Positions 1-64,000 of a stretch of 64,000 nucleotides of DNA are shown here, piece after piece. Under the pieces are notes generated by a model. That model did not search any database and was not told the origin of the DNA. It saw only the letters and a program-made list of their open reading frames with translations. Numbering within the stretch: position 1 is the first letter of the stretch; each line of letters starts with the position of its first letter. The stretch is from contig CACAWF010000001.1 in NCBI GenBank assembly GCA_902536085.1, forward strand, positions 97,415-161,414, in the 5' to 3' direction. A program made the translations under genes and the position numbers. This DNA comes from an uncultured Pelagibacteraceae bacterium (GTDB lineage Bacteria; Pseudomonadota; Alphaproteobacteria; Pelagibacterales; Pelagibacteraceae).

Positions 1-630
1 ACCTTCTGCGGGCACTTCTCCTTCAGCACCCTCTGTTGCAGTCTCTTCAGCTGGTTTTTCAGGTTCTTTAATTACTGTCGGTGCTGCTACTGTTGCAACA
101 ACGAAATCTCTATCAGTGATTGTTGGAATTACGTTTTCAGGAAGTTTAACAGATGAAATTTTTATACTTGTACCAATATCTGTCCCAGCTAAATCAACAA
201 CAATTTCATCTGGAATATTTTCTGCAGGACATTTAAGCTCAACTTTTCGTCTTACTATATTTAAAACACCACCTCTTTTTAATCCTGGAGAGTCGGGATG
301 ATTAATAAATTTTACAGGAATTTCTAAAATTATTTTCTTACCTGAGACTATTCTCATGAAATCTATGTGAATTGGTTCCTCAGAAACAACATGAAAAGCT
401 ATGTCTCTTGGAATTACTTTTTCTTTTTTTCCATCTATTTCAAGTTCTAAAACTTTAGATAAAAAAGTATCTGAATTAATTATGTTAGAAATATCTTTTT
501 TATTTATTGAAATATTTTGGTTCGGGTCTTTTCCCCCATACAAAATAGCGGGAATCAAACCCTTCGCTCTTAACTTATTATTTGAACCAGAAGTAAGGTT
601 TTCTCTTTTAGTAGCTTTAAGATTACTCAT
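1..630 (-). CDS. rplY: 50S ribosomal protein L25/Ctc family (C-terminus runs off window start)
   Basis: Reverse-strand translation from ATG at 630: MSNLKATKRENLTSGSNNKLRAKGLIPAILYGGKDPNQN...HPDSPGLKRGGVLNIVRRKVELKCPAENIPDEI; acidic tail EPEKPAEETATEGAEGE. Not in ORF track because it is truncated. Confidence 0.93.
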   Translation of the reverse strand, partial: MSNLKATKRENLTSGSNNKLRAKGLIPAILYGGKDPNQNISINKKDISNIINSDTFLSKVLELEIDGKKEKVIPRDIAFHVVSEEPIHIDFMRIVSGKKIILEIPVKFINHPDSPGLKRGGVLNIVRRKVELKCPAENIPDEIVVDLAGTDIGTSIKISSVKLPENVIPTITDRDFVVATVAAPTVIKEPEKPAEETATEGAEGEVPAEG

Positions 631-677
631 AATTTTATTGTTGCGTGTATAACTCAAGATCCTTACTAAAACAAGTA

Positions 678-1610
678 TTAATTAAACAAATCTGATACCG
701 AATTTGAATTAGCTATTCTTTTAATAGCTTCAGACATTAGTGAGGCAATTGATAACACCTCAATCTTATTATTATTCTTAATTTTTGATGCATTATCAAT
801 TGTATCTGTAATCACTAATTTTTTAATTTTTGAACTTTTTATTTTTTTTACTGCATCACCACTTAATACAGCGTGGGTAATAAAAACGTAAACCTCATTA
901 GCTCCATTTTTTTTCAATGCATTCACAGCATTAACTATTGTGCCACCACTATCAATTATGTCATCTACGATAATACAAGTCTTATTTTTAACATCTCCAA
1001 TAATATTCATAACTTCAGATTTACCTGGAGCAGGTCTTCTTTTATCTATAATTGCCAAGTCTGCTTTTATTCTTGTTGCTAATGCTCTTGTTCTAGCAAC
1101 TCCCCCAACATCTGGCGAAACACATATTAATTTTTTCGAGTTCAATTTTTTTTTTATGTACTTTGCAAATAGAGGAGCTGTATATAAATTATCTACTGGC
1201 ATATCAAAAAAACCCTGAATTTGACCAGCGTGCAAATCAACAGTTACTACTCTGGTAGCTCCAGCATTTGAAATTAAATTGGCAACTACCTTAGCTGAAA
1301 TAGAGGTTCTAGGTGCAACTTTCCTATCTTGTCTAGCATATCCAAAGTAAGGGATTACTGCTGTGATAGTTTTTGCTGATGATCTTTTGAGCGCGTCTAT
1401 AACTAAAAGTAATTCCATAATGTTATCATTCGCTGGATTAGAGGTCGATTGAATTACAAAAACGCTATTGCCTCTTATATTTTCATTTATCTCAATATAG
1501 ATTTCTCCATCGGCAAATCTTCTAATATTTGTATTTATTAGTTTTAGTTTTAAATTTTTTGAAATATCTTTGCTAAGCTTTAAATTGCTAGTTCCAGATA
1601 AAATTTTCAT
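678..1610 (-). CDS. prs: Ribose-phosphate pyrophosphokinase
   Basis: Protein motifs FADGEIYIEI, YFGYARQDRK, VTVDLHAGQIQGFF, CIIVDDIIDSGGT. Confidence 0.97.
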   Translation of the reverse strand: MKILSGTSNLKLSKDISKNLKLKLINTNIRRFADGEIYIEINENIRGNSVFVIQSTSNPANDNIMELLLVIDALKRSSAKTITAVIPYFGYARQDRKVAPRTSISAKVVANLISNAGATRVVTVDLHAGQIQGFFDMPVDNLYTAPLFAKYIKKKLNSKKLICVSPDVGGVARTRALATRIKADLAIIDKRRPAPGKSEVMNIIGDVKNKTCIIVDDIIDSGGTIVNAVNALKKNGANEVYVFITHAVLSGDAVKKIKSSKIKKLVITDTIDNASKIKNNNKIEVLSIASLMSEAIKRIANSNSVSDLFN

Positions 1611-1658
1611 GAAATGTAGCTATTTATACAATTATTTTAATAAGTTTTCAAATTTAAT

Positions 1659-2414
1659 CTAACTTAATCTTATAACGGATATGCACCTTCCGTAGTCACT
1701 TTGTTTTAGCAAAGAGGACCTTCTGTAGCTAAAAAACTTATTTTTTTCTTCAAAAGTATCATAATTAACATGGTCAGTTACTACATTAAGTTCTAAAAGT
1801 CTATCAGCAACGTATTTTCTTAAATTGAACAATTTTTTAAACTTATTCTTATTACTAAAATATTTTATATTTTTTTTTGATTTTGAAATAAATTTTTTAA
1901 AAAAAATTTTATCAACTTCATAATTTTTTTTACCTATACAAGGACCAACAGCTGCGTATATTTTGCTATTTGAATTTATTTTTCTTATTTTAAAAATGGT
2001 ATTTTTTATTATTCCAGAGAAAGCTCCTCTCCAACCAGCGTGTATACAACCTATGATATTATTTTTTATGTCGTAAAGTAATATTGGGACACAATCAGCA
2101 GTAACAACTCCCAAAGCTAAGCCTCTCATTTTTGTAATCATTGCGTCTGAAAAAATTTTCTTTTTTTTGTAATTGCTTTTTTTTATCTCAATAACATTGT
2201 TACTATGTTTTTGATGCATTAAAATTAAGTGATTTTTTTTAATTTTCATTTTTTTGGAAACATAATCTAGGTTTTTAATGACGTTTTTTTTGTTATCCTT
2301 AGAACCTCTTCCGCAATTTAGACCTCTGTATATGCCCCTAGAAAATCCACCTTTTCTAGAAAAAAAACAATGTTTAATACAATTAAATTTTTTTAATTTT
2401 TTGGAAAAAATCAT
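1659..2414 (-). CDS. pgeF: Polyphenol oxidase/purine nucleoside phosphorylase family (YfiH/PgeF)
   Basis: TADCVPILLYD, GCIHAGWRGAFSGI, AAVGPCIG motifs. Confidence 0.9.
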   Translation of the reverse strand: MIFSKKLKKFNCIKHCFFSRKGGFSRGIYRGLNCGRGSKDNKKNVIKNLDYVSKKMKIKKNHLILMHQKHSNNVIEIKKSNYKKKKIFSDAMITKMRGLALGVVTADCVPILLYDIKNNIIGCIHAGWRGAFSGIIKNTIFKIRKINSNSKIYAAVGPCIGKKNYEVDKIFFKKFISKSKKNIKYFSNKNKFKKLFNLRKYVADRLLELNVVTDHVNYDTFEEKNKFFSYRRSSLLKQSDYGRCISVIRLS

Positions 2415-3478
2415 GAATCAAATCCTAAGTATTTTTTTTTCTTAGAGCTCGAAGCTACTATAACCTTAAATAAATCACCCATTAATTTTGGGCTTAAAAT
2501 TCTATTTAATCTTAAATAAAGATTTGCCTTATCTGAAAATCTCATTTTTTTTGCAATTATTTCAGACCTTTCTCTTATTCCCAAATTTTGCAAAAACTGT
2601 CTTTGTGGAATTATCTTTTTAACAATTAAATTATTTTTTAAAAAGAATTCGTTTAATAATGAAAAATTCACATGTGATGTTACATCAGCTTTTCCTAAAT
2701 TATTAAGAATATGATTTTTTTTATGTTTAACAACTGATTGAAGAGTGTTCTGATTATTTGGTTTAATATATCCATAATCTATTATTAACAAACAACCATC
2801 TAAAGTTATTATTTTTTTAATAATTTTTTTGAGTTCTAAGAGTCCATTTTTTGGATACTCGATAAAATTTATATTTTTTAAAGTCGTAAATGAATTTATT
2901 TCTTTTGCATCCTTTATTGAAGCTTTCTTAAAAATTTCTTTAATTTTTAAATTTTTTTCAAGCATGTAATGTTTTTCAAATAATAATTTTTTTTCTCGTT
3001 TGAATTGTTTGATCGGTATCGAGTCAAAAAATTCATTTCCAAAGAAAACGATTGGTCCTTTTTTAATTTTATCCAAATTTTTTAACCATTTAATACTTTT
3101 ATCTTTAATATTTTTTTTTTGTAATTTTTTCATTAAATTACTTATTTCAAATAGATAAATTTTTTTTGCTTCGTTGAATTCGGGGAAATTTTTAAAAACT
3201 TGCAGTAGTGTTCTCATAAGGCTTCCATCTCCAGGCCCCAACTCTACAATATTAAAATTTTTAGGTTTTCCGTAAATTTCCCATGTAGAAACTATCCAAA
3301 TTGCGATCATCTCAGAAAAAAGATTCGATACACCAGGAGCTGTAACAAAGTCTCCCTTCCCCCCAAAAGGTAATTTAGAATTATAATAACCAATCTTTTT
3401 ATCATAAAGTACATTTTGAAAAAATTTATCGACCGGCAATGATCTAGAATTTTTAAAAAATTTTGAGTTAGTTTTCAT
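2411..3478 (-). CDS. MidA/NDUFAF7-family SAM-dependent methyltransferase
   Basis: GDFVTAPGVSNLFSEMIAIW, VELGPGDGSLMRTLL, GNEFFDSIPIKQF; 4-nt overlap with the downstream pgeF-like ORF. Confidence 0.85.
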   Translation of the reverse strand: MKTNSKFFKNSRSLPVDKFFQNVLYDKKIGYYNSKLPFGGKGDFVTAPGVSNLFSEMIAIWIVSTWEIYGKPKNFNIVELGPGDGSLMRTLLQVFKNFPEFNEAKKIYLFEISNLMKKLQKKNIKDKSIKWLKNLDKIKKGPIVFFGNEFFDSIPIKQFKREKKLLFEKHYMLEKNLKIKEIFKKASIKDAKEINSFTTLKNINFIEYPKNGLLELKKIIKKIITLDGCLLIIDYGYIKPNNQNTLQSVVKHKKNHILNNLGKADVTSHVNFSLLNEFFLKNNLIVKKIIPQRQFLQNLGIRERSEIIAKKMRFSDKANLYLRLNRILSPKLMGDLFKVIVASSSKKKKYLGFDS

Positions 3479-4259
3479 TTTTTTTCAAAAAATTTAAAAT
3501 TAACAAACCTGCAAACAACATAAAAATACTCAATAGCGTGCCTAAACTGAATAAACCTAATAAGTAACCTATATGACTATCAGGTTCTCTAAAATATTCA
3601 GAGATCACTCTTAAAATTCCATAAAATACTAAAAAAAGAGCTGAGCATTTTCCAATTTTATAGTTACTTTTGAAAAAGATAATATTTAAAATTACAAATA
3701 AAACTAATCCCTCTAAAATAGCTTCATACAATTGCGATGGATGTCTTGGCAACAAATCAACTGCTGGAAAAATTACACTCCATGGAACTGCAGATGTCTT
3801 TCCTACTAGTTCCCCGTTAATAAAATTTGCAATACGGCCAAGAAAAATTCCAATAGGTGAGACGCAGGCAATTATATCTAACAAGTAAAGAAAATTTAAT
3901 TTTCTTTTAAGAGAAAAAAGATACGTCCCAACTATTATACCAATTAAAGCTCCGTGAAACGACATACCACCCTCCCAAATTTTTAGTATTTCTAGTGGTT
4001 GTGCGATATAGTATTTTGAATTGTAGAATATTACGTATCCAAGTCGACCTCCTATAATTAATGAAATTATCAGGTAAGTAATTAAGTCGTCAAAATCATT
4101 TAAACTTAATTTTTCTCTTAACGCAGAGGATTTTTTTACAAGAATCTTCCTACCGTACCACCATCCAATTAATATTCCAAAAACGTATGCTAGAGAGTAC
4201 CATCTGATAGATATAAATCCAAAATTGATAAGAATTGGGTCTAAATTATGGGTAAACAT
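3468..4259 (-). CDS. lgt: Prolipoprotein diacylglyceryl transferase
   Basis: GGMSFHGALIG, GRIANFINGELVGK, RHPSQLYEA. Confidence 0.96.
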   Translation of the reverse strand: MFTHNLDPILINFGFISIRWYSLAYVFGILIGWWYGRKILVKKSSALREKLSLNDFDDLITYLIISLIIGGRLGYVIFYNSKYYIAQPLEILKIWEGGMSFHGALIGIIVGTYLFSLKRKLNFLYLLDIIACVSPIGIFLGRIANFINGELVGKTSAVPWSVIFPAVDLLPRHPSQLYEAILEGLVLFVILNIIFFKSNYKIGKCSALFLVFYGILRVISEYFREPDSHIGYLLGLFSLGTLLSIFMLFAGLLILNFLKKNEN

Positions 4260-4310
4260 GATTTATTATATCACATTTGAATTTATCCTGCCTATCAAAT
4301 AAGATAAGAC

Positions 4311-4541
4311 ATGCAGAAATCAGAAAAAATTTTTAAAATATTATCTAATCTTCTTGAAAATGGTATTTTGACTTCAAAAGATATACAAAAAGAAATATCT
4401 ACTAATTTCAAATTTAAAAAAGATAAGATAATTAATAACCTGGAGCTTGTTTCTAGAAAAGAATTTGAAGTATTAAAAAAAATTGTTCAAAAACAAGAGG
4501 AAACTCTTAAAAAATTGCAAAAAAAAAAATCAAAGCGGTAA
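4311..4541 (+). CDS. ubiK: UbiK-like accessory factor (BMFP domain)
   Basis: Short protein with C-terminal VSRKEFEVLKKIVQKQEETLKKLQ coiled coil typical of YqiC/UbiK. Confidence 0.75.
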   Translation: MQKSEKIFKILSNLLENGILTSKDIQKEISTNFKFKKDKIINNLELVSRKEFEVLKKIVQKQEETLKKLQKKKSKR

Positions 4542-5846
4542 AGAAATTTTTACTTGCAAACCACTAAACTTACTTTTGCCAAGCTGTATACTGCCTCCAT
4601 GTGAATTAATAATATCTTCGACTATTGCAAGACCTAGTCCAACTCCTGACTTATTTAGACTTCTGCTTTTGTCTAGTCTAAAGAAGGGTTTAAAAACATT
4701 TTTATATTGCTCTTCTGGGATACCTGGCCCATCATCTTCGAATATTATCAAAGCTCGATTAGAACTTTTTTGAGTTTTTATAGCTATTTTCTTTCCATAA
4801 GTTAGACTATTTTGTATTATATTTTCGAACGATCTTTTCAATGCTAATGGCCTACATTTTAAAATAATTTCATCATTATATGTAATTGATAAATTTGAGT
4901 GATTGAAATTTTCTTTAATTTCATTAATCAGTTTTGTTAATTGTACTTCAGTTGTAACCTCTTGCGCTTGAGTTTTTGCAAATTGAAGATAATCATTTAA
5001 CATTTTCTCCATTTCATCAATATCTTTAGACATTTTTTTGGATAATTCTTTTTGATCTATCATTGCCAATTGTAATTTTAGTCTTGTCAAAGGAGTTCTC
5101 AAATCATGACTTATACCTGAAAGCATTTCAGATCTTTGATTTAAGTGACGATTAATTCTTTTAGCCATTCTATCAAATTCATAGGCAGCTTTCCTAATTT
5201 CTTGGGCACCAGAAGGTCTAAAATCATTCACATAGTCACCCTTTCCAAATTTTTCTGCAGCTTTTGCTAGCTTAACAAGAGGTCTAGTTTGATTTTTAAG
5301 AAATATCAGAGCGATAATAATTAATACTATTGATGGAAGAGTTGTCCATAATACAAACAACCTAACAGAAGAAGCTGATACCATTTCTTTGGGAACAATG
5401 AAGTTAATGACTTCATCATTTGAATTGATTTTAATTTCAACTGCATTTTTAAACTTAGATGTGCTGAACCAATAGTTGTTATTTCCAAAAGATGATTTCA
5501 ATTCTCTTCTTAACGATCTATCCATTGGACTGAATTTTCTTTCTCCAGAAATATTTGGTAATTTTTCTCTATTGATGCCTATTTCGAAGTTGAAATTGTT
5601 CTTATAACTGTCAGTTAAAAAATCTAATTTTTTCTTATCATTTCTGTAAACTTCTTCAATAGTTTTAAGTTGAGCAACTAAAGCTCGTGTTGTATTCTTA
5701 TTTGCCTTAATCCAAATACTATCATAAAAAACAATTGTTATTATCAATTGAAGAATTATTGTTGGTGCGGCAACAATAATTAACGCTCTATAGAATAATC
5801 TTTTAGGCAAAATAATTTTAATAAACTTATTCAATCCAGAGAACAT
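4530..5846 (-). CDS. Sensor histidine kinase, EnvZ-like (HAMP, HisKA, HATPase)
   Basis: GISHDLRTPLTRLKLQL H-box; EDDGPGIPEE and GVGLGLAIVEDIINSHGG ATPase boxes. Confidence 0.93.
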   Translation of the reverse strand: MFSGLNKFIKIILPKRLFYRALIIVAAPTIILQLIITIVFYDSIWIKANKNTTRALVAQLKTIEEVYRNDKKKLDFLTDSYKNNFNFEIGINREKLPNISGERKFSPMDRSLRRELKSSFGNNNYWFSTSKFKNAVEIKINSNDEVINFIVPKEMVSASSVRLFVLWTTLPSIVLIIIALIFLKNQTRPLVKLAKAAEKFGKGDYVNDFRPSGAQEIRKAAYEFDRMAKRINRHLNQRSEMLSGISHDLRTPLTRLKLQLAMIDQKELSKKMSKDIDEMEKMLNDYLQFAKTQAQEVTTEVQLTKLINEIKENFNHSNLSITYNDEIILKCRPLALKRSFENIIQNSLTYGKKIAIKTQKSSNRALIIFEDDGPGIPEEQYKNVFKPFFRLDKSRSLNKSGVGLGLAIVEDIINSHGGSIQLGKSKFSGLQVKISLPL

Positions 5847-6504
5847 AGCCTGCTCCTCTTATAGTTTGTAAATACTTTGGATTTTTTGGAGTATTTTCCA
5901 ACTTTTGTCTAAGTCTAGTTATCATTACATCAATAGATCTTTCTTGAGTAATGCCAGATATTTTACCTATTTCTTCACGAGAAAAAGTTTTACCTGGATT
6001 TGATATCATTTCTATAAGCACTTTTTTTTCAGAATTGTTAATTTTTTTTATTTTTTCTTTCAAAATGATTGTCATTTTACTTAAATTAATTTGTGCTTCC
6101 CCAACACTATGCGTACTATTTAAATTAATTTTATTTTCATTTTTAATAATGTTTTTTATTCTAAGAAGTAATTCTTTAGGCTCGAAAGGTTTTCCAATAT
6201 AGTCATCAGCTCCAAGCTCAAGTCCTTTTATTCTATTCTCAACTTCTCCTTTAGCGGTCAGTAAAATAATAGGAACTTTTATCCTTTTTTTTATATCTTT
6301 TGTTAATTCGTATCCATTTTGTCCGGGCATCATTACATCTAAAATAAGTATATCAAATTTTAAATATTCTAATTTTTTTTTTGCATCCTCGGCATTTTCA
6401 GCAGTGGAAACAATATAATGATTATCTGATAGATAATCTTTAAGAAGTCCACGAATTCTATCGTCATCGTCAACTACTAAAATATGTAATTTATTATTTT
6501 CCAT
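5827..6504 (-). CDS. OmpR-family response regulator (PetR-like)
   Basis: ILVVDDDDRIR, LDVMMPGQNGYE, LTAKGE; winged-helix C-terminus VMITRLRQKLE...IRGAGYVL. Confidence 0.92.
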   Translation of the reverse strand: MENNKLHILVVDDDDRIRGLLKDYLSDNHYIVSTAENAEDAKKKLEYLKFDILILDVMMPGQNGYELTKDIKKRIKVPIILLTAKGEVENRIKGLELGADDYIGKPFEPKELLLRIKNIIKNENKINLNSTHSVGEAQINLSKMTIILKEKIKKINNSEKKVLIEMISNPGKTFSREEIGKISGITQERSIDVMITRLRQKLENTPKNPKYLQTIRGAGYVLWIE

Positions 6505-6934
6505 TTATTATTCTTTTTAAAACATCTTTAAATTTAATAACCGAGTCTGATCCTGAGTTTTTCAGAGCGTTGAATATTCTTTTTTTTTGAGAATTATATA
6601 CAACGTCAAAAAAAACTTTTCCTTCTTTATCTAAAAATAAATTTTTTTTTCTAGTATCATTTTCATCTTGCACCTGCTTTATCATTTTGGACTTAATTAA
6701 GTCTCTTAAAACTCTGTTTAAACTTTGTTTAGTAACTTTTAACTTAAATATTAGTTCCCCTAGATTAATTCCTGGATTTCTCTCAATCAAATGTAATGCT
6801 CGTAAATGAGCAGGACCAAAAAATCTTTTAGATAAAATCTCCCTCGGGTCTAAAAAGGTCTCTCTATAAGCATAATAGAGTAGTTGAATAAATTCTTTAA
6901 TTTGATCATCTTTAAGATAAAGTAAATCTTTCAT
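6494..6934 (-). CDS. MarR-family transcriptional regulator (PetP-like)
   Basis: Winged-helix ...LIFKLKVTKQSLNRVLRDLIKSKMIKQVQDENDTRKKNLFLDKEG; overlaps the response regulator as in petP-petR loci. Confidence 0.85.
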   Translation of the reverse strand: MKDLLYLKDDQIKEFIQLLYYAYRETFLDPREILSKRFFGPAHLRALHLIERNPGINLGELIFKLKVTKQSLNRVLRDLIKSKMIKQVQDENDTRKKNLFLDKEGKVFFDVVYNSQKKRIFNALKNSGSDSVIKFKDVLKRIINGK

Positions 6935-7010
6935 AATGGTAAGTTATATTGACTTATCCCAATTTGGAATATACTTTTTTAATAAAAAAAAATCTATATA
7001 TTTACATCTA

Positions 7011-7898
7011 ATGGAAAGTATACCTTACGACAAAAGATCAGGTAAAATTTGGTTCAACGGGATCACTGTTGATTGGAAAGACGCAAATATTCACATTTTA
7101 AATCATGGACTGCACTATGCAAGTTGTGTTTTCGAAGGTGAACGAGTTTATGATGGTGAAATCTTTAAATTAGAGGAACATACCGAGAGATTATTTTATT
7201 CAGCTAAAAGAATGGGCATCGATGTTCCTTATTCACAAAAAGAAATTAATGATGCTTGTAAAAAAATTGTTAACATCCAAAAAGTTCAAAATGGATACGT
7301 TAGACCCCTTATCTGGAGAGGGAGTGAAATGATGGCTATTTCAGCACAAAAAAATAAAATTCATGTTGCGGTTGCAACTTGGGAGTGGGGATCTTACTTT
7401 GATCCTAAATTAAAACTTAATGGAATAAAACTAAATATTTCTAGTTGGAGAAGGCCTGCACCAAATACTATACCTTGGGATACCAAAGCAGCTGGTTTAT
7501 ATATGATTTGTACTTTATCAAAACATGAAGCAGAGGCAAAAGGATTTACTGACTCATTAATGTTAGATCATGAAGGAAATATTGCAGAAGCAACAGGTGC
7601 AAATGTTTTCTTTAAAAGTAAAAATGGAGATCTTCATACTCCAATACCTGACTCTTTTCTAGATGGCATAACTAGACGTGAAGTAATTAAGATTGCTAAA
7701 TCTAAAGGAATAAAAGTAATTCAGAGAAAAATCAAACCAGATGAGATGAAAGTATTTGTTGGCTGTTTTTTGACAGGGACTGCTGCAGAAGTAACACCCG
7801 TTTCTCAAATTAATGAATACAAATTTAAGGTTTGTAACTTAATTTCTAGTTTAGATGATGCATATCAGAAATTAGTCAGAAAAGATACCGCCGCTTAA
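7011..7898 (+). CDS. ilvE: Branched-chain amino acid aminotransferase
   Basis: MESIPYDKRSGKIWFNG...HGLHYASCVFEGERVYDGEIFKLEEH...EATGANVFF. ORF opens at 6936; 7011 is the likely start by family N-terminus. Confidence 0.92.
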   Translation: MESIPYDKRSGKIWFNGITVDWKDANIHILNHGLHYASCVFEGERVYDGEIFKLEEHTERLFYSAKRMGIDVPYSQKEINDACKKIVNIQKVQNGYVRPLIWRGSEMMAISAQKNKIHVAVATWEWGSYFDPKLKLNGIKLNISSWRRPAPNTIPWDTKAAGLYMICTLSKHEAEAKGFTDSLMLDHEGNIAEATGANVFFKSKNGDLHTPIPDSFLDGITRREVIKIAKSKGIKVIQRKIKPDEMKVFVGCFLTGTAAEVTPVSQINEYKFKVCNLISSLDDAYQKLVRKDTAA

Positions 7899-8479
7899 TC
7901 TTTTTTGTCCTCATTTATTGCGTGATCAATGCCTTTTCTGAGATAGTCGTATCCAGTGTACAACGTTAAGAAAGCAGATAACCACAGTAAAATGATTCCT
8001 ATTGTTTGTGCATTATAATCTTGAAAATTTAAAATTTTATTTCCTATATCTCCAGTAAGCAAAATTGCAATAGAAGTCATTTGAATAAAAGTTTTCATTT
8101 TTGCTAAGCTTGTTACTTGCATAATAATTTTTCCTTTTGCTAAAAATTCTCTAAGTCCTGATACTAAGATCTCTCTGGTTAAAATAATTACTGCAGCTAT
8201 TACTTCATAGTTTTTTATTGTTCCATTCATAACAAGTAATATAAGTGCAGCTGCAACAAGTATTTTGTCTGCAATAGGATCTAAAAGTTCACCTAACTTG
8301 GATTCCTCTTTAAAAAATCGCGCCAATAAACCATCTAAATAGTCTGTAAAACTAGCTAGCACAAATAAAAAAAAAGGTATTAAATCTCCAAAAAAACCAG
8401 GAATAAAAAAAGCAATAACAAAAATCGGTACAATAATTATTCTGCCAATTGTCAATATGTTTGGTATTTTTAATTTCAT
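7895..8479 (-). CDS. pgsA: CDP-diacylglycerol-glycerol-3-phosphate 3-phosphatidyltransferase
   Basis: MKLKIPNILTIGRIIIVP; CDP-alcohol phosphotransferase motif DYLDGLLARFFKEESKLGELLDPIADK. Confidence 0.95.
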   Translation of the reverse strand: MKLKIPNILTIGRIIIVPIFVIAFFIPGFFGDLIPFFLFVLASFTDYLDGLLARFFKEESKLGELLDPIADKILVAAALILLVMNGTIKNYEVIAAVIILTREILVSGLREFLAKGKIIMQVTSLAKMKTFIQMTSIAILLTGDIGNKILNFQDYNAQTIGIILLWLSAFLTLYTGYDYLRKGIDHAINEDKKD

Positions 8480-10318
8480 TTATTCGTGAAAATAATCATA
8501 TATTTTCTTTGCTATACTGTCTTCTATTCCTTCCACTGATTTTAAATCATCAAAGCTTGCAGATTCAACGGCACGTGCTGACCCAAAATGATTTAATAAA
8601 GCTCTTTTCCTTTGTTTCCCAATCCCTTGGATTTGATCTAACAATGATTTACTGAGGTTTCTCTTTCTTTTGGCTCTATGAGTACTTATAGCAAATCTAT
8701 GAGCTTCATCTCGTAGTCTTTGTACGAAAAATAGTAATGGATCGTTTCTTTCTAAAATATATTCTTTGCTATTATAATAGATTTTTTCCTCTCCAGCATT
8801 TCTTCTTTTACCCTTCGCCACTGCTAAAATTGGTAAGTCGTGCAATCCTAATTCATTTAGAACTTCTCTAGACACAGAATATTGTCCTTTTCCACCATCT
8901 ATCATAATTAAATCTGGCAATGACAGAGAACCAGATTTTTCTTTAATAGCTTTTGAAAATCTTCTAAATAAAACTTCTTTCATCATCCCATAGTCATCAT
9001 TTTTGACTTTTTCATCTTTAATATTGAATTTCCTATATCTTTTCTTAATAAAACCTTCATTACTAAAACAAATTAATGATCCAACGGAGTCACTTCCCTG
9101 AATGTGGCTATTATCGTAAACTTCTATCAATTCTATATTGTTATTAATATTAAATTTAGCTGCTAACTCCTCTATAAGATTATTGTTTGTATCAGATTGA
9201 ACGAGTTTTTGTTTTAAAGATTGTTTTGCATTTTTCTCTGCAAGACTAGAAATACTTATCTCATTTTTACTTTTTGCTAGCTTAATAATAATATCTTTTT
9301 TATCCTTGTCGGAGAATGTTTTTTCAATAAGTTTTTTATCTTTGACCTCACAATTAGTTAATATTAGTCTAGGAATAGTTTTATTTTCATAAAATTGGGA
9401 TATAAAAGAACTTATTATATCTTCTACACTGTCATCTGGATCATGTTTAGGATAAAAAGCCTGATTACCCCAGTTTTGTTTTGACCTAAAAAAAAACACT
9501 TGCACACATGTTTTTCCTGTTTCTTTATAAATACTGATAACATCAGCTTCTGTTAAATTTGTTTGATTTATTTTTTGAGAGGTTTGTATTTGAGTTAATG
9601 CTTTTATTCTATCTCTAGCTATAGCTGCTTTCTCATAATCCAATTCTTTACTAGCTTTTTCCATTTCTTTGGATAAGTTTTTCTGAATTCTTCTAGATTT
9701 ACCTGAAATAAAATCAATAGCATCTGCAACTGAAGATTCGTAATCTTTTTCATTTATGTGTCCAACACATGGAGCAGAGCATCTTTTAATTTGGTATAAG
9801 ATACATGGTCTCTCTCTATTTTTGAAAACAGTGTCATCACAGACTCTCAAAAGAAAAATTTTTTGTAAAATTTTTATTGTCCAATTAGCAGAACCAATCG
9901 ATGCAAATGGACCAAAATAATATCCTGTCTTTGATTTTTTACCTCTTAACTTTGTAAGTTGTGGCCACTTATCTTTATCACCAATGTAAATATATGGAAA
10001 AGATTTGTCATCTCGCAAAAGTATGTTGTAACGAGGTTTATGTTTTTTTATTAAATTTGCTTCCAATAGTAGAGCCTCGCTTTCATTACTTGTAGTAGTA
10101 GTTTCAAGATTATGTGTAAGTGAAAGCATTCTTTCAGTTCTAATAGGAAGATTAGACTCAGTGACATAACTTTTGAGTCTATTTGGTATATTTTTAGCTT
10201 TACCAATATATAGAATTTCACCAGTGGAACTAATCATTTTATAAACACCGGGGTTTTTTGGTATTAGTGGTATTTTTTCTTTTATTACTTTTTTTCCTAA
10301 CTCTAAACTATTAATCAT
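8480..10318 (-). CDS. uvrC: Excinuclease ABC subunit C
   Basis: GIY-YIG domain [47 protein letters not shown]-terminal HhH. Confidence 0.97.
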
Positions 10319-10710
10319 ACTTTTGATTTTGATACCTCGATGCCAACTGATTTAGTTTTCTTTAAGATTTCTAACTTTTCTATCTTAAGATTAATCTTTT
10401 TAACAAGTTTATTTCTAAATATCATATTAAAAATATTTTCTGCTAAGTCTTCAAGTAACTCGTAATGTTTTAGGTACGTAATTTTCTCAATTTTACTAAC
10501 AATTTCCTCATAATTAAGTATTGAATTCAAATCTTTGTTATTTGGAGTCACATATGGATTTGTCAAAATTTCAATATTAAATTTTACTCTTTGTCTCTTT
10601 TTTTTCTCAAAGTTGTGTATTCCTATTGAAATATTTAAGATTAAATCTTTTATAATTACTTTTCTTTTATATCTAAATTTTTCTTTTTTCTTAAATTTAA
10701 TTATTTTCAT
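10315..10710 (-). CDS. folB: Dihydroneopterin aldolase (FolB-like)
   Basis: [43 protein letters not shown]...[12 protein letters not shown]. Confidence 0.82.
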
Positions 10711-11462
10711 TCTTTTGTATTAATTATATCTGGTGTTTGCCATGCAAGTCTTTGTCCGCTATCAATATTAATTATCTCTCCCGTTATATTTTTATTTTCA
10801 ATAAGAAACTTTACTCCATTACATATGTTTTCTAAATCTACTTTTTTTTTTAATAGCGTAGATCCCCATTGTTTTTTGAAATGCCTCTCAGATTGTCTTT
10901 TGTTTTTTAATGTTGGTCCGGGTGAAATACCATTCACTCTTATATTAGGCGCTAATTTCATAGCTGATGTTTTTGTAAAAGTAGCCAATGAAGACTTACT
11001 TAAAGTGTAAGAGAAAAAAAAAGGAGTTAATTTTTCAACTCTTTGATCAATAATATTGATGACACACCCCTCTTTGTTTTTAATTAATCTTTTAAAATTT
11101 TGCGTAATGATTGCTGGTGCTTTTAAGTTGATATTCATGTGTTTTGTAAAAGATTTTTCAGAAAAATTTTCAAGATTATCGTTTTCAAAAATAGATGCAT
11201 TATTAATTAAACAATCTAATCCTTTCAGAGTCTTATAAGCTTTTTTTATTAAAGTTTCGGTTTGTTTAAGATTATTTAAATCAGCTTTAAATAAGTATGC
11301 TTCAGCTCCAAGTTCCTCTAGTTCTTTTTTTAATTTTAAAGCGCTTTTTTTAGATTTATTAAAGTGGATACCTATTTTTGTTTCAAAGCTAACTAAACTT
11401 TTAGCAATTGCAGATCCTATTCTGGTAGCTCCACCAGTGATGATTATTTTTTTGGCTTCCAT
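10707..11462 (-). CDS. SDR oxidoreductase, pteridine reductase/FolM-like
   Basis: TGX3RXG motif (TGGATRIG), [11 protein letters not shown], catalytic YTLSK, C-terminal [11 protein letters not shown]; overlaps folB. Confidence 0.8.
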
Positions 11463-13615
11463 TTTTTTATCGCTTTTCTTGGTTTTGTTCCAGGCATACC
11501 CATAGTCGATCTTCCTTTTGGATAAACTTTACTTTTCAAATTATATTGAGATATTTTAGGATTTAAAGTTATTTCAAGTTCACTAGCTTCTAGTTTTCTC
11601 ATTTCATCTCTTAGTTTAGCAGCCTCTTCAAATTCTAAATTAGATGCAGCTTCCTTCATTTTTCTGTTTAAAGCTTTAAGATGTTTTTTTAAGTTTCCAC
11701 CTACGTTTGAGCCTTCACTAATTTTAACGTAATCTTTTTCATAAACAGACTCTAAAATATCACTTATCTCTTTTTTTACTGACTCTGCGGTTATTCCATT
11801 TTTCTTATTATATTCTAATTGTTTATTTCTCCTTCTGTCTGTCTCCTTAATTGCTTTTTCAATGCTTTTAGTGACTTTATCAGCATATAAAATTACTTTA
11901 CCATCAACATTTCGTGCTGCTCTTCCAATTGTTTGAATTAAAGAAGTTTCAGATCTTAAAAATCCCTCTTTATCTGCATCTAAAATTGCTACTAAAGCAC
12001 ATTCGGGAATATCTAATCCCTCTCTCAACAAATTAATTCCTACAAGAATATCAAACACTCCCATTCTCAAATCTCTTATGATCTCAATTCTTTCAAGAGT
12101 ATCAATGTCAGAGTGCATATATCTTACTTTAAGACCATTTTCGTGGAGGTACTCAGTAAGATCTTCAGCCATTTTTTTTGTCAGCGTTGTAGCAAGAACT
12201 CTGTATCCTCTTTTTACAATCTCTTTTGCCTCGTGCATAAGATCATCAACTTGAGTTTTGGCTGGCCTTATTTCAACAGGTGGGTCTATTAAACCTGTTG
12301 GCCTAATGATTTGGTCAATATATTTATTGCTTGTTTGTTTTAGTTCCCAAGGTCCCGGGGTAGCAGAGACAAAAACAGTTTGTGTTCTCATTAAATCCCA
12401 TTCTTCAAATTTCAAAGGTCTATTATCCATACATGAAGGGAGTCTAAACCCGTATTCGGCTAACGTACTTTTTCTTGTACGGTCACCTTTATACATTCCA
12501 TTTAATTGAGGGACTGTTACGTGACTTTCGTCTACAAATATAATTGCATTATCTGGAAAGTACTCAAACAAAGTAGGAGGAGGTTCACCAGCTTTTCTTC
12601 CTGATAAAAATCTCGAATAATTTTCTATCCCTGCACAAGTTCCGGTAGCTTCAATCATTTCTAAATCAAACTTAGTTCGTTCTCTTAATCTTTGTTCCTC
12701 TAAAAGTTTATTATTTTCTCTGTGTTTTTTTAAAGTCTCAGCTAACTCAGATTTTATTTGTCTGATTGCTTGCTCGATTGTAGGCTTAGGAGTTATATAA
12801 TGACTATTAGCGTAAATTTTTATTATTGAGTAATCATTTGTCTTGTCTCCAGTAAGTGGGTCAAATTCTTCAATTTTTTCTAATTTATTTAAATTAAAAC
12901 TTATTCTCCAAGCTCTATCTTCTAAGTGTGATGGAAAGATCTCCAAATTTTCTCCTCTTACCCTAAAGGTCCCTCTAAAAAAATTTTGATCATTTCTTTT
13001 GTACTGTAAATTTATAAATGCTCTAATTAAATCGTCTCGCTCGTACTCATAATTTTTCTTTAAGGTAATAGTCATTTTTGAGTACGCCTCTACAGAACCT
13101 AAACCATAAATACATGATACACTCGCAACAATAATTACATCATCTCTTTCCAACAAAGATCTTGTTGCCGAGTGTCTCATACGATCAATTTGTTCATTTA
13201 TTGAGGCCTCTTTTTCTATATAAGTATCAGATCTAGGAACGTATGCTTCTGGAGTGTAGTAATCGTAATAAGATACAAAATATTCTACAGCATTATTCGG
13301 AAAAAAACTTTTAAACTCTCCATATAATTGAGCTGCTAAAGTTTTATTTGGTGCTAGAATTAGAGCCGGTCTATTAGCTTTTTCGATAACTTTTGCCATT
13401 GTAAACGTTTTACCTGATCCCGTGACACCTAAAAGCACTTGTTCTTGTTTGTTATCTTTTAAGTTTTTTAATATTTGCTTAATGGCCTCTGGCTGGTCAC
13501 CGCTAGGTTGAAAATCACTTTTGATTTTAAAGTTAATACCTCCTTCTAACTTCTTAATTTTTTTTGAGTTATTAACTTCTAGATCAGCTAATTTTTCTTG
13601 ATAAGTATTTTGCAT
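11444..13615 (-). CDS. uvrB: Excinuclease ABC subunit B
   Basis: [57 protein letters not shown]-terminal UVR motif. Confidence 0.98.
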
Positions 13616-13653
13616 TTTGTGTTAATAATAAATTAATTATATTATAAATTTCA

Positions 13654-14841
13654 ATGAGCATAGTTTCCAATAGTTTAAAACGTATAAAACCGTCGCCTAC
13701 AATAGCAGTTACCTCAAAAGCAAGGGAAATGAGAGCCGCTGGAAAGGATGTTATAGGTTTAGGGGCTGGAGAGCCCGATTTTGATACTCCAGACAATATT
13801 AAAGAAGCAGCAATAGAAGCGATCAGAAAAGGGGATACAAAATATACCGCAGTGGATGGAACCCCAGCTTTAAAAAAAGCTATCCAAGCAAAATTTTCTA
13901 GAGAAAATGATTTATCATACGAGCTTGATCAAATTTCAGTTGGAACTGGCGGAAAGCAAGTTTTATATAATGCTTTTATGGCAACCATAAATAAAGGTGA
14001 CGAGGTAATTATTCCAGCTCCTTATTGGGTTTCTTACCCTGACATTGTTTTGTTAGCTGGGGGAAAACCTAAAATAATAAAGTGTGATGAAAAAAATAAT
14101 TTTAAATTAACACCAGAAAAATTAAAAAAAGCAGTTTCAAAGAAAACAAAGTGGATAATTATAAACTCTCCGTCTAACCCTACAGGCTCTGGTTATACCA
14201 AAGATGAGATAATAGCTTTATCGAAGATTTTAATGAAATATAAAAATTTATATATTTTAAGCGATGATATTTACGAACATATTACTTATGACGGTTTTAA
14301 ATTTTTTACAATTGCGCAAATTGAAAAATTAAAAAGCAGAACTTTAACTATGAATGGCGTGAGTAAATCTTACTCAATGACTGGCTGGAGAATAGGTTAT
14401 GCTGCAGGTCCAAAAGAAATAATTAAAGCGATGGCTAAAATTCAGTCCCAATCAACTAGTAATCCTACATCCATAAGCCAAGCAGCTGCAGTCGAGGCTT
14501 TAAACGGAACACAAGACTTTATTTCAGAAAGATCAAATTCTTTTAAAGAGAGAAGAAATTTCGTTGTTGATAGTTTAAATAATATAAAAGGTATAAGCTG
14601 TTTAAGTCCTGAAGGAGCTTTTTATGTTTTTCCAAATTGTAAAAAATTACTAAATAAGAAAACGAAACTTAAAACTGATAAAGAATTTGTAGAAAAATTG
14701 TTAGAAAAAGCTGAGGTAGCTGTAGTGCAAGGTTCTGCTTTTGGTTTAGACGGATACTTTAGAATATCTTATGCTACCTCTATGGAAAATTTAAAGAAAG
14801 CCATGCAGAGAATTAAAACTTTTTGTGAAAACCTTAATTAG
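13654..14841 (+). CDS. aatA: Class I aspartate aminotransferase
   Basis: GLGAGEPDFDTPDNIKEAA, NSPSNPTGSGY, NGVSKSYSMTGWRIGYAAGP. Confidence 0.94.
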   Translation: MSIVSNSLKRIKPSPTIAVTSKAREMRAAGKDVIGLGAGEPDFDTPDNIKEAAIEAIRKGDTKYTAVDGTPALKKAIQAKFSRENDLSYELDQISVGTGGKQVLYNAFMATINKGDEVIIPAPYWVSYPDIVLLAGGKPKIIKCDEKNNFKLTPEKLKKAVSKKTKWIIINSPSNPTGSGYTKDEIIALSKILMKYKNLYILSDDIYEHITYDGFKFFTIAQIEKLKSRTLTMNGVSKSYSMTGWRIGYAAGPKEIIKAMAKIQSQSTSNPTSISQAAAVEALNGTQDFISERSNSFKERRNFVVDSLNNIKGISCLSPEGAFYVFPNCKKLLNKKTKLKTDKEFVEKLLEKAEVAVVQGSAFGLDGYFRISYATSMENLKKAMQRIKTFCENLN

Positions 14842-15784
14842 ACTCAGATAGATATTTTTCAGCTTCAAGAGCTGACATACAACCCATTCCAGCAGCAGTA
14901 ACAGCTTGTCTAAAAATTTTATCTTTTACATCACCTGCAGCAAAAACTCCTGGAATATTAGTTTCAGTAGAGTCAGGTTTTGTAATTAAATACCCTTCTT
15001 TGTCCATATTAAGTTGATCTTTAAACAAAGATGTTGCTGGATCATGACCTATGGCAATAAATAAACCATCAACTTTAAGATCTTTAATTTTATTATCTTT
15101 TACATTTTTAATTTTTAATGCATTTACAGTTTTTGGCTCTTTAGTGCCAATAACATCCTCAACTACTGTATCCCAAATAATTTCTATTTTCTTATTGGAT
15201 TTTAATTTTGCTTGAAGCATTTTTTCTGCCCTAAGTTCATTTCTCCTATGTATTAAATAAACCTTTGAGGCAAATTTAGTTAAAAACATTGCTTCTTCAA
15301 CAGCGGCATTTCCTCCGCCAACTACTGCTACTTCTTTTTCTTTAAAGAAAAATCCGTCACAAGTAGCGCATGCCGAAACTCCAAATCCTCTAAACTCTTG
15401 TTCAGATTTAAGATTTAACCATCTTGCTTGCGCTCCTGTTGAAATTATAAAACTATCTGCAGTATAAACCTGACCACTATCACCTTGTGCTGTAAAAGGT
15501 TTTTTTGTTAAATCAACTTTACTTATATGATCTTGTATCATCTCTGTGCCTACAGCTTCTGCTTGGCCTTTCATTTCGTCCATTAGCCATGGCCCTTGAA
15601 TCACTTTTGAGTATCCAGGGTAATTTTCAACATCTGTAGTGGTAGTTAATTGTCCCCCGGGTTGAGAACCATGAACAAGTATCGGTTTAAGCATAGCTCT
15701 GGCCGCATAAATAGCTGCTGTATAGCCAGCAGGACCTGATCCAAGAATTAACACTTTTGTATGTTTTGTTGATTTATTATTCAT
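14834..15784 (-). CDS. trxB: Thioredoxin-disulfide reductase
   Basis: LGSGPAGYTAAIYAARA, SACATCDGFFFKEKEVAVVGGGNAA, AAGDVKD. Start set to MNNKSTKH at 15784 rather than the 15826 ORF start, which overlaps the divergent gene. Confidence 0.95.
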   Translation of the reverse strand: MNNKSTKHTKVLILGSGPAGYTAAIYAARAMLKPILVHGSQPGGQLTTTTDVENYPGYSKVIQGPWLMDEMKGQAEAVGTEMIQDHISKVDLTKKPFTAQGDSGQVYTADSFIISTGAQARWLNLKSEQEFRGFGVSACATCDGFFFKEKEVAVVGGGNAAVEEAMFLTKFASKVYLIHRRNELRAEKMLQAKLKSNKKIEIIWDTVVEDVIGTKEPKTVNALKIKNVKDNKIKDLKVDGLFIAIGHDPATSLFKDQLNMDKEGYLITKPDSTETNIPGVFAAGDVKDKIFRQAVTAAGMGCMSALEAEKYLSESN

Positions 15785-15807
15785 TATGTAAAGGTATATA
15801 GTAACTA

Positions 15808-16761
15808 ATGTTAGAATTAAAAGCACTTCTTTTAACGCAAGGTATGCACGGTATGGTTAGTCAAGTAGAGGGGTTAGCTAAAGCTTTGGGCCTAAGTTAT
15901 AAACACCAAAAAATTGAATTAAAATCTTTTTGGAATTTAATTCCTCCTAAATTAAGCCCAATTTCAGAAAATTTGGTAAAAAATAAATTTGTGTGTGATT
16001 GTAAAATCATTATATCTTGTGGAAGAAAAAGTGTAATACCATCAATAGCTTTAAAAAAAAGACTAGGTAATCAAATTTTCAATATTCACATACAGGATCC
16101 AAAGGTTTCTTTTGAACACTTCGATCTTATAGTAAGTCCAGATCATGATAATTTAAAAGGAGAAAATATAATAAATACAACAGGAGCTATTCATTATCTA
16201 AATAAAAAAGAAATCAACGAGAATTCAACATATCTTGGAATTGAGAAAGACAAGAGAAGAGAACTAGTTGCATTTATAATCGGAGGACCGAATAAATATT
16301 ACAATTACTCAGAAAAACAAATTCATGAACTTTTTAACAAAGTTAAGACTTTGTTTACTCCAGATAAATTTAAAATTATTGTAATACCTTCCTATAGAAC
16401 ACCTGAAAATATTTTAAAAATAGCATTTAACACCTTTAGCATTAATCATCATGTTGTAAAAAATATTGATAAAAAAGCTTATCTTTCTGCACTAGCAATC
16501 TCAAATTATATAGTTGTTACGTGCGACTCCACGTCAATGATTTCAGAGGCTGCCATGACCGGAAAACCTGTTTATATTGCCATGATGAAGTCCTTTAAGC
16601 CAACTGGAAGATTCAAAAAATTTTATTCACAATTGAAAGATTTAGGTATAACAAGAGAATTAGAAGATAGAGTTGAAAGTTGGAGTTACAATAGTTTAAA
16701 TGAGGTAAATAGAATTGCTCCAATTGTAAAAGCAAAAATGAAAAAAAATGGAATTATTTAA
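15808..16761 (+). CDS. ELM1-family (mitochondrial fission ELM1-like) protein
   Basis: TQGMHGMVSQVEGLAKALG, IISCGRKSVIPSIALK, HIQDPKVSFEHFDLIVSPDHD, VTCDSTSMISEAAMTGKPVYI. Confidence 0.82.
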   Translation: MLELKALLLTQGMHGMVSQVEGLAKALGLSYKHQKIELKSFWNLIPPKLSPISENLVKNKFVCDCKIIISCGRKSVIPSIALKKRLGNQIFNIHIQDPKVSFEHFDLIVSPDHDNLKGENIINTTGAIHYLNKKEINENSTYLGIEKDKRRELVAFIIGGPNKYYNYSEKQIHELFNKVKTLFTPDKFKIIVIPSYRTPENILKIAFNTFSINHHVVKNIDKKAYLSALAISNYIVVTCDSTSMISEAAMTGKPVYIAMMKSFKPTGRFKKFYSQLKDLGITRELEDRVESWSYNSLNEVNRIAPIVKAKMKKNGII

Positions 16762-17413
16762 ATCATTAGAAAAAAGGACTAAATTATTTAGCGATCCTTT
16801 TAAACATTTTGAAATCAACCAGCCATTGACTCAAAATGCCATTGATGAGATTTGTGGTGCAGAGATAGCTGATCCTAGAAAACAAAATTTAAATTACGAT
16901 GGAACAAGAGCGCTAGACGGGGGAGGCGGTGCTTTTAGGGCTGGAATTAAAGATGGAGGTAAAGCAAAAAAGCTTAGATGCTATGTTACTAAAGAAAATT
17001 CTAGTCAATTTCCAAACTTAACAAAATTTATTGAAGAATTAAGATCACCTGAAGTTTATAAAAAAATTGGATCATTAATTGGTAAAGATCTAAGCAATTC
17101 TTTTGTAAGACTGGAGGTAATTTGTGATAGAGAAGGTTTTTGGTTAAAGCCTCACTGCGATATTGAGGAAAAATTAATGTCATCAATTGTCTTTGTTAAT
17201 TTACATAATGAGTCGGAGAATTTAGGAACTGATTTTTATGATGCAAAATTAAACAAAGTTAAAACAGTTCCTTACAAACATAATTATGGATATTTCTTTA
17301 CAAGTGGACCAAATACTTGGCATGGGATGGAAAAAAAAGAAATTAAAAAAGAGAGAAGATGCATTCAGATAAACTATGTTACTTTCGAGACTGACTGGAA
17401 AGTAAAAAGTTAG
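16748..17413 (+). CDS. Putative 2OG-Fe(II) oxygenase-like protein
   Basis: HxD...H pattern ([10 protein letters not shown] ... TWHGMEKK) followed by RRCIQINYV. Confidence 0.6.
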
Positions 17414-20400
17414 ATATCTTGCAAAGAAGTTACATTAATATCTTTCAATTTCAGAGATTTTATACCTTCCAAACAAACTTTTGCCGTGGACATGTTAGTG
17501 CAGTATGGAACTTTATTTGCCAAGGTAGCTCTTCTTAATGCAACAGCATCGCTCAACTGAGACTCACTATTTCCACCTCCAGTATTAATAACCAAAGCTA
17601 TTTTTTTGGCATTTAAGACATCAACAATATGCGGGGAACCCTGATTAACCTTATTTATTTTTTTACACTTTATTCCATGCTGGTTTATATAATCAGCGGT
17701 ACCTTTAGTTCCACAAAGCTTAAAATTTAACTTTACTAATTGCTTAGCTAATTCTACGCCCTCTTTTTTATGACTATTTTTCAAAGAGATAAAAGCTAAG
17801 CCTTTTATTGGAAGAGAATTTGAAGCTGCAATCTGACTTTTAGCAAATGCCATTCCAAAATTTTTATCAAAACCCATTACCTCACCTGTAGATTTCATTT
17901 CTGGTCCAAGCAAAAGATCACTATTAGGAAATTTATTGAAAGGAAATACTGCTTCTTTTACTGCAAACATATTTTTCGTTTTACTTTTTAAATTGAATTT
18001 AGACAAATTCTCTCCTGCCATCACCCTTGAGGCTATCTTAGCAAGAGGTAAATTTTTTGCTTTTGAAACAAATGGAACAGTTCTACTAGCTCTCGGATTG
18101 ACTTCAATTACGTAAATTTCATCTTTTTTAATTGCATATTGAACATTCATAAAACCTTTAACTTTAAGAGCCAAAGCTAATTTTTTTGTTTGATTTTCAA
18201 TTTCTTTGATCAAAAAAGACTTTATTGATACTGGAGGTAAGCTACATGCTGAGTCACCAGAGTGTATACCAGCCTCTTCAATATGCTGCATAATACCAGC
18301 CACAAAAACATTTTTACCATCCGATAATGCATCTACATCAACTTCCATTGCATTATCAATAAATTTATCAATTAAGATTGGATTTTTTTCGGCAACTTTA
18401 AATGCTTCCTTTACAAGGTCTTTAAGCTGGCTTTTTTCATGAACAATTTCCATTGCTCTTCCGCCCAATACATAAGACGGCCTCACCATTAAAGGCAAAC
18501 CAATCTTGTCAGCGATTTTAATCGCTTGAGGAAAAGTTTTAGCTATACCACTTTTAGCTTGTTTTAAATTAAGTTTATTCAAAAGATCTCTAAATCTATC
18601 TCTGTCCTCTGCAAGGTCAATTGAAGTATACTGTGTACCTAGTATCGGAAGATTATTTTCATGTAAAAATTTTGCAAGTTTTATGGGAGTTTGACCGCCA
18701 AATTGAGTGATAACACCTTTTACATTACCTTTTGATTTCTCTCTCTTAATTATATTGAAAACATATTCATCTATTAAAGGTTCAAAATATAATCTATCAC
18801 TTGTATCATAATCTGTTGATACAGTTTCTGGATTACAATTCACCATAATTGTTTCATATTTTGCTTCCTTAAGAGCAAAACTTGCCTGGCAACAGCAATA
18901 ATCGAACTCTATTCCCTGACCAATTCTGTTAGGGCCCCCGCCCAGAATTATAATTTTATCTCTGTTTGAGGGATCAGCCTCACATTCTAAATGAGAGGAG
19001 AAATTTCTCTGATAAGTAGAATACATATATGGAGTGAAAGATTTAAATTCTGCAGCACAAGTATCGACTTTTTTATAAACTGGTAAAACTTTTAAAGCAG
19101 TTCTTTTCTTTCTAATTAACGACTCTGAAATATTCGTAAGTTCAGATAATTTTTTGTCAGAAAAACCTATCGATTTAATATAATTAAATTCATTAAAATT
19201 TTTAGGGAGGCCATTTTTCTTTATTTTAATTTCATTCTCTATGATTTCTTTTATTTGATTTAAAAACCAAGGATCAATGTTCGAAAGTTTATTTATATCC
19301 TTTAAACTTATTTTTTTTCTTACAGCCTCTCCAACAAGTAAAATTTTATTTGGAATATTTTCTTTAAGTTTTTTTTTAATTTCTTTTGTATTTAAATTAA
19401 ATATTTGGTCTAATCCTGAGAAACCTGTTTCTAAAGAAACCAAGGCTTTTTGAAGAGACTCTTTAAAGTTTCTACCAATTGCCATTGCCTCTCCAACCGA
19501 TTTCATTGATGTTCCTAAAACTGCAGCTGAAGAAGAGAATTTTTCAAAAGTAAATCTTGGGATTTTAGTGACCACATAGTCTATTGTAGGCTCAAAAGAT
19601 GCAGGTGTAATTTGCGTAATTTCATTTTTTAATTCGTCTAAGGTGTAACCAACAGCTAACTTTGCAGCTACTTTTGCTATTGGGAACCCTGTGGCTTTGG
19701 AAGCTAGCGCTGATGATCTTGAAACCCTAGGGTTCATCTCAATGATAACCATTCTTCCATTTTTCGGATTTATTGCAAATTGAACATTTGATCCTCCAGT
19801 TTCTACACCAATTTTTTTTAAGCAAGCTATAGAGGCATTCCTCATAACTTGATATTCTTTGTCGGTCAAAGTAAGTGCTGGAGCAATAGTTACTGAATCA
19901 CCGGTATGAATACCCATGGGATCTAAATTTTCTATTGAGCAAATGATAATACAATTGTCATTTTTATCTCTGACAACTTCCATTTCAAATTCTTTCCAAC
20001 CTTCCAAACACTCTTCAACTAAGACTTGATTAACAGGTGACTCGTGTAGTCCATTTTTTATTATCTTATAAAAATCTTTTTTATTTTTTGCGATACCACC
20101 ACCTAATCCGCCAAGAGTAAAAGCTGGTCTTATAATTGCTGGTAATCCAATTTGTTTTAATACCTTTGAGGATTTTTTAATATTATTTACTATTTTTGAT
20201 TTAGGAAGATCTAAACCAATTTCTTTCATATTTTTTCTGAACTTTTTTCTATCCTCTGCATTAGATATAGCTTTTGAATTGGCTCCTATAAGTTCAATTT
20301 TATATTTTCTAAGAATTCCTTTTTTTTCTGCTTCCATTGCTAAATTTAAAGCAGTTTGACCACCCATGGTCGGCAAGATCGCATCAGGTTTTTCTTTTAT

Positions 20401-20634
20401 AAGAATTTTTTCAAGAATCTCTATTGTAATAGGCTCAATATAAGTTTTGTCAGCGACGTTTGGATCCGTCATAATTGTTGCTGGGTTTGAATTTATGAGA
20501 ATTACTTTGAAACCTTCATCTTTCAAAGCTTTGCAAGCTTGAGTTCCTGAATAATCAAATTCACAAGCTTGCCCAATAATAATTGGCCCCGCACCAACAA
20601 CTAAAATCTTTTTAATATCTTTTCTTTTTGGCAT
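17410..20634 (-). CDS. carB: Carbamoyl-phosphate synthase large subunit
   Basis: [27 protein letters not shown]; duplicated ATP-grasp; [17 protein letters not shown]. Confidence 0.98.
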
Positions 20635-21814
20635 TTTTCTTCATACTATTCACAAATTTATTAAATAAATAAACACTATCTTGAGGACCAGGGTTAGACT
20701 CTGGATGATATTGAACTGAGAAAACAGGTTTATTTTTTAACTCGATACCTTCAATACTATTATCAAATAGAGACTGGTGTGTAACTCTTATATTTTTAGG
20801 CATACCTTTTTTGACAACTTCAAATCCGTGATTCTGACTTGTGATTTCGACATTACCCTCAATCAAATTTTTAACAGGATGGTTAGCCCCTCTATGCCCT
20901 AATTTCATTTTTTCTGTCTTTGCACCGAGTGCTAAAGCTAGAATTTGATGGCCCAAACAGATTCCAAATAACGGTAACTTTTTTTTGATTAATTCTTGAA
21001 TTGTCGGTATTGCATATTTTCCTGTCGCCGCAGGATCTCCAGGTCCATTTGATAAAAATATTCCATTAGGTTTGAGTTTTAAAATATCTTCTGCACCTGT
21101 TTTGCATGGTACAATTGTAACTTTACAATTAAAATCTGAAAAATATCTTAAAATATTTTTCTTAATTCCATAGTCTATTGCTACTACATGTAATAGTTTT
21201 TTTGTATTTTTTAAATATCCATTTTCTTTTTTCCAGGTTTTGTAATCTTGCCATAAATAATTCTTCTTGGTGGAAACCTGTTTTGCTAAATCTAAGTTCT
21301 TAAGACCACTCCATTTATTGGTTATATTAATAAGTTTTTTTATATTTAATTTTTTTTTGTGATAAAAAGATATCGTACCCTTTGGAGCACCTTTATCTCT
21401 AATTAAATTCGTTAAACTTCTTGTGTCTATCCCAGTTATTCCAACTATTTTATTCTTTTTTAACCATTGATCTAAATGCTTTAAAGATCTGTAATTTGAT
21501 GGATTAGTTATTTCAGTATTTATTATTACTCCTTTAGTCCATATTTTATCAGACTCGTGATCCTCTTTATTTGTTCCTACATTTCCTACATGAGGAAAAG
21601 TAAAGTTAATTATTTGATCTGCGTAAGATGGATCGGAAATTATTTCTTGGTAACCAGTAATCGAAGTATTAAAACACACCTCACCAGTTACAGTACCTTG
21701 AAAACCTAAACCTAATCCTTGAAAAAATTTACCGTTTTGAAGAACTAAAATAGCAGTGGAATTGATCTTTTTAAGATTTTTTTTAGAGTTTATATTTTGA
21801 CTAGACTTCTTCAA
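20612..21814 (-). CDS. carA: Carbamoyl-phosphate synthase small subunit
   Basis: [59 protein letters not shown] runs to 22009, but TTG at 21814 (LKKSSQN) is a plausible start clear of the divergent gene. Confidence 0.9.
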
Positions 21815-21944
21815 ATACAACTCATGAGTTAAAGTAAAAAACTTATAAACATGATTTTGCGCAACATATGAAATAGAAACAAAATCGTCAACAAAGTTCT
21901 TTTTATTTTCTATTAAAATTGTGATTAAAATAAATAATCTTTTT

Positions 21945-22400
21945 ATGTCTCTAAAAAAACAAATAGAAGATAAGCTAAACCAAGCTTTAAAAGCTAAAGA
22001 TAAAAACATTTATCCAACATTAAGACTGATTGTTTCAGCTATCAAAGATGCTGAAATCGCAGGAAGATCTAAAGGTCAAAAAGAAATAAAAGATAGCGAC
22101 ATTTCTTCACTACTAAAAAAAATGATAAAACAGAGAAACGAGTCTATTGAAGTCTATGAAAAAGCTGGCCGAAAAGAGCTTCTTGAAAATGAAAAAAAAG
22201 AAATAGCCGTTATCAACATTTTTTTGCCTAAACAATTAGGGGAAGAGGAAACAAAAAAAATTTGTGAGGAAACAATTAAATCTGTCGGCGCTTCATCTAT
22301 GAAAGATATTGGAAAAATTATGGGTGCGTTGAAATCAAAACACGCAGACTCTTTAGACTTTTCTAAAGTAAGTAAAATTTTAAAAGGACTTTTGAATTAA
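21945..22400 (+). CDS. GatB/YqeY domain-containing protein
   Basis: MSLKKQIEDKLNQALKAKDKNIYPTLRLIVSAIKDAEI...VYEKAGRKELLENEKKEIAVINIFLPKQL; directly upstream of dnaG. ORF opens at 21921. Confidence 0.9.
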   Translation: MSLKKQIEDKLNQALKAKDKNIYPTLRLIVSAIKDAEIAGRSKGQKEIKDSDISSLLKKMIKQRNESIEVYEKAGRKELLENEKKEIAVINIFLPKQLGEEETKKICEETIKSVGASSMKDIGKIMGALKSKHADSLDFSKVSKILKGLLN

Positions 22401-22402
22401 AA

Positions 22403-24190
22403 ATGAAATATCCTAAAGAATACCTGGATGAGATAAAACTTAGACTAAAAGTATCCCAAGTAGTTGGAAAAACTGTTCAGCTTAAAAAAAGAGGAAAAGA
22501 GTTCATAGGTTTGTCACCTTTTAAGAATGAAAAAACGCCTTCCTTTACTGTAAATGATGAAAAAGAATTTTATCATTGTTTTAGCACTGGTGAGCACGGT
22601 AATATTTTTGATTTTCTAATGAAAACTAAATCTGTTGGTTTTGGAGAAGCAGTAAAAACTTTAGCTGCTGAGGCAGGAATGCAACCTTATAGATTTTCAA
22701 ATTTTGATGAAAAGAAAGATTTAAGGTTCAAAAAATATAAAAACATATTTCAAGAATATAAAGATAATTTTAATCAGCAACTTTATAACGAAACTAACAA
22801 TGAGGCGCTAAACTATCTTTATAAAAGGGGGTTAAAAAAAGAAGTAATTGACAAGTTTAGATTAGGCTATGTTCCTTGGAAAAATAACTTTTACGACAAA
22901 CTAATCAAAAAGTATTCTGAAGAAGAAATTAATTTAACTGGTCTTTACTACAAAAATGATAAAACAGGAAAATATATAGATCGTTTTAATTCTAGAATTA
23001 TTTTTCCAGTTAATAATATTTCTGGTGATACAGTCGCATTTGGCGGAAGAATAATTCGAGAGAGTAAATTGGCGAAATATATAAATTCCCCAGAGACTGA
23101 ATTTTACAAAAAAGGTAATATGATTTTTAATTTAGATAAAGCTAAAAATTTAAGGTCAGAAACAGAAGATGTTATTATCGTCGAAGGATATATGGATGTC
23201 GTGAGTATTTACTCAGCTGGAATTGAAAATGTAATATCAAATTCAGGCACAGCTTTAACTGAAAGGCAAATCTCTTTAATTTGGAAATTTTTTTCTAATC
23301 CTATAATTTGTTTAGATGGAGATGAAAGTGGTCAGAAAGCTGCAATAAGAATTGCTGAAAGATTATTTCCTTTGATAAACGAAAAAAACAAAATTTATTT
23401 TTCTATAATGCCAGACGGTAAAGATCCTGATGATTTCATAAAAGAAAATGGTAAAAATGGTTTATTGAATTTGCTCAAGGATAAAGAAATAATTCAATCA
23501 TATATTTGGAACTATAATTTAAGTAAAATAAATTTAAATAATCCATATGAAATTTCAAAATTTGAAAAAGAAATTAAAAAACTATCATATTCAATTCAAG
23601 ATGAGATTTTAAGAAAATATGTTCTTGAGGATTTTCTTGAGAAAATAAAAAAATTAACTCCCATCCAAACCTCAAGACAAAATTATACCTATTCTTCATT
23701 TAAAAAGAAAAAAGATTATAAAATTTTAAAAGAAACAAAGATGCTTTACCAAAAGAAAAAAGATCTCTCAAAAATTCAGATACTGGAATTTTCTATTTTA
23801 TTTATAATTCTTAATTATACAGAAATTGCATCCAAAAAACTTGAAGAGTTATCCAATATTGAGTTTACCTCTGAAAAAAACGAGTTATTAAAAAATACAA
23901 TTATAAGATTTTTTTCCGAAGAGAATACCCAAGTTGAATTTCAAACTTTGATTAATAAAGAATACGAGAGCCTCGTACATGAAATAAATGAGAACTCAAA
24001 TATTCAATTAATTATTAAAGATAAAAATGAAAATGACATTTCTGAGTTATTAAACGATTTAATCATCGATTTAAAAGAACAGTCAAATCTAAAAAAGATA
24101 GAATCTTTAGAAAAAAAATTAATAAATAACTTGGATGAAAACTCTTTCTCAGAGTTGATTAAGCTTAAAAGCCAAATAAATAGGGATTAA
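22403..24190 (+). CDS. dnaG: DNA primase
   Basis: SPFKNEKTPSFTVNDEKEFYHCFSTGEHGNIFDFLM; Toprim VEGYMDVVS, CLDGDESGQKAA. First zinc-ligand segment departs from CHC-type CPFH (reads LSPFKNEK). Confidence 0.96.
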   Translation: MKYPKEYLDEIKLRLKVSQVVGKTVQLKKRGKEFIGLSPFKNEKTPSFTVNDEKEFYHCFSTGEHGNIFDFLMKTKSVGFGEAVKTLAAEAGMQPYRFSNFDEKKDLRFKKYKNIFQEYKDNFNQQLYNETNNEALNYLYKRGLKKEVIDKFRLGYVPWKNNFYDKLIKKYSEEEINLTGLYYKNDKTGKYIDRFNSRIIFPVNNISGDTVAFGGRIIRESKLAKYINSPETEFYKKGNMIFNLDKAKNLRSETEDVIIVEGYMDVVSIYSAGIENVISNSGTALTERQISLIWKFFSNPIICLDGDESGQKAAIRIAERLFPLINEKNKIYFSIMPDGKDPDDFIKENGKNGLLNLLKDKEIIQSYIWNYNLSKINLNNPYEISKFEKEIKKLSYSIQDEILRKYVLEDFLEKIKKLTPIQTSRQNYTYSSFKKKKDYKILKETKMLYQKKKDLSKIQILEFSILFIILNYTEIASKKLEELSNIEFTSEKNELLKNTIIRFFSEENTQVEFQTLINKEYESLVHEINENSNIQLIIKDKNENDISELLNDLIIDLKEQSNLKKIESLEKKLINNLDENSFSELIKLKSQINRD

Positions 24191-24244
24191 AAAAGGATAG
24201 ATTTTTTTTGTTTAGATATTATATATATCTTTCACTAATCATTT

Positions 24245-26116
24245 ATGGCTGAAAAATTAATTACAAAATCATTTGAAAGAATTTTAGATAAAGGGAAACA
24301 TAGAGGTTTTATCACTTACGAAGAATTGGGTAAATCTTTAGGTAAGAGAAATGGAACACCCGAAAATATTGAAAGAGCTTTCATAATACTTGTAGATGAA
24401 AAAATTACTTTAGTAGAAAAAAAATCACAATTTCAATCAAACAAGAAAAAAGAAACACAAACTTCAAATGAGGAGAAAACTTCAGATAAAAGCGATGATC
24501 CTATAAGAATGTACCTGAGGGAGATGGGTGGAGTTGAATTACTATCTCGTGAGGGCGAGATAGCTATTGCAAAAAGAATTGAGGCTGGAAAAGATGTAAT
24601 GATAAACGCTCTTACACAAAGCCCAATCGTAGGAAAAAAAATTAACGAGTGGAAAGAGCAAATCGAGAATCAAAATCTTTTAGTAAGAGATATTATTGAT
24701 ATTGACTCTACTTACGAAGATTTCGAAGCTTCAGATGATAATGATGATCTAAAAATTGATAAAAAAACTAAATCAAAAAAACAAGGTTTTGAAGATCAAA
24801 AAGCCAAAGATGGTAAAGAGGAAGAGGCAGTTAGTAATGATGATGACGAATTCAATGTTTCGCTTGCTAAAATGGAGGAAGAAATTAAGCCTAAAATACT
24901 AAATATATTAGACTCTCTTAATAAAAACTACTCAAAACTTAAAAAATATCAAATTGAAAAGTTAGAGTGCTTGCTTGCTTCAAAAGAATTATCAGTTTCA
25001 AAAAATAAGAATTTTAAGAAGATTCAGGAAATTTTGGTTGATAATTTTAAAAATTTACAATTAGCACCTCATGTTGTGGAGGAGTTGGTTCAAGCGCATT
25101 ATAAAGAAAATAAAAAAATTGTTTCATTAGAAGGGGTTTTACTAAGACTTGCTCTTGATAATAAAATTTCTAGAGAAGAATTTTTAAAATATTATGTTGG
25201 AAATGAGATAAATCCAAGATTTGAGTCTTTCTTAAAAGAAAGTCCGTCCTGGAAGTCACTATTTAAAAAATATAAAAAAGACTTTAGCGAGATAAGAGAT
25301 AGACTCGTAGAATTTAGTAAAAAAATCGGTTTATCTGTTGGAGAATTTAAGAAATTAGTTAGTAGAATTCAAAAAGGAGAGAGAGAGTCTAGAATTGCAA
25401 AAAAAGAAATGGTTGAAGCAAACTTAAGGTTGGTTATATCGATTGCTAAAAAATACACTAATAGGGGTTTGCAATTTCTTGATTTAATTCAAGAGGGAAA
25501 TATAGGCTTGATGAAAGCAGTTGACAAATTTGAGTACCGAAGAGGCTACAAGTTTTCAACTTATGCAACATGGTGGATCAGACAAGCAATTACTCGGTCG
25601 ATAGCTGATCAGGCTAGAACTATTAGGATCCCAGTACACATGATTGAAACGATAAATAAAATTGTTAGAACTCAAAGACAGATTATGAGTGAGTTTGGAA
25701 GAGAACCAACGCCAGAAGAATTAGCAAAAAAACTTGCAATGCCATTGGAAAAAGTAAGAAAAGTTTTAAAAATAGCTAAAGAGCCAGTGTCTCTAGAAAC
25801 ACCAGTTGGGGACGAAGAAGACAGCAGTTTAGGAGATTTTATCGAGGATAAAAATGCATTACAACCATTAGATACCGCTATTCAGTCAAACCTGAGCGAG
25901 TCAACTACAAAAATTTTAGCTTCATTAACTCCAAGAGAAGAGCGAGTTTTAAGAATGCGTTTTGGAATAGGAATGAACACAGATCACACACTAGAGGAGG
26001 TTGGTCTTCAGTTCTCGGTAACAAGAGAACGAATAAGACAAATTGAAGCTAAAGCACTTAGAAAACTAAAACATCCAAGTAGATCAAAACAACTCAAAAG
26101 TTTCTTAGAAAAGTAG
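24245..26116 (+). CDS. rpoD: RNA polymerase primary sigma factor (sigma-70)
   Basis: [77 protein letters not shown]. Confidence 0.98.
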
Positions 26117-26129
26117 TGCTAAAAGTTTA

Positions 26130-27728
26130 ATGAAAATTAAACCTTCCTTAACTAGGTATCAAACTCATATATATACTTTCTTACTAGTTTTAATTTCATT
26201 TTCAGTAAATCAGTACTATGCGTATTCTGGTGTTTTACCAGTTGATAGTTTTTCAACTTTTAATGCAGGGTATGATATTCTTAATGGATCGTTGCCCTTT
26301 AAAGACTTTTGGGCAATTAAAGGCCCTGTATTAGATATAATACAGGCACTTTACTTTAAAATTTTCGGGGTTTCCTGGATAAGCTATACTTTTCACTCTT
26401 CAAGTTTTAATTCAATTTTTGCTTTAGCTACTTTTTTTACTCTCCGAAGGTTTAAGCTTGAATTAAAATATGCTTTTCTCTATTCATTGTTATCTTCTAT
26501 TTTGATGTATCCCACATACGGGATACCTTTTACAGATCATCATGTAGCAATATTTTCTATTTTAGCGGTTTACTCATTATGTTTAGCTATAAAATTAAAT
26601 CAAAATATTTATTGGATATTAATTCCATTATTTTTGTTTCTTGGTTTTTTGACTAAACAAACACCAGCAGGTTATTTTGGTATTCTTATTTCATTTATCA
26701 CAATACTGTACTTGATTAAGAATTTTAGATTAAACATAATTTTAATTGGGTTACTAAGCTCTTTAATTTTAATAGTAATATTTTTCTTTTTATTATTTTT
26801 TTACAAAATACCTTTAGAGTCTTTTATCGTTCAGTATTTGTTATTCCCAATTTCTTTAGGTGAAACTCGAATAGAATGGCTCCTACCATTTGAATTTCAA
26901 AGGTTTGTTTTAAGACACAAACTTATTTATATAGCTTTATCGATCCCAATTTTTTTATTATTTAAAGGCATCATTAAAAATTTTTTTTCAATTTTGGATA
27001 AAGATAACCTTGTATTTTTACTCCTTTTTGGAACTTTATTGATATTTATTACTCACCAACTAATGACTATAAACGGACTTTTTATTTTTTTTCTAATACC
27101 AGTATTTGCAGGTTTTTCTCATAAATATTCGGAAAAATTTAAGAAAAAAAAATTATTGATTAATTTTTTTATGATTTTAAGTTTAGTTTCAACTATTTAT
27201 TACCATCAAAAGTATGTGACAAAAAGAGATACATTACTTTTGAGAGATGTAAATTTGAATAATGCAGTTGACTCTTTAGTAATTGATCAAAAACTTCAAG
27301 GTTTAAAATGGATTACACATCATTATCCAAATAATCCTAATGAAGAAATTAAAAATTTATTAGAAGCGATTAGTGAAATTAAAAAAGACACTAGAAAAAA
27401 AATGTTAGTAACTGATTATCAATTTATCTCAGTAATTCTTGATATAAATGATAATTCTGCCGCTAGAATATGGTGGCGTCACCATATATATCCAGAACCA
27501 AATAAGGTTTATTTCGAGGAGTGGAAAAGCTTTCTAATTAGCAAAATTTTAAAAGAAAATATTGAATTAATTTATACTATTAAACCACTAGAGGGAGAGG
27601 AGAACATATTTGATGGGTTAATATCAAGTGATTGTTATTCAACAAATAAGATAAACGAAATTTTAATTGAACAAAAAATTAATGATTGTAAAGAGTTAAG
27701 ATTATTCTTTAAAAACAAACAAATTTAA
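26130..27728 (+). CDS. Polytopic membrane protein, possibly ArnT/PMT-like glycosyltransferase
   Basis: Many hydrophobic segments; N-terminal acidic loop PVDSFSTFNAGYDILNGSLPFKDFWAIKGPVLDIIQALYF. Family assignment uncertain. Confidence 0.5.
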   Translation: MKIKPSLTRYQTHIYTFLLVLISFSVNQYYAYSGVLPVDSFSTFNAGYDILNGSLPFKDFWAIKGPVLDIIQALYFKIFGVSWISYTFHSSSFNSIFALATFFTLRRFKLELKYAFLYSLLSSILMYPTYGIPFTDHHVAIFSILAVYSLCLAIKLNQNIYWILIPLFLFLGFLTKQTPAGYFGILISFITILYLIKNFRLNIILIGLLSSLILIVIFFFLLFFYKIPLESFIVQYLLFPISLGETRIEWLLPFEFQRFVLRHKLIYIALSIPIFLLFKGIIKNFFSILDKDNLVFLLLFGTLLIFITHQLMTINGLFIFFLIPVFAGFSHKYSEKFKKKKLLINFFMILSLVSTIYYHQKYVTKRDTLLLRDVNLNNAVDSLVIDQKLQGLKWITHHYPNNPNEEIKNLLEAISEIKKDTRKKMLVTDYQFISVILDINDNSAARIWWRHHIYPEPNKVYFEEWKSFLISKILKENIELIYTIKPLEGEENIFDGLISSDCYSTNKINEILIEQKINDCKELRLFFKNKQI

Positions 27729-28550
27729 ATGCTTAAAATAACCAAAAAAGTAGAATTTAAACCTGAAGAAAATAAAATGAGAAGTGTCGCTGACACTGAT
27801 ACAGCAAAAAAAATTTTTAATTCAAGGAAATCTAATAACTTGCGCTTTCTTTTAAAACAAAGATTTAGTTGGATGAATAAATTTATTAGCGAAGCCGATA
27901 TCGGAGTTGAATTTGGTTCGGGAGCAGGTTTTGCGAAACATTATATTCACAACCGAAATTTTAAGACTTCAGATTTAAGCAGTGACGATCATTTAGATTA
28001 TAAAGGTATTGACGCACAATCTACAAATTTTGATGAAGAAAAATTCAACTATGTAATCGCGTCAAATATGATCCATCATATACCATTTCCAATAAAATTT
28101 TTTAGAGAGATGCATAGGATTTTAAAAAAAGATGGAAAACTAATTATATTTGAATCATATTGTTCAATATTTTTTCAAATTGCAACTATAATAATGAAAC
28201 ATGAGGGATTTGACTTTACAAAAAACGTTTGGGATGAAAAAGATCCAAAAAGTGACGAACAAAATGCTTGGGCAGGAAATATTGCAGTCCCACATTTAAT
28301 TTTTGATAATGTAAAGGAGTTTAAAAATAATTTGGGAAATTTATTTTCAATAGAGTATGAGGAATTAACAGAGTGTTTGATATTTTTAAATTCGGGAGGG
28401 GTTACTTCAAAAACTTTTTACATCCCTTTGCCTATATTTATGTTAAAATTTCTTAATTATATAGATAAAATTCTAATCAAATTTTTTCCAAATATTTTTT
28501 GTATGGGAAGAAGAATAGTGTTAAAAAAGATAGATAATAGTTTAAGTTAA
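27729..28550 (+). CDS. Class I SAM-dependent methyltransferase
   Basis: GVEFGSGAGFAKHYI; NYVIASNMIHHIPFPIKFFREMHRILKKDGKLIIFE. Confidence 0.85.
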   Translation: MLKITKKVEFKPEENKMRSVADTDTAKKIFNSRKSNNLRFLLKQRFSWMNKFISEADIGVEFGSGAGFAKHYIHNRNFKTSDLSSDDHLDYKGIDAQSTNFDEEKFNYVIASNMIHHIPFPIKFFREMHRILKKDGKLIIFESYCSIFFQIATIIMKHEGFDFTKNVWDEKDPKSDEQNAWAGNIAVPHLIFDNVKEFKNNLGNLFSIEYEELTECLIFLNSGGVTSKTFYIPLPIFMLKFLNYIDKILIKFFPNIFCMGRRIVLKKIDNSLS

Positions 28551-28551
28551 A

Positions 28552-28628
28552 GGGCCTGTAGCTCAGTTGGTTAGAGCAGTACACTCATAATGTATTGGTC
28601 CCAGGTTCGAGTCCTGGCGGGCCCACCA
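28552..28628 (+). tRNA. tRNA with CAT anticodon, probably tRNA-Ile2(CAU) rather than elongator Met
   Basis: 77-nt cloverleaf GGGCCTG TA GCTC...GAGC..GTACA CTCATAA TGTAT...CAGGTTCGAGTCCTG..GGGCCC ACCA; C4-G69 and C5-G68 match TilS identity determinants. Confidence 0.95.
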
Positions 28629-28629
28629 A

Positions 28630-29226
28630 TTACTTTTCAATAAATTCTTTTAATTTATTAATTAAACTATCAATATTATTATCATTTGAACTTAAAATTG
28701 AGGCGAATTCCTCTTTTTGTGTTCTTGCAAGACTAAGCCCCTCTACGATCAAATCTCTAATTAAAGGCTTTTCAGGATTCTTCGTATAAATTCTCCAATC
28801 AATTTTTATTTCTGGACTACCGTCCTCTGGTACGACCTTCGAATTTACAATAGTGTAACTTGAACTTTTTTGTTCAGAGTCAATAATATCGAATTTACTG
28901 TCAGAATAATCGGTTAGTCTTGAGGTAAGACTTTTTAAAAAATATTTTTCAAAAGTAATTTGATACTGATTAATTTTTTCTTTTTCAGTAGATTTTCTTA
29001 ATTCACCTAACGTATACAAACTTAAAGCTTTAATATCGACGTTTTCTAAAGCCATTTTTTCAACAAACTTGGCCTTTTCTTCTTTACTCAAACTTTTATC
29101 TGATAAAGTATCAATCGCATCATTAACTAATTCTCCAACAAATTCCTTGGGATCTGAACTATAAGCTAATAAAGCGCTATTAATTAATAGAGCAATAAAA
29201 ATTAAAAAAATTTTTAATTTTCCCAT
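28630..29226 (-). CDS. mlaC: Phospholipid-binding protein MlaC (ABC toluene tolerance Ttg2D family)
   Basis: Signal peptide; FVGELVNDAIDTLSDKSLS...; RKSTEKEKINQYQITFEKYFLKSLTSRL; next to mlaA. Confidence 0.85.
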   Translation of the reverse strand: MGKLKIFLIFIALLINSALLAYSSDPKEFVGELVNDAIDTLSDKSLSKEEKAKFVEKMALENVDIKALSLYTLGELRKSTEKEKINQYQITFEKYFLKSLTSRLTDYSDSKFDIIDSEQKSSSYTIVNSKVVPEDGSPEIKIDWRIYTKNPEKPLIRDLIVEGLSLARTQKEEFASILSSNDNNIDSLINKLKEFIEK

Positions 29227-29237
29227 TTGAATAATTT

Positions 29238-29981
29238 TTAATTATCTAAATTTTCCCAATCATCCTTTGATGTTTTGGAGTTTTTGATTTTATTTTCTCT
29301 ATCCTGTAAATAAATACTTTTAAAAGACGAGTATAAGTCTATTGAATTTTTTTCTAAACTTTCAAAATTTTTATCGTTATCTGCTCTAAAATCAATTGCA
29401 GTAGTAGCTTTAACAGAATAATAATCGAAAGTATTTCCTGAAGTGCTCAAAATTTCTTTCTCTCTAATTGTAATTTGTGCGAAAGGATCTATAAATGAGT
29501 CTGCAATCATTCCTAGAGAGTCTCTTGCGGTAGTGGGACCTAAAACTGGAAGCACAAAATAACATCCAGGACCAACACCGTAGGTTCCTAATGTTTGACC
29601 TACGTCTTCCTTATTGGGTTTTAAACCAATCTTTTCTGCTGGGTTAAATATTCCAAGAACGCCGACAGAAGAGTTTACTACGAAACTACCTAAGGAGTGA
29701 CCAAGCTGACTAAAATTTCCTTGTAGAATATTATTTGGAATTGAAAGCAAAGTTGAAATATTAGATGTAAAATTGCTTGTGCCTTGTTTAAATGAATCTG
29801 GAAGCTTGTTATATCCTTTAGCTACAGGTTCCAAGATTATGTCATCTAACGCCATATTGAACTTAAATATTGTCCTGCTAACGTTTTCAAAGCACTCATC
29901 TGAAGATTTTGCTTTAGTAACAAAAAGGACTGATATTGTTATTAATATAAATAAAAGTTTAAAATTTTTAATTACTTGCAT
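29238..29981 (-). CDS. mlaA: MlaA/VacJ family protein
   Basis: FENVSRTIFKFNMALDDIILEPVAKGYNKLPDSFKQG; DVGQTLGTYGVGPGCYFVLPVLGPTTARDSLG. Confidence 0.94.
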   Translation of the reverse strand: MQVIKNFKLLFILITISVLFVTKAKSSDECFENVSRTIFKFNMALDDIILEPVAKGYNKLPDSFKQGTSNFTSNISTLLSIPNNILQGNFSQLGHSLGSFVVNSSVGVLGIFNPAEKIGLKPNKEDVGQTLGTYGVGPGCYFVLPVLGPTTARDSLGMIADSFIDPFAQITIREKEILSTSGNTFDYYSVKATTAIDFRADNDKNFESLEKNSIDLYSSFKSIYLQDRENKIKNSKTSKDDWENLDN

Positions 29982-30073
29982 AATGGCTATATATATAATT
30001 TTAGCTTATAATCTATATATAATTTTGCTAAAATTTAGTCAAAAAATACCAGTTATTGTGAAGATAATATATT

Positions 30074-30778
30074 ATGAACGTTTTATATGATTTTTCTCCA
30101 AATTTTTCAAAAACCTTAAGACTAAAGAGAAACATTAAATTTGTGATTATACATTACACTGGAATGCAATCTGAAATTGCATCATCAAAAAGACTCAAAA
30201 ATCCAAATTCGAAAGTCAGCTGCCATTATTTAATAAATAGACAAGGTATTGTCATTCAAATGGTAAGAGATAAAAACATTGCTTGGCACGCAGGTAAATC
30301 TAAATGGAAGAATTTTAAAAATCTTAATTTAAATTCTATCGGAATTGAGCTTGTAAATAAAGGCCATAGATTTGGATATCAAAATTTTTCAAAAAAGCAA
30401 ATTCAAAGCTTAATTAAATTATGTAAAATATTAAAAAAAAAATATTTAATTGAACCTGAAAATTTTATAGGTCATTCAGATATTGCTCCTTTAAGAAAAC
30501 TAGATCCTGGAGAAAAATTTCCTTGGCATAAATTAAGTAAACATAAAATTGGGAAATGGTATAAGGCCAACAAAAGTAAAAAAAAATATGACCACATAAA
30601 AGAGTTAATTTTTTTTAAAAATATAAAAAAAATTGGTTTTAGATATTTCAATGTTTTTAAAAGAAGAAAAAAAGATAGAATAGTGGTAAAATCTTTTCAA
30701 AGACATTATCTACCCAGAAATATTACTGGCATAATAGATAAAAAAACACTGGAAATAAGCCATTTTTTAACTTCCTAA
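30074..30778 (+). CDS. N-acetylmuramoyl-L-alanine amidase (PGRP/AmpD-like)
   Basis: FVIIHYTGMQSEIAS, SCHYLINRQGIVIQMVRDKNIAWHAG, NSIGIELVNKGH, FIGHSDIAPLRKLDPGEKFPW. Confidence 0.93.
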   Translation: MNVLYDFSPNFSKTLRLKRNIKFVIIHYTGMQSEIASSKRLKNPNSKVSCHYLINRQGIVIQMVRDKNIAWHAGKSKWKNFKNLNLNSIGIELVNKGHRFGYQNFSKKQIQSLIKLCKILKKKYLIEPENFIGHSDIAPLRKLDPGEKFPWHKLSKHKIGKWYKANKSKKKYDHIKELIFFKNIKKIGFRYFNVFKRRKKDRIVVKSFQRHYLPRNITGIIDKKTLEISHFLTS

Positions 30779-30824
30779 TCTAAATTTTGTTGATTCATCA
30801 GAATTTATTTAATAGAAGCTATTT

Positions 30825-31177
30825 GCCAGATAATTGGATTGTCGCTATTAAAAATTAATAGAGGAAAGTCCGGGCTCCATAAGGACACAGTGCCAGCTAA
30901 CGGCTGGCGAGGGTGACCTCAGGGATAGTGCCACAGAAAATAAACCGCCTTATCAAGGCAAGGGTGAAACGGTGAGGTAAGAGCTCACCGGTTTTTTGGT
31001 AACAAAAAACGCACGGCAAACCCCACTGGGAGCAAGGTTAAATAGAGAGGACGTTGCAATATTGCTAAAAACAGTCTTTAGTTGGTCTTCTGGGTTAACC
31101 GCTTGAGCTTAAATGAGAGTTTAAGCCTAGATAAATGACATCTTAAATGACAGAACCCGGCTTATAAATTATCTGGC
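30825..31177 (+). ncRNA. rnpB: RNase P RNA, class A
   Basis: AGAGGAAAGTCCGGGCTCC, CAGGGATAGTGCCACAGAAA, AAGGGTGAAACGGTGAGGTAAGAGCTCACCG, GCAAACCCCACTGGGAGCAAG, ACAGAACCCGGCTTA; terminal helix GCCAGATAATT/AATTATCTGGC. Confidence 0.96.
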
Positions 31178-31227
31178 CTAATCCTATCCTTGTTCTACTT
31201 TTGTACTAAAAAGAAAATACAATGTTA

Positions 31228-31255
31228 TTGACTATTTTCTAAAAACCCATACTAT
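31228..31255 (+). promoter_or_regulatory. Candidate sigma-70 promoter of mraZ/dcw cluster
   Basis: TTGACT (31228-31233), 16-nt spacer, TACTAT (31250-31255). Confidence 0.5.
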
Positions 31256-31270
31256 CCCAAATAATCCCAT
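31246..31270. promoter_or_regulatory. Putative MraZ-binding boxes
   Basis: CCCAT-ACTAT-CCCAA-ATAAT-CCCAT: three TGGG (minus strand) repeats at 10-bp period, ~50 bp upstream of mraZ ATG. Confidence 0.7.
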
Positions 31271-31320
31271 AACGGAGGGTGATTTGGAAAATATAGAAAA
31301 TAAAAGGTTTTTAAATAAAA

Positions 31321-31782
31321 ATGTTTTTATCGAATTACGAGAACAAAATAGACAAGAAAGGACGTGTATCTGTGCCTGCTACTTTTAGGTCACATTTAAA
31401 TTCTTTGGGTTATAATGGTTTTATAAGTTACCCCTCTTTCAATAATACAGCGTTAGAGGGTTGTTCACAAGACAGAATTGAAAAACTCTCCAATACAATT
31501 GACTTACTGAATCCTTTTGAGGAAAAAAGAGATTATTTTGCTACATCTGTTTTATCAGAGTGTGAGAATTTACAATTTGATACTGAAGGGAGAGTTTCTT
31601 TTTCACAAAAATTACTTTCTCATGCAAAAATAACAAATAATATTTTATTTGTTGGCCTTGGAAAAACTTTTCAGATTTGGGAGCCAAAAAATTTTGAAAA
31701 ATTTAAAGTTATGGCTAGAAAAAAGGCCTTTCAAAACAGATCAAATTTAAAATGGGAAAACAAACAAAAAGGAGATATGTGA
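31321..31782 (+). CDS. mraZ: Division/cell wall cluster transcriptional regulator MraZ
   Basis: MFLSNYENKIDKKGRVSVPATFRSHL; DTEGRVSFSQKLLSHAKI...VGLGKTFQIWEP. Confidence 0.95.
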   Translation: MFLSNYENKIDKKGRVSVPATFRSHLNSLGYNGFISYPSFNNTALEGCSQDRIEKLSNTIDLLNPFEEKRDYFATSVLSECENLQFDTEGRVSFSQKLLSHAKITNNILFVGLGKTFQIWEPKNFEKFKVMARKKAFQNRSNLKWENKQKGDM

Positions 31783-33287
31783 TGAGTATAAATGTTGGAG
31801 GGGGTGAGCTAAGAGAATTAAAACCAAGAATTCTTGTGATTGGAGTTGGCGGAGCAGGTGGAAATGCAATTAATGCAATGATTGACGCTGGCATGCAAGG
31901 AGTTGAATTTGTAGCTGTCAATACAGACGCTCAGGATCTTAAAATGAGCAAAGCTGATGCAAAAATACAAATAGGAATGAATTTGACTAAAGGATTAGGA
32001 GCAGGAGCGAAGCATGATATCGGTCAAGCAGCCGCAGATGAGTCAATAAACGAGATAGTTAATTACATTCAAGGTAGTAATATGGTTTTTATTGCATCTG
32101 GAATGGGCGGGGGTACAGGAACAGGTGCTTCACATGTAATTGCAAAAGCAGCGCGTGAGATGAATATCTTAACAGTTGGAGTAACTACTTTACCATTCGC
32201 TTATGAAGGGCCCAAAAGAATGCGAAGAGCAACAGTTGGATTAGATGAACTAAAAAGACATTTGGATACAACAATAGTAGTTCCAAACCAAAATTTATTC
32301 AAAATTGCAAATGAGTCTACAGGTTTCGAAGAGTCGTTTAGTTTATCTAATGACGTTTTAAAACATGGTGTTCAAAGTATTACAGACTTAATGGTAAGAC
32401 CAGGTATGATAAATTTAGATTTTGCAGATGTAGAAACCGTTATGAGTTCAAGCGGAAAAGCAATGATGGGCACAGGTGAAGCTGAAGGGGAAAATAGAGC
32501 AATGGCTGCTACAGAGCTTGCTTTAAACAATCCATTAATAGATGAGTACACACTTCAAGGTGCAAAAGGATTGTTAGTAAACATTACAGGCGGTAGTGAC
32601 ATAAAACTTTTTGAAGTCGATGCTGCAGTCAATAAAATAAGAGCTGAGGTTGATCCTGAGGCAGAACTGATTTTCGGCGCAATCAAAGATGAAAATATGA
32701 ATGGTAAAATTAGGGTATCAATTGTAGCTACTTCATTAAAAGGATCTTCAATTGCACCAGACCCAAGGCCTGTATTAAATGTTGTTAATGGGTCTAACTT
32801 AAGAAATAACAATATTTCAGATAATTTATTTTCTAGAAACAACAATATAGAACATAATTTTGTAAGTTCGATTGACGGAGCAACAGCTTTAAAACTTGAT
32901 GAGAACTATGAAATAAAAAATAATGAAGAACAATCAGCTCTTATAAATAGTTTTGAGAGTAATGAGGAAAAGAAAATAGCTGAAGATGCTCAACATAACG
33001 TAATTGTTTCAGAAGAGATACCTACAGGAGTATCATTTGAAAGCACGTCTTACATGGAAAAAAGTACAGAAAGTATTAATGAAAAATCTAATATTTTTAA
33101 TAACGAAGTATCAGAAAATATTGATGAAGAATATACCCCAAAACTTTTTTCTGATGATTCAAATAAAGAGGATAATCAAACACAAGAGACTGAAGATGAT
33201 AAAATCTCTGACCAATTGTTTGAACAGGACTCTAATGAAGAGGAGGATTTTGAAATCCCTGCTTTTTTAAGAAGACAAAAGTTTTAA
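31782..33287 (+). CDS. ftsZ: Cell division protein FtsZ
   Basis: VIGVGGAGGNAINAMI, tubulin signature GMGGGTGTGASHVI, C-terminal peptide EEDFEIPAFLRRQKF. ATG at 31782 overlaps mraZ TGA by 1 nt. Confidence 0.98.
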   Translation: MSINVGGGELRELKPRILVIGVGGAGGNAINAMIDAGMQGVEFVAVNTDAQDLKMSKADAKIQIGMNLTKGLGAGAKHDIGQAAADESINEIVNYIQGSNMVFIASGMGGGTGTGASHVIAKAAREMNILTVGVTTLPFAYEGPKRMRRATVGLDELKRHLDTTIVVPNQNLFKIANESTGFEESFSLSNDVLKHGVQSITDLMVRPGMINLDFADVETVMSSSGKAMMGTGEAEGENRAMAATELALNNPLIDEYTLQGAKGLLVNITGGSDIKLFEVDAAVNKIRAEVDPEAELIFGAIKDENMNGKIRVSIVATSLKGSSIAPDPRPVLNVVNGSNLRNNNISDNLFSRNNNIEHNFVSSIDGATALKLDENYEIKNNEEQSALINSFESNEEKKIAEDAQHNVIVSEEIPTGVSFESTSYMEKSTESINEKSNIFNNEVSENIDEEYTPKLFSDDSNKEDNQTQETEDDKISDQLFEQDSNEEEDFEIPAFLRRQKF

Positions 33288-33305
33288 TGATTAAAATAAG
33301 AATTA

Positions 33306-34316
33306 ATGAAAACTCAAAAATCATCACTGGAACTCTCTCATTTTCCAGTGATGTTGAGTGAGGTAATTGAAGTATCAGCACCATCTAAAGGTGGTCTTTT
33401 TTTAGATTGTACATTCGGTGGTGGAGGATATTCAAGTAAGCTACTCCAATATCCAAAAACAAAGGTTATAGGATTAGATCAAGACCCATCTGTTTTTTCA
33501 ATAGCAAAAAAATTAGAAAAAAAATTTTCTAATAGATTTAATTTTTATCAAATTAAGTTTAGTAAAATAAATTCAGTTTTAAAGGAGTGCGTAGATACAA
33601 TAATATTTGATCTTGGTTTATCTTCTATACAATTAAATAATTTTGAGAGAGGTTTTTCTTTCAAATCAAAAGATAAACTAGACATGAATATGGGTATGTC
33701 AGATATATCAGCACAAAAAGCAATAAATAACTTGAGCGAGAATCAATTAAGATTAATTATAAAGATTTTAGGAGAAGAGAAAGAAGCATCAATAATTGCA
33801 AAAAATATTGTAAAAGCAAGACTAGAAAAAAAAATTACTAGAGTAGATGAACTTGTAAATATAATTGAAAAAAGTAAAAAAAAAAAATTTTTAAGCAATA
33901 TAAATCCATGTACTAAAACTTTTCAAGCCTTAAGAATTTTTGTAAATAAAGAGATATCTGAGCTAATTGAGGGAATTATTAATGCTACTAAACTTTTGAA
34001 ACCAGGGGGAAAAATATTAATTGTTAGTTTTCATTCAATAGAAGATAAAATTATAAAATATTTTTTTAGCAACTATTCTGAGAATAAATCAAGACATTCA
34101 AGATATTTCCCAGATAACCAAAGTGAAGAAAATATACTATTTAAAAAATATTATAATCATGTAATAAGACCTTCAAAAAAAGAATTAAGTATTAACAACC
34201 CATCCCGTTCAGCTAAATTGAGGTTTGCAACAAGAAGCGAGAATAAATTTGTTTATCCTCACCATTTAATTCAAAAGTTTAGTAATTACTTAGACATTGA
34301 GGCTATTAATGTTTAA
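33306..34316 (+). CDS. rsmH: 16S rRNA m4C1402 methyltransferase
   Basis: HFPVMLSEVIE, DCTFGGGGYSSKLL, FDLGLSSIQLNNFERGFSF, FQALRIFVNKE, SFHSIEDKI. Confidence 0.97.
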   Translation: MKTQKSSLELSHFPVMLSEVIEVSAPSKGGLFLDCTFGGGGYSSKLLQYPKTKVIGLDQDPSVFSIAKKLEKKFSNRFNFYQIKFSKINSVLKECVDTIIFDLGLSSIQLNNFERGFSFKSKDKLDMNMGMSDISAQKAINNLSENQLRLIIKILGEEKEASIIAKNIVKARLEKKITRVDELVNIIEKSKKKKFLSNINPCTKTFQALRIFVNKEISELIEGIINATKLLKPGGKILIVSFHSIEDKIIKYFFSNYSENKSRHSRYFPDNQSEENILFKKYYNHVIRPSKKELSINNPSRSAKLRFATRSENKFVYPHHLIQKFSNYLDIEAINV

Positions 34317-34647
34317 AATAAAAATTCTTATTTCGGTAATTACATTTTCACTTTTAATCATTGGAACTTCGATTATAAAAAATGAAACAAGAGAAATCGA
34401 AAAAAAAATCTTTACTTTAAGTAAAATTACAAATCAAAAAGAAAGAGATTTAAATGAGTCTCAACTTGACTTTTTTTATTTGACCTCACCGGCAATAATT
34501 GAAAAAAGAATTAAGCATTTGGATAGCATTGAGTATTTTACTATGGAATATTCAAAAATATTCTTAAGCATTGCAGATTTCAAAAACATTCATAATAAGT
34601 TTGTTAATCAGAGGAGTAAAAATGAGCAAAAGATTAAAAAAAAATAA
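34310..34647 (+). CDS. ftsL: FtsL-like cell division protein
   Basis: Small single-TM protein with coiled coil between rsmH and ftsI; ATG at 34310 (ORF opens 34297). Confidence 0.75.
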
Positions 34648-36349
34648 AAATGACAATATCAATCAAAAAAGCTTCTTTTTTGAGGACTATATAGAGACAA
34701 ATAAAAAAACAAAATCTTCACAAAAAAATAATTTTTTTCAAGACAGAATATACATATTATTTTTTCTTTTTTTTTCTTTAATATTTATTTTTAGTATAAG
34801 AATTATACATGTTTCATTGAATAAAATAGAGTTATTTAATGAGGAGAATGCTCTTAAAAATTTCTATTTAATGAGAAGAGACATAGTCGATAGAAATGGT
34901 ATATTAATTTCAAGAAATATAAAATCTTATCATGCAGCAATAAATCCAAAATTAATAAATAATAAGGAAAATTTTTTAATTAAACTAAGACTGAATTTTC
35001 CTGAAATATCCACCGAAGATATTGAAAGAAAATTAAATAAGGGAAAATATTTTTACTTAAAAAAAAGAATTTCGCAAAATGATAAAGAAAAATTATGGAA
35101 ATTAGGCGAAAAAGCCATAATTTTTGAACCCTTTCAATCAAGAATTTATACTCATGGTAATTTATTTAGTCATATTATAGGGCAAGTTGATTACGATAAT
35201 TATGGTATTTCTGGTGTTGAAAAATTTTTTGACGATGAACTCAAAAACCAAAAACTTATACATGAGCCTCTAGAATTAACATTAGACTCTAACATTCAAC
35301 ACATTGTCAGTAAAGAATTGCTAAAAGGATTAAACACTTTCAATGCAACTGGAGGCGGAGCTTTAATAATGAATGTCGAAAATGGAGAAATTTTATCACT
35401 CGTTTCACTTCCTGATTTCGACATCAACATTCGTGCCGCTGTCAAAGATAAAAATTATATTAATAAAATTACAAAAGGGGTTTATGAACTTGGTTCAATT
35501 TTCAAAACTTTTACTATTGCGCTTGCTTTAGAAAACGACATTGTGAAACCAAGGACAGTCATAAACAATATTCCACGATCTATAAAGTGTTCCGGGCATA
35601 CTATTTCTGATATAAAGGATTTTCCAAAAGACTTATCTGTTGAAGATATTTTAATCAGATCATCAAATATAGGAACTCTTATGATTGCTCGGAAGATAGG
35701 AGAAGAAAAATATAAAAAATTTATAGAAGAAACAGGTTTGTTAAAAAACCCTCAAATACAACTCGAAGAGGTCGGAAATCCAATTACATTTGATTGGAAT
35801 AAATGTAAATTAGAAACCGTTTCTTATGGACATGGAATAACTACCACACCATTACAAGCAGCAACAATTTATGGAGCTTTAGCTAACGGTGGAAAAATGA
35901 TCAAACCTAACTTGATAAAGCAAGAAAATGATAAAATTTTAAAAAGGATTATTTCAGAAAAAACTAGTAAAAGTATTACAAAAATTTTAAGGAAAGTTGT
36001 TACTGAAAAAGAGGGCACAGCTCATCTGGCTGATAAAAACGGCTATTATGTAGGCGGAAAAACTGGAACTTCTCAAAATTATAAAGATAAAAGTCAAAAT
36101 TTAAATACTTTCATTTCAATATTCCCTTCTCAAAAACCAAAGTATGTTCTTTTGGTAATGTTGGAGAATCCAAAAGTAGCCAAAGATCTAATCTATGACT
36201 ATAGGGGTGTAAAAATTAAAGCATTTAGAAATGAGGCAGGATGGAATTCTGTTTATTTAGCCGGCAAAATAATAAAAAAAATTGGACCAATTTTAGCCAT
36301 AAATAATAAAGATTTTAACAATCAATATGTTGTTGAGAAAACTAATTAA
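34622..36349 (+). CDS. ftsI: Peptidoglycan transpeptidase FtsI/PBP3
   Basis: RRDIVDRNGILISRNI, YELGSIFKTFTIA (SxxK), RSSNIGT (SxN), GGKTGTSQ (KTG). ATG at 34622 (ORF opens 34571). Confidence 0.96.
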   Translation: MSKRLKKNKNDNINQKSFFFEDYIETNKKTKSSQKNNFFQDRIYILFFLFFSLIFIFSIRIIHVSLNKIELFNEENALKNFYLMRRDIVDRNGILISRNIKSYHAAINPKLINNKENFLIKLRLNFPEISTEDIERKLNKGKYFYLKKRISQNDKEKLWKLGEKAIIFEPFQSRIYTHGNLFSHIIGQVDYDNYGISGVEKFFDDELKNQKLIHEPLELTLDSNIQHIVSKELLKGLNTFNATGGGALIMNVENGEILSLVSLPDFDINIRAAVKDKNYINKITKGVYELGSIFKTFTIALALENDIVKPRTVINNIPRSIKCSGHTISDIKDFPKDLSVEDILIRSSNIGTLMIARKIGEEKYKKFIEETGLLKNPQIQLEEVGNPITFDWNKCKLETVSYGHGITTTPLQAATIYGALANGGKMIKPNLIKQENDKILKRIISEKTSKSITKILRKVVTEKEGTAHLADKNGYYVGGKTGTSQNYKDKSQNLNTFISIFPSQKPKYVLLVMLENPKVAKDLIYDYRGVKIKAFRNEAGWNSVYLAGKIIKKIGPILAINNKDFNNQYVVEKTN

Positions 36350-39089
36350 AAATCTACCTAAAAAAATTTCACAAATAAATATTTTAGGCTTAGCATCTAA
36401 TAGCAAAAAAGTAAAAAAAGGTTTTATTTTTTTCGCAATTGATGGCCATAACGCAAACGGTGAGAAGTATATTAAAGAGGCGATTAAAAATGGTGCTGTC
36501 ATAATCGTTTGTTCTGAAAAAAGTAAGATTAAAGATATAAATATCCCAATTTTAAAAACTAAAAATGTAAGATTTCTGTTAAGCGAAATTACATCTAAAT
36601 TTTATAAATTAAAACCAAAAAACATTATTGCTGTTACAGGTACAAATGGCAAAACTTCAGTTGCAGATTTTTTTTACCAAATTTTAAATATTAACAATGT
36701 TCCAGTTGCATCTATCGGAACTTTAGGAATAAAATACAAAAGTAATTTAGTGAAATCTAGACTTACTTCCCCAGATACCATTTCACTTCACAGAGTACTT
36801 GAAAGAATAAAAAAAAATAAAATAGACAACGTGATTATAGAAGCATCTAGTCATGGTTTAGATCAAAAAAGAATTGATCATTTAAATTTAAAAGCTGCTC
36901 TTTTCACAAATTTCAGCCATGACCATCTAGATTATCATAAAACTATGAAATCATATCTTAACGCCAAATTACGTTTATTCAAAAAAATATTACCAAAAAG
37001 AAGAATTATTATTAGCGACAAACAAAATAAACAATATCCAATTTTAAAAAAAATTGCAGCTAAAAAAAAACAAAGATTAATTGATATTAATTCACTAGAG
37101 GAAAAATTGACTAAAATTAAAAATTTGAAATTTAATGAATTTCAAATCAAAAACTTATCCATGGCTATAGCATCGGCTAAACTTTGTAATTTAAAAGAGA
37201 AAAAAATTTTCAATTCTCTCGACAAAATTAAAAACGTAAATGGAAGGCTTGAACTTATAAGAATATTTCCCAACAATGTAAAAACTTTCGTTGATTTTGC
37301 ACACACTCCCGATGCACTAATTAAATCTCTAGAAGCTTTAAAAAACTCTTTTGGTAATAATATATCTGTAGTATTTGGCTGTGGAGGTGACCGAGATTAT
37401 AAAAAGAGACCCTTAATGGCAAGAATAGCCGATTCATATTGTAAAAAAATTTATATTACCGATGATAATCCTAGAAATGAAAAGCCTGAAAAGATTAGAG
37501 AAGAAATTATTAAAAAAATAAAAAATACTAATAAATTTAATATTGGAGATAGAGCAAAAGCAATTAAAAATGCAATTATAAACGCTGATCCAAATGAAAT
37601 TATATTGGTAGCAGGAAAAGGACATGAAACAGATCAGATTTACAAAAATAAAGTTATTTCTATCTCAGATAAAAAAATAATCAAAAAGTTAAAGTTAAAA
37701 TTGAAAAAATTAAATTTAGAAAATCAGAATTACTTACAAAATAATAAAATTTTTAAAGAAATACAAAAAAAATACAAATCAAGAAATTTTCACGGATTAG
37801 CTATCGACTCTAGAGTAGTTAAAAAAAATAACTTATTTTTAACTATTAAAGGAAAAAATAATGATGGATCAGATTTTATCAATCAAGCAATATCAAAAGG
37901 AGCAATAAACATAGTTACGTCAAAAAATATTCGGAAACTCAAAAATAAATCAATTAAAGTAAATAATGAAATAAAATTTTTAAATGACTTTGCTTATAAG
38001 AAAAGAACTTATACTACAGCAAAAATATTTGCGATAACTGGAAGCGCTGGAAAAACTTCCTTAAAAGATTTGATTAAAAATTTGTTACAATACTACGGAA
38101 AAACTTTTTGCTCACCAAAGTCGTACAATAATCAATATGGTGTTCCATTAAGTTTATCTAATTTAAAAACATATCATACATATGGTGTATTCGAGGTTGG
38201 AATGAGTAAAGCTGGAGAAATAAATAATCTTTCAAAAATTATAAGACCTCATATCGGAATAATTACAAATATCGGTGAAGCACATATTGAAAATTTTAAA
38301 AATATTAAAGGCATCGCAGACGCAAAAGGCGAAATTATAAACAATATAGAAAAAAACGGAACAATTATTCTAAATCGTGATGATAAATATTTTAAATATT
38401 TTCATGCAAAAGCTAAACTCAAAAAGATAAAAATAATCTCTTTTGGTATGAAAAAAAATGCTGATGTTTATGCAATCTCTATTAAAAAAGTTTTAAGTTT
38501 CACAAAGTTAGTTATTAAAGTTAAAGATCAAGTTCTCAAACTTGAAGTTAAAGATATAAATACTTACAATGTACTTGCTTCATTGGCTTTATTAAATGAA
38601 CTTAAGCTTGATATCAAAAAAGTAATCAAACACTTTAAGAATATTATGCCTAGCGATGGTAGAGGCAAAGTTCATAATATAAAAAGATACAATAAAAGTT
38701 TTAAATTAATTGATGAAAGCTACAATGCAAATCCACTTTCTGTTGCAAATGCTATTCGAAATTTTAATCTAATTAAGAAAAAAAAATTTAAAAAATATTT
38801 GTTTTTGGGGGACATGTTAGAGCTGGGCAGAAAATCAGAAATCTTACACAAAGGTCTTTCAAAAGTTATTAACAATTCAGATATTGATAAGGTATTTATT
38901 CAAGGCACCAAAACTCTCGCTACTTTCAGAAATATCGATATAAAGAAACGTGGAAACATTTTTCAACAAGAAGGGGATGTAGATTATGCTTTCAAAAATA
39001 TTATAGCTAATAATGATTACTTAATGATCAAAGGTTCTAATGCAACTGGATTAAATAATTTTAGCAAAAAAATAATAAAAGGCTTTTAA
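36327..39089 (+). CDS. murEF: Fused MurE-MurF: UDP-MurNAc-tripeptide synthetase / D-Ala-D-Ala ligase
   Basis: Two Mur-ligase modules in one ORF: AVTGTNGKTSVADFF with DNPRNEKPEKI (MurE), then LAIDSRVVKKNNLFLTIKG...AITGSAGKTSLKD (MurF); junction near nt 37740. Confidence 0.93.
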   Translation: MLLRKLIKNLPKKISQINILGLASNSKKVKKGFIFFAIDGHNANGEKYIKEAIKNGAVIIVCSEKSKIKDINIPILKTKNVRFLLSEITSKFYKLKPKNIIAVTGTNGKTSVADFFYQILNINNVPVASIGTLGIKYKSNLVKSRLTSPDTISLHRVLERIKKNKIDNVIIEASSHGLDQKRIDHLNLKAALFTNFSHDHLDYHKTMKSYLNAKLRLFKKILPKRRIIISDKQNKQYPILKKIAAKKKQRLIDINSLEEKLTKIKNLKFNEFQIKNLSMAIASAKLCNLKEKKIFNSLDKIKNVNGRLELIRIFPNNVKTFVDFAHTPDALIKSLEALKNSFGNNISVVFGCGGDRDYKKRPLMARIADSYCKKIYITDDNPRNEKPEKIREEIIKKIKNTNKFNIGDRAKAIKNAIINADPNEIILVAGKGHETDQIYKNKVISISDKKIIKKLKLKLKKLNLENQNYLQNNKIFKEIQKKYKSRNFHGLAIDSRVVKKNNLFLTIKGKNNDGSDFINQAISKGAINIVTSKNIRKLKNKSIKVNNEIKFLNDFAYKKRTYTTAKIFAITGSAGKTSLKDLIKNLLQYYGKTFCSPKSYNNQYGVPLSLSNLKTYHTYGVFEVGMSKAGEINNLSKIIRPHIGIITNIGEAHIENFKNIKGIADAKGEIINNIEKNGTIILNRDDKYFKYFHAKAKLKKIKIISFGMKKNADVYAISIKKVLSFTKLVIKVKDQVLKLEVKDINTYNVLASLALLNELKLDIKKVIKHFKNIMPSDGRGKVHNIKRYNKSFKLIDESYNANPLSVANAIRNFNLIKKKKFKKYLFLGDMLELGRKSEILHKGLSKVINNSDIDKVFIQGTKTLATFRNIDIKKRGNIFQQEGDVDYAFKNIIANNDYLMIKGSNATGLNNFSKKIIKGF

Positions 39090-40175
39090 ATGTTATTTCA
39101 TTTTTTTACATCTTTAATTGATCAATACTCTTTTTTCAATGTATTCAAATATTTAACTTTTAGGACAGGTTTATCAGTAATGACTTCATTGATAATAGTT
39201 TTTATAATCGGCGCTCCATTAATAAAAATTTTTTCAGAAAAGATGATCACTGGTCCTATAAGGCAAGATGGGCCCATTGATCACATTGTCAAAAAATCTG
39301 GAACTCCCACGATGGGAGGGATAATTATAATTATCGGTATTATTTTCAGTACTTTACTCTGGGCAGATCTTTCGAATGTTTATATCTGGACATTAATATT
39401 TGTATCATTAAGCCTTAGTTGTCTTGGTCTAGCAGATGATATTCTCAAAATAAAATATAAAAATTCCAGGGGGCTAAAATCAAGATACAAATTTTTAGGT
39501 CAGTTAATAATTGGCGCAGTAGCTTTGACTATTTTAATCAAGCTTTCTGATCATCAATATTTATTTAATCTTTATTTTCCTTTTTTTAAAAATTTAATTT
39601 TACACATGGGTTTATTTTTTATTCCTTTTGGCCTTTTTGTAATTATTGGTTCTTCAAATGCTGTAAACTTAACAGATGGACTTGATGGATTAGCGACGGT
39701 CCCTGTCATGTTAGTTGCTTTATCTTTTACACTTATTTCATATGTAGTTGGTAACACAATATTTTCTGAGTACCTACAAATTCAATACATTCCTGATGTA
39801 GGCGAGCTTTCAATTTTTTGTGGATCAGTTGTAGGAGCATGTCTCGGTTTTCTTTGGTACAATGCCCCTCCAGCAAAAATATTTATGGGAGACACAGGAT
39901 CTTTGTCTTTAGGTGGTTCCTTGGCTGCTATAGCGATAATTGTTAAACATGAAATTGTTCTAGCAATAATTGGAGGTTTATTTGTTTTAGAGACTGTTTC
40001 AGTAATTATTCAAGTTATATCATTTAAATTAACTGGAAGAAGAATTTTTAAGATGGCGCCTATACACCATCACTTTGAGAAAAAAGGGTGGGCGGAGTCT
40101 ACAATAGTAATTCGTTTTTGGATCATAGCGATAATCTTGGCTTTAGTAGGATTAGCGACACTAAAACTAAGGTAA
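39090..40175 (+). CDS. mraY: Phospho-MurNAc-pentapeptide transferase
   Basis: GTPTMGGIIIIIG, NAVNLTDGLDGLA, MGDTGSLSLGGSLA, APIHHHFEKKGW. Confidence 0.98.
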   Translation: MLFHFFTSLIDQYSFFNVFKYLTFRTGLSVMTSLIIVFIIGAPLIKIFSEKMITGPIRQDGPIDHIVKKSGTPTMGGIIIIIGIIFSTLLWADLSNVYIWTLIFVSLSLSCLGLADDILKIKYKNSRGLKSRYKFLGQLIIGAVALTILIKLSDHQYLFNLYFPFFKNLILHMGLFFIPFGLFVIIGSSNAVNLTDGLDGLATVPVMLVALSFTLISYVVGNTIFSEYLQIQYIPDVGELSIFCGSVVGACLGFLWYNAPPAKIFMGDTGSLSLGGSLAAIAIIVKHEIVLAIIGGLFVLETVSVIIQVISFKLTGRRIFKMAPIHHHFEKKGWAESTIVIRFWIIAIILALVGLATLKLR

Positions 40176-40177
40176 AG

Positions 40178-41461
40178 ATGCTCAAAAAAATAAATTTTAA
40201 AAAAACCTCTTTCTTAATATATGGTTTAGGTTCTACCGGCAAATCGGTAGTAAATTTTTTTAAAAAAAATAAAATAAAGAATTATCAAGTTTGGGACGAC
40301 CAAAATAAAAGATTATTTAAACATCAAAGACCAGAAAACTTAGAATTAGCATTACAAAATACAAATTATATTATTCTTAGCCCAGGTGTAAATTTGCAAA
40401 ATTCAAAAAATAGAAAATATTTAAAAAAATATGAAAATAAAATAATCACTGATATAGATTTAGTTTTTATTTTAAAAAAATTTTCAAAAAGCATTGTGGT
40501 TACTGGTACTAATGGAAAATCAACGACGTGTAAAATTTTAGAACATATACTAAAAAAAAATAATTATAAAATTCATCTCGGTGGAAATATCGGAACTCCA
40601 ATATTAAATCTAAAAATTAAAAAAAATAGCTACTTAATAATTGAGGCCTCATCTTTTCAACTAGCATACTCAAAGTTTATTTGCCCAGACTATGCTTTTA
40701 TACTCAATATTTCTAATGACCATTTAGATTGGCACGGGACGATGAAGAATTACATAGACTCAAAATTTAAAATTTTTAATCTTCAGAGAAAAGACCAGTA
40801 CTCTATTATTAATAAAAAACTTAGACACATCTTTTTAAGAAAAAAATTCAAAGGTAAATTAATAATCCCTCAGATACATGATTATAAAAAAATTAAATCT
40901 AAAATAAAAAACGCTTACCTTAAATTAAAGATAAATGATGAAAATTTGTCTAATGTTTTCACATTATCCAAATTATTAAAAATTAAAAAAAAATTTGTTC
41001 TTAAATCTTTAAATTCTTTTGAAGGACTACCCCATAGGCACGAAATTTTTCTTGAAAAAAAAAATTGTATTTTTATAAACGACTCTAAAGCAACTTCATT
41101 CGAAGCTACTAAAAGCGCTTTAAAGAATTGTGAAAACATTTATTGGATTGTAGGAGGTCTTCCAAAAAAAAATGATAATTTTACATTTGGAAATTCAAAA
41201 AAAAATATTATTAGAGCATATATAATTGGTAAAAATACACATTTTTTTAAACAGCAGATTAAAAATAAAATTAATTTTAAAGTTGTAAAAAATTTGAGAA
41301 AAGCTATTTCTGAAATTATTAAGGACATTAAAATTTCAAACATCAATAAAAAATCAATTTTATTCAGTCCTGCCTCAGCCTCTTATGATCAGTATTTAAA
41401 TTTTGAAAAAAGAGGAGAAGAATTTAAAAAACTAAGTAAATATTATGCAAAACGTTTATAA
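40178..41461 (+). CDS. murD: UDP-MurNAc-L-alanine-D-glutamate ligase
   Basis: VTGTNGKSTTCKI, NISNDHLDWHGTMKNYIDSKFKIF, NDSKATSFEATKSAL. ATG at 40178 (ORF opens 40088). Confidence 0.96.
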   Translation: MLKKINFKKTSFLIYGLGSTGKSVVNFFKKNKIKNYQVWDDQNKRLFKHQRPENLELALQNTNYIILSPGVNLQNSKNRKYLKKYENKIITDIDLVFILKKFSKSIVVTGTNGKSTTCKILEHILKKNNYKIHLGGNIGTPILNLKIKKNSYLIIEASSFQLAYSKFICPDYAFILNISNDHLDWHGTMKNYIDSKFKIFNLQRKDQYSIINKKLRHIFLRKKFKGKLIIPQIHDYKKIKSKIKNAYLKLKINDENLSNVFTLSKLLKIKKKFVLKSLNSFEGLPHRHEIFLEKKNCIFINDSKATSFEATKSALKNCENIYWIVGGLPKKNDNFTFGNSKKNIIRAYIIGKNTHFFKQQIKNKINFKVVKNLRKAISEIIKDIKISNINKKSILFSPASASYDQYLNFEKRGEEFKKLSKYYAKRL

Positions 41462-42569
41462 AATTAAGATTATCAATTATTGGCGTAATATAGATAAAAA
41501 AATTTTTTTCTGTTTTTTAATATTATTTTTTTTGGGGTTGTTTTTTTCTTTTTCATCTACCTCATCTCTTGCTGGTGAAAGATTAAATAAAGACTATTAT
41601 TTCTTTTTTTCTAAACATTTGATATTTACATTTCTAGCATTGATAATAATGATTTTTTTTTCAATTATTGAAACATCACTTTTAAAAAAATTTGTAGTAC
41701 CTTTGTTTATAATTTCTTTTATCTTTCTTGCGTTAGTTCCAATAATAGGAGTTGAAGTTAAAGGGGCTAAAAGATGGTTAGACCTTTATTTTTTTAGGAT
41801 ACAGCCCATAGAGGTTTTAAAACCTTTTTTTATTTTAACTACAGTAAATATATTAACATTGGAAAAACTTCGAAATTCACAAATTAAGTATCTTTTCAGT
41901 TTTTTATTACTAATATCTGTTATTATTTTTTTAATAGATCAACCTGATTTAGGACAATCTATCCTTTTGATTGGAGCTTGGATTGCTACTGTGTTTATTG
42001 CTGGAGTAAGTTTATTTTATATTTTTAGTTTTTTTACAATTTTTTTAATTTCATTGAGCTTGATCTTATTTTTAATGCCAGAAAAATTTGGTTATATTTC
42101 TAATAGATTGATTTCATTTATTGATCCAAGTAAAGGAGATAAATTTCAATCATCGTCGGCATTAGATGCAATTAAACTGGGAGGCTTAAAAGGGCAAGGT
42201 ATGGGGGAAGGAATATTAAAAGACAGTGTTCCAGAGGCTCATACTGATTATATAATTGCTATAATTTCTGAAGAGTATGGAGCAATTATCTCTATTATAA
42301 TAATTTCGATTTTTTTGTATATCGCCTTTAGAATTATTAAAAATTGTTTAAACCAAGAAGATCAGATCATCAAAATATCATTATGTGGACTTTCTGCTTT
42401 GCTTATATTTCAAACGTTTATTCATATTGGAGTTAATACAAGTTTAATACCAACCACTGGAATGACTTTACCTTTTTTAAGTTATGGTGGATCCTCATTG
42501 ATTGGAAGCGCAATACTTGCAGGAGTAATATTGAATTATACCAAAAATAAGGCTTACTTATATGAGTAA
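41445..42569 (+). CDS. ftsW: SEDS-family glycosyltransferase FtsW
   Basis: KGAKRWLDLYFFRIQPIEVLKPFFI, DQPDLGQSILL, EAHTDYIIAIISEEYG, PFLSYGGSSLI. Confidence 0.95.
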   Translation: MQNVYKIKIINYWRNIDKKIFFCFLILFFLGLFFSFSSTSSLAGERLNKDYYFFFSKHLIFTFLALIIMIFFSIIETSLLKKFVVPLFIISFIFLALVPIIGVEVKGAKRWLDLYFFRIQPIEVLKPFFILTTVNILTLEKLRNSQIKYLFSFLLLISVIIFLIDQPDLGQSILLIGAWIATVFIAGVSLFYIFSFFTIFLISLSLILFLMPEKFGYISNRLISFIDPSKGDKFQSSSALDAIKLGGLKGQGMGEGILKDSVPEAHTDYIIAIISEEYGAIISIIIISIFLYIAFRIIKNCLNQEDQIIKISLCGLSALLIFQTFIHIGVNTSLIPTTGMTLPFLSYGGSSLIGSAILAGVILNYTKNKAYLYE

Positions 42570-43665
42570 ACAGATTAAAACGATTATTGCAGTTGGTGGT
42601 ACCGGTGGACATGTTTTTCCTGGGTTAAATTTAGCGGAACACTTAAAAGAAAAAAATTTTGGTGTTAAATTGGTTACAGATAAAAGAGGGTACGTTTTTT
42701 TTGAAAATTACAAAAGTTTTAATGTAACGGTAATACCTTCCTCGCCTTTAATAAATAAAAGTATTATCTCCATAGGTTATTCGATAGCTCTCATTTTAAT
42801 TTCTGTTCTGAGGTCATTGATATTTTTAATATTCAACAGACCAAAAATTATTTTTGGGATGGGTGGATATGCCTCTTTTCCTATATGTATTGCTGCAAAA
42901 ATATTAAATATAAAATTTATTATTTATGAAAATAATTTAATAATTGGTAAAGCAAATAAATATTTACTGCCATTTGCGGAAAAAATATTTGTATCTTATA
43001 AAGAATTAGAGGGTATACCTAGTAAGTTTAATTTTAAGATTTTTGAAATTGGAAACATAATAAAAAAATCAATTATTCACTCTGCACAAATAAAAGAAAA
43101 GAATAAAATTACAGATGACAAAAATATTAACATTTTGATATTGGGAGGCAGCCAAGCTGCAAAAATTTTTGCAGAGGTACTTCCTGAAATATTTAAAAAT
43201 TGTTTAGCTGAAGGCATATCTTTAAAAATTTTTCAACATTGTTTACCTCAGCAAGAAAAGAAATTGAGTTCATTTTATAATGCCGCGGGAATAGAATTTG
43301 AAACTTTTAATTTCAGTAAAAATTTAATTGAATATTTTAAAAAAGTTGATTTAGCTATAACTAGATCAGGTGCCTCTATGTTATCGGAACTTACTAATTT
43401 TGAGATTCCCTTTATCTCAATTCCACTACCCTCTTCAGCAGAAAAACACCAACTTAAGAATGCAATTTATTATAAAAAAAAGAAATTCGGTTTTTTAATT
43501 GAGGAAAAGGATTTAAAAAGTAAACTTTTTCCTCTTATTAAAGATATTTATTTCAATAAATCATTATTAGATGATATCAAAAATAATCAAAAACAATATT
43601 CTGACAAAAATGTCTACAACAATATTGACCAAACTTTAAAAAAGATAATAGATGAAAAAAATTAA
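42562..43665 (+). CDS. murG: UDP-GlcNAc transferase MurG
   Basis: VGGTGGHVFPGLNLAE, GMGGYASFPICIAAK, LGGSQAAKIF, RSGASMLSEL. Confidence 0.96.
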   Translation: MSKQIKTIIAVGGTGGHVFPGLNLAEHLKEKNFGVKLVTDKRGYVFFENYKSFNVTVIPSSPLINKSIISIGYSIALILISVLRSLIFLIFNRPKIIFGMGGYASFPICIAAKILNIKFIIYENNLIIGKANKYLLPFAEKIFVSYKELEGIPSKFNFKIFEIGNIIKKSIIHSAQIKEKNKITDDKNINILILGGSQAAKIFAEVLPEIFKNCLAEGISLKIFQHCLPQQEKKLSSFYNAAGIEFETFNFSKNLIEYFKKVDLAITRSGASMLSELTNFEIPFISIPLPSSAEKHQLKNAIYYKKKKFGFLIEEKDLKSKLFPLIKDIYFNKSLLDDIKNNQKQYSDKNVYNNIDQTLKKIIDEKN

Positions 43666-45049
43666 CTTAGGACAAAAAGAAATAATTCATTTTGTTGGGA
43701 TAGGAGGAATAGGCATGAGCGGATTAGCTCAAGTTATGAAAAACATGGGATTTAATATTCAGGGTAGCGATCAACAAATAAATAAAAACACTATTAGTTG
43801 TAAGAAATTAGGTATTAAAATTTTTAAAGGTCATGCAAAAAAAAATGTAAAAAATGCATCAATTCTAGTCAAGTCTTCTGCAATTAAAAAAAATAACGTG
43901 GAACTAAAATACTCGAGAAAAAAAAAAATACCTATCTATTCGAGAGCAGAAGTTTTAGCTGATGTTGTCTCACTAAAAAAAAATATAATAATTACAGGTT
44001 CCCATGGGAAAACTACAACTACTTCCTTAATATCAAAAATTTTGTCAGACCAAAAATTAGACCCCACAATAATTAATGGAGGGGTAATTAATTCATTAAA
44101 TACAAACGCTAAGTTAGGTAAAGGGGAATGGTCGATTTTAGAAGCCGATGAGTCTGATGGAAGTTTTTTAAAATTACCAATAAATTATTCTGTTGTTACT
44201 AACATTGATTATGAACACATGGAATATTATAAAAATTTCAAAAATTTGGAAAGCTCATTTTTGAAATTTATAGAAAAAACACCACCTACCGGAAAGTCAA
44301 TTATTTGTATTGATAATAAGTATCTTAAAAAAATATATGGGAGAATAAAAAATAAAAATATTATTACATATGGAGAGTCCAGAAATTCAAATTACTTCAT
44401 TTCTAACATAAGATATATATCAGACTTTTCAATTTTTGATTTAAGTTACAAAAATATAAACAAAGAAATTAAAAAAATTAAAAATATTCATCTAAAACTT
44501 TTAGGTAAACACAATGTATTGAATGCAAGTGCAGCCATAGCAGTTTGTTTGAACCTCGGAGTAGATCAAAATGTTATAAAAAAATCTTTAAAAAAATTTT
44601 CTGGAGTTCAAAGAAGGATGACTAAAATATTTTCAAAAAATGGAAATGATTTTTATGATGATTATGCTCATCATCCAACAGAAATTAAATCTATTTTAGA
44701 AGGTGTGAAAAATGTATCAAAAAAAAGACAAATTTTATCAGTTTTTGAACCTCATCGTTATTCAAGAGTTTCGTCGCTTAAAATACAATTTGCAAAGTCA
44801 TTTTCTAATTCAAATTTAGTTTTACTTTGCCCAATATATGCTGCTGGAGAAAAAAAAGACTTGAAATTTAATCAAATAAACTTTGCGAAATTGATTTCAA
44901 AATATTCACATACTCAAGTTATTATTATAAAAAATCAAAATGAATTAGTAAAATATTTAAAAAATAATTTGAGTGGAAATGAAATTATAATTGGTATGGG
45001 TGCTGGGTCTATTTCAAAATGGATGAGAGATCTTAAAAATACTTTATGA
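43652..45049 (+). CDS. murC: UDP-MurNAc-L-alanine ligase
   Basis: HFVGIGGIGMSGLAQVM, GSHGKTTTTSLISK, DYAHHPTEIK, FEPHRYSR. Confidence 0.97.
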   Translation: MKKINLGQKEIIHFVGIGGIGMSGLAQVMKNMGFNIQGSDQQINKNTISCKKLGIKIFKGHAKKNVKNASILVKSSAIKKNNVELKYSRKKKIPIYSRAEVLADVVSLKKNIIITGSHGKTTTTSLISKILSDQKLDPTIINGGVINSLNTNAKLGKGEWSILEADESDGSFLKLPINYSVVTNIDYEHMEYYKNFKNLESSFLKFIEKTPPTGKSIICIDNKYLKKIYGRIKNKNIITYGESRNSNYFISNIRYISDFSIFDLSYKNINKEIKKIKNIHLKLLGKHNVLNASAAIAVCLNLGVDQNVIKKSLKKFSGVQRRMTKIFSKNGNDFYDDYAHHPTEIKSILEGVKNVSKKRQILSVFEPHRYSRVSSLKIQFAKSFSNSNLVLLCPIYAAGEKKDLKFNQINFAKLISKYSHTQVIIIKNQNELVKYLKNNLSGNEIIIGMGAGSISKWMRDLKNTL

Positions 45050-45951
45050 GTCTAGATTTAGATATAATTAAAAAATTTAATAACAATATTTCAAATAATA
45101 CAAATCTTTCAAATTATAGTTGGTTCAATTTAGGTGGACCAGCTGAGTATTTTTTTAAACCTGAAAATAAAAAACAATTAATTGAATTTCTAAAAGAAAA
45201 CAAAAAAAATAAACTTAAAGTAACAATTCTTGGAGCTGGCTCAAATACTCTTATAAGAGATAAAGGAGTTAAAGGCGTTGTGATAAAATTAGGTTCAAAT
45301 TTTTCAGAAATTAGACTAATTGATAAGAATATTATAGAAGTTGGTGCAGCGACACTAGATCGAAAAGTTTCAAACTTTGCATTGAAAAATGGAATAGGAA
45401 ATCTTGAATTTTTATCTTGTATACCTGGGTCTATAGGGGGTGCAGTAATAATGAATAGTGGATGTTATCATAATGATATTTCAAAAGTTTTAGTTTCTAT
45501 AAAAGTTATAGATACTTATGATTGCAAAGAAAAAGAGATCAAGAGAGAAAAAATTAATTTTATCTATAGGGGTTGTAATTTATCAGATAAATTTATTATT
45601 ACCTCTGTCAAACTTAAAGGAAAAATTTGTTCTAGAGAAATTATAGAAAAAAAACAAATTGAATTAATAAACAAAAAAAAACTAACCCAGCCAAGTCAGG
45701 TCAAAACTTGCGGTAGCACCTTTAAAAATTTTAGTAATACGAAAAAGGCTTGGCAACTAATTAAAGAAGCTGGATGTCATGAATATTCCGAGGGAGATGC
45801 AATTATATCAAAAAAACATTGTAATTTTTTTGTCAATAATGGAAAAGCGAATTCAGCTGACATAGAAAAATTAATTTATAAAGTAAAACAAGCGGTTAGT
45901 GATAAGACAGGAGTTAATCTTGAGCTTGAGATTAATATCATTGGTGAATAA
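45046..45951 (+). CDS. murB: UDP-N-acetylenolpyruvoylglucosamine reductase
   Basis: SWFNLGGPAEYFFKP, LGAGSNTLIRDKGVKGVVIKL, CIPGSIGGAVIMNSG. Confidence 0.96.
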   Translation: MSLDLDIIKKFNNNISNNTNLSNYSWFNLGGPAEYFFKPENKKQLIEFLKENKKNKLKVTILGAGSNTLIRDKGVKGVVIKLGSNFSEIRLIDKNIIEVGAATLDRKVSNFALKNGIGNLEFLSCIPGSIGGAVIMNSGCYHNDISKVLVSIKVIDTYDCKEKEIKREKINFIYRGCNLSDKFIITSVKLKGKICSREIIEKKQIELINKKKLTQPSQVKTCGSTFKNFSNTKKAWQLIKEAGCHEYSEGDAIISKKHCNFFVNNGKANSADIEKLIYKVKQAVSDKTGVNLELEINIIGE

Positions 45952-46882
45952 AAAAAAAATTAAAAAAGTCCTAGTTGTTTTGGGAGGAACATCTGGAGAA
46001 AGATCTGTAAGTCTCGATAGCGGAAAAGCCTGTATAAAAGCTCTTAAAAAAAAAAAATATAAGGTTTCGAAAATTGATCCAAAATTTAAAAATCTCAATT
46101 TAATTAATACTAAAAAAACAGACGTTATTTTTAATGCTTTACATGGAAAAGATGGAGAAGATGGAGTAGCGCAAAGTTATTTCGAATATTTAAAAATTCC
46201 ATACACACATTCTGGAGTTGTAAGTTCTTATAACGCAATGAACAAGATTATATCTAAAAACATTTTTATACGAAATAAAATTTTAACACCAAAATATTTT
46301 TCACTTAAAAAAAAAGAGATGAAAAAAAACATTTTAAAAACAAAAATTAAAAAAAAAGCGATAAAGTTCCCTATTGTTGTGAAACCTATAAGTGAAGGTT
46401 CAAGTCTTGGCGTAAAAATTTGTAAAAATTTTTTAGAATTATTTAATTCCTCAAGAAAACTTTTTAAAAAATATAATGAATTAATATTTGAAGAGTATAT
46501 TGGCGGCCAGGAAATTCAAGCTGCAGTAATTAATAATACTGCAATTGGAGCAATAGAACTAATTCCAAAAAGAAAATTTTATGACTATAAAGCAAAATAT
46601 ACTAAAGCAGCCAAAACAAAACATATCATGCCGGCAAGATTGAAAAAAAATAAATATTCCGAGGTTTTAAGATTAGCTCAAAAAGCTCATAGAGCCTTAG
46701 GATGCAAAGGTGTTACTAGAACAGATTTTAAATTTTTTAAAAATAATTTTTATCTTTTAGAATTAAATACACAGCCTGGTATGACAAACCTTTCTCTAGT
46801 TCCAGAAATAGCAAATTATTATGGGATTAATTTTTCAAATTTAGTTGAAAAAATATTATTGGATGCAAGTATTAATAGATGA
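45899..46882 (+). CDS. ddl: D-alanine-D-alanine ligase
   Basis: VLVVLGGTSGERSVSLDSG, ALHGKDGEDGVAQSYFEYL, RTDFKFFKNNFYLLELNTQPGMT. True start may be GTG at 45944. Confidence 0.95.
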   Translation: MIRQELILSLRLISLVNKKKIKKVLVVLGGTSGERSVSLDSGKACIKALKKKKYKVSKIDPKFKNLNLINTKKTDVIFNALHGKDGEDGVAQSYFEYLKIPYTHSGVVSSYNAMNKIISKNIFIRNKILTPKYFSLKKKEMKKNILKTKIKKKAIKFPIVVKPISEGSSLGVKICKNFLELFNSSRKLFKKYNELIFEEYIGGQEIQAAVINNTAIGAIELIPKRKFYDYKAKYTKAAKTKHIMPARLKKNKYSEVLRLAQKAHRALGCKGVTRTDFKFFKNNFYLLELNTQPGMTNLSLVPEIANYYGINFSNLVEKILLDASINR

Positions 46883-47538
46883 AAAAGAGATTATTAATTG
46901 CTATTGGTTTAATACTAATTTTAACTACTTATAAAATTAATCTGAATTTTGAAATTCCGTTAGACTCATCAGTAAAGCAAATAATTGTTAAAAACAATAA
47001 TATTGTAAAAGAAGAAGAAATTAAAAAAAAATTAGCTTTCCTTTATGACTCAAATATTTTTTCTTTAAAAAAAAAACAAACAAAACAACAACTGAATGAA
47101 ATTGATTTAATAGACAGTTTTGAAATAAAAAAAATTTATCCAGATAAAATTATTATAAAGATTTATGAGAAGAAACCTATTGCAATATTACAAAATAAAA
47201 AAGAAAAAAAATATTTTACAAAAAATGGTGAGGTAATTGCTTTTTTTTATTCAAAAAAATTTGAAAATTTACCTATAGTTTTTGGAAATGAAAGTAATTT
47301 TAACAATTTTTATATAAACCTAATAAAAACAGATTTTCCAATAGAAAATATAAAGACTTTTTATTTTTTCGAGTCAAATAGATGGGATCTAGTCACAAAA
47401 CAGAATCAAACAATTAAATTGCCAATAAAGAATTTTGATAAAAGTCTTGAAAATTTTTTGAATATTAAAAATCAGAGTAATTTTGAAAAATATAAAGTTT
47501 TCGATTATAGAATAAGCAATCAACTAATTTTAAAATAG
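46879..47538 (+). CDS. ftsQ: FtsQ-like division protein (POTRA)
   Basis: N-terminal TM; NNNIVKEEEIKKKLAFLYDSNIFSL...LIDSFEIKKIYPDKIIIKIYEKKPIA; between ddl and ftsA. Confidence 0.85.
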   Translation: MKKRLLIAIGLILILTTYKINLNFEIPLDSSVKQIIVKNNNIVKEEEIKKKLAFLYDSNIFSLKKKQTKQQLNEIDLIDSFEIKKIYPDKIIIKIYEKKPIAILQNKKEKKYFTKNGEVIAFFYSKKFENLPIVFGNESNFNNFYINLIKTDFPIENIKTFYFFESNRWDLVTKQNQTIKLPIKNFDKSLENFLNIKNQSNFEKYKVFDYRISNQLILK

Positions 47539-47541
47539 TAT

Positions 47542-48738
47542 ATGCAATCAAAATCACCTATGCTTTTTATAGAGATTGATAAAATTAAATTTAATTTTGT
47601 TGTAGGAAAAAATTTAGAGAATAACGATTTTAAGATAATTCATAAATTTTCAACTCCTGTACAGGGAATTATTGATAACAAAATTATAGATTTTAATTTA
47701 ATCTTTGAGATTTTTAGTAAAAATATTTTTTTGATAGAACAAAAAATAAATCACGTTTTTGAAGAAGTAGTAATTGTAATAAATAATTTTGATTGCTCTT
47801 TAATTAATTTTTCAGGATTTAAAAAACTTAATGGATCACAATTAGTAAAAGAAAATGTTACTTATATTTTAAATGCATTAAAATCAAAAATTTCAGAAAT
47901 AGAGCCAGATAAAGTTATCCTTCAAATATTTAACTCAAATTTTTTTCTTGACGGTAAAAAAACTGAAAATTTACCGATAGGTCTATTTGGAAATTTTTAT
48001 TCCCATGAATTATCTTTTTTTTTAATTAATAAAAATGATTTTCAGAACTTATCTAATATTTTTAATAAATGTAATCTAAAGATAAAAAAAATAATTTCAA
48101 AAAATTTTATAGAAGGTGTTTGTTTGATAAATAACAATACAAACCTTGACTCCTTTTTTTCAATAAAAATTGAAGAGAATAATTCTCAAATTACTTTTTT
48201 TGAGAATTCAGCTCTGAGATATGTTCAAAATTTTAATTTTGGTTCAGAAATAGTTTTCAGTGATATTTCCAAGATAACTGGTATTAAAAAAAGCACTATT
48301 AAAAAGATGTTGCCAGGATTAAACCTTAACCAAAAATATGATGATGAGGTAATTGAAAAAAAGTTTTTTGAGGTAAATCATTATAGAAAAATAAAGAAAA
48401 AATTAATATTCGAAGTTGTTAAGGCTAGAATTTCTGAAATGACAGAATTGATAGTTTTAAAAAATATTAATATTACAAGCTTTATGAAAAAAAAATATCC
48501 AATCTTTCTTTCTATAAGCGATGAGTTAAGTTCAAAAATCTTCAATAAAATTTATGAAAATTGTTTTTCCCAAAATAAAAATTTGAAAGTGAATTTTTTA
48601 AATAATTTAAACCGTGAACAAATCTTTACTGAGGTAAATAAAATTGTTCAATATGGGTGGAAAAAAGAGGCTGTACCCATTATACAGGAAAAAAAGTCAA
48701 TAATTTCAAGACTCTTTGATATCATTTTTAGATCTTAA
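47542..48738 (+). CDS. ftsA: Divergent FtsA-like protein
   Basis: Position between ftsQ and lpxC; NFNFGSEIVFSDISKITGI, VVKARISEMTELIVL; C-terminal amphipathic segment KSIISRLFDIIFRS. Canonical nucleotide-binding motifs not seen. Confidence 0.78.
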   Translation: MQSKSPMLFIEIDKIKFNFVVGKNLENNDFKIIHKFSTPVQGIIDNKIIDFNLIFEIFSKNIFLIEQKINHVFEEVVIVINNFDCSLINFSGFKKLNGSQLVKENVTYILNALKSKISEIEPDKVILQIFNSNFFLDGKKTENLPIGLFGNFYSHELSFFLINKNDFQNLSNIFNKCNLKIKKIISKNFIEGVCLINNNTNLDSFFSIKIEENNSQITFFENSALRYVQNFNFGSEIVFSDISKITGIKKSTIKKMLPGLNLNQKYDDEVIEKKFFEVNHYRKIKKKLIFEVVKARISEMTELIVLKNINITSFMKKKYPIFLSISDELSSKIFNKIYENCFSQNKNLKVNFLNNLNREQIFTEVNKIVQYGWKKEAVPIIQEKKSIISRLFDIIFRS

Positions 48739-48801
48739 TTGTTTTTTTATGAAACATTAGTTGTTTTAAAAATATCTTAAATTTTGTGTATAAAATTTCC
48801 G

Positions 48802-49731
48802 ATGTTAAAAATTTATCAACAAACTATCAAAAATAAAGTTACTTTTGAAGGTATCGGTTTACATACTGGCAAAGAAAGTAAAATTAACATTATCCCTGGG
48901 ACGGAGGATCAAGGTATTATTTTTAAAAGGATTGACCTTGAAAAAGACAATATTGTAGTTGCGAGCTATGATAATGTTTCTTCTGCAATATTATGTACAA
49001 CTTTAAAAAATAAAAAAGGTGTTAAAGTATCTACAGTTGAGCATTTATTAGCAGCATTGTATGTCGCAGAAATAGATAATGTCACTATAGAAATCAATAG
49101 TGACGAGGTTCCAATAATGGACGGTTCGGCAAAAAAATTTGTAGATGGAATTAAAAAAGCTGGATTGAAAAAACTATCAAAAAAAAGAAAATATTTAAAA
49201 ATTTTAGACAAGGTAGAGTTAATTGATGGTAAAAGAAAAATTTTTGTTGAACCAAATACAACTTCATCGTTTGAAGTGAATTTTCAATTAAACTATAAAA
49301 ATAAAATTATAGGAAATCAAAAAAATTTAGTAAATTTCCAAACAGACCAGCTGGATGACATCTGTCAATCAAGAACTTTTTGTTTATTCGAAGATATTGA
49401 GAAAATAAAAAAAAATGGATTAGCTAAAGGAGGATCTCTAGAAAATGCTGTTGTAGTGGGTAATGATAAAATTTTGAATAAAGATGGCTTAAGAAATAAA
49501 AATGAATTTGTAAACCACAAAATTTTAGATCTTGCTGGAGATTTCATGTTATCAGGATATAGAGTTTTAGGAAAAATAAGCTGTTTTCATGGCGGTCACG
49601 AATTGACAAACTCTTTTATTAAAAAGTTAATTAGTTCTGAAAAATCTTTCTTACTGACAGAATTGAAAGATATTATTATCTCAGAAAATATTGCATCCAA
49701 TCGGACTATAAGGCTTGCAGCTTCCGCATAG
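48802..49731 (+). CDS. lpxC: UDP-3-O-acyl-N-acetylglucosamine deacetylase
   Basis: QQTIKNKVTFEGIGLHTGKESKINIIP, TVEHLLAALY, MDGSAKKFVDGI, SRTFCLFEDIE, NHKILDLAGDFML, FHGGHELTNSFI. Confidence 0.97.
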   Translation: MLKIYQQTIKNKVTFEGIGLHTGKESKINIIPGTEDQGIIFKRIDLEKDNIVVASYDNVSSAILCTTLKNKKGVKVSTVEHLLAALYVAEIDNVTIEINSDEVPIMDGSAKKFVDGIKKAGLKKLSKKRKYLKILDKVELIDGKRKIFVEPNTTSSFEVNFQLNYKNKIIGNQKNLVNFQTDQLDDICQSRTFCLFEDIEKIKKNGLAKGGSLENAVVVGNDKILNKDGLRNKNEFVNHKILDLAGDFMLSGYRVLGKISCFHGGHELTNSFIKKLISSEKSFLLTELKDIIISENIASNRTIRLAASA

Positions 49732-49776
49732 TCTTAAATTTTTAACATATAATTTTTAATTTAATCTGTTATTAAT

Positions 49777-50616
49777 TTGATTATGTTATTAAGAATTCTT
49801 TTAATTTTAAGTATTATTTTTATGGTTTCATGTTCTAAAAATGATGAACCAATTTACCAAACTTCAAAAAAAATAAATGCATACGAACTTTACAAAGAGG
49901 GATTAGAAGCTTTTGAACAAAATGATTATTTTTTTGCTAGTAAAAAATTTTCTGAAGCAGAACTAAATTTTGAAAAAATTGAATTAGCAGCAAAATCAGC
50001 TATCATGTCTAGTTTTTCTCTATACGGAATAAATTTCTATGACGAGTCTTTAGAAAATTTGAATAGATATCTTAAAACATATCCGTCAGATAAGAATGTA
50101 ATTTATGCTCATTATCTTATTGCAATAATTTATTTTGAGCAGATTAGTGATGAAAAAAAAGATCTTGAACCTTTGTTAAAAGCAGATGAAAAAATTGATT
50201 TTTTTTTAGCAAATTATCCATCATCTGAATATGCTATTGATTTAAGATTTAAAAAGGATCTAATTCAGAATCAACTAGCTGCTAAGGAATTATTTGTATC
50301 GAAATATTATATTTCTACTCAAAAATGGGTACCAGCTATTAATAGATTAAAAATAATTATTGAAAAATATGATAAAACTATTTTTGTTGAGGAGGCTTTA
50401 CATAGGCTGGTAGAGATTCATTATCATATTGGACTTGAAGAAGAGGCAAGAAAATATGCTCAAATTTTAGGATATAATTATAATACAGGAGAATGGTTTG
50501 AACAGTCTTACAAAATTTTTAATAAGGATTATAATATTAAAAGAAACTTTGAAAAAAAAGCTAAGACAAAGAAAGAAACAAATTTATTTAAAAAAATTAT
50601 TGAGATGATTAAGTAA
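49777..50616 (+). CDS. bamD: Outer membrane assembly lipoprotein BamD
   Basis: Lipoprotein signal IIFMVSCSKNDEP; TPR-like repeats YELYKEGLEAFEQNDYFFASKKFSEAE, NYPSSEYAIDLRFKKDLIQNQLAAKE. Confidence 0.9.
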   Translation: MIMLLRILLILSIIFMVSCSKNDEPIYQTSKKINAYELYKEGLEAFEQNDYFFASKKFSEAELNFEKIELAAKSAIMSSFSLYGINFYDESLENLNRYLKTYPSDKNVIYAHYLIAIIYFEQISDEKKDLEPLLKADEKIDFFLANYPSSEYAIDLRFKKDLIQNQLAAKELFVSKYYISTQKWVPAINRLKIIIEKYDKTIFVEEALHRLVEIHYHIGLEEEARKYAQILGYNYNTGEWFEQSYKIFNKDYNIKRNFEKKAKTKKETNLFKKIIEMIK

Positions 50617-50619
50617 TAA

Positions 50620-54350
<3,731 letters not shown>

Positions 54351-54363
<13 letters not shown>

Positions 54364-56396
54364 TTAAGTAATTTTTTCTTTTTAAATCTATCCCATCCCG
54401 GACTTCTATATTCATTATCAAACTCGATTGAATTATCTTGATTAAAATCAAAATCATCATTTTTAACTATATCAATTTCGTTTTTCTCAACACTTTCATC
54501 TGGTATTTCGTTAATGAACCTTGATGGTAGTGCATCCATCCAATCTCCATGAAAAGCTCGCTTCATCGCAAATGATATATAGGCCTCTTTTTTTGCTCTA
54601 GTTATTCCAACATATGCAAGTCTTCTCTCTTCTTCTAAAGCAAAATCGCCTTTCTCATCTAAAGATTTTTGATGAGGAAACAAACCTTCTTCCCATCCCG
54701 GCAGGAACACAACATCAAATTCTAAACCCTTTGCAGCATGCATTGTCATTAAATTTATTTTGGCTCCCTCCCATTCTTGGTCAATCGAAGTTGCTAATGC
54801 AACATGTTCTAAAAAACTTTGTAAACTTTCGTAATCTTGCATTGCCCTAAGCAATTCTTTTAAATTTTCTAATCTATTCTCATTTTCTAAATCTTTTTTA
54901 TTTTTAAGCATTGATGAATATCCTGACTCATCTAATACAAGTTTCAATAAATCATAATGTTTCATAATCGCTGCATCTCTCCGCCATTTTTGAATCATAT
55001 TAATTAATTGTTTTAAAGTAGTTTTTATTTTTGGTTTAAAATGACCTTTTTCTAAAATCTTCGTAATTGAGTCTTCCAAGCATAATTTATTTGCTTTTCC
55101 AAAAGTATAAATCTGATTAAGCGTAGCTTCACCAATTCCTCTTTTTGGTGAGCCTATAACTCTTTCTAAAGCAAGATCATCAAATTTTTGATTTATAATT
55201 CTCAAATAAGAGACTGCGTCTTTTATTTCAGCTCTCTCATAAAATTTAATGCCTCCTAACACACGATAACCAATACCTACTTGAAGAAATCTTTCTTCGA
55301 ACTCTCTTGTTTGATAAATTGCTCTGACGAGAATTGAAACTTCATTTAAAGAGTATTTTTTTTTAATTATTTGTTCAATTATGTCACTAATACCTTGTGC
55401 TTCCTCTTTACCAGTTTTATAACAATTTAATTTTACTAATTCTCCTTGATTAGACGATGACCAAAGTTTTTTTCCAACTCTATTTGAGTTGTTAGAGATA
55501 AGATTAGATGCAGTTTCAAGTATATTTTTTGTAGATCTATAATTCTGTTCTAATTTGAAAACTTTACAATTCTTATAAATTTTATCAAAAGTAAGAAAAT
55601 TTTTAATTTCTGCACCTCTCCAACTATAAATTGACTGATCATCGTCTCCGACACAACAAATATTTTCATTTTTATTCACTAATAAGTTTAGCCATTTATT
55701 TTGAATAAAATTTGTATCCTGAAATTCATCAACGAGAACATATTTAAAATTATTATTATATATCTCTTTGATGTCTTTATGTTCTTCAAAAAGTTTTACA
55801 CAAAATAAAATTAAATCACCAAAATCAAATGAATTCAAATCTTTGGTTTTAACTTGATAAATCTCATAAACTTTTAAAATAGATTTCATTATTAACCCTT
55901 GTTTTTTTAATTCAACATCTTTTGGCAAAAGACCTTTATTTTTCCATTGATCAATATGATACATAATTAATTGCGGTGAAAACTTCTTAGCATCCAAATC
56001 TTCAGATTTAACAATGTTTCTAATTAATTTTTTTTGATCGTCGGTATCTAAAATTGTAAAATTACTTTTGTATCCTAGAGCTTCTGCGTGTCTTCTCAGA
56101 AACCTTACACTTATTGAATGAAAAGTACCCAGCCAAGGAATTGCATTTGATGTTCCTTTAACATGCTGCATTACTCTATTTTGCATTTCTTTTGCAGCTT
56201 TATTGGTAAAGGTCACGCATAAGATTTGATTAGGAAACGCTTTTTTTTGATTAATGATATGAATTAATCTAGTTGTTAAAACTCTAGTCTTTCCTGAACC
56301 AGCGCCAGCTACAATTAAGTTTGGTCCTTCTGTGCTTAGGACCGCATCTTTTTGCTCCTTGTTAAGATTACTAATTAATTTATCAATAGTGTTCAT
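54351..56396 (-). CDS. uvrD: UvrD/PcrA-type ATP-dependent helicase
   Basis: VAGAGSGKTRVLTTRL, VDEFQDTN, DDDQSIYSWRGA, MTMHAAKGLEFDVVFLPG. Confidence 0.96.
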
Positions 56397-56440
56397 AAGT
56401 AAAGAATTTCATTTATATACTAGATGTAAAAATAAAAAAA

Positions 56441-57844
56441 ATGATAAATAAAAATTACAAAATAATTAACAACAAATTTCATAGCATAATAAGATTTATT
56501 TTTTTTATTAGATATCTATTCTTAATTTTTTTTGTCGCAATTGTATTATTCTTTACTATTCCCCATTTTTTTGATTTCGAAAAAAAAAAAATTATAATTC
56601 ATAACTATTTATTGGATAATTATGGTTTAGAAATAGAAAGTTTTGAAAAAATTAAATATAACTCTCTTCCAATACCGCATTTACAAATAAATGATCTGTC
56701 AGCAAATTTATATTCGAATCAAATTAATTTACAGACCAAAAGACTTTTAATATATCCAAATTTTTTGAGCATTTATAATTTTAGAAATTTTCATTTAAAA
56801 AAAACTAAATTAGAAAATGGTATTCTAGATCTAAACTATTCTGATTTAAACACGCTTAGTAAGAACATTTTAAAACAAAAAAAAAAAATTCAAATCAAAA
56901 ATTTAGACTTAGAAATTAAAGATAAAAATAATCAAATAATCAATTTAAAAGGTATAAATTATTCGAATTTTGGTTATAAAAAAAATAATATTCATGGAGA
57001 AGTTTTTAAAAGAAAATTTAAAATTTTTTTTGATAAGAATCTTAAAAATATAAACTTTAAACTTTTAGATACAGGCATATCTGCAAAATTAAATATTTTA
57101 GAAAACAATACTGACTCAAAAATAAATGGAACTTTGAAAGGTAAGATTTTGCAATCAACCTTTAAAATAAATTTTTCCTATGATGAAAATGCTGTAATAA
57201 TAAAAAACTTATTTTTTAGGGATAAAAAACTTTCATTTAATAGTAATGGCTATTTAAAATTTAAACCTTTCTTTAAAACAAAATTATCAACTGAAATAAA
57301 AGATATAGACATAAATATTTTGAAAAATTTAGATATTAAAAATATTCTTAATTCTAAAGATTTAATCAAAAAAATAAATACCGAAAAAAAAATAGAATAT
57401 ACCGCTAAAAAATTCAAAAAGAGTATTATAAAAGATTTAAAAATCGAAACAAATTTAGCTTATGGGAGATTGAATATTTTTAAAGATTTCTCAACATCTG
57501 CATCAAGAACTGTATGCAAAAGTAATGTGAACTTATTTGATGAGTATCCAGTTATGTACTTTAACTGTACTTTTAATTCTTCAAATAAAAAAGAATTTTT
57601 AAAGCAATTAGATATTAAATATAAAAAGAAAAATGAATATATAAAAATAAAAATGACTGGAAATTTAAATATTCTTAATAAAAAAATAAATTTTGAAAAG
57701 CTGGAAGTTAACAATGATTATAAAGCGACCCAGGAAGACTTAAACTTTTTTAAAATTTCATTTGAAGAGATATTATTCGATGGGGGTTTTTTAAAAATTT
57801 TTGATATAACAAAAATTAAAAAATTTATTAAGGAAGTTACTTGA
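56441..57844 (+). CDS. AsmA-like membrane-anchored protein (hypothetical)
   Basis: N-terminal TM then ~430 aa beta-rich low-complexity region resembling AsmA/DUF748 N-termini (FEKIKYNSLPIPHLQINDLSANLYSNQINLQTKRLLIYPNFLSIY). Confidence 0.5.
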   Translation: MINKNYKIINNKFHSIIRFIFFIRYLFLIFFVAIVLFFTIPHFFDFEKKKIIIHNYLLDNYGLEIESFEKIKYNSLPIPHLQINDLSANLYSNQINLQTKRLLIYPNFLSIYNFRNFHLKKTKLENGILDLNYSDLNTLSKNILKQKKKIQIKNLDLEIKDKNNQIINLKGINYSNFGYKKNNIHGEVFKRKFKIFFDKNLKNINFKLLDTGISAKLNILENNTDSKINGTLKGKILQSTFKINFSYDENAVIIKNLFFRDKKLSFNSNGYLKFKPFFKTKLSTEIKDIDINILKNLDIKNILNSKDLIKKINTEKKIEYTAKKFKKSIIKDLKIETNLAYGRLNIFKDFSTSASRTVCKSNVNLFDEYPVMYFNCTFNSSNKKEFLKQLDIKYKKKNEYIKIKMTGNLNILNKKINFEKLEVNNDYKATQEDLNFFKISFEEILFDGGFLKIFDITKIKKFIKEVT

Positions 57845-57845
57845 T

Positions 57846-59234
57846 TTATTTTGGCTTTGTCATTTTGATAGGGTTCATTATTTTATTATATTCTCTCTCT
57901 TTTATTAAACCTGCTTTAATAACCTCATGTTTTAAAGTTGTTCCATTTTTGTGAGCCTTCTTTGCGATTTCAGCCGCTTTATCATACCCTATCTTTGGAG
58001 CTAAAGCCGTCACAAGCATTAAAGAGTTATCTAACAGAAATTTAATTCTTTTTTTGTCAGCTTTAATTCCTTTAACGCAATACAATGCAAAAGTTTTTGC
58101 CGAGTCACTCATTATTTCAATTGATTGTAATATGTTATGAATTATTAATGGTTTAAAAACATTTAATTCAAAATGACCATGTGATCCTGCCATAGTAATT
58201 CCGTTGTGATTTCCAATCACTTTAACACAAACCATTGTTACTGCCTCAGACTGAGTTGGATTAACCTTGCCTGGCATAATAGAAGATCCAGGTTCATTAG
58301 ACGGCAAAATAAGTTCTCCATAACCTGCTCTAGGTCCAGATCCTAAAAATCTAATATCATTAGCAATTTTCATTAAACATACTGCTGTAGTATTGAGGGC
58401 TCCAGAAAAATTAACGATTTCATCATGTGCCGCTAAAGATGCAAACTTATTCATCGAAGTTTTAAATGGTAATTTAGTAATTTTTTTTATCTCCTTAATA
58501 ATTTTTTTGTCAAAATTTTTTCTAGTATTTAATCCAGTCCCTACAGCAGTTCCACCTTGTGCTAAAAAATAGATTTCTTTTAAAGCAGATTCTATTCTTA
58601 CGATACATTTCTTTAATTGGTTGTGATATCCAGAAAATTCTTGTCCAAGAGTGAGAGGAGTTGCGTCCTGTAAATGTGTTCTACCCACTTTTACAATTTT
58701 TTTAAATTCCTTTGATTTTTTAGCCAATTCTTTTTCAAGAAGTTTTAAAGAGGGTATTAACTTCTCTTTTGCTTTTATAGCTATTGAAATATGCATAGCA
58801 GTTGGAAATACATCATTTGTCGATTGAGATTTGTTAACATGATCATTAGGGTGAATAGGTTTTTTTGTTCCCATTTTACCACCCATCATTTGAATAGCTC
58901 TATTTGCAATAACTTCGTTTACATTCATATTCGTTTGAGTACCTGAACCAGTTTGCCAAACTTTTAATGGAAAATGTTTATCATGTTTTCCTTTAATAAT
59001 TTCATCAGCTGCTTTGATGATAAACTTACTTAACTTAGGCTCCAAATCTTTATTTTTAGTATTAACTATTGCTGCTGCTTTTTTAATAATAGCTATTGCG
59101 TGGATAACTAAAGGCCTCACTAAAAAGTCCCCTATATTAAAATATTTATTAGATCTTTCAGTGGAGGCTCCCCAATACTTATCACCAGGTACTTTTATTT
59201 TTCCAATACTGTCAAATTCAGTTCTGTATTTCAT
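57846..59234 (-). CDS. fumC: Class II fumarate hydratase
   Basis: [55 protein letters not shown]. Start at 59234; the 59342 ORF start would overlap the divergent gene. Confidence 0.97.
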
Positions 59235-59294
59235 TAGTGATTCTTTGGTATAATACACCTTATTTAGATATTTATAAAACATAAAGGATAAGAA

Positions 59295-59666
59295 ATGAGT
59301 AATTTTGAAAGTGTTAAAAAATTTATGAAAACTTTTGGTCAAGAAGTTAAAGAAAAAGCTGAATTTCCGTCAGATAAAATCACATCCTTAAGATTTGAGT
59401 TGATAAAAGAAGAGCTTGAGGAGTTTAAGTTTGCGATAGAGAAAAAAGATATCAAAGAAGTAGCTGATGCTTTAACTGATATTTTATATGTAACTTATGG
59501 CGCGGGTCATGCCTTCGGAATAAATTTAGACGAATGTTTCAAGGAGGTGCAAAATTCAAATATGAGCAAGCTAGGTGAAGATGGTAAACCAATTTATAAT
59601 GAAAAAGGCAAGGTGATGAAAGGACCAAATTATTTTAAACCTGACTTAAAAAAATTTGTAGCATAA
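59295..59666 (+). CDS. MazG-like/PRA-PH-type NTP pyrophosphohydrolase
   Basis: [45 protein letters not shown]: EEELxE...D metal-binding pattern. Confidence 0.85.
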
Positions 59667-59746
59667 TGAAAAAAAATTATCATTGGATACTTTTAGGTAT
59701 TGCAGCTGGGATAGTCATTTATTTAATTGATAAATATATTATTTAA
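59666..59746 (+). CDS. Small single-pass membrane protein, 26 aa
   Basis: [26 protein letters not shown]; start overlaps the preceding stop by 1 nt (TAATG). Confidence 0.45.
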   Translation: MKKNYHWILLGIAAGIVIYLIDKYII

Positions 59747-59756
59747 ATAAAATTAG

Positions 59757-59999
59757 TTGATGAATAAACTTAAACCAAAACCATATCAATTTTGGGCATG
59801 GTGTTCCACTATCACAATTTTAGCTGGTGCTGGAACAGCAGCTTTGGGTTATTATCCTTTATACTGTTATATTTTTTTAATTGGTAATAGCGGTTTAGCT
59901 ATAATTTCTTGGCTATGGAATGAAAAATCTTTAGTAGCACTAAATATTGGACTCGCGAGCATTTATCTTGTTGGTTTGATTAATCTTTATCTTAATTGA
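59757..59999 (+). CDS. Small hypothetical membrane protein
   Basis: 80 aa, two or three hydrophobic helices; compact spacing after upstream ORF. Confidence 0.55.
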   Translation: MMNKLKPKPYQFWAWCSTITILAGAGTAALGYYPLYCYIFLIGNSGLAIISWLWNEKSLVALNIGLASIYLVGLINLYLN

Positions 60000-60038
60000 A
60001 TTTCAAATGCGATTACATATTCTTTTTTCATATTTTTT

Positions 60039-60064
60039 AGGGGCGTTCTGTTGCCAGGTGCCCC
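60039..60064. repeat. Direct repeat copy 1: partial duplicate of tmRNA gene end (candidate att site)
   Basis: AGGGGCGTTCTGTTGCCAGGTGCCCC, 26/26 identical to 60961-60986; similarity continues 12 nt with 4 mismatches (GGACCTTGTAAC vs AAACCCCGTAAC). Confidence 0.9.
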
Positions 60065-60132
60065 GGACCTTGTAACATTATTCCTTATTATACGCCATTT
60101 GCAATTGTTAAGAACCTAAAACTTTGAGGGAA

Positions 60133-60151
60133 ATTACGAGTAGATTACGAG
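60133..60151. repeat. Paired iteron ATTACGAG-TAG-ATTACGAG inside left cassette end
   Basis: Two direct copies at 11-bp period, ~69 bp inside copy 1. Confidence 0.75.
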
Positions 60152-60178
60152 CGAAATCTTATGCTAGAATCTTGGAAC

Positions 60179-60877
60179 ATGAAAAAACTTTTAGCGATCG
60201 TGGTTCTAGGTTTGTTGTGGGGTGGAAACGCTTATACAGAAAACATAGTTTTAAACTGTAAAAATTTACCTGTTTGGCAAAGTTTAAAGTTTGAAATTAA
60301 CAAAGAAAATAAGACTGTAAATATCACTGAGCAATATACTCAAAAATCTAATAAACGATCGTTTTCCAAACCTATAAGCTATTTAGATAATAAAAAAATC
60401 CATATTCAATTCCCCAACGGCAGTTTTTGGCAGTTCTTTTATGGTTCTGACCACAAACTAATATTTCCTGATGGAAAAACAAATTATCTAAAATGTAAAA
60501 ATGAATTAAATACAAAACAATTGCAAACAGCAAAACAAGATGCGATTATGTTTACAATCAAAGATAAACGTGAACAGTGTGAAGCAATTGGATTTAAACC
60601 TAAAACAGAGAAATTTGCTGATTGTGTTCTAAGGTTAGTAGAACTTGATATCAAAAAACAGCAAGATAATAAAATAGCAGCTGCTCAGAATTCAGGAAAC
60701 ATGCAAATAGCTAATCAGTTATTACAAATGCGTAACGATAATAATGCACAATACTTAATTGATTTAGGACAGCAGTTATTGACGCCTCAGTCATTTAACT
60801 CAAACATCTATTTACCTCAAACGCAAAATTGCACAATTATGGGCTTTGATAGTTTTGCAAAGATGACTTGTAATTAG
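60179..60877 (+). CDS. Exported hypothetical protein, sole ORF of the repeat-flanked cassette
   Basis: Signal peptide MKKLLAIVVLGLLWGGNAYT; Cys-containing segment KREQCEAIGFKPKTEKFADCVLRLVELD. ORF opens at 60161; 60179 fits signal peptide. Confidence 0.75.
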   Translation: MKKLLAIVVLGLLWGGNAYTENIVLNCKNLPVWQSLKFEINKENKTVNITEQYTQKSNKRSFSKPISYLDNKKIHIQFPNGSFWQFFYGSDHKLIFPDGKTNYLKCKNELNTKQLQTAKQDAIMFTIKDKREQCEAIGFKPKTEKFADCVLRLVELDIKKQQDNKIAAAQNSGNMQIANQLLQMRNDNNAQYLIDLGQQLLTPQSFNSNIYLPQTQNCTIMGFDSFAKMTCN

Positions 60878-60883
60878 AAAAAA

Positions 60884-60902
60884 ATTACGAGCACATTACG
60901 AC
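60884..60902. repeat. Paired iteron ATTACGAG-CAC-ATTACGAC inside right cassette end
   Basis: Same motif, same orientation, same 11-bp period as 60133-60151; ~58 bp before repeat copy 2. Confidence 0.75.
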
Positions 60903-60960
60903 CTGTCAGGTTGCATCATTCAAATTAGTATCATTAACAAAGAAAAACTATAAAGTTGTA

Positions 60961-61205
60961 AGGGGCGTTCTGTTGCCAGGTGCCCCAAACCCCGTAACTT
61001 AATTAATTAAATTAATTAAGCTGCAAGTGCAAATTTTTGATTTGCATTTATAATTTAGCCCGTTACGTCGGAGCCATCTCGAACGAAAGAACAGCCTTTG
61101 GACACCCGTCGATCCTAATTCACCCCCGTAAAATTATGGTGGAGGTGGTGGGTACTGCCCCCACGTCCGTGATGTTTATTACGAAATTCGTTTATCGTCA
61201 TAGTT
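60961..61205 (-). ncRNA. ssrA: Circularly permuted two-piece tmRNA (coding piece ~60961-61127; acceptor piece 3' end at 61137, 5' end approximate)
   Basis: Minus strand: coding piece starts GGGGGTGAATTAGGATCGACGGGTG; tag ORF GCAAATCAAAAATTTGCACTTGCAGCTTAA; acceptor piece has T-arm GTGGG-GGCAGTA-CCCAC then CACCTCC-ACCA, pairing with GGGGGTG. Confidence 0.92.
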
Positions 61206-61254
61206 GGAAAACCAACGACTTATTATATTTTAAAATCAAATTTCTGAAAAGAAT

Positions 61255-62841
61255 TTAATTATTAATTTTGTATAAACATAAACCATCTGCTTCACACTCG
61301 CTAAATATAAGTTTTAACGAGCTCATTTGTAGTGGAAACTTTGAAATAATATATTTAGCACCCAGTTTTTCTGCAGCTAATAAATTTAAACTATAATTTT
61401 CTTTATCTACTGGTTCGTATAAACTTGTGTATACTCTACTTCCCCAATTGTCATAATAATTTTTAAAAGTAGGATTTTTATCAAGTTCAATTTCAATTAT
61501 TTCTCTAAATTTCCTTTTATAACTTAAGGGATATAAACTGTGATATCCATCCAACACAAAAATATTATTTTTTACCGCAGCCATTGGATCAACACCAACT
61601 GATAAGACTCTATGCTCTTTTACTTCACTCTTTATTTTTTTATAGTCATAGTGCGAGTAAAATCCTTTAAATGTATATAAATTCTGATAATTTTTCTCTT
61701 TTATAATTTTGTCTTTGTAAATTGGTACAATGCTAGAATTTATTTGGAAAAACAATACACTTGTTATAACCAAAAAAAATAATATTTTTGAATATAAATT
61801 TTTACTTTTAAGTAAATAAATTATTAGTAAGCAGTATAATAAATTGAAGGATTTTCCTAAATAACCCCATGATATTTCTTTAAAAAGAGTTTCATTTACA
61901 AACCTTCCAATAAAATCATTTTGTATAATAACTATAAACAAAATAGATAAAATTAATCCGAATAAAATTTTTTTTATATTCTCGTCTTTTGAAAAAAAAG
62001 AAAAAATAATAGCCGGTATCGCAAATAAAGAAATAGGCAGTATCATAAAAAATTTGTGACTCCATGTATTTGGTAAAGGAAATAAAAATTTTAAAAAACT
62101 AATTATACTTTCTTTTAAAGAAAGTGTTTCTCTTAATATTTCTGTCCTGTGAAACTCAATATTTGAAAATAATAAATATAAAAGATTAAAATTTGCAAAA
62201 AGTATACTTACAGAAAATGTCAGAAATATTTTTAAAAATTGAATTAATTGATGTTTATCTATAAGCAAAAAAAGTACCAAAACTATGCTAGGGATAGCAA
62301 AACCTCCAAACAATAAATCAGAGTTAATCCCAAAAAATACAGTTAAAATATAATGTTTAATTTTTAACTTTTTTTTGAAAAGAGATAAATAAATTATGTA
62401 AGGTATAATTGCTAATCCAAATCCCTCGTGAGTTGGTAAATTGGAGGATGCGTACAAGCAAGATACTAAACAGCAAATAAAAATATTAGAATTGATTTTT
62501 TTTGAAAGAATTAAAAATGAAAAATAAGAAACTAACTTTACTAAAATATCTATTATCCAATATGCAAGTTCAAAAGAAAATAGAGAGTAAAAAAAACTGT
62601 AAGGCTGAAACAGCCTTCTTAAGTAAAAAGGATTTATTTCACCGTTAAGAAAAATTTTAACAGAATCAAAATTTCCTATTAATATTTTTCCCAAAATGAA
62701 GTTATAAACCAGTTCACTGTCTAAACTATCAATGTAAAATAACGTTGGACTTCCAAAAAAAATTAATGGAATTATGTAATTTAATGAGAGAATAAATAAA
62801 AATACGTAGTGTATACGGTATTTGCTTGATAAATATTTCAT
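61255..62841 (-). CDS. Polytopic membrane protein of unknown function
   Basis: 528 aa, about a dozen hydrophobic segments, C-terminal soluble domain ending LIFSECEADGLCLYKINN. Confidence 0.6.
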   Translation of the reverse strand: MKYLSSKYRIHYVFLFILSLNYIIPLIFFGSPTLFYIDSLDSELVYNFILGKILIGNFDSVKIFLNGEINPFYLRRLFQPYSFFYSLFSFELAYWIIDILVKLVSYFSFLILSKKINSNIFICCLVSCLYASSNLPTHEGFGLAIIPYIIYLSLFKKKLKIKHYILTVFFGINSDLLFGGFAIPSIVLVLFLLIDKHQLIQFLKIFLTFSVSILFANFNLLYLLFSNIEFHRTEILRETLSLKESIISFLKFLFPLPNTWSHKFFMILPISLFAIPAIIFSFFSKDENIKKILFGLILSILFIVIIQNDFIGRFVNETLFKEISWGYLGKSFNLLYCLLIIYLLKSKNLYSKILFFLVITSVLFFQINSSIVPIYKDKIIKEKNYQNLYTFKGFYSHYDYKKIKSEVKEHRVLSVGVDPMAAVKNNIFVLDGYHSLYPLSYKRKFREIIEIELDKNPTFKNYYDNWGSRVYTSLYEPVDKENYSLNLLAAEKLGAKYIISKFPLQMSSLKLIFSECEADGLCLYKINN

Positions 62842-62990
62842 ATTTAAAACATTTTTAAAATACTTTAATTGATAAATATCCTAAGAAATATCTAAATTTA
62901 TAAATTTTATTAACAATAAAAGTATAAAAAAAAACTATTTTAATACCATTTTATCTATCACTTGTATAATTAACGTCTTTAAAACATTTT

Positions 62991-63938
62991 ATGAAATTAA
63001 CAACTGAACAAAAAAAAGAGATTTCCGATCAACAGTCCCAGCAAAATATTACTAAGCGAGTTACTTCACCTGAACTAGAAAAAATTTTGTACGAAGCACT
63101 ACCTGTCCTAGACCACGGTTTTGTAAGGGTAGTTGATTATATGGGGGATGATAGTTCTATTGTACAATCGGCGAGGGTTTCTTATGGCAAAGGAACAAAA
63201 AAGGTTTCAACAGATGAAGGGTTAATAAAATATCTCATGAGACATTGGCATTCTACACCGTTTGAAATGTGCGAAATAAAATACCATGTCAAGTTACCAA
63301 TATTTATTGCAAGACAATGGATTAGACATAGAACTGCTAATGTAAATGAGTATTCAGCAAGATACTCAATTTTAGATAAAGAATTTTATATACCCTCAAA
63401 AGATCAACTTTCTGCACAATCCACTTCTAATCGTCAAGGACGCGGCGATCTTATTACCGGAGACCAAGCAGATGAAGTTCTTAAAATATTAAAAGATGAT
63501 GCTACAAGAACTTATGATAATTATGAAAAAATGCTTAACGAGAGATATGATGGGACAACAATAGATGAAAGTAAAGTTGGACTAGCCAGAGAACTTGCCA
63601 GAATGAACCTAACTTTGAACTCTTATACTCAATGGTATTGGAAGACAGACTTATTAAATTTGTTAAACTTTTTATTTTTAAGGGCAGATAATCATGCTCA
63701 ATATGAAATACGAGTATATGCAGAGGTAATGCTCGAAACAGTAAAAAAATGGGTGCCTATTACTCACTCTGCTTTCTTAGATTATAGAGTAGGGGCCGTT
63801 CATGTTTCTGCTAAAGGTAAAAAAGTTATTCAAGAAATGGCAAGAGGTAAAAATGTAAATCATGAAAGCTCGGGCTTATCAAAAAGAGAATGGAATGAGC
63901 TTATGATGTCTTTTGGTTTTAAAGAAAAACTAATTTAG
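62991..63938 (+). CDS. thyX: FAD-dependent thymidylate synthase
   Basis: ThyX signature [59 protein letters not shown]. Confidence 0.97.
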
Positions 63939-64000
63939 ATAAATTTTAATTTTTTCTGCTATAATTCCAAATAATCTAGAAACATTGTGATTTGGATTTT

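Follow-up and report, generated by a model that had tools for sequence, protein, structure and literature searches.

The 922-bp unit beside the tmRNA gene of this Pelagibacteraceae genome is probably a non-autonomous, attP-bounded cassette that is moved by visiting integrases. Comparison of sequences documents the duplicated ends of the unit, empty sites and alternative cargo in relatives, arrays at the same target, arm-type repeats matched between the two ends, and what appears to be transfer of such cassettes between lineages. In the mechanism we propose, a circular form with a copy of the tmRNA 3' hairpin (attP) would recombine with the hairpin of the tmRNA gene itself (attB). Integration would create attL and attR ends; the tmRNA would stay intact, with another copy of its end at the far side. 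A tyrosine integrase would bind, through its arm-binding domain, to the paired arm-type sites inside the cores, and it would be supplied in trans by passing elements or phages that target the same tmRNA. Successive insertions at this one target would build arrays, in which cassettes would turn over. The cassette described here may still be mobile, and its helper could be a phage, a satellite or a short element.

Direct repeats of the tmRNA end bound a single-gene unit

We analyzed a stretch of 64,000 nucleotides (the window) from an assembly of 758,679 bases in 32 contigs, estimated to be 72% complete. Exact copies of a 26-bp sequence, AGGGGCGTTCTGTTGCCAGGTGCCCC, lie at 60039-60064 and 60961-60986, each on the plus strand and 922 bp apart from start to start (chance expectation 0.00 in 100 shuffles). 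Longer similarity, 81% over 54 nt, surrounds the repeat (60034-60087 compared to 60956-61009). The host gene and insertion target is a two-piece (permuted) alphaproteobacterial tmRNA on the minus strand at 60959-61254 (Rfam RF01849 alpha_tmRNA, 214 bits, full model 1-355), which ARAGORN also reported as a permuted tmRNA (tmRNA*) at 60925-61232 with the tag ANQKFALAA. Read on the tmRNA strand (minus), the proximal exact copy (60961-60986) is the 3'-terminal hairpin of the tmRNA coding piece and the proposed recombination core. It folds as (((((..(((....)))...))))) with a GCAA loop (-11.8 kcal/mol, z -2.5). The tmRNA-distal copy of the core (60039-60064, minus strand) is the outer boundary of the cassette. 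Thus the end of the target gene is duplicated as direct repeats at both boundaries, and the tmRNA is intact. Allowing up to 3 mismatches, the core occurs at these two places only in the 72% complete assembly, so it is not a dispersed terminator family in this genome.

The earlier note had described a perfect 26-bp repeat at the 3' end of the tmRNA coding piece and again 922 bp away, with a single exported hypothetical ORF between the copies. Exact matching, Rfam and ARAGORN agree with the first part of this description, and we found one credible ORF between the repeats (60161-60877, plus strand). No integrase is encoded within the unit, as judged from the ORFs of the window array.

Relatives carry empty sites, other cargo and arrays

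In a search of 60 related genomes with the alpha_tmRNA model, many genomes of the same genus had additional partial tmRNA ends downstream of the tmRNA gene, and the sister family had none. We compared 27 stretches from relatives. The host frame is constant: on one side the tmRNA is accompanied by thyX or a DUF6044-like gene, and on the other lie PRA-PH and fumC. Between the tmRNA and PRA-PH/fumC, 15 of the 19 complete intervals in the genus have two to five cores and the remaining four have only one. The cores are always in direct orientation, 0.1-2.4 kb apart with different genes between them, and always correspond to the 3' end of the tmRNA coding piece.

Two intervals, L046 and L064, are empty sites with a single core each. 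When the flanks of the window unit were joined at the core and aligned to L046, 349 of 457 columns were identical, and the alignment was colinear through a DUF6552 gene. In the window this gene (59757-59999, plus strand; Pfam PF20189, E=3e-8) is host flank outside the cassette; in L046 it begins no more than 10 bp past the single core. The earlier note had proposed that relatives might have an empty site, other cargo at the same place, or a full element with an integrase. All three were found: the empty sites just described, the multi-cassette arrays with different genes, and, in one relative, an integrase directly at the tmRNA core (L340, below). The opposite prospect it had raised, that all relatives would carry the same gene and both repeats, was not borne out.

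Some cassettes share end sequences. Next to the distal core of the window unit is an end segment that we call class A (60065-60130; GGCGTATAATAAGGAATAATGTTACAAGGTCC beside the core on the tmRNA strand), and nearly identical distal segments are present in L052, L055, L058, L060, L066 and L067.

The array layout, the small size of the cassettes, the palindromic core and the absence of an integrase nearby are also what would be expected of a CALIN, an integron-type array without an integrase in which the hairpin would be an attC site recombined as a folded single strand. We consider this highly improbable. None of 55 core copies has the attC R-box consensus RYYYAAC...GTTRRRY, and distal core copies lose outer stem pairs (ACGG.., TAGG..). 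The host recombinase scored only 33.7 bits against the integron integrase model TIGR02249, far below the cut-off of 265, and paired arm sites are not a feature of integrons.

Paired arm-type repeats lie inside the cores

Inside the cores of the window unit there is a second pair of repeats, AAATTACGAGnnnATTACGA, at 60131-60150 and 60882-60901 (chance expectation 0.02), which the earlier note had missed. The tmRNA-proximal pair of arm-type sites (60882-60901, plus strand) is AAATTACGAGcacATTACGA, with a period of 11 bp; its score against the other end was 18.7, rank 0 of 50. The tmRNA-distal pair (60131-60150, plus strand) is AAATTACGAGtagATTACGA, in the same orientation as the proximal pair. 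On the tmRNA strand the repeats read TCGTAATnnnCTCGTAAT, in tandem with an 11-bp period and co-oriented at both ends. The unit therefore appears to have arm-type sites flanking the core on both sides, as judged from the repeats themselves.

Tandem arm-type repeats are found just inside both cores in many of the larger cassettes, and the motif varies from cassette to cassette: TCGTAAT (window, L058), GGTCGTAG (L052), CTCGTCC (L054), TTGCCGA (L055), TTCGGAAT (L129), GTACGGGAT (L149, L167), GATCACA (L063, L131, L206) and TGGCACA (L118, L193). We compared the two ends in 50 cassettes of at least 450 bp, using 20,000 permutations. The best direct match of a cassette to its own other end averaged 14.7, compared to 10.3 between different cassettes, and none of the permutations was as high (p = 5e-5); related cassettes of one class were counted separately, which inflates the mean somewhat but does not affect contrasts within a class, such as TCGTAAT vs CTCGTCC. 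In reverse orientation there was no such matching (p = 0.27, the same 50 cassettes). The other end of the same cassette was the single best match in 14 of the 50. A convincing arm pair was absent in approximately half of these cassettes, and compact ones, such as a 388-bp DUF2784 unit, have none.

Cassette arrays lack a recombinase of their own

No tyrosine recombinase-like ORF was found in the window array or in 115 array loci (L003-L010, L041-L067, L118-L197); the exception, L340, is a separate element. None of the arrays with at least two cores has a recombinase. Genomes of the genus have a single conserved recombinase (304-318 aa), whose gene neighbourhood is fixed and which contains only SAM-like and catalytic domains; we read it as the host Xer. 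No PF00239 resolvase or serine recombinase was present in 25 genomes. By these searches there appears to be no resident recombinase other than the Xer-like protein, and the one integrase located at the same core has the arms of an integrase-less cassette.

The host's single Xer-like tyrosine recombinase could itself move the cassettes, making the arrays an integron-like platform with an enzyme that acts in trans. Most array-bearing genomes have no other PF00589 protein, among them the closed genome G082, whose tmRNA carries a class A cassette with the end sequence of the arms. Directly upstream of the Xer-like gene, however, is a dif-like palindrome of its own (L098-L117; TTTCCGATAATTAATGGTTATCGGAAA or ACTAACGATAATTAATGGTTATCAATAGT, depending on the subtype) that differs from the tmRNA core, and on this ground we set the host Xer aside as the cassette enzyme. 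In addition, a protein with only SAM-like and catalytic domains has nothing with which to bind the arm pairs, and arm-like repeats are absent near the Xer-like gene (0 of 14 loci). We therefore regard this explanation as very unlikely. The palindrome upstream of the single Xer-like gene is a candidate for the dif site of a system with one recombinase, and it borders a variable glycosyltransferase region.

We also looked for helpers among viruses and plasmids. No integrase with the arm sequence of the window unit, TCGTAAT, was found in 397 genomes, IMG/VR or INPHARED. A helper phage in IMG/VR was considered and rejected: the exact core matches were whole tmRNA genes in eight contigs (a ninth contig, L256, was left out). 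The viral contigs L003-L010, one of them 243 kb, encode complete permuted tmRNAs that end in the same hairpin. There were no convincing cassette ends in viral contigs, INPHARED phages or PLSDB plasmids. The L340 integrase was not found in viral contigs, and in INPHARED it has only distant relatives (<60% identity), of which 20 are Pelagibacter phages.

An integrase element at the tmRNA core and its integrase-less relative

Phage-type integrases are rare in these genomes (approximately 16 of 397) and are mostly at tRNAs. In one of the 397 (G186), an integrase is located at the tmRNA site (L340). The tmRNA core at 7353 is followed by arms with an 11-bp period, TTGGCGTCATGGTGGCGTCACAAG, including the repeats TTGGCGTC, and then by the gene for a 330-aa integrase, starting at 7470; the contig ends at 9013, 0.55 kb past the gene. 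The catalytic set is kept, as judged by alignment (R198, K223, H276, R279, H302, Y311). A profile of twelve such integrases matched solved tyrosine recombinases, including lambda and Tn1549-type Int, from approximately residue 54, and the N-terminal 50 residues look, by their sequence pattern, like the arm-binding domains of this class.

An integrase-less cassette of 4.5 kb, L219, has the same kind of end. The first 60 bases of its end match L340 with two differences, and the homology stops at the integrase start codon. L219 has one copy of the arms at its tmRNA-proximal end and the full pair at its distal end. On the basis of these matches, L340 and L219 are best described as an integrase element and its integrase-less relative at the same target, and the rare integrase-carrying element at the tmRNA site looks like the machinery that moves the cassettes. 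Together with the empty sites and the arrays, L340 supports the suggestion in the earlier note that the unit is an integrase-less cassette at the tmRNA, mobilised in trans.

The pair also bears on a different history, in which the window unit would be a decayed remnant, an integrase island reduced to one gene and no longer mobile. That L219 resembles an L340-type element but diverges at the integrase start codon indicates that cassettes can arise by deletion, and the window assembly has no integrase for the arm class of its cassette. Both cores and both arm pairs of the window unit are nevertheless intact, and near-identical cassettes in diverged genomes (below) point to recent movement of such units. 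Decay is thus an unlikely explanation, and we favor a cassette that is moved by integrases acting in trans.

Perfect 8-mer repeats spaced 10-12 bp apart were found near six of 17 phage-type integrases and at none of 14 Xer-like loci, against a background of 4% of stretches. The scan was cut at stop-to-stop boundaries and so missed L311 and L317, which came from an earlier, differently bounded scan; adding them by hand gives eight of 17, although four of the 17 (L322-L325) are near-identical and the independent number is therefore smaller. The arms of L315 and L343 share an exact 14-mer with the cassette L212, scoring 21.9 compared to 21.0 for the best control, and we do not claim this match. 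Several-kb elements at SAR11 tRNA genes (L303, L341-L347) have an integrase of 310-335 aa, a primase-like ORF of approximately 480-600 aa and small ORFs that resemble terminase small subunits (named by eye); they look like phage satellites.

Distribution in SAR11, second sites and probable transfer between lineages

A 21-bp core (up to 2 mismatches) was present in 323 of 397 genomes of the order, confined to the family of the window. It was absent from 49 sister-family genomes, and a reversed control pattern had no occurrences. Scanning the contigs of these genomes, most of which are single-cell assemblies, gave 120 SAR11 stretches. Across SAR11 there were 78 distinct cassettes of 0.1-4.5 kb, with 120 cargo ORFs in 88 families. 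In one SAR11 group the tmRNA core is immediately followed downstream by a tRNA-Leu gene of the opposite strand (L124, L133, L135, L145, L158, L172, L181, L185, L187, L197), in the place that cassettes occupy in other genomes.

Cassettes were also found at second chromosomal sites, after rnhA (L143, L149, L151, L157) and at pnp/fabI (L165, L184). Single cores are present between pnp and fabI in L122 and L182. The genus of the window has a further cassette site in L238-L241. In L238-L240 (G035, G023, G006), a 71-aa gene lies between two degenerate cores at this non-tmRNA site and is nearly identical in all three.

These second sites are relevant to the view that the core is one of a family of transcription terminators copied from one gene end to another, and that the cassette bounds are coincidental. 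In favor of this view, the core is a GC-rich hairpin, and other SAR11 genera have single cores between convergent genes (pnp/fabI in L122, rnhA in L237). The earlier note had named a scattered terminator family as the finding that would speak against its reading, but in the genus of the window cores occur only in the tmRNA array and at a single other site, and they are absent from the sister family and from the reversed control. The second sites hold cassettes with the same end classes, and a terminator family would leave the coupling of the arms unaccounted for. We give this explanation almost no credence.

Two comparisons indicate that cassettes can be more similar than the chromosomes around them. 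The cassette segments of L041 and L233 are 99.5% identical over 619 bp, compared to 78% for their thyX-tmRNA flanks; L167 and L193 are 94.5% identical over 1,001 bp, with a flank match of 203 bp at 82%. Other cassettes shared in the same comparison were no closer than their flanks. The simplest reading of the two cases is that cassettes moved between diverged lineages. Cargo kinship also connects the tmRNA site (L233) with the rnhA site (L151, L157), through the proteins MEKEMLAIAKIK... and MIKKFFSIAKFP...; comparison of nucleotide sequences gave no match longer than 150 bp between L233 and the L151 and L157 cassettes, so this kinship is at the protein level only. We tentatively suggest, as a possibility somewhat short of even, a larger cassette economy, in which hundreds of single-gene, integrase-less units would share a common core, carry a private arm code for each visiting integrase, and move between the tmRNA, rnhA and pnp sites.

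Relation to known systems

SAR11, among the most abundant marine bacterial groups, has small genomes in which few mobile elements have been recognised. Several mobile systems resemble the cassettes in part. CIMEs, the cis-mobilisable members of the ICE family, are att-bounded and integrase-less and accumulate in tandem at one target gene, as the cassettes do. CIMEs as described extend over kilobases, are moved together with a neighbouring ICE and derive from conjugative elements, whereas the cassettes are mostly 0.2-2.5 kb and no transfer genes were seen. Tycheposons and VEIMEs exchange cargo in streamlined marine hosts by means of tyrosine recombinases, at tRNA- or tmRNA-type targets and in a phage-satellite context. 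Tycheposons of Prochlorococcus and VEIMEs are named in PMC11389934 and PMC10872708; they measure 4-200 kb and have a recombinase of their own (PMC10872708). The units described here are far smaller (922 bp in the window) and without a recombinase, and so do not qualify as tycheposons. In CALINs (reviewed in PMC11389934), too, small cassettes with recurring recombination sites form arrays that need an integrase in trans. In contrast, the cassettes have no attC boxes and, as far as tested, no single-strand hairpin substrate; they do have arm sites, and often a promoter-like start that belongs to the cassette.

We found no literature on SAR11 tmRNA cassettes in open-access papers (preprints and subscription papers were outside the search). 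The closest reported systems are the additive flexible genomic islands with tRNA-end direct repeats in Ca. Actinomarinales (PMC7771536) and fGI-2 of Ca. Methylopumilus (PMC10872708). As described in the relevant passages of these papers, small cassettes are inserted successively at a tRNA gene, each with a partial tRNA repeat, in streamlined aquatic hosts, with variable size (330 bp-42 kb for fGI-2) and cargo mostly of no known function (PMC7771536, PMC10872708). The tmRNA locus similarly combines variable genes, a fixed place and repeats of a tRNA-type gene as bounds. It differs in that the target is the SAR11 tmRNA hairpin, the paired arms are cassette-specific, second sites share cassettes, and there is a matching integrase element; the same passages describe neither arm sites nor a helper (PMC7771536, PMC10872708). 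If our reading is correct, part of the flexible gene pool of SAR11 would be accounted for by single genes that are inserted and exchanged with no resident enzyme. The reading would also suggest, by naming sites and a candidate enzyme, a mechanism for the tRNA-repeat cassette islands of other streamlined aquatic bacteria, which were reported without one.

Cargo genes

The cargo gene of the window unit (60161-60877, plus strand) encodes an exported protein of 238 aa from the first ATG, or 232 aa from MKKLLAIVV.... The protein has no Pfam, PHROG or PADLOC family (E<=0.001) and, apart from itself, only weak relatives in the 397 genomes; a protein encoded in another tmRNA array (L193) is 65% identical. 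Its start codon and signal-peptide stretch, MLESWNMKKLLAIVVLGLLW, are common to otherwise different cargo in L045, L052 and L067. Distinct exported cargo proteins have the common start MKKLLAIVVLGLLW... and the same sequence upstream, and the end module seems to bring a promoter-like sequence and a signal peptide to the cargo.

Among 91 cargo representatives scanned, we found matches to MrcB_N (three), NOV_C (two), HNH (two), Mrr_cat (one) and DpnI (one), for which we claim no enrichment. PADLOC matched HamA and LmuA once each among the 91, and we do not claim that defence genes are enriched. The remaining representatives include SOD, SelO, azurin, rhodanese and exported proteins without assignment. 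The part of the flexible pool that such insertions would explain includes restriction- and nuclease-like genes of possible use in defence.

Follow-up and report, generated by a model that had tools for sequence, protein, structure and literature searches.

The window, a stretch of 64 kb from an uncultured bacterium of the Pelagibacteraceae, contains the ssrA gene and beside it a small cassette with a single open reading frame. The cassette and its surroundings have the following features.

59757-59999, + strand: mem80, a membrane protein of 80 aa in the chromosomal flank; in a relative with an empty site it abuts the single core
60040-60064, no strand assigned: distal copy of the ssrA 3′ end (putative att core on the chromosome side), 25 bp identical to 60962-60986
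60065-60132, no strand assigned: conserved type I left-end frame (TTGTAACATTATTCCTTATTATACGCCATTTGCAATTG...), which recurs in the cassettes of other genomes
60133-60151, + strand: left word pair ATTACGAG-TAG-ATTACGAG (sequence ATTACGAGTAGATTACGAG), proposed P′ arm-type sites
60161-60877, + strand: cassette ORF of 238 aa (232 aa from the methionine at 60179)
60884-60902, + strand: right word pair ATTACGAG-CAC-ATTACGAC (sequence ATTACGAGCACATTACGAC), proposed P arm-type sites
60962-60986, no strand assigned: ssrA-side copy of the repeat (putative att core inside the intact ssrA 3′ end)
60959-61254, − strand: ssrA, a permuted alphaproteobacterial tmRNA with the tag ANQKFALAA (RF01849, 214.4 bits over the full length; ARAGORN)

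The outer repeat GGGGCGTTCTGTTGCCAGGTGCCCC is found twice in the window, at 60040-60064 and at 60962-60986. The first of these copies is a detached ssrA end and gives a partial match to RF01849 with 27.8 bits, which is under the gathering score. An earlier note on this DNA had placed two iteron pairs at 60133-60151 and 60884-60902, about 58-69 bp inside outer repeats and on either side of a single ORF. Both pairs are present exactly there, the outer repeats turn out to be the two ssrA 3′-end copies with gaps of 68 bp on the left and 59 bp on the right, and one ORF (60161-60877) lies between. The symmetry which was also claimed has to be qualified. The pairs run in the same direction, that is, they are direct and not inverted repeats, and the arrangement is therefore symmetric for distance only.

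The pattern ATTACGAG-N3-ATTACGA has two copies in the 64 kb, starting at 60133 and 60884. With up to two mismatches these pairs are still the only ones in the window (shuffled sequences gave a mean of 0.07 and a maximum of 1), and a scan of the 759-kb assembly that allowed up to one mismatch recovered no others. Counted from the start of the core (GCGTTC), the left pair begins 90 nt past it, an offset shared by many cassettes, and the right pair begins about 80 nt ahead of it, again as in cassettes elsewhere.

In a genome of the same genus (G019, locus L167) the gene order is fumC-mazG-mem80-core-ssrA-thyX with one core and without a cassette, whereas the order in the window is mem80, core, cassette, core, ssrA. 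From this comparison we conclude that the cassette of the window has been inserted at the end of ssrA. As in integrative elements at tRNA or tmRNA genes, direct repeats of the 3′ end are found at both boundaries and ssrA itself is intact.

The ORF product begins with a secretion-signal-like N-terminus (MKKLLAIVVLGLLWGGNAY) and has no significant family in Pfam, PHROGs or PADLOC. Related N-termini are found at the start of the proteins of many other cassettes; in many cassettes with a type I or type II frame a similar secretion-signal-like opening, MLxSWxMKKLLAIVVLGL..., is followed by unrelated proteins (60161-60240 in the window, and others). No recombinase is encoded in the element, the 238-aa ORF being without a recombinase match. 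The window cassette thus lacks an integrase and is non-autonomous.

Cassette arrays and their words

The core, with at most one mismatch, is present in 120 of 151 genomes of the same genus. At least two copies are found in 75 of the 151 (hand count), with a maximum of eight, mostly in tandem on one strand. Order-wide, 342 of 398 sampled genomes have the core, and more than one copy is found in members of several genera of the family. We delimited 114 cassettes in 41 regions, ranging from 120 bp to 7.9 kb; a later set of 130 cassettes also includes those with the short core and loci of the sister genus. Many of the compared genomes are incomplete assemblies. Judging from the sequences, such cassettes accumulate in head-to-tail order at ssrA in SAR11 genomes.

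The cargo across the cassettes comprises type III restriction-modification genes, C5 and N6/N4 methylases, an MT-A70 enzyme, a trypsin-like protein and numerous ORFs with secretion-signal-like N-termini. Nearly identical cassettes are found in divergent hosts, which we take as a sign of transfer. One cassette of 793 bp is 99.6% identical between two genomes in which its neighbours differ and the ssrA-thyX flanks are 86% identical. A cassette of 272 bp is 98-99% identical across four genomes, in two of which ssrA was undetected nearby, and in one comparison its flanks are 79-89% identical. This 272-bp cassette (L104, L112; also L029, L131) is seen in ssrA arrays and at a site without a detected ssrA, where degenerate cores flank it; the occurrence away from ssrA is possibly a secondary-site insertion. 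A 394-bp cassette with 100% identity in locus L110 (G093:C28) was set aside, since its contig joins thyX abnormally to fumC. A truncated thyX match is fused there to fumC, and the contig is probably a chimeric assembly.

Exact ATTACGAG pairs number 12 in the 151 genomes of the genus. All 12 are located in ssrA-type arrays; for 11 the distance to a core is 80-90 nt, and the remaining one lies where a contig ends. Outside the genus of the window the exact pair was absent from an order-wide sample of 397 genomes. One-mismatch matches in six genomes without cores were taken as background. The earlier note had named abundance of the motif away from repeats as counter-evidence to its reading; we looked for this, and the exact pairs are confined to the genus of the window and associated with arrays.

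The type I frame forms the left end of many cassettes elsewhere, with different words placed after it. While the frame is constant, the word at the iteron position varies (TACGAG, TACGACC, TACGTG, TCCGCC, TTCGGCA, TGCGTC). The words TGAGTCC, TGTGATC, TGTGCCC and others go with a second frame, type II. Words are paired or tripled with a period of 11-12 bp and stand at fixed distances inside both cassette ends. They were detected by simple exact-repeat scans in which cassettes are counted regardless of relatedness, and 49 of 121 left windows contain a word compared with 3.4% of shuffled windows. Where a cassette has words at both ends, the left word equals the right word in 19 of 27 cases. In 10,000 permutations this figure was never reached, either overall (mean 3.6) or within architecture class (mean 9.1, maximum 17), statistics which ignore kinship between the cassettes. 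The other eight cassettes have unmatched words and are composites or decayed, as in L027. Across the junction to the neighbouring cassette, words match in only one of six cases. By their sequence pattern, what appear to be matched arm-type sites stand on both sides of the core.

The words could instead be regulatory sites, either operators or parts of promoters, which serve the cassette genes or the neighbouring gene. The left pair ends about 10 bp ahead of the earliest start codon that the ORF could use, and many type I and type II cassettes have an ORF which begins just past the left words, as this explanation would have it. However, an equal pair stands downstream of the ORF, where in the window it faces only the 3′ end of ssrA. 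A regulatory role also does not account for words that match within a cassette and not across the junction, promoter-like sites do not exceed the shuffled number, and elements with quite different genes, described below, share the layout. We consider regulatory sites improbable.

Elements with an integrase

In one genome (G048, contig AG-349-M05) the unit adjoining ssrA is 7.6 kb long and encodes a protein of 409 aa, without a match in Pfam or PHROGs, and a serine resolvase of 246 aa. Homologs of the 409-aa protein are rare and were found in one of 169 genomes of the genus and in eight of 397 genomes of the order-wide sample. Five of these eight have ssrA at a distance of no more than about 10 kb, and three of the five are broken copies. 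The residues R, K, R-H and Y are invariant in the family at the positions typical of tyrosine recombinases. The AlphaFold model has a mean pLDDT of 74 and a pTM of 0.47. Foldseek returned 36 matches at E ≤ 0.001, all of which are tyrosine recombinases (Cre, Tn1549 Int, XerH, S. aureus integrase); their low TM-scores are probably due to uncertain domain placement in the model. The N-terminus is predicted to consist of strands plus a helix, and arm-binding domains begin with strands plus a helix. Judged by its conserved residues and its predicted fold, the 409-aa family is a divergent tyrosine integrase.

There are five intact types of element with this putative integrase, four at ssrA and one at groEL, and each has its own word. 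The integrase gene lies inside the element in L150-L152, L154 and L156. L150 carries GGTACATAGT twice on the left and three times on the right, L154 has three copies of CTTCGTTGA on each side, and the same holds for CTTCGTAG in L151 and L152. In L156 the word AGTGCGAAGT is found twice on the left and three times on the right, with one of the right copies farther out. Counted from the core start, left words set in 56-60 nt past it, and most right words 60-84 nt ahead of it. In L150, L151/L152, L154 and L156 every exact copy of the word is on one strand, near the two ends and at most about 116 nt from the core, with a chance expectation of 0.01-0.11 copies per strand in these loci. At the 3′ end of groEL, the element L146 (7340-12910) has three copies of TTCCTCACT at one end and a pair of TTCCTCAC at the other. 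As L146 is built in the same way at groEL, the layout goes with the integrase family rather than with ssrA as the target. A duplicated terminator sequence accompanies L146, in which a member of the integrase family has switched to another target.

Restriction-modification cassettes which lack an integrase have the same build with the word ACTTCGTG. At the right ends of L026, L124, L125 and L149 this word is tripled; these units carry restriction-modification or other cargo and no integrase. By the sequence of their ends they are of the same class as the integrase-bearing elements, minus the integrase. The geometry of the ATTACGAG class differs somewhat from that of the integrase-bearing class. 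The former has 2 + 2 words at about +90 and −81 and a shared core of 25 bp, whereas the latter has two to three left words from about +57, three right words from about −84 and a shared core of about 13 bp.

Since each intact integrase type has its own word at both ends, the words are best read as arm-type sites. The earlier note had proposed that the ATTACGAG pairs act as arm-type sites for a tyrosine integrase, and integrase elements of the same architecture support this. In the attP of lambda and in elements with integrases of the Tn916/Tn1549 type, arm words are repeated at about one helical turn on both sides of the core. The SAR11 words likewise flank a core, and the Tn1549 integrase is among the top fold matches. 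Unlike in these systems, the SAR11 words all have one orientation, and otherwise similar cassettes at one target differ in their word.

Genes for a gp45-like sliding clamp or for a clamp-loader-like ATPase are present in some of the integrase elements (L142 7376-8005, L143 8637-9377), which suggests a link to T4-like phages, perhaps that of a satellite. Genes of this kind in the relatives also suggest replication. Direct repeats spaced by about one helical turn are found in iteron origins as well, so that the words might be iterons bound by a Rep protein for replication or partition of the excised circle. Against this, the words keep fixed offsets from a recombination core and are shared out over both ends, an initiator is missing from the small cassettes, and it is an integrase which accompanies the layout across different words and target genes. 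An origin function is therefore very unlikely in our view.

The search for a cognate integrase

The earlier note had called for a search for integrases linked to the word pairs next to an ssrA-type core. The architecture was found, with a different word in each element; the exact word ATTACGAG was not. No integrase with ATTACGAG arms was found in 169 genomes of the genus, many of which are incomplete assemblies, or in IMG/VR. In IMG/VR the iteron scan gave 35 contigs, no more than expected by chance for 15 fixed bases and none near a core, the core scan gave 18 contigs, none with iterons, and the scan for the cassette end frames gave none. Wherever a tmRNA was detected, the matching core was the 3′ end of a phage-carried tmRNA. 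Most of the core-matching viral contigs (L075-L092) carry their own permuted tmRNA gene, with several tag peptides among them, and a phage-carried two-piece tmRNA has been described for Melnitz (PMC9004378). The sole match to the short core (L157) falls within a portal-like gene in a GC-rich phage, and we dismissed it as a chance hit. INPHARED, searched with the left end and with the integrase, returned nothing.

A search of the genus with an HMM of the integrase family gave no further ssrA integrase. PF00589 did not recover the ssrA integrase, as the family is too divergent. PF00589 matches outside the Xer size class are located away from ssrA, several of them near tRNA genes, and the genome of the window has a single match, a gene of 325 aa on another contig. 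In most genomes of the genus a single tyrosine recombinase was seen, which is of Xer size (about 309-325 aa).

With this one enzyme as the only tyrosine recombinase in most genomes, host Xer, or else ordinary homologous recombination between the ssrA-end repeats, could be thought to rearrange the cassettes, the words being functionless remnants. The arrays do provide 25-bp repeats, and composite cassettes with unmatched ends exist. Yet homologous recombination leaves the conserved words, their spacing and the left-right matching unexplained, integrase-bearing elements exist at ssrA, and the core repeats appear unlike a dif site. We give this explanation very little credence.

Proposed mobilisation in trans and related systems

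We consider it very probable that the window contains a non-autonomous integrative cassette at the 3′ end of ssrA, that a tyrosine integrase uses the ATTACGAG pairs as arm-type sites and that this integrase acts in trans. At the sequence level, the repeats, the words with their spacing and matching, the empty site, the near-identical cassettes in divergent hosts and the integrase elements of like build all point to this reading. The two ssrA-end repeats would be attL- and attR-like cores. The N-terminal domain of the integrase would hold the arms, and its catalytic domain would exchange the strands in the core. Excision would give a circle of one cassette with the junction right end - GGGGCGTTCTGTTGCCAGGTGCCC - left end, in which a single core would be flanked by the two pairs, each about equally far away, like the P and P′ arms. 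As the window cassette has no integrase of its own, we propose that it is moved by a cognate integrase supplied in trans from a co-resident element, and each cassette's own word would mark which integrase can move it. We infer that an integrase reading ATTACGAG exists and that the window cassette is still mobile.

Several known systems are comparable. In Dehalococcoides, islands (vcr-GI) are arranged in tandem downstream of ssrA and are bounded by ssrA or by a 20-bp repeat of its 3′ end; some islands lack an integration module, and for these mobilisation by neighbouring islands has been proposed (PMC3146451). The SAR11 arrays share the multiple tandem units at ssrA, the 3′-end repeats and the units without an integration module. 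The enzyme in Dehalococcoides is, however, the CcrB-like serine recombinase DsiB, whereas the SAR11 companion appears to be a divergent tyrosine integrase with variable arm words. A module of the DsiB type was not found in the SAR11 elements; the co-occurring serine resolvases have 225-246 aa compared with 540 aa for DsiB. Moreover, SAR11 cassettes shrink to a few hundred bases, unlike the Dehalococcoides islands.

Stacked elements which consist only of att sites are known as CIMEs (reviewed in PMC5704250). The window cassette corresponds to this description, with attL and attR present and the integrase absent. CIMEs are described as decayed ICEs or IMEs, whereas the SAR11 units are often single-gene, have conserved end modules and form arrays of up to eight cores. 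As to an origin from an ICE or IME, the cassette shares its build with the integrase elements, no conjugation gene was recognised and no parent of the ATTACGAG type was found. The arrays also resemble those of integrons, in which small cassettes with mostly one gene each lie head to tail at one chromosomal site. Unlike an integron, the array has no IntI next to it, the boundary consists of an ssrA-end core and separate arm words, and each cassette retains end modules of its own. Judged from these boundaries, attC sites appear to be absent from the cassette ends, and none were found at the hypervariable regions of SAR11 (Wilhelm et al. 2007; PMC2217521). Tycheposons, as they are characterised in PMC10872708, are cargo elements at tRNA genes with their own tyrosine recombinase; by that characterisation the window element, with ssrA as target and no recombinase, is not one of them.

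In the open-access literature tandem ssrA islands and stacked att-only elements are already known. We found no description there of SAR11 ssrA arrays, of the integrase family or of exchangeable arm words.

SAR11 bacteria are among the most abundant marine cells, and gene gain in their streamlined genomes is poorly explained. The present findings give a concrete site (ssrA), a build and an integrase family which is missed by current Pfam and PHROGs models. A more general reading is that ssrA of SAR11 is an integron-like platform for many integrases, which share one attB and differ in their arm words, and that tiny single-gene cassettes copy a word as an address label, by which they are selectively moved in trans. 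We see the case for this platform as evenly balanced. If it is true, ATTACGAG is one such label, the cognate integrase of which is still to be found. The word pairs predict which cassette and which enzyme are partners, and the natural set of integrases with altered arm specificity is useful for understanding how arm-binding domains read DNA. Given the cargo of restriction-modification genes and proteins with secretion signals, the arrays may serve as a reservoir with rapid turnover for defence and surface genes.
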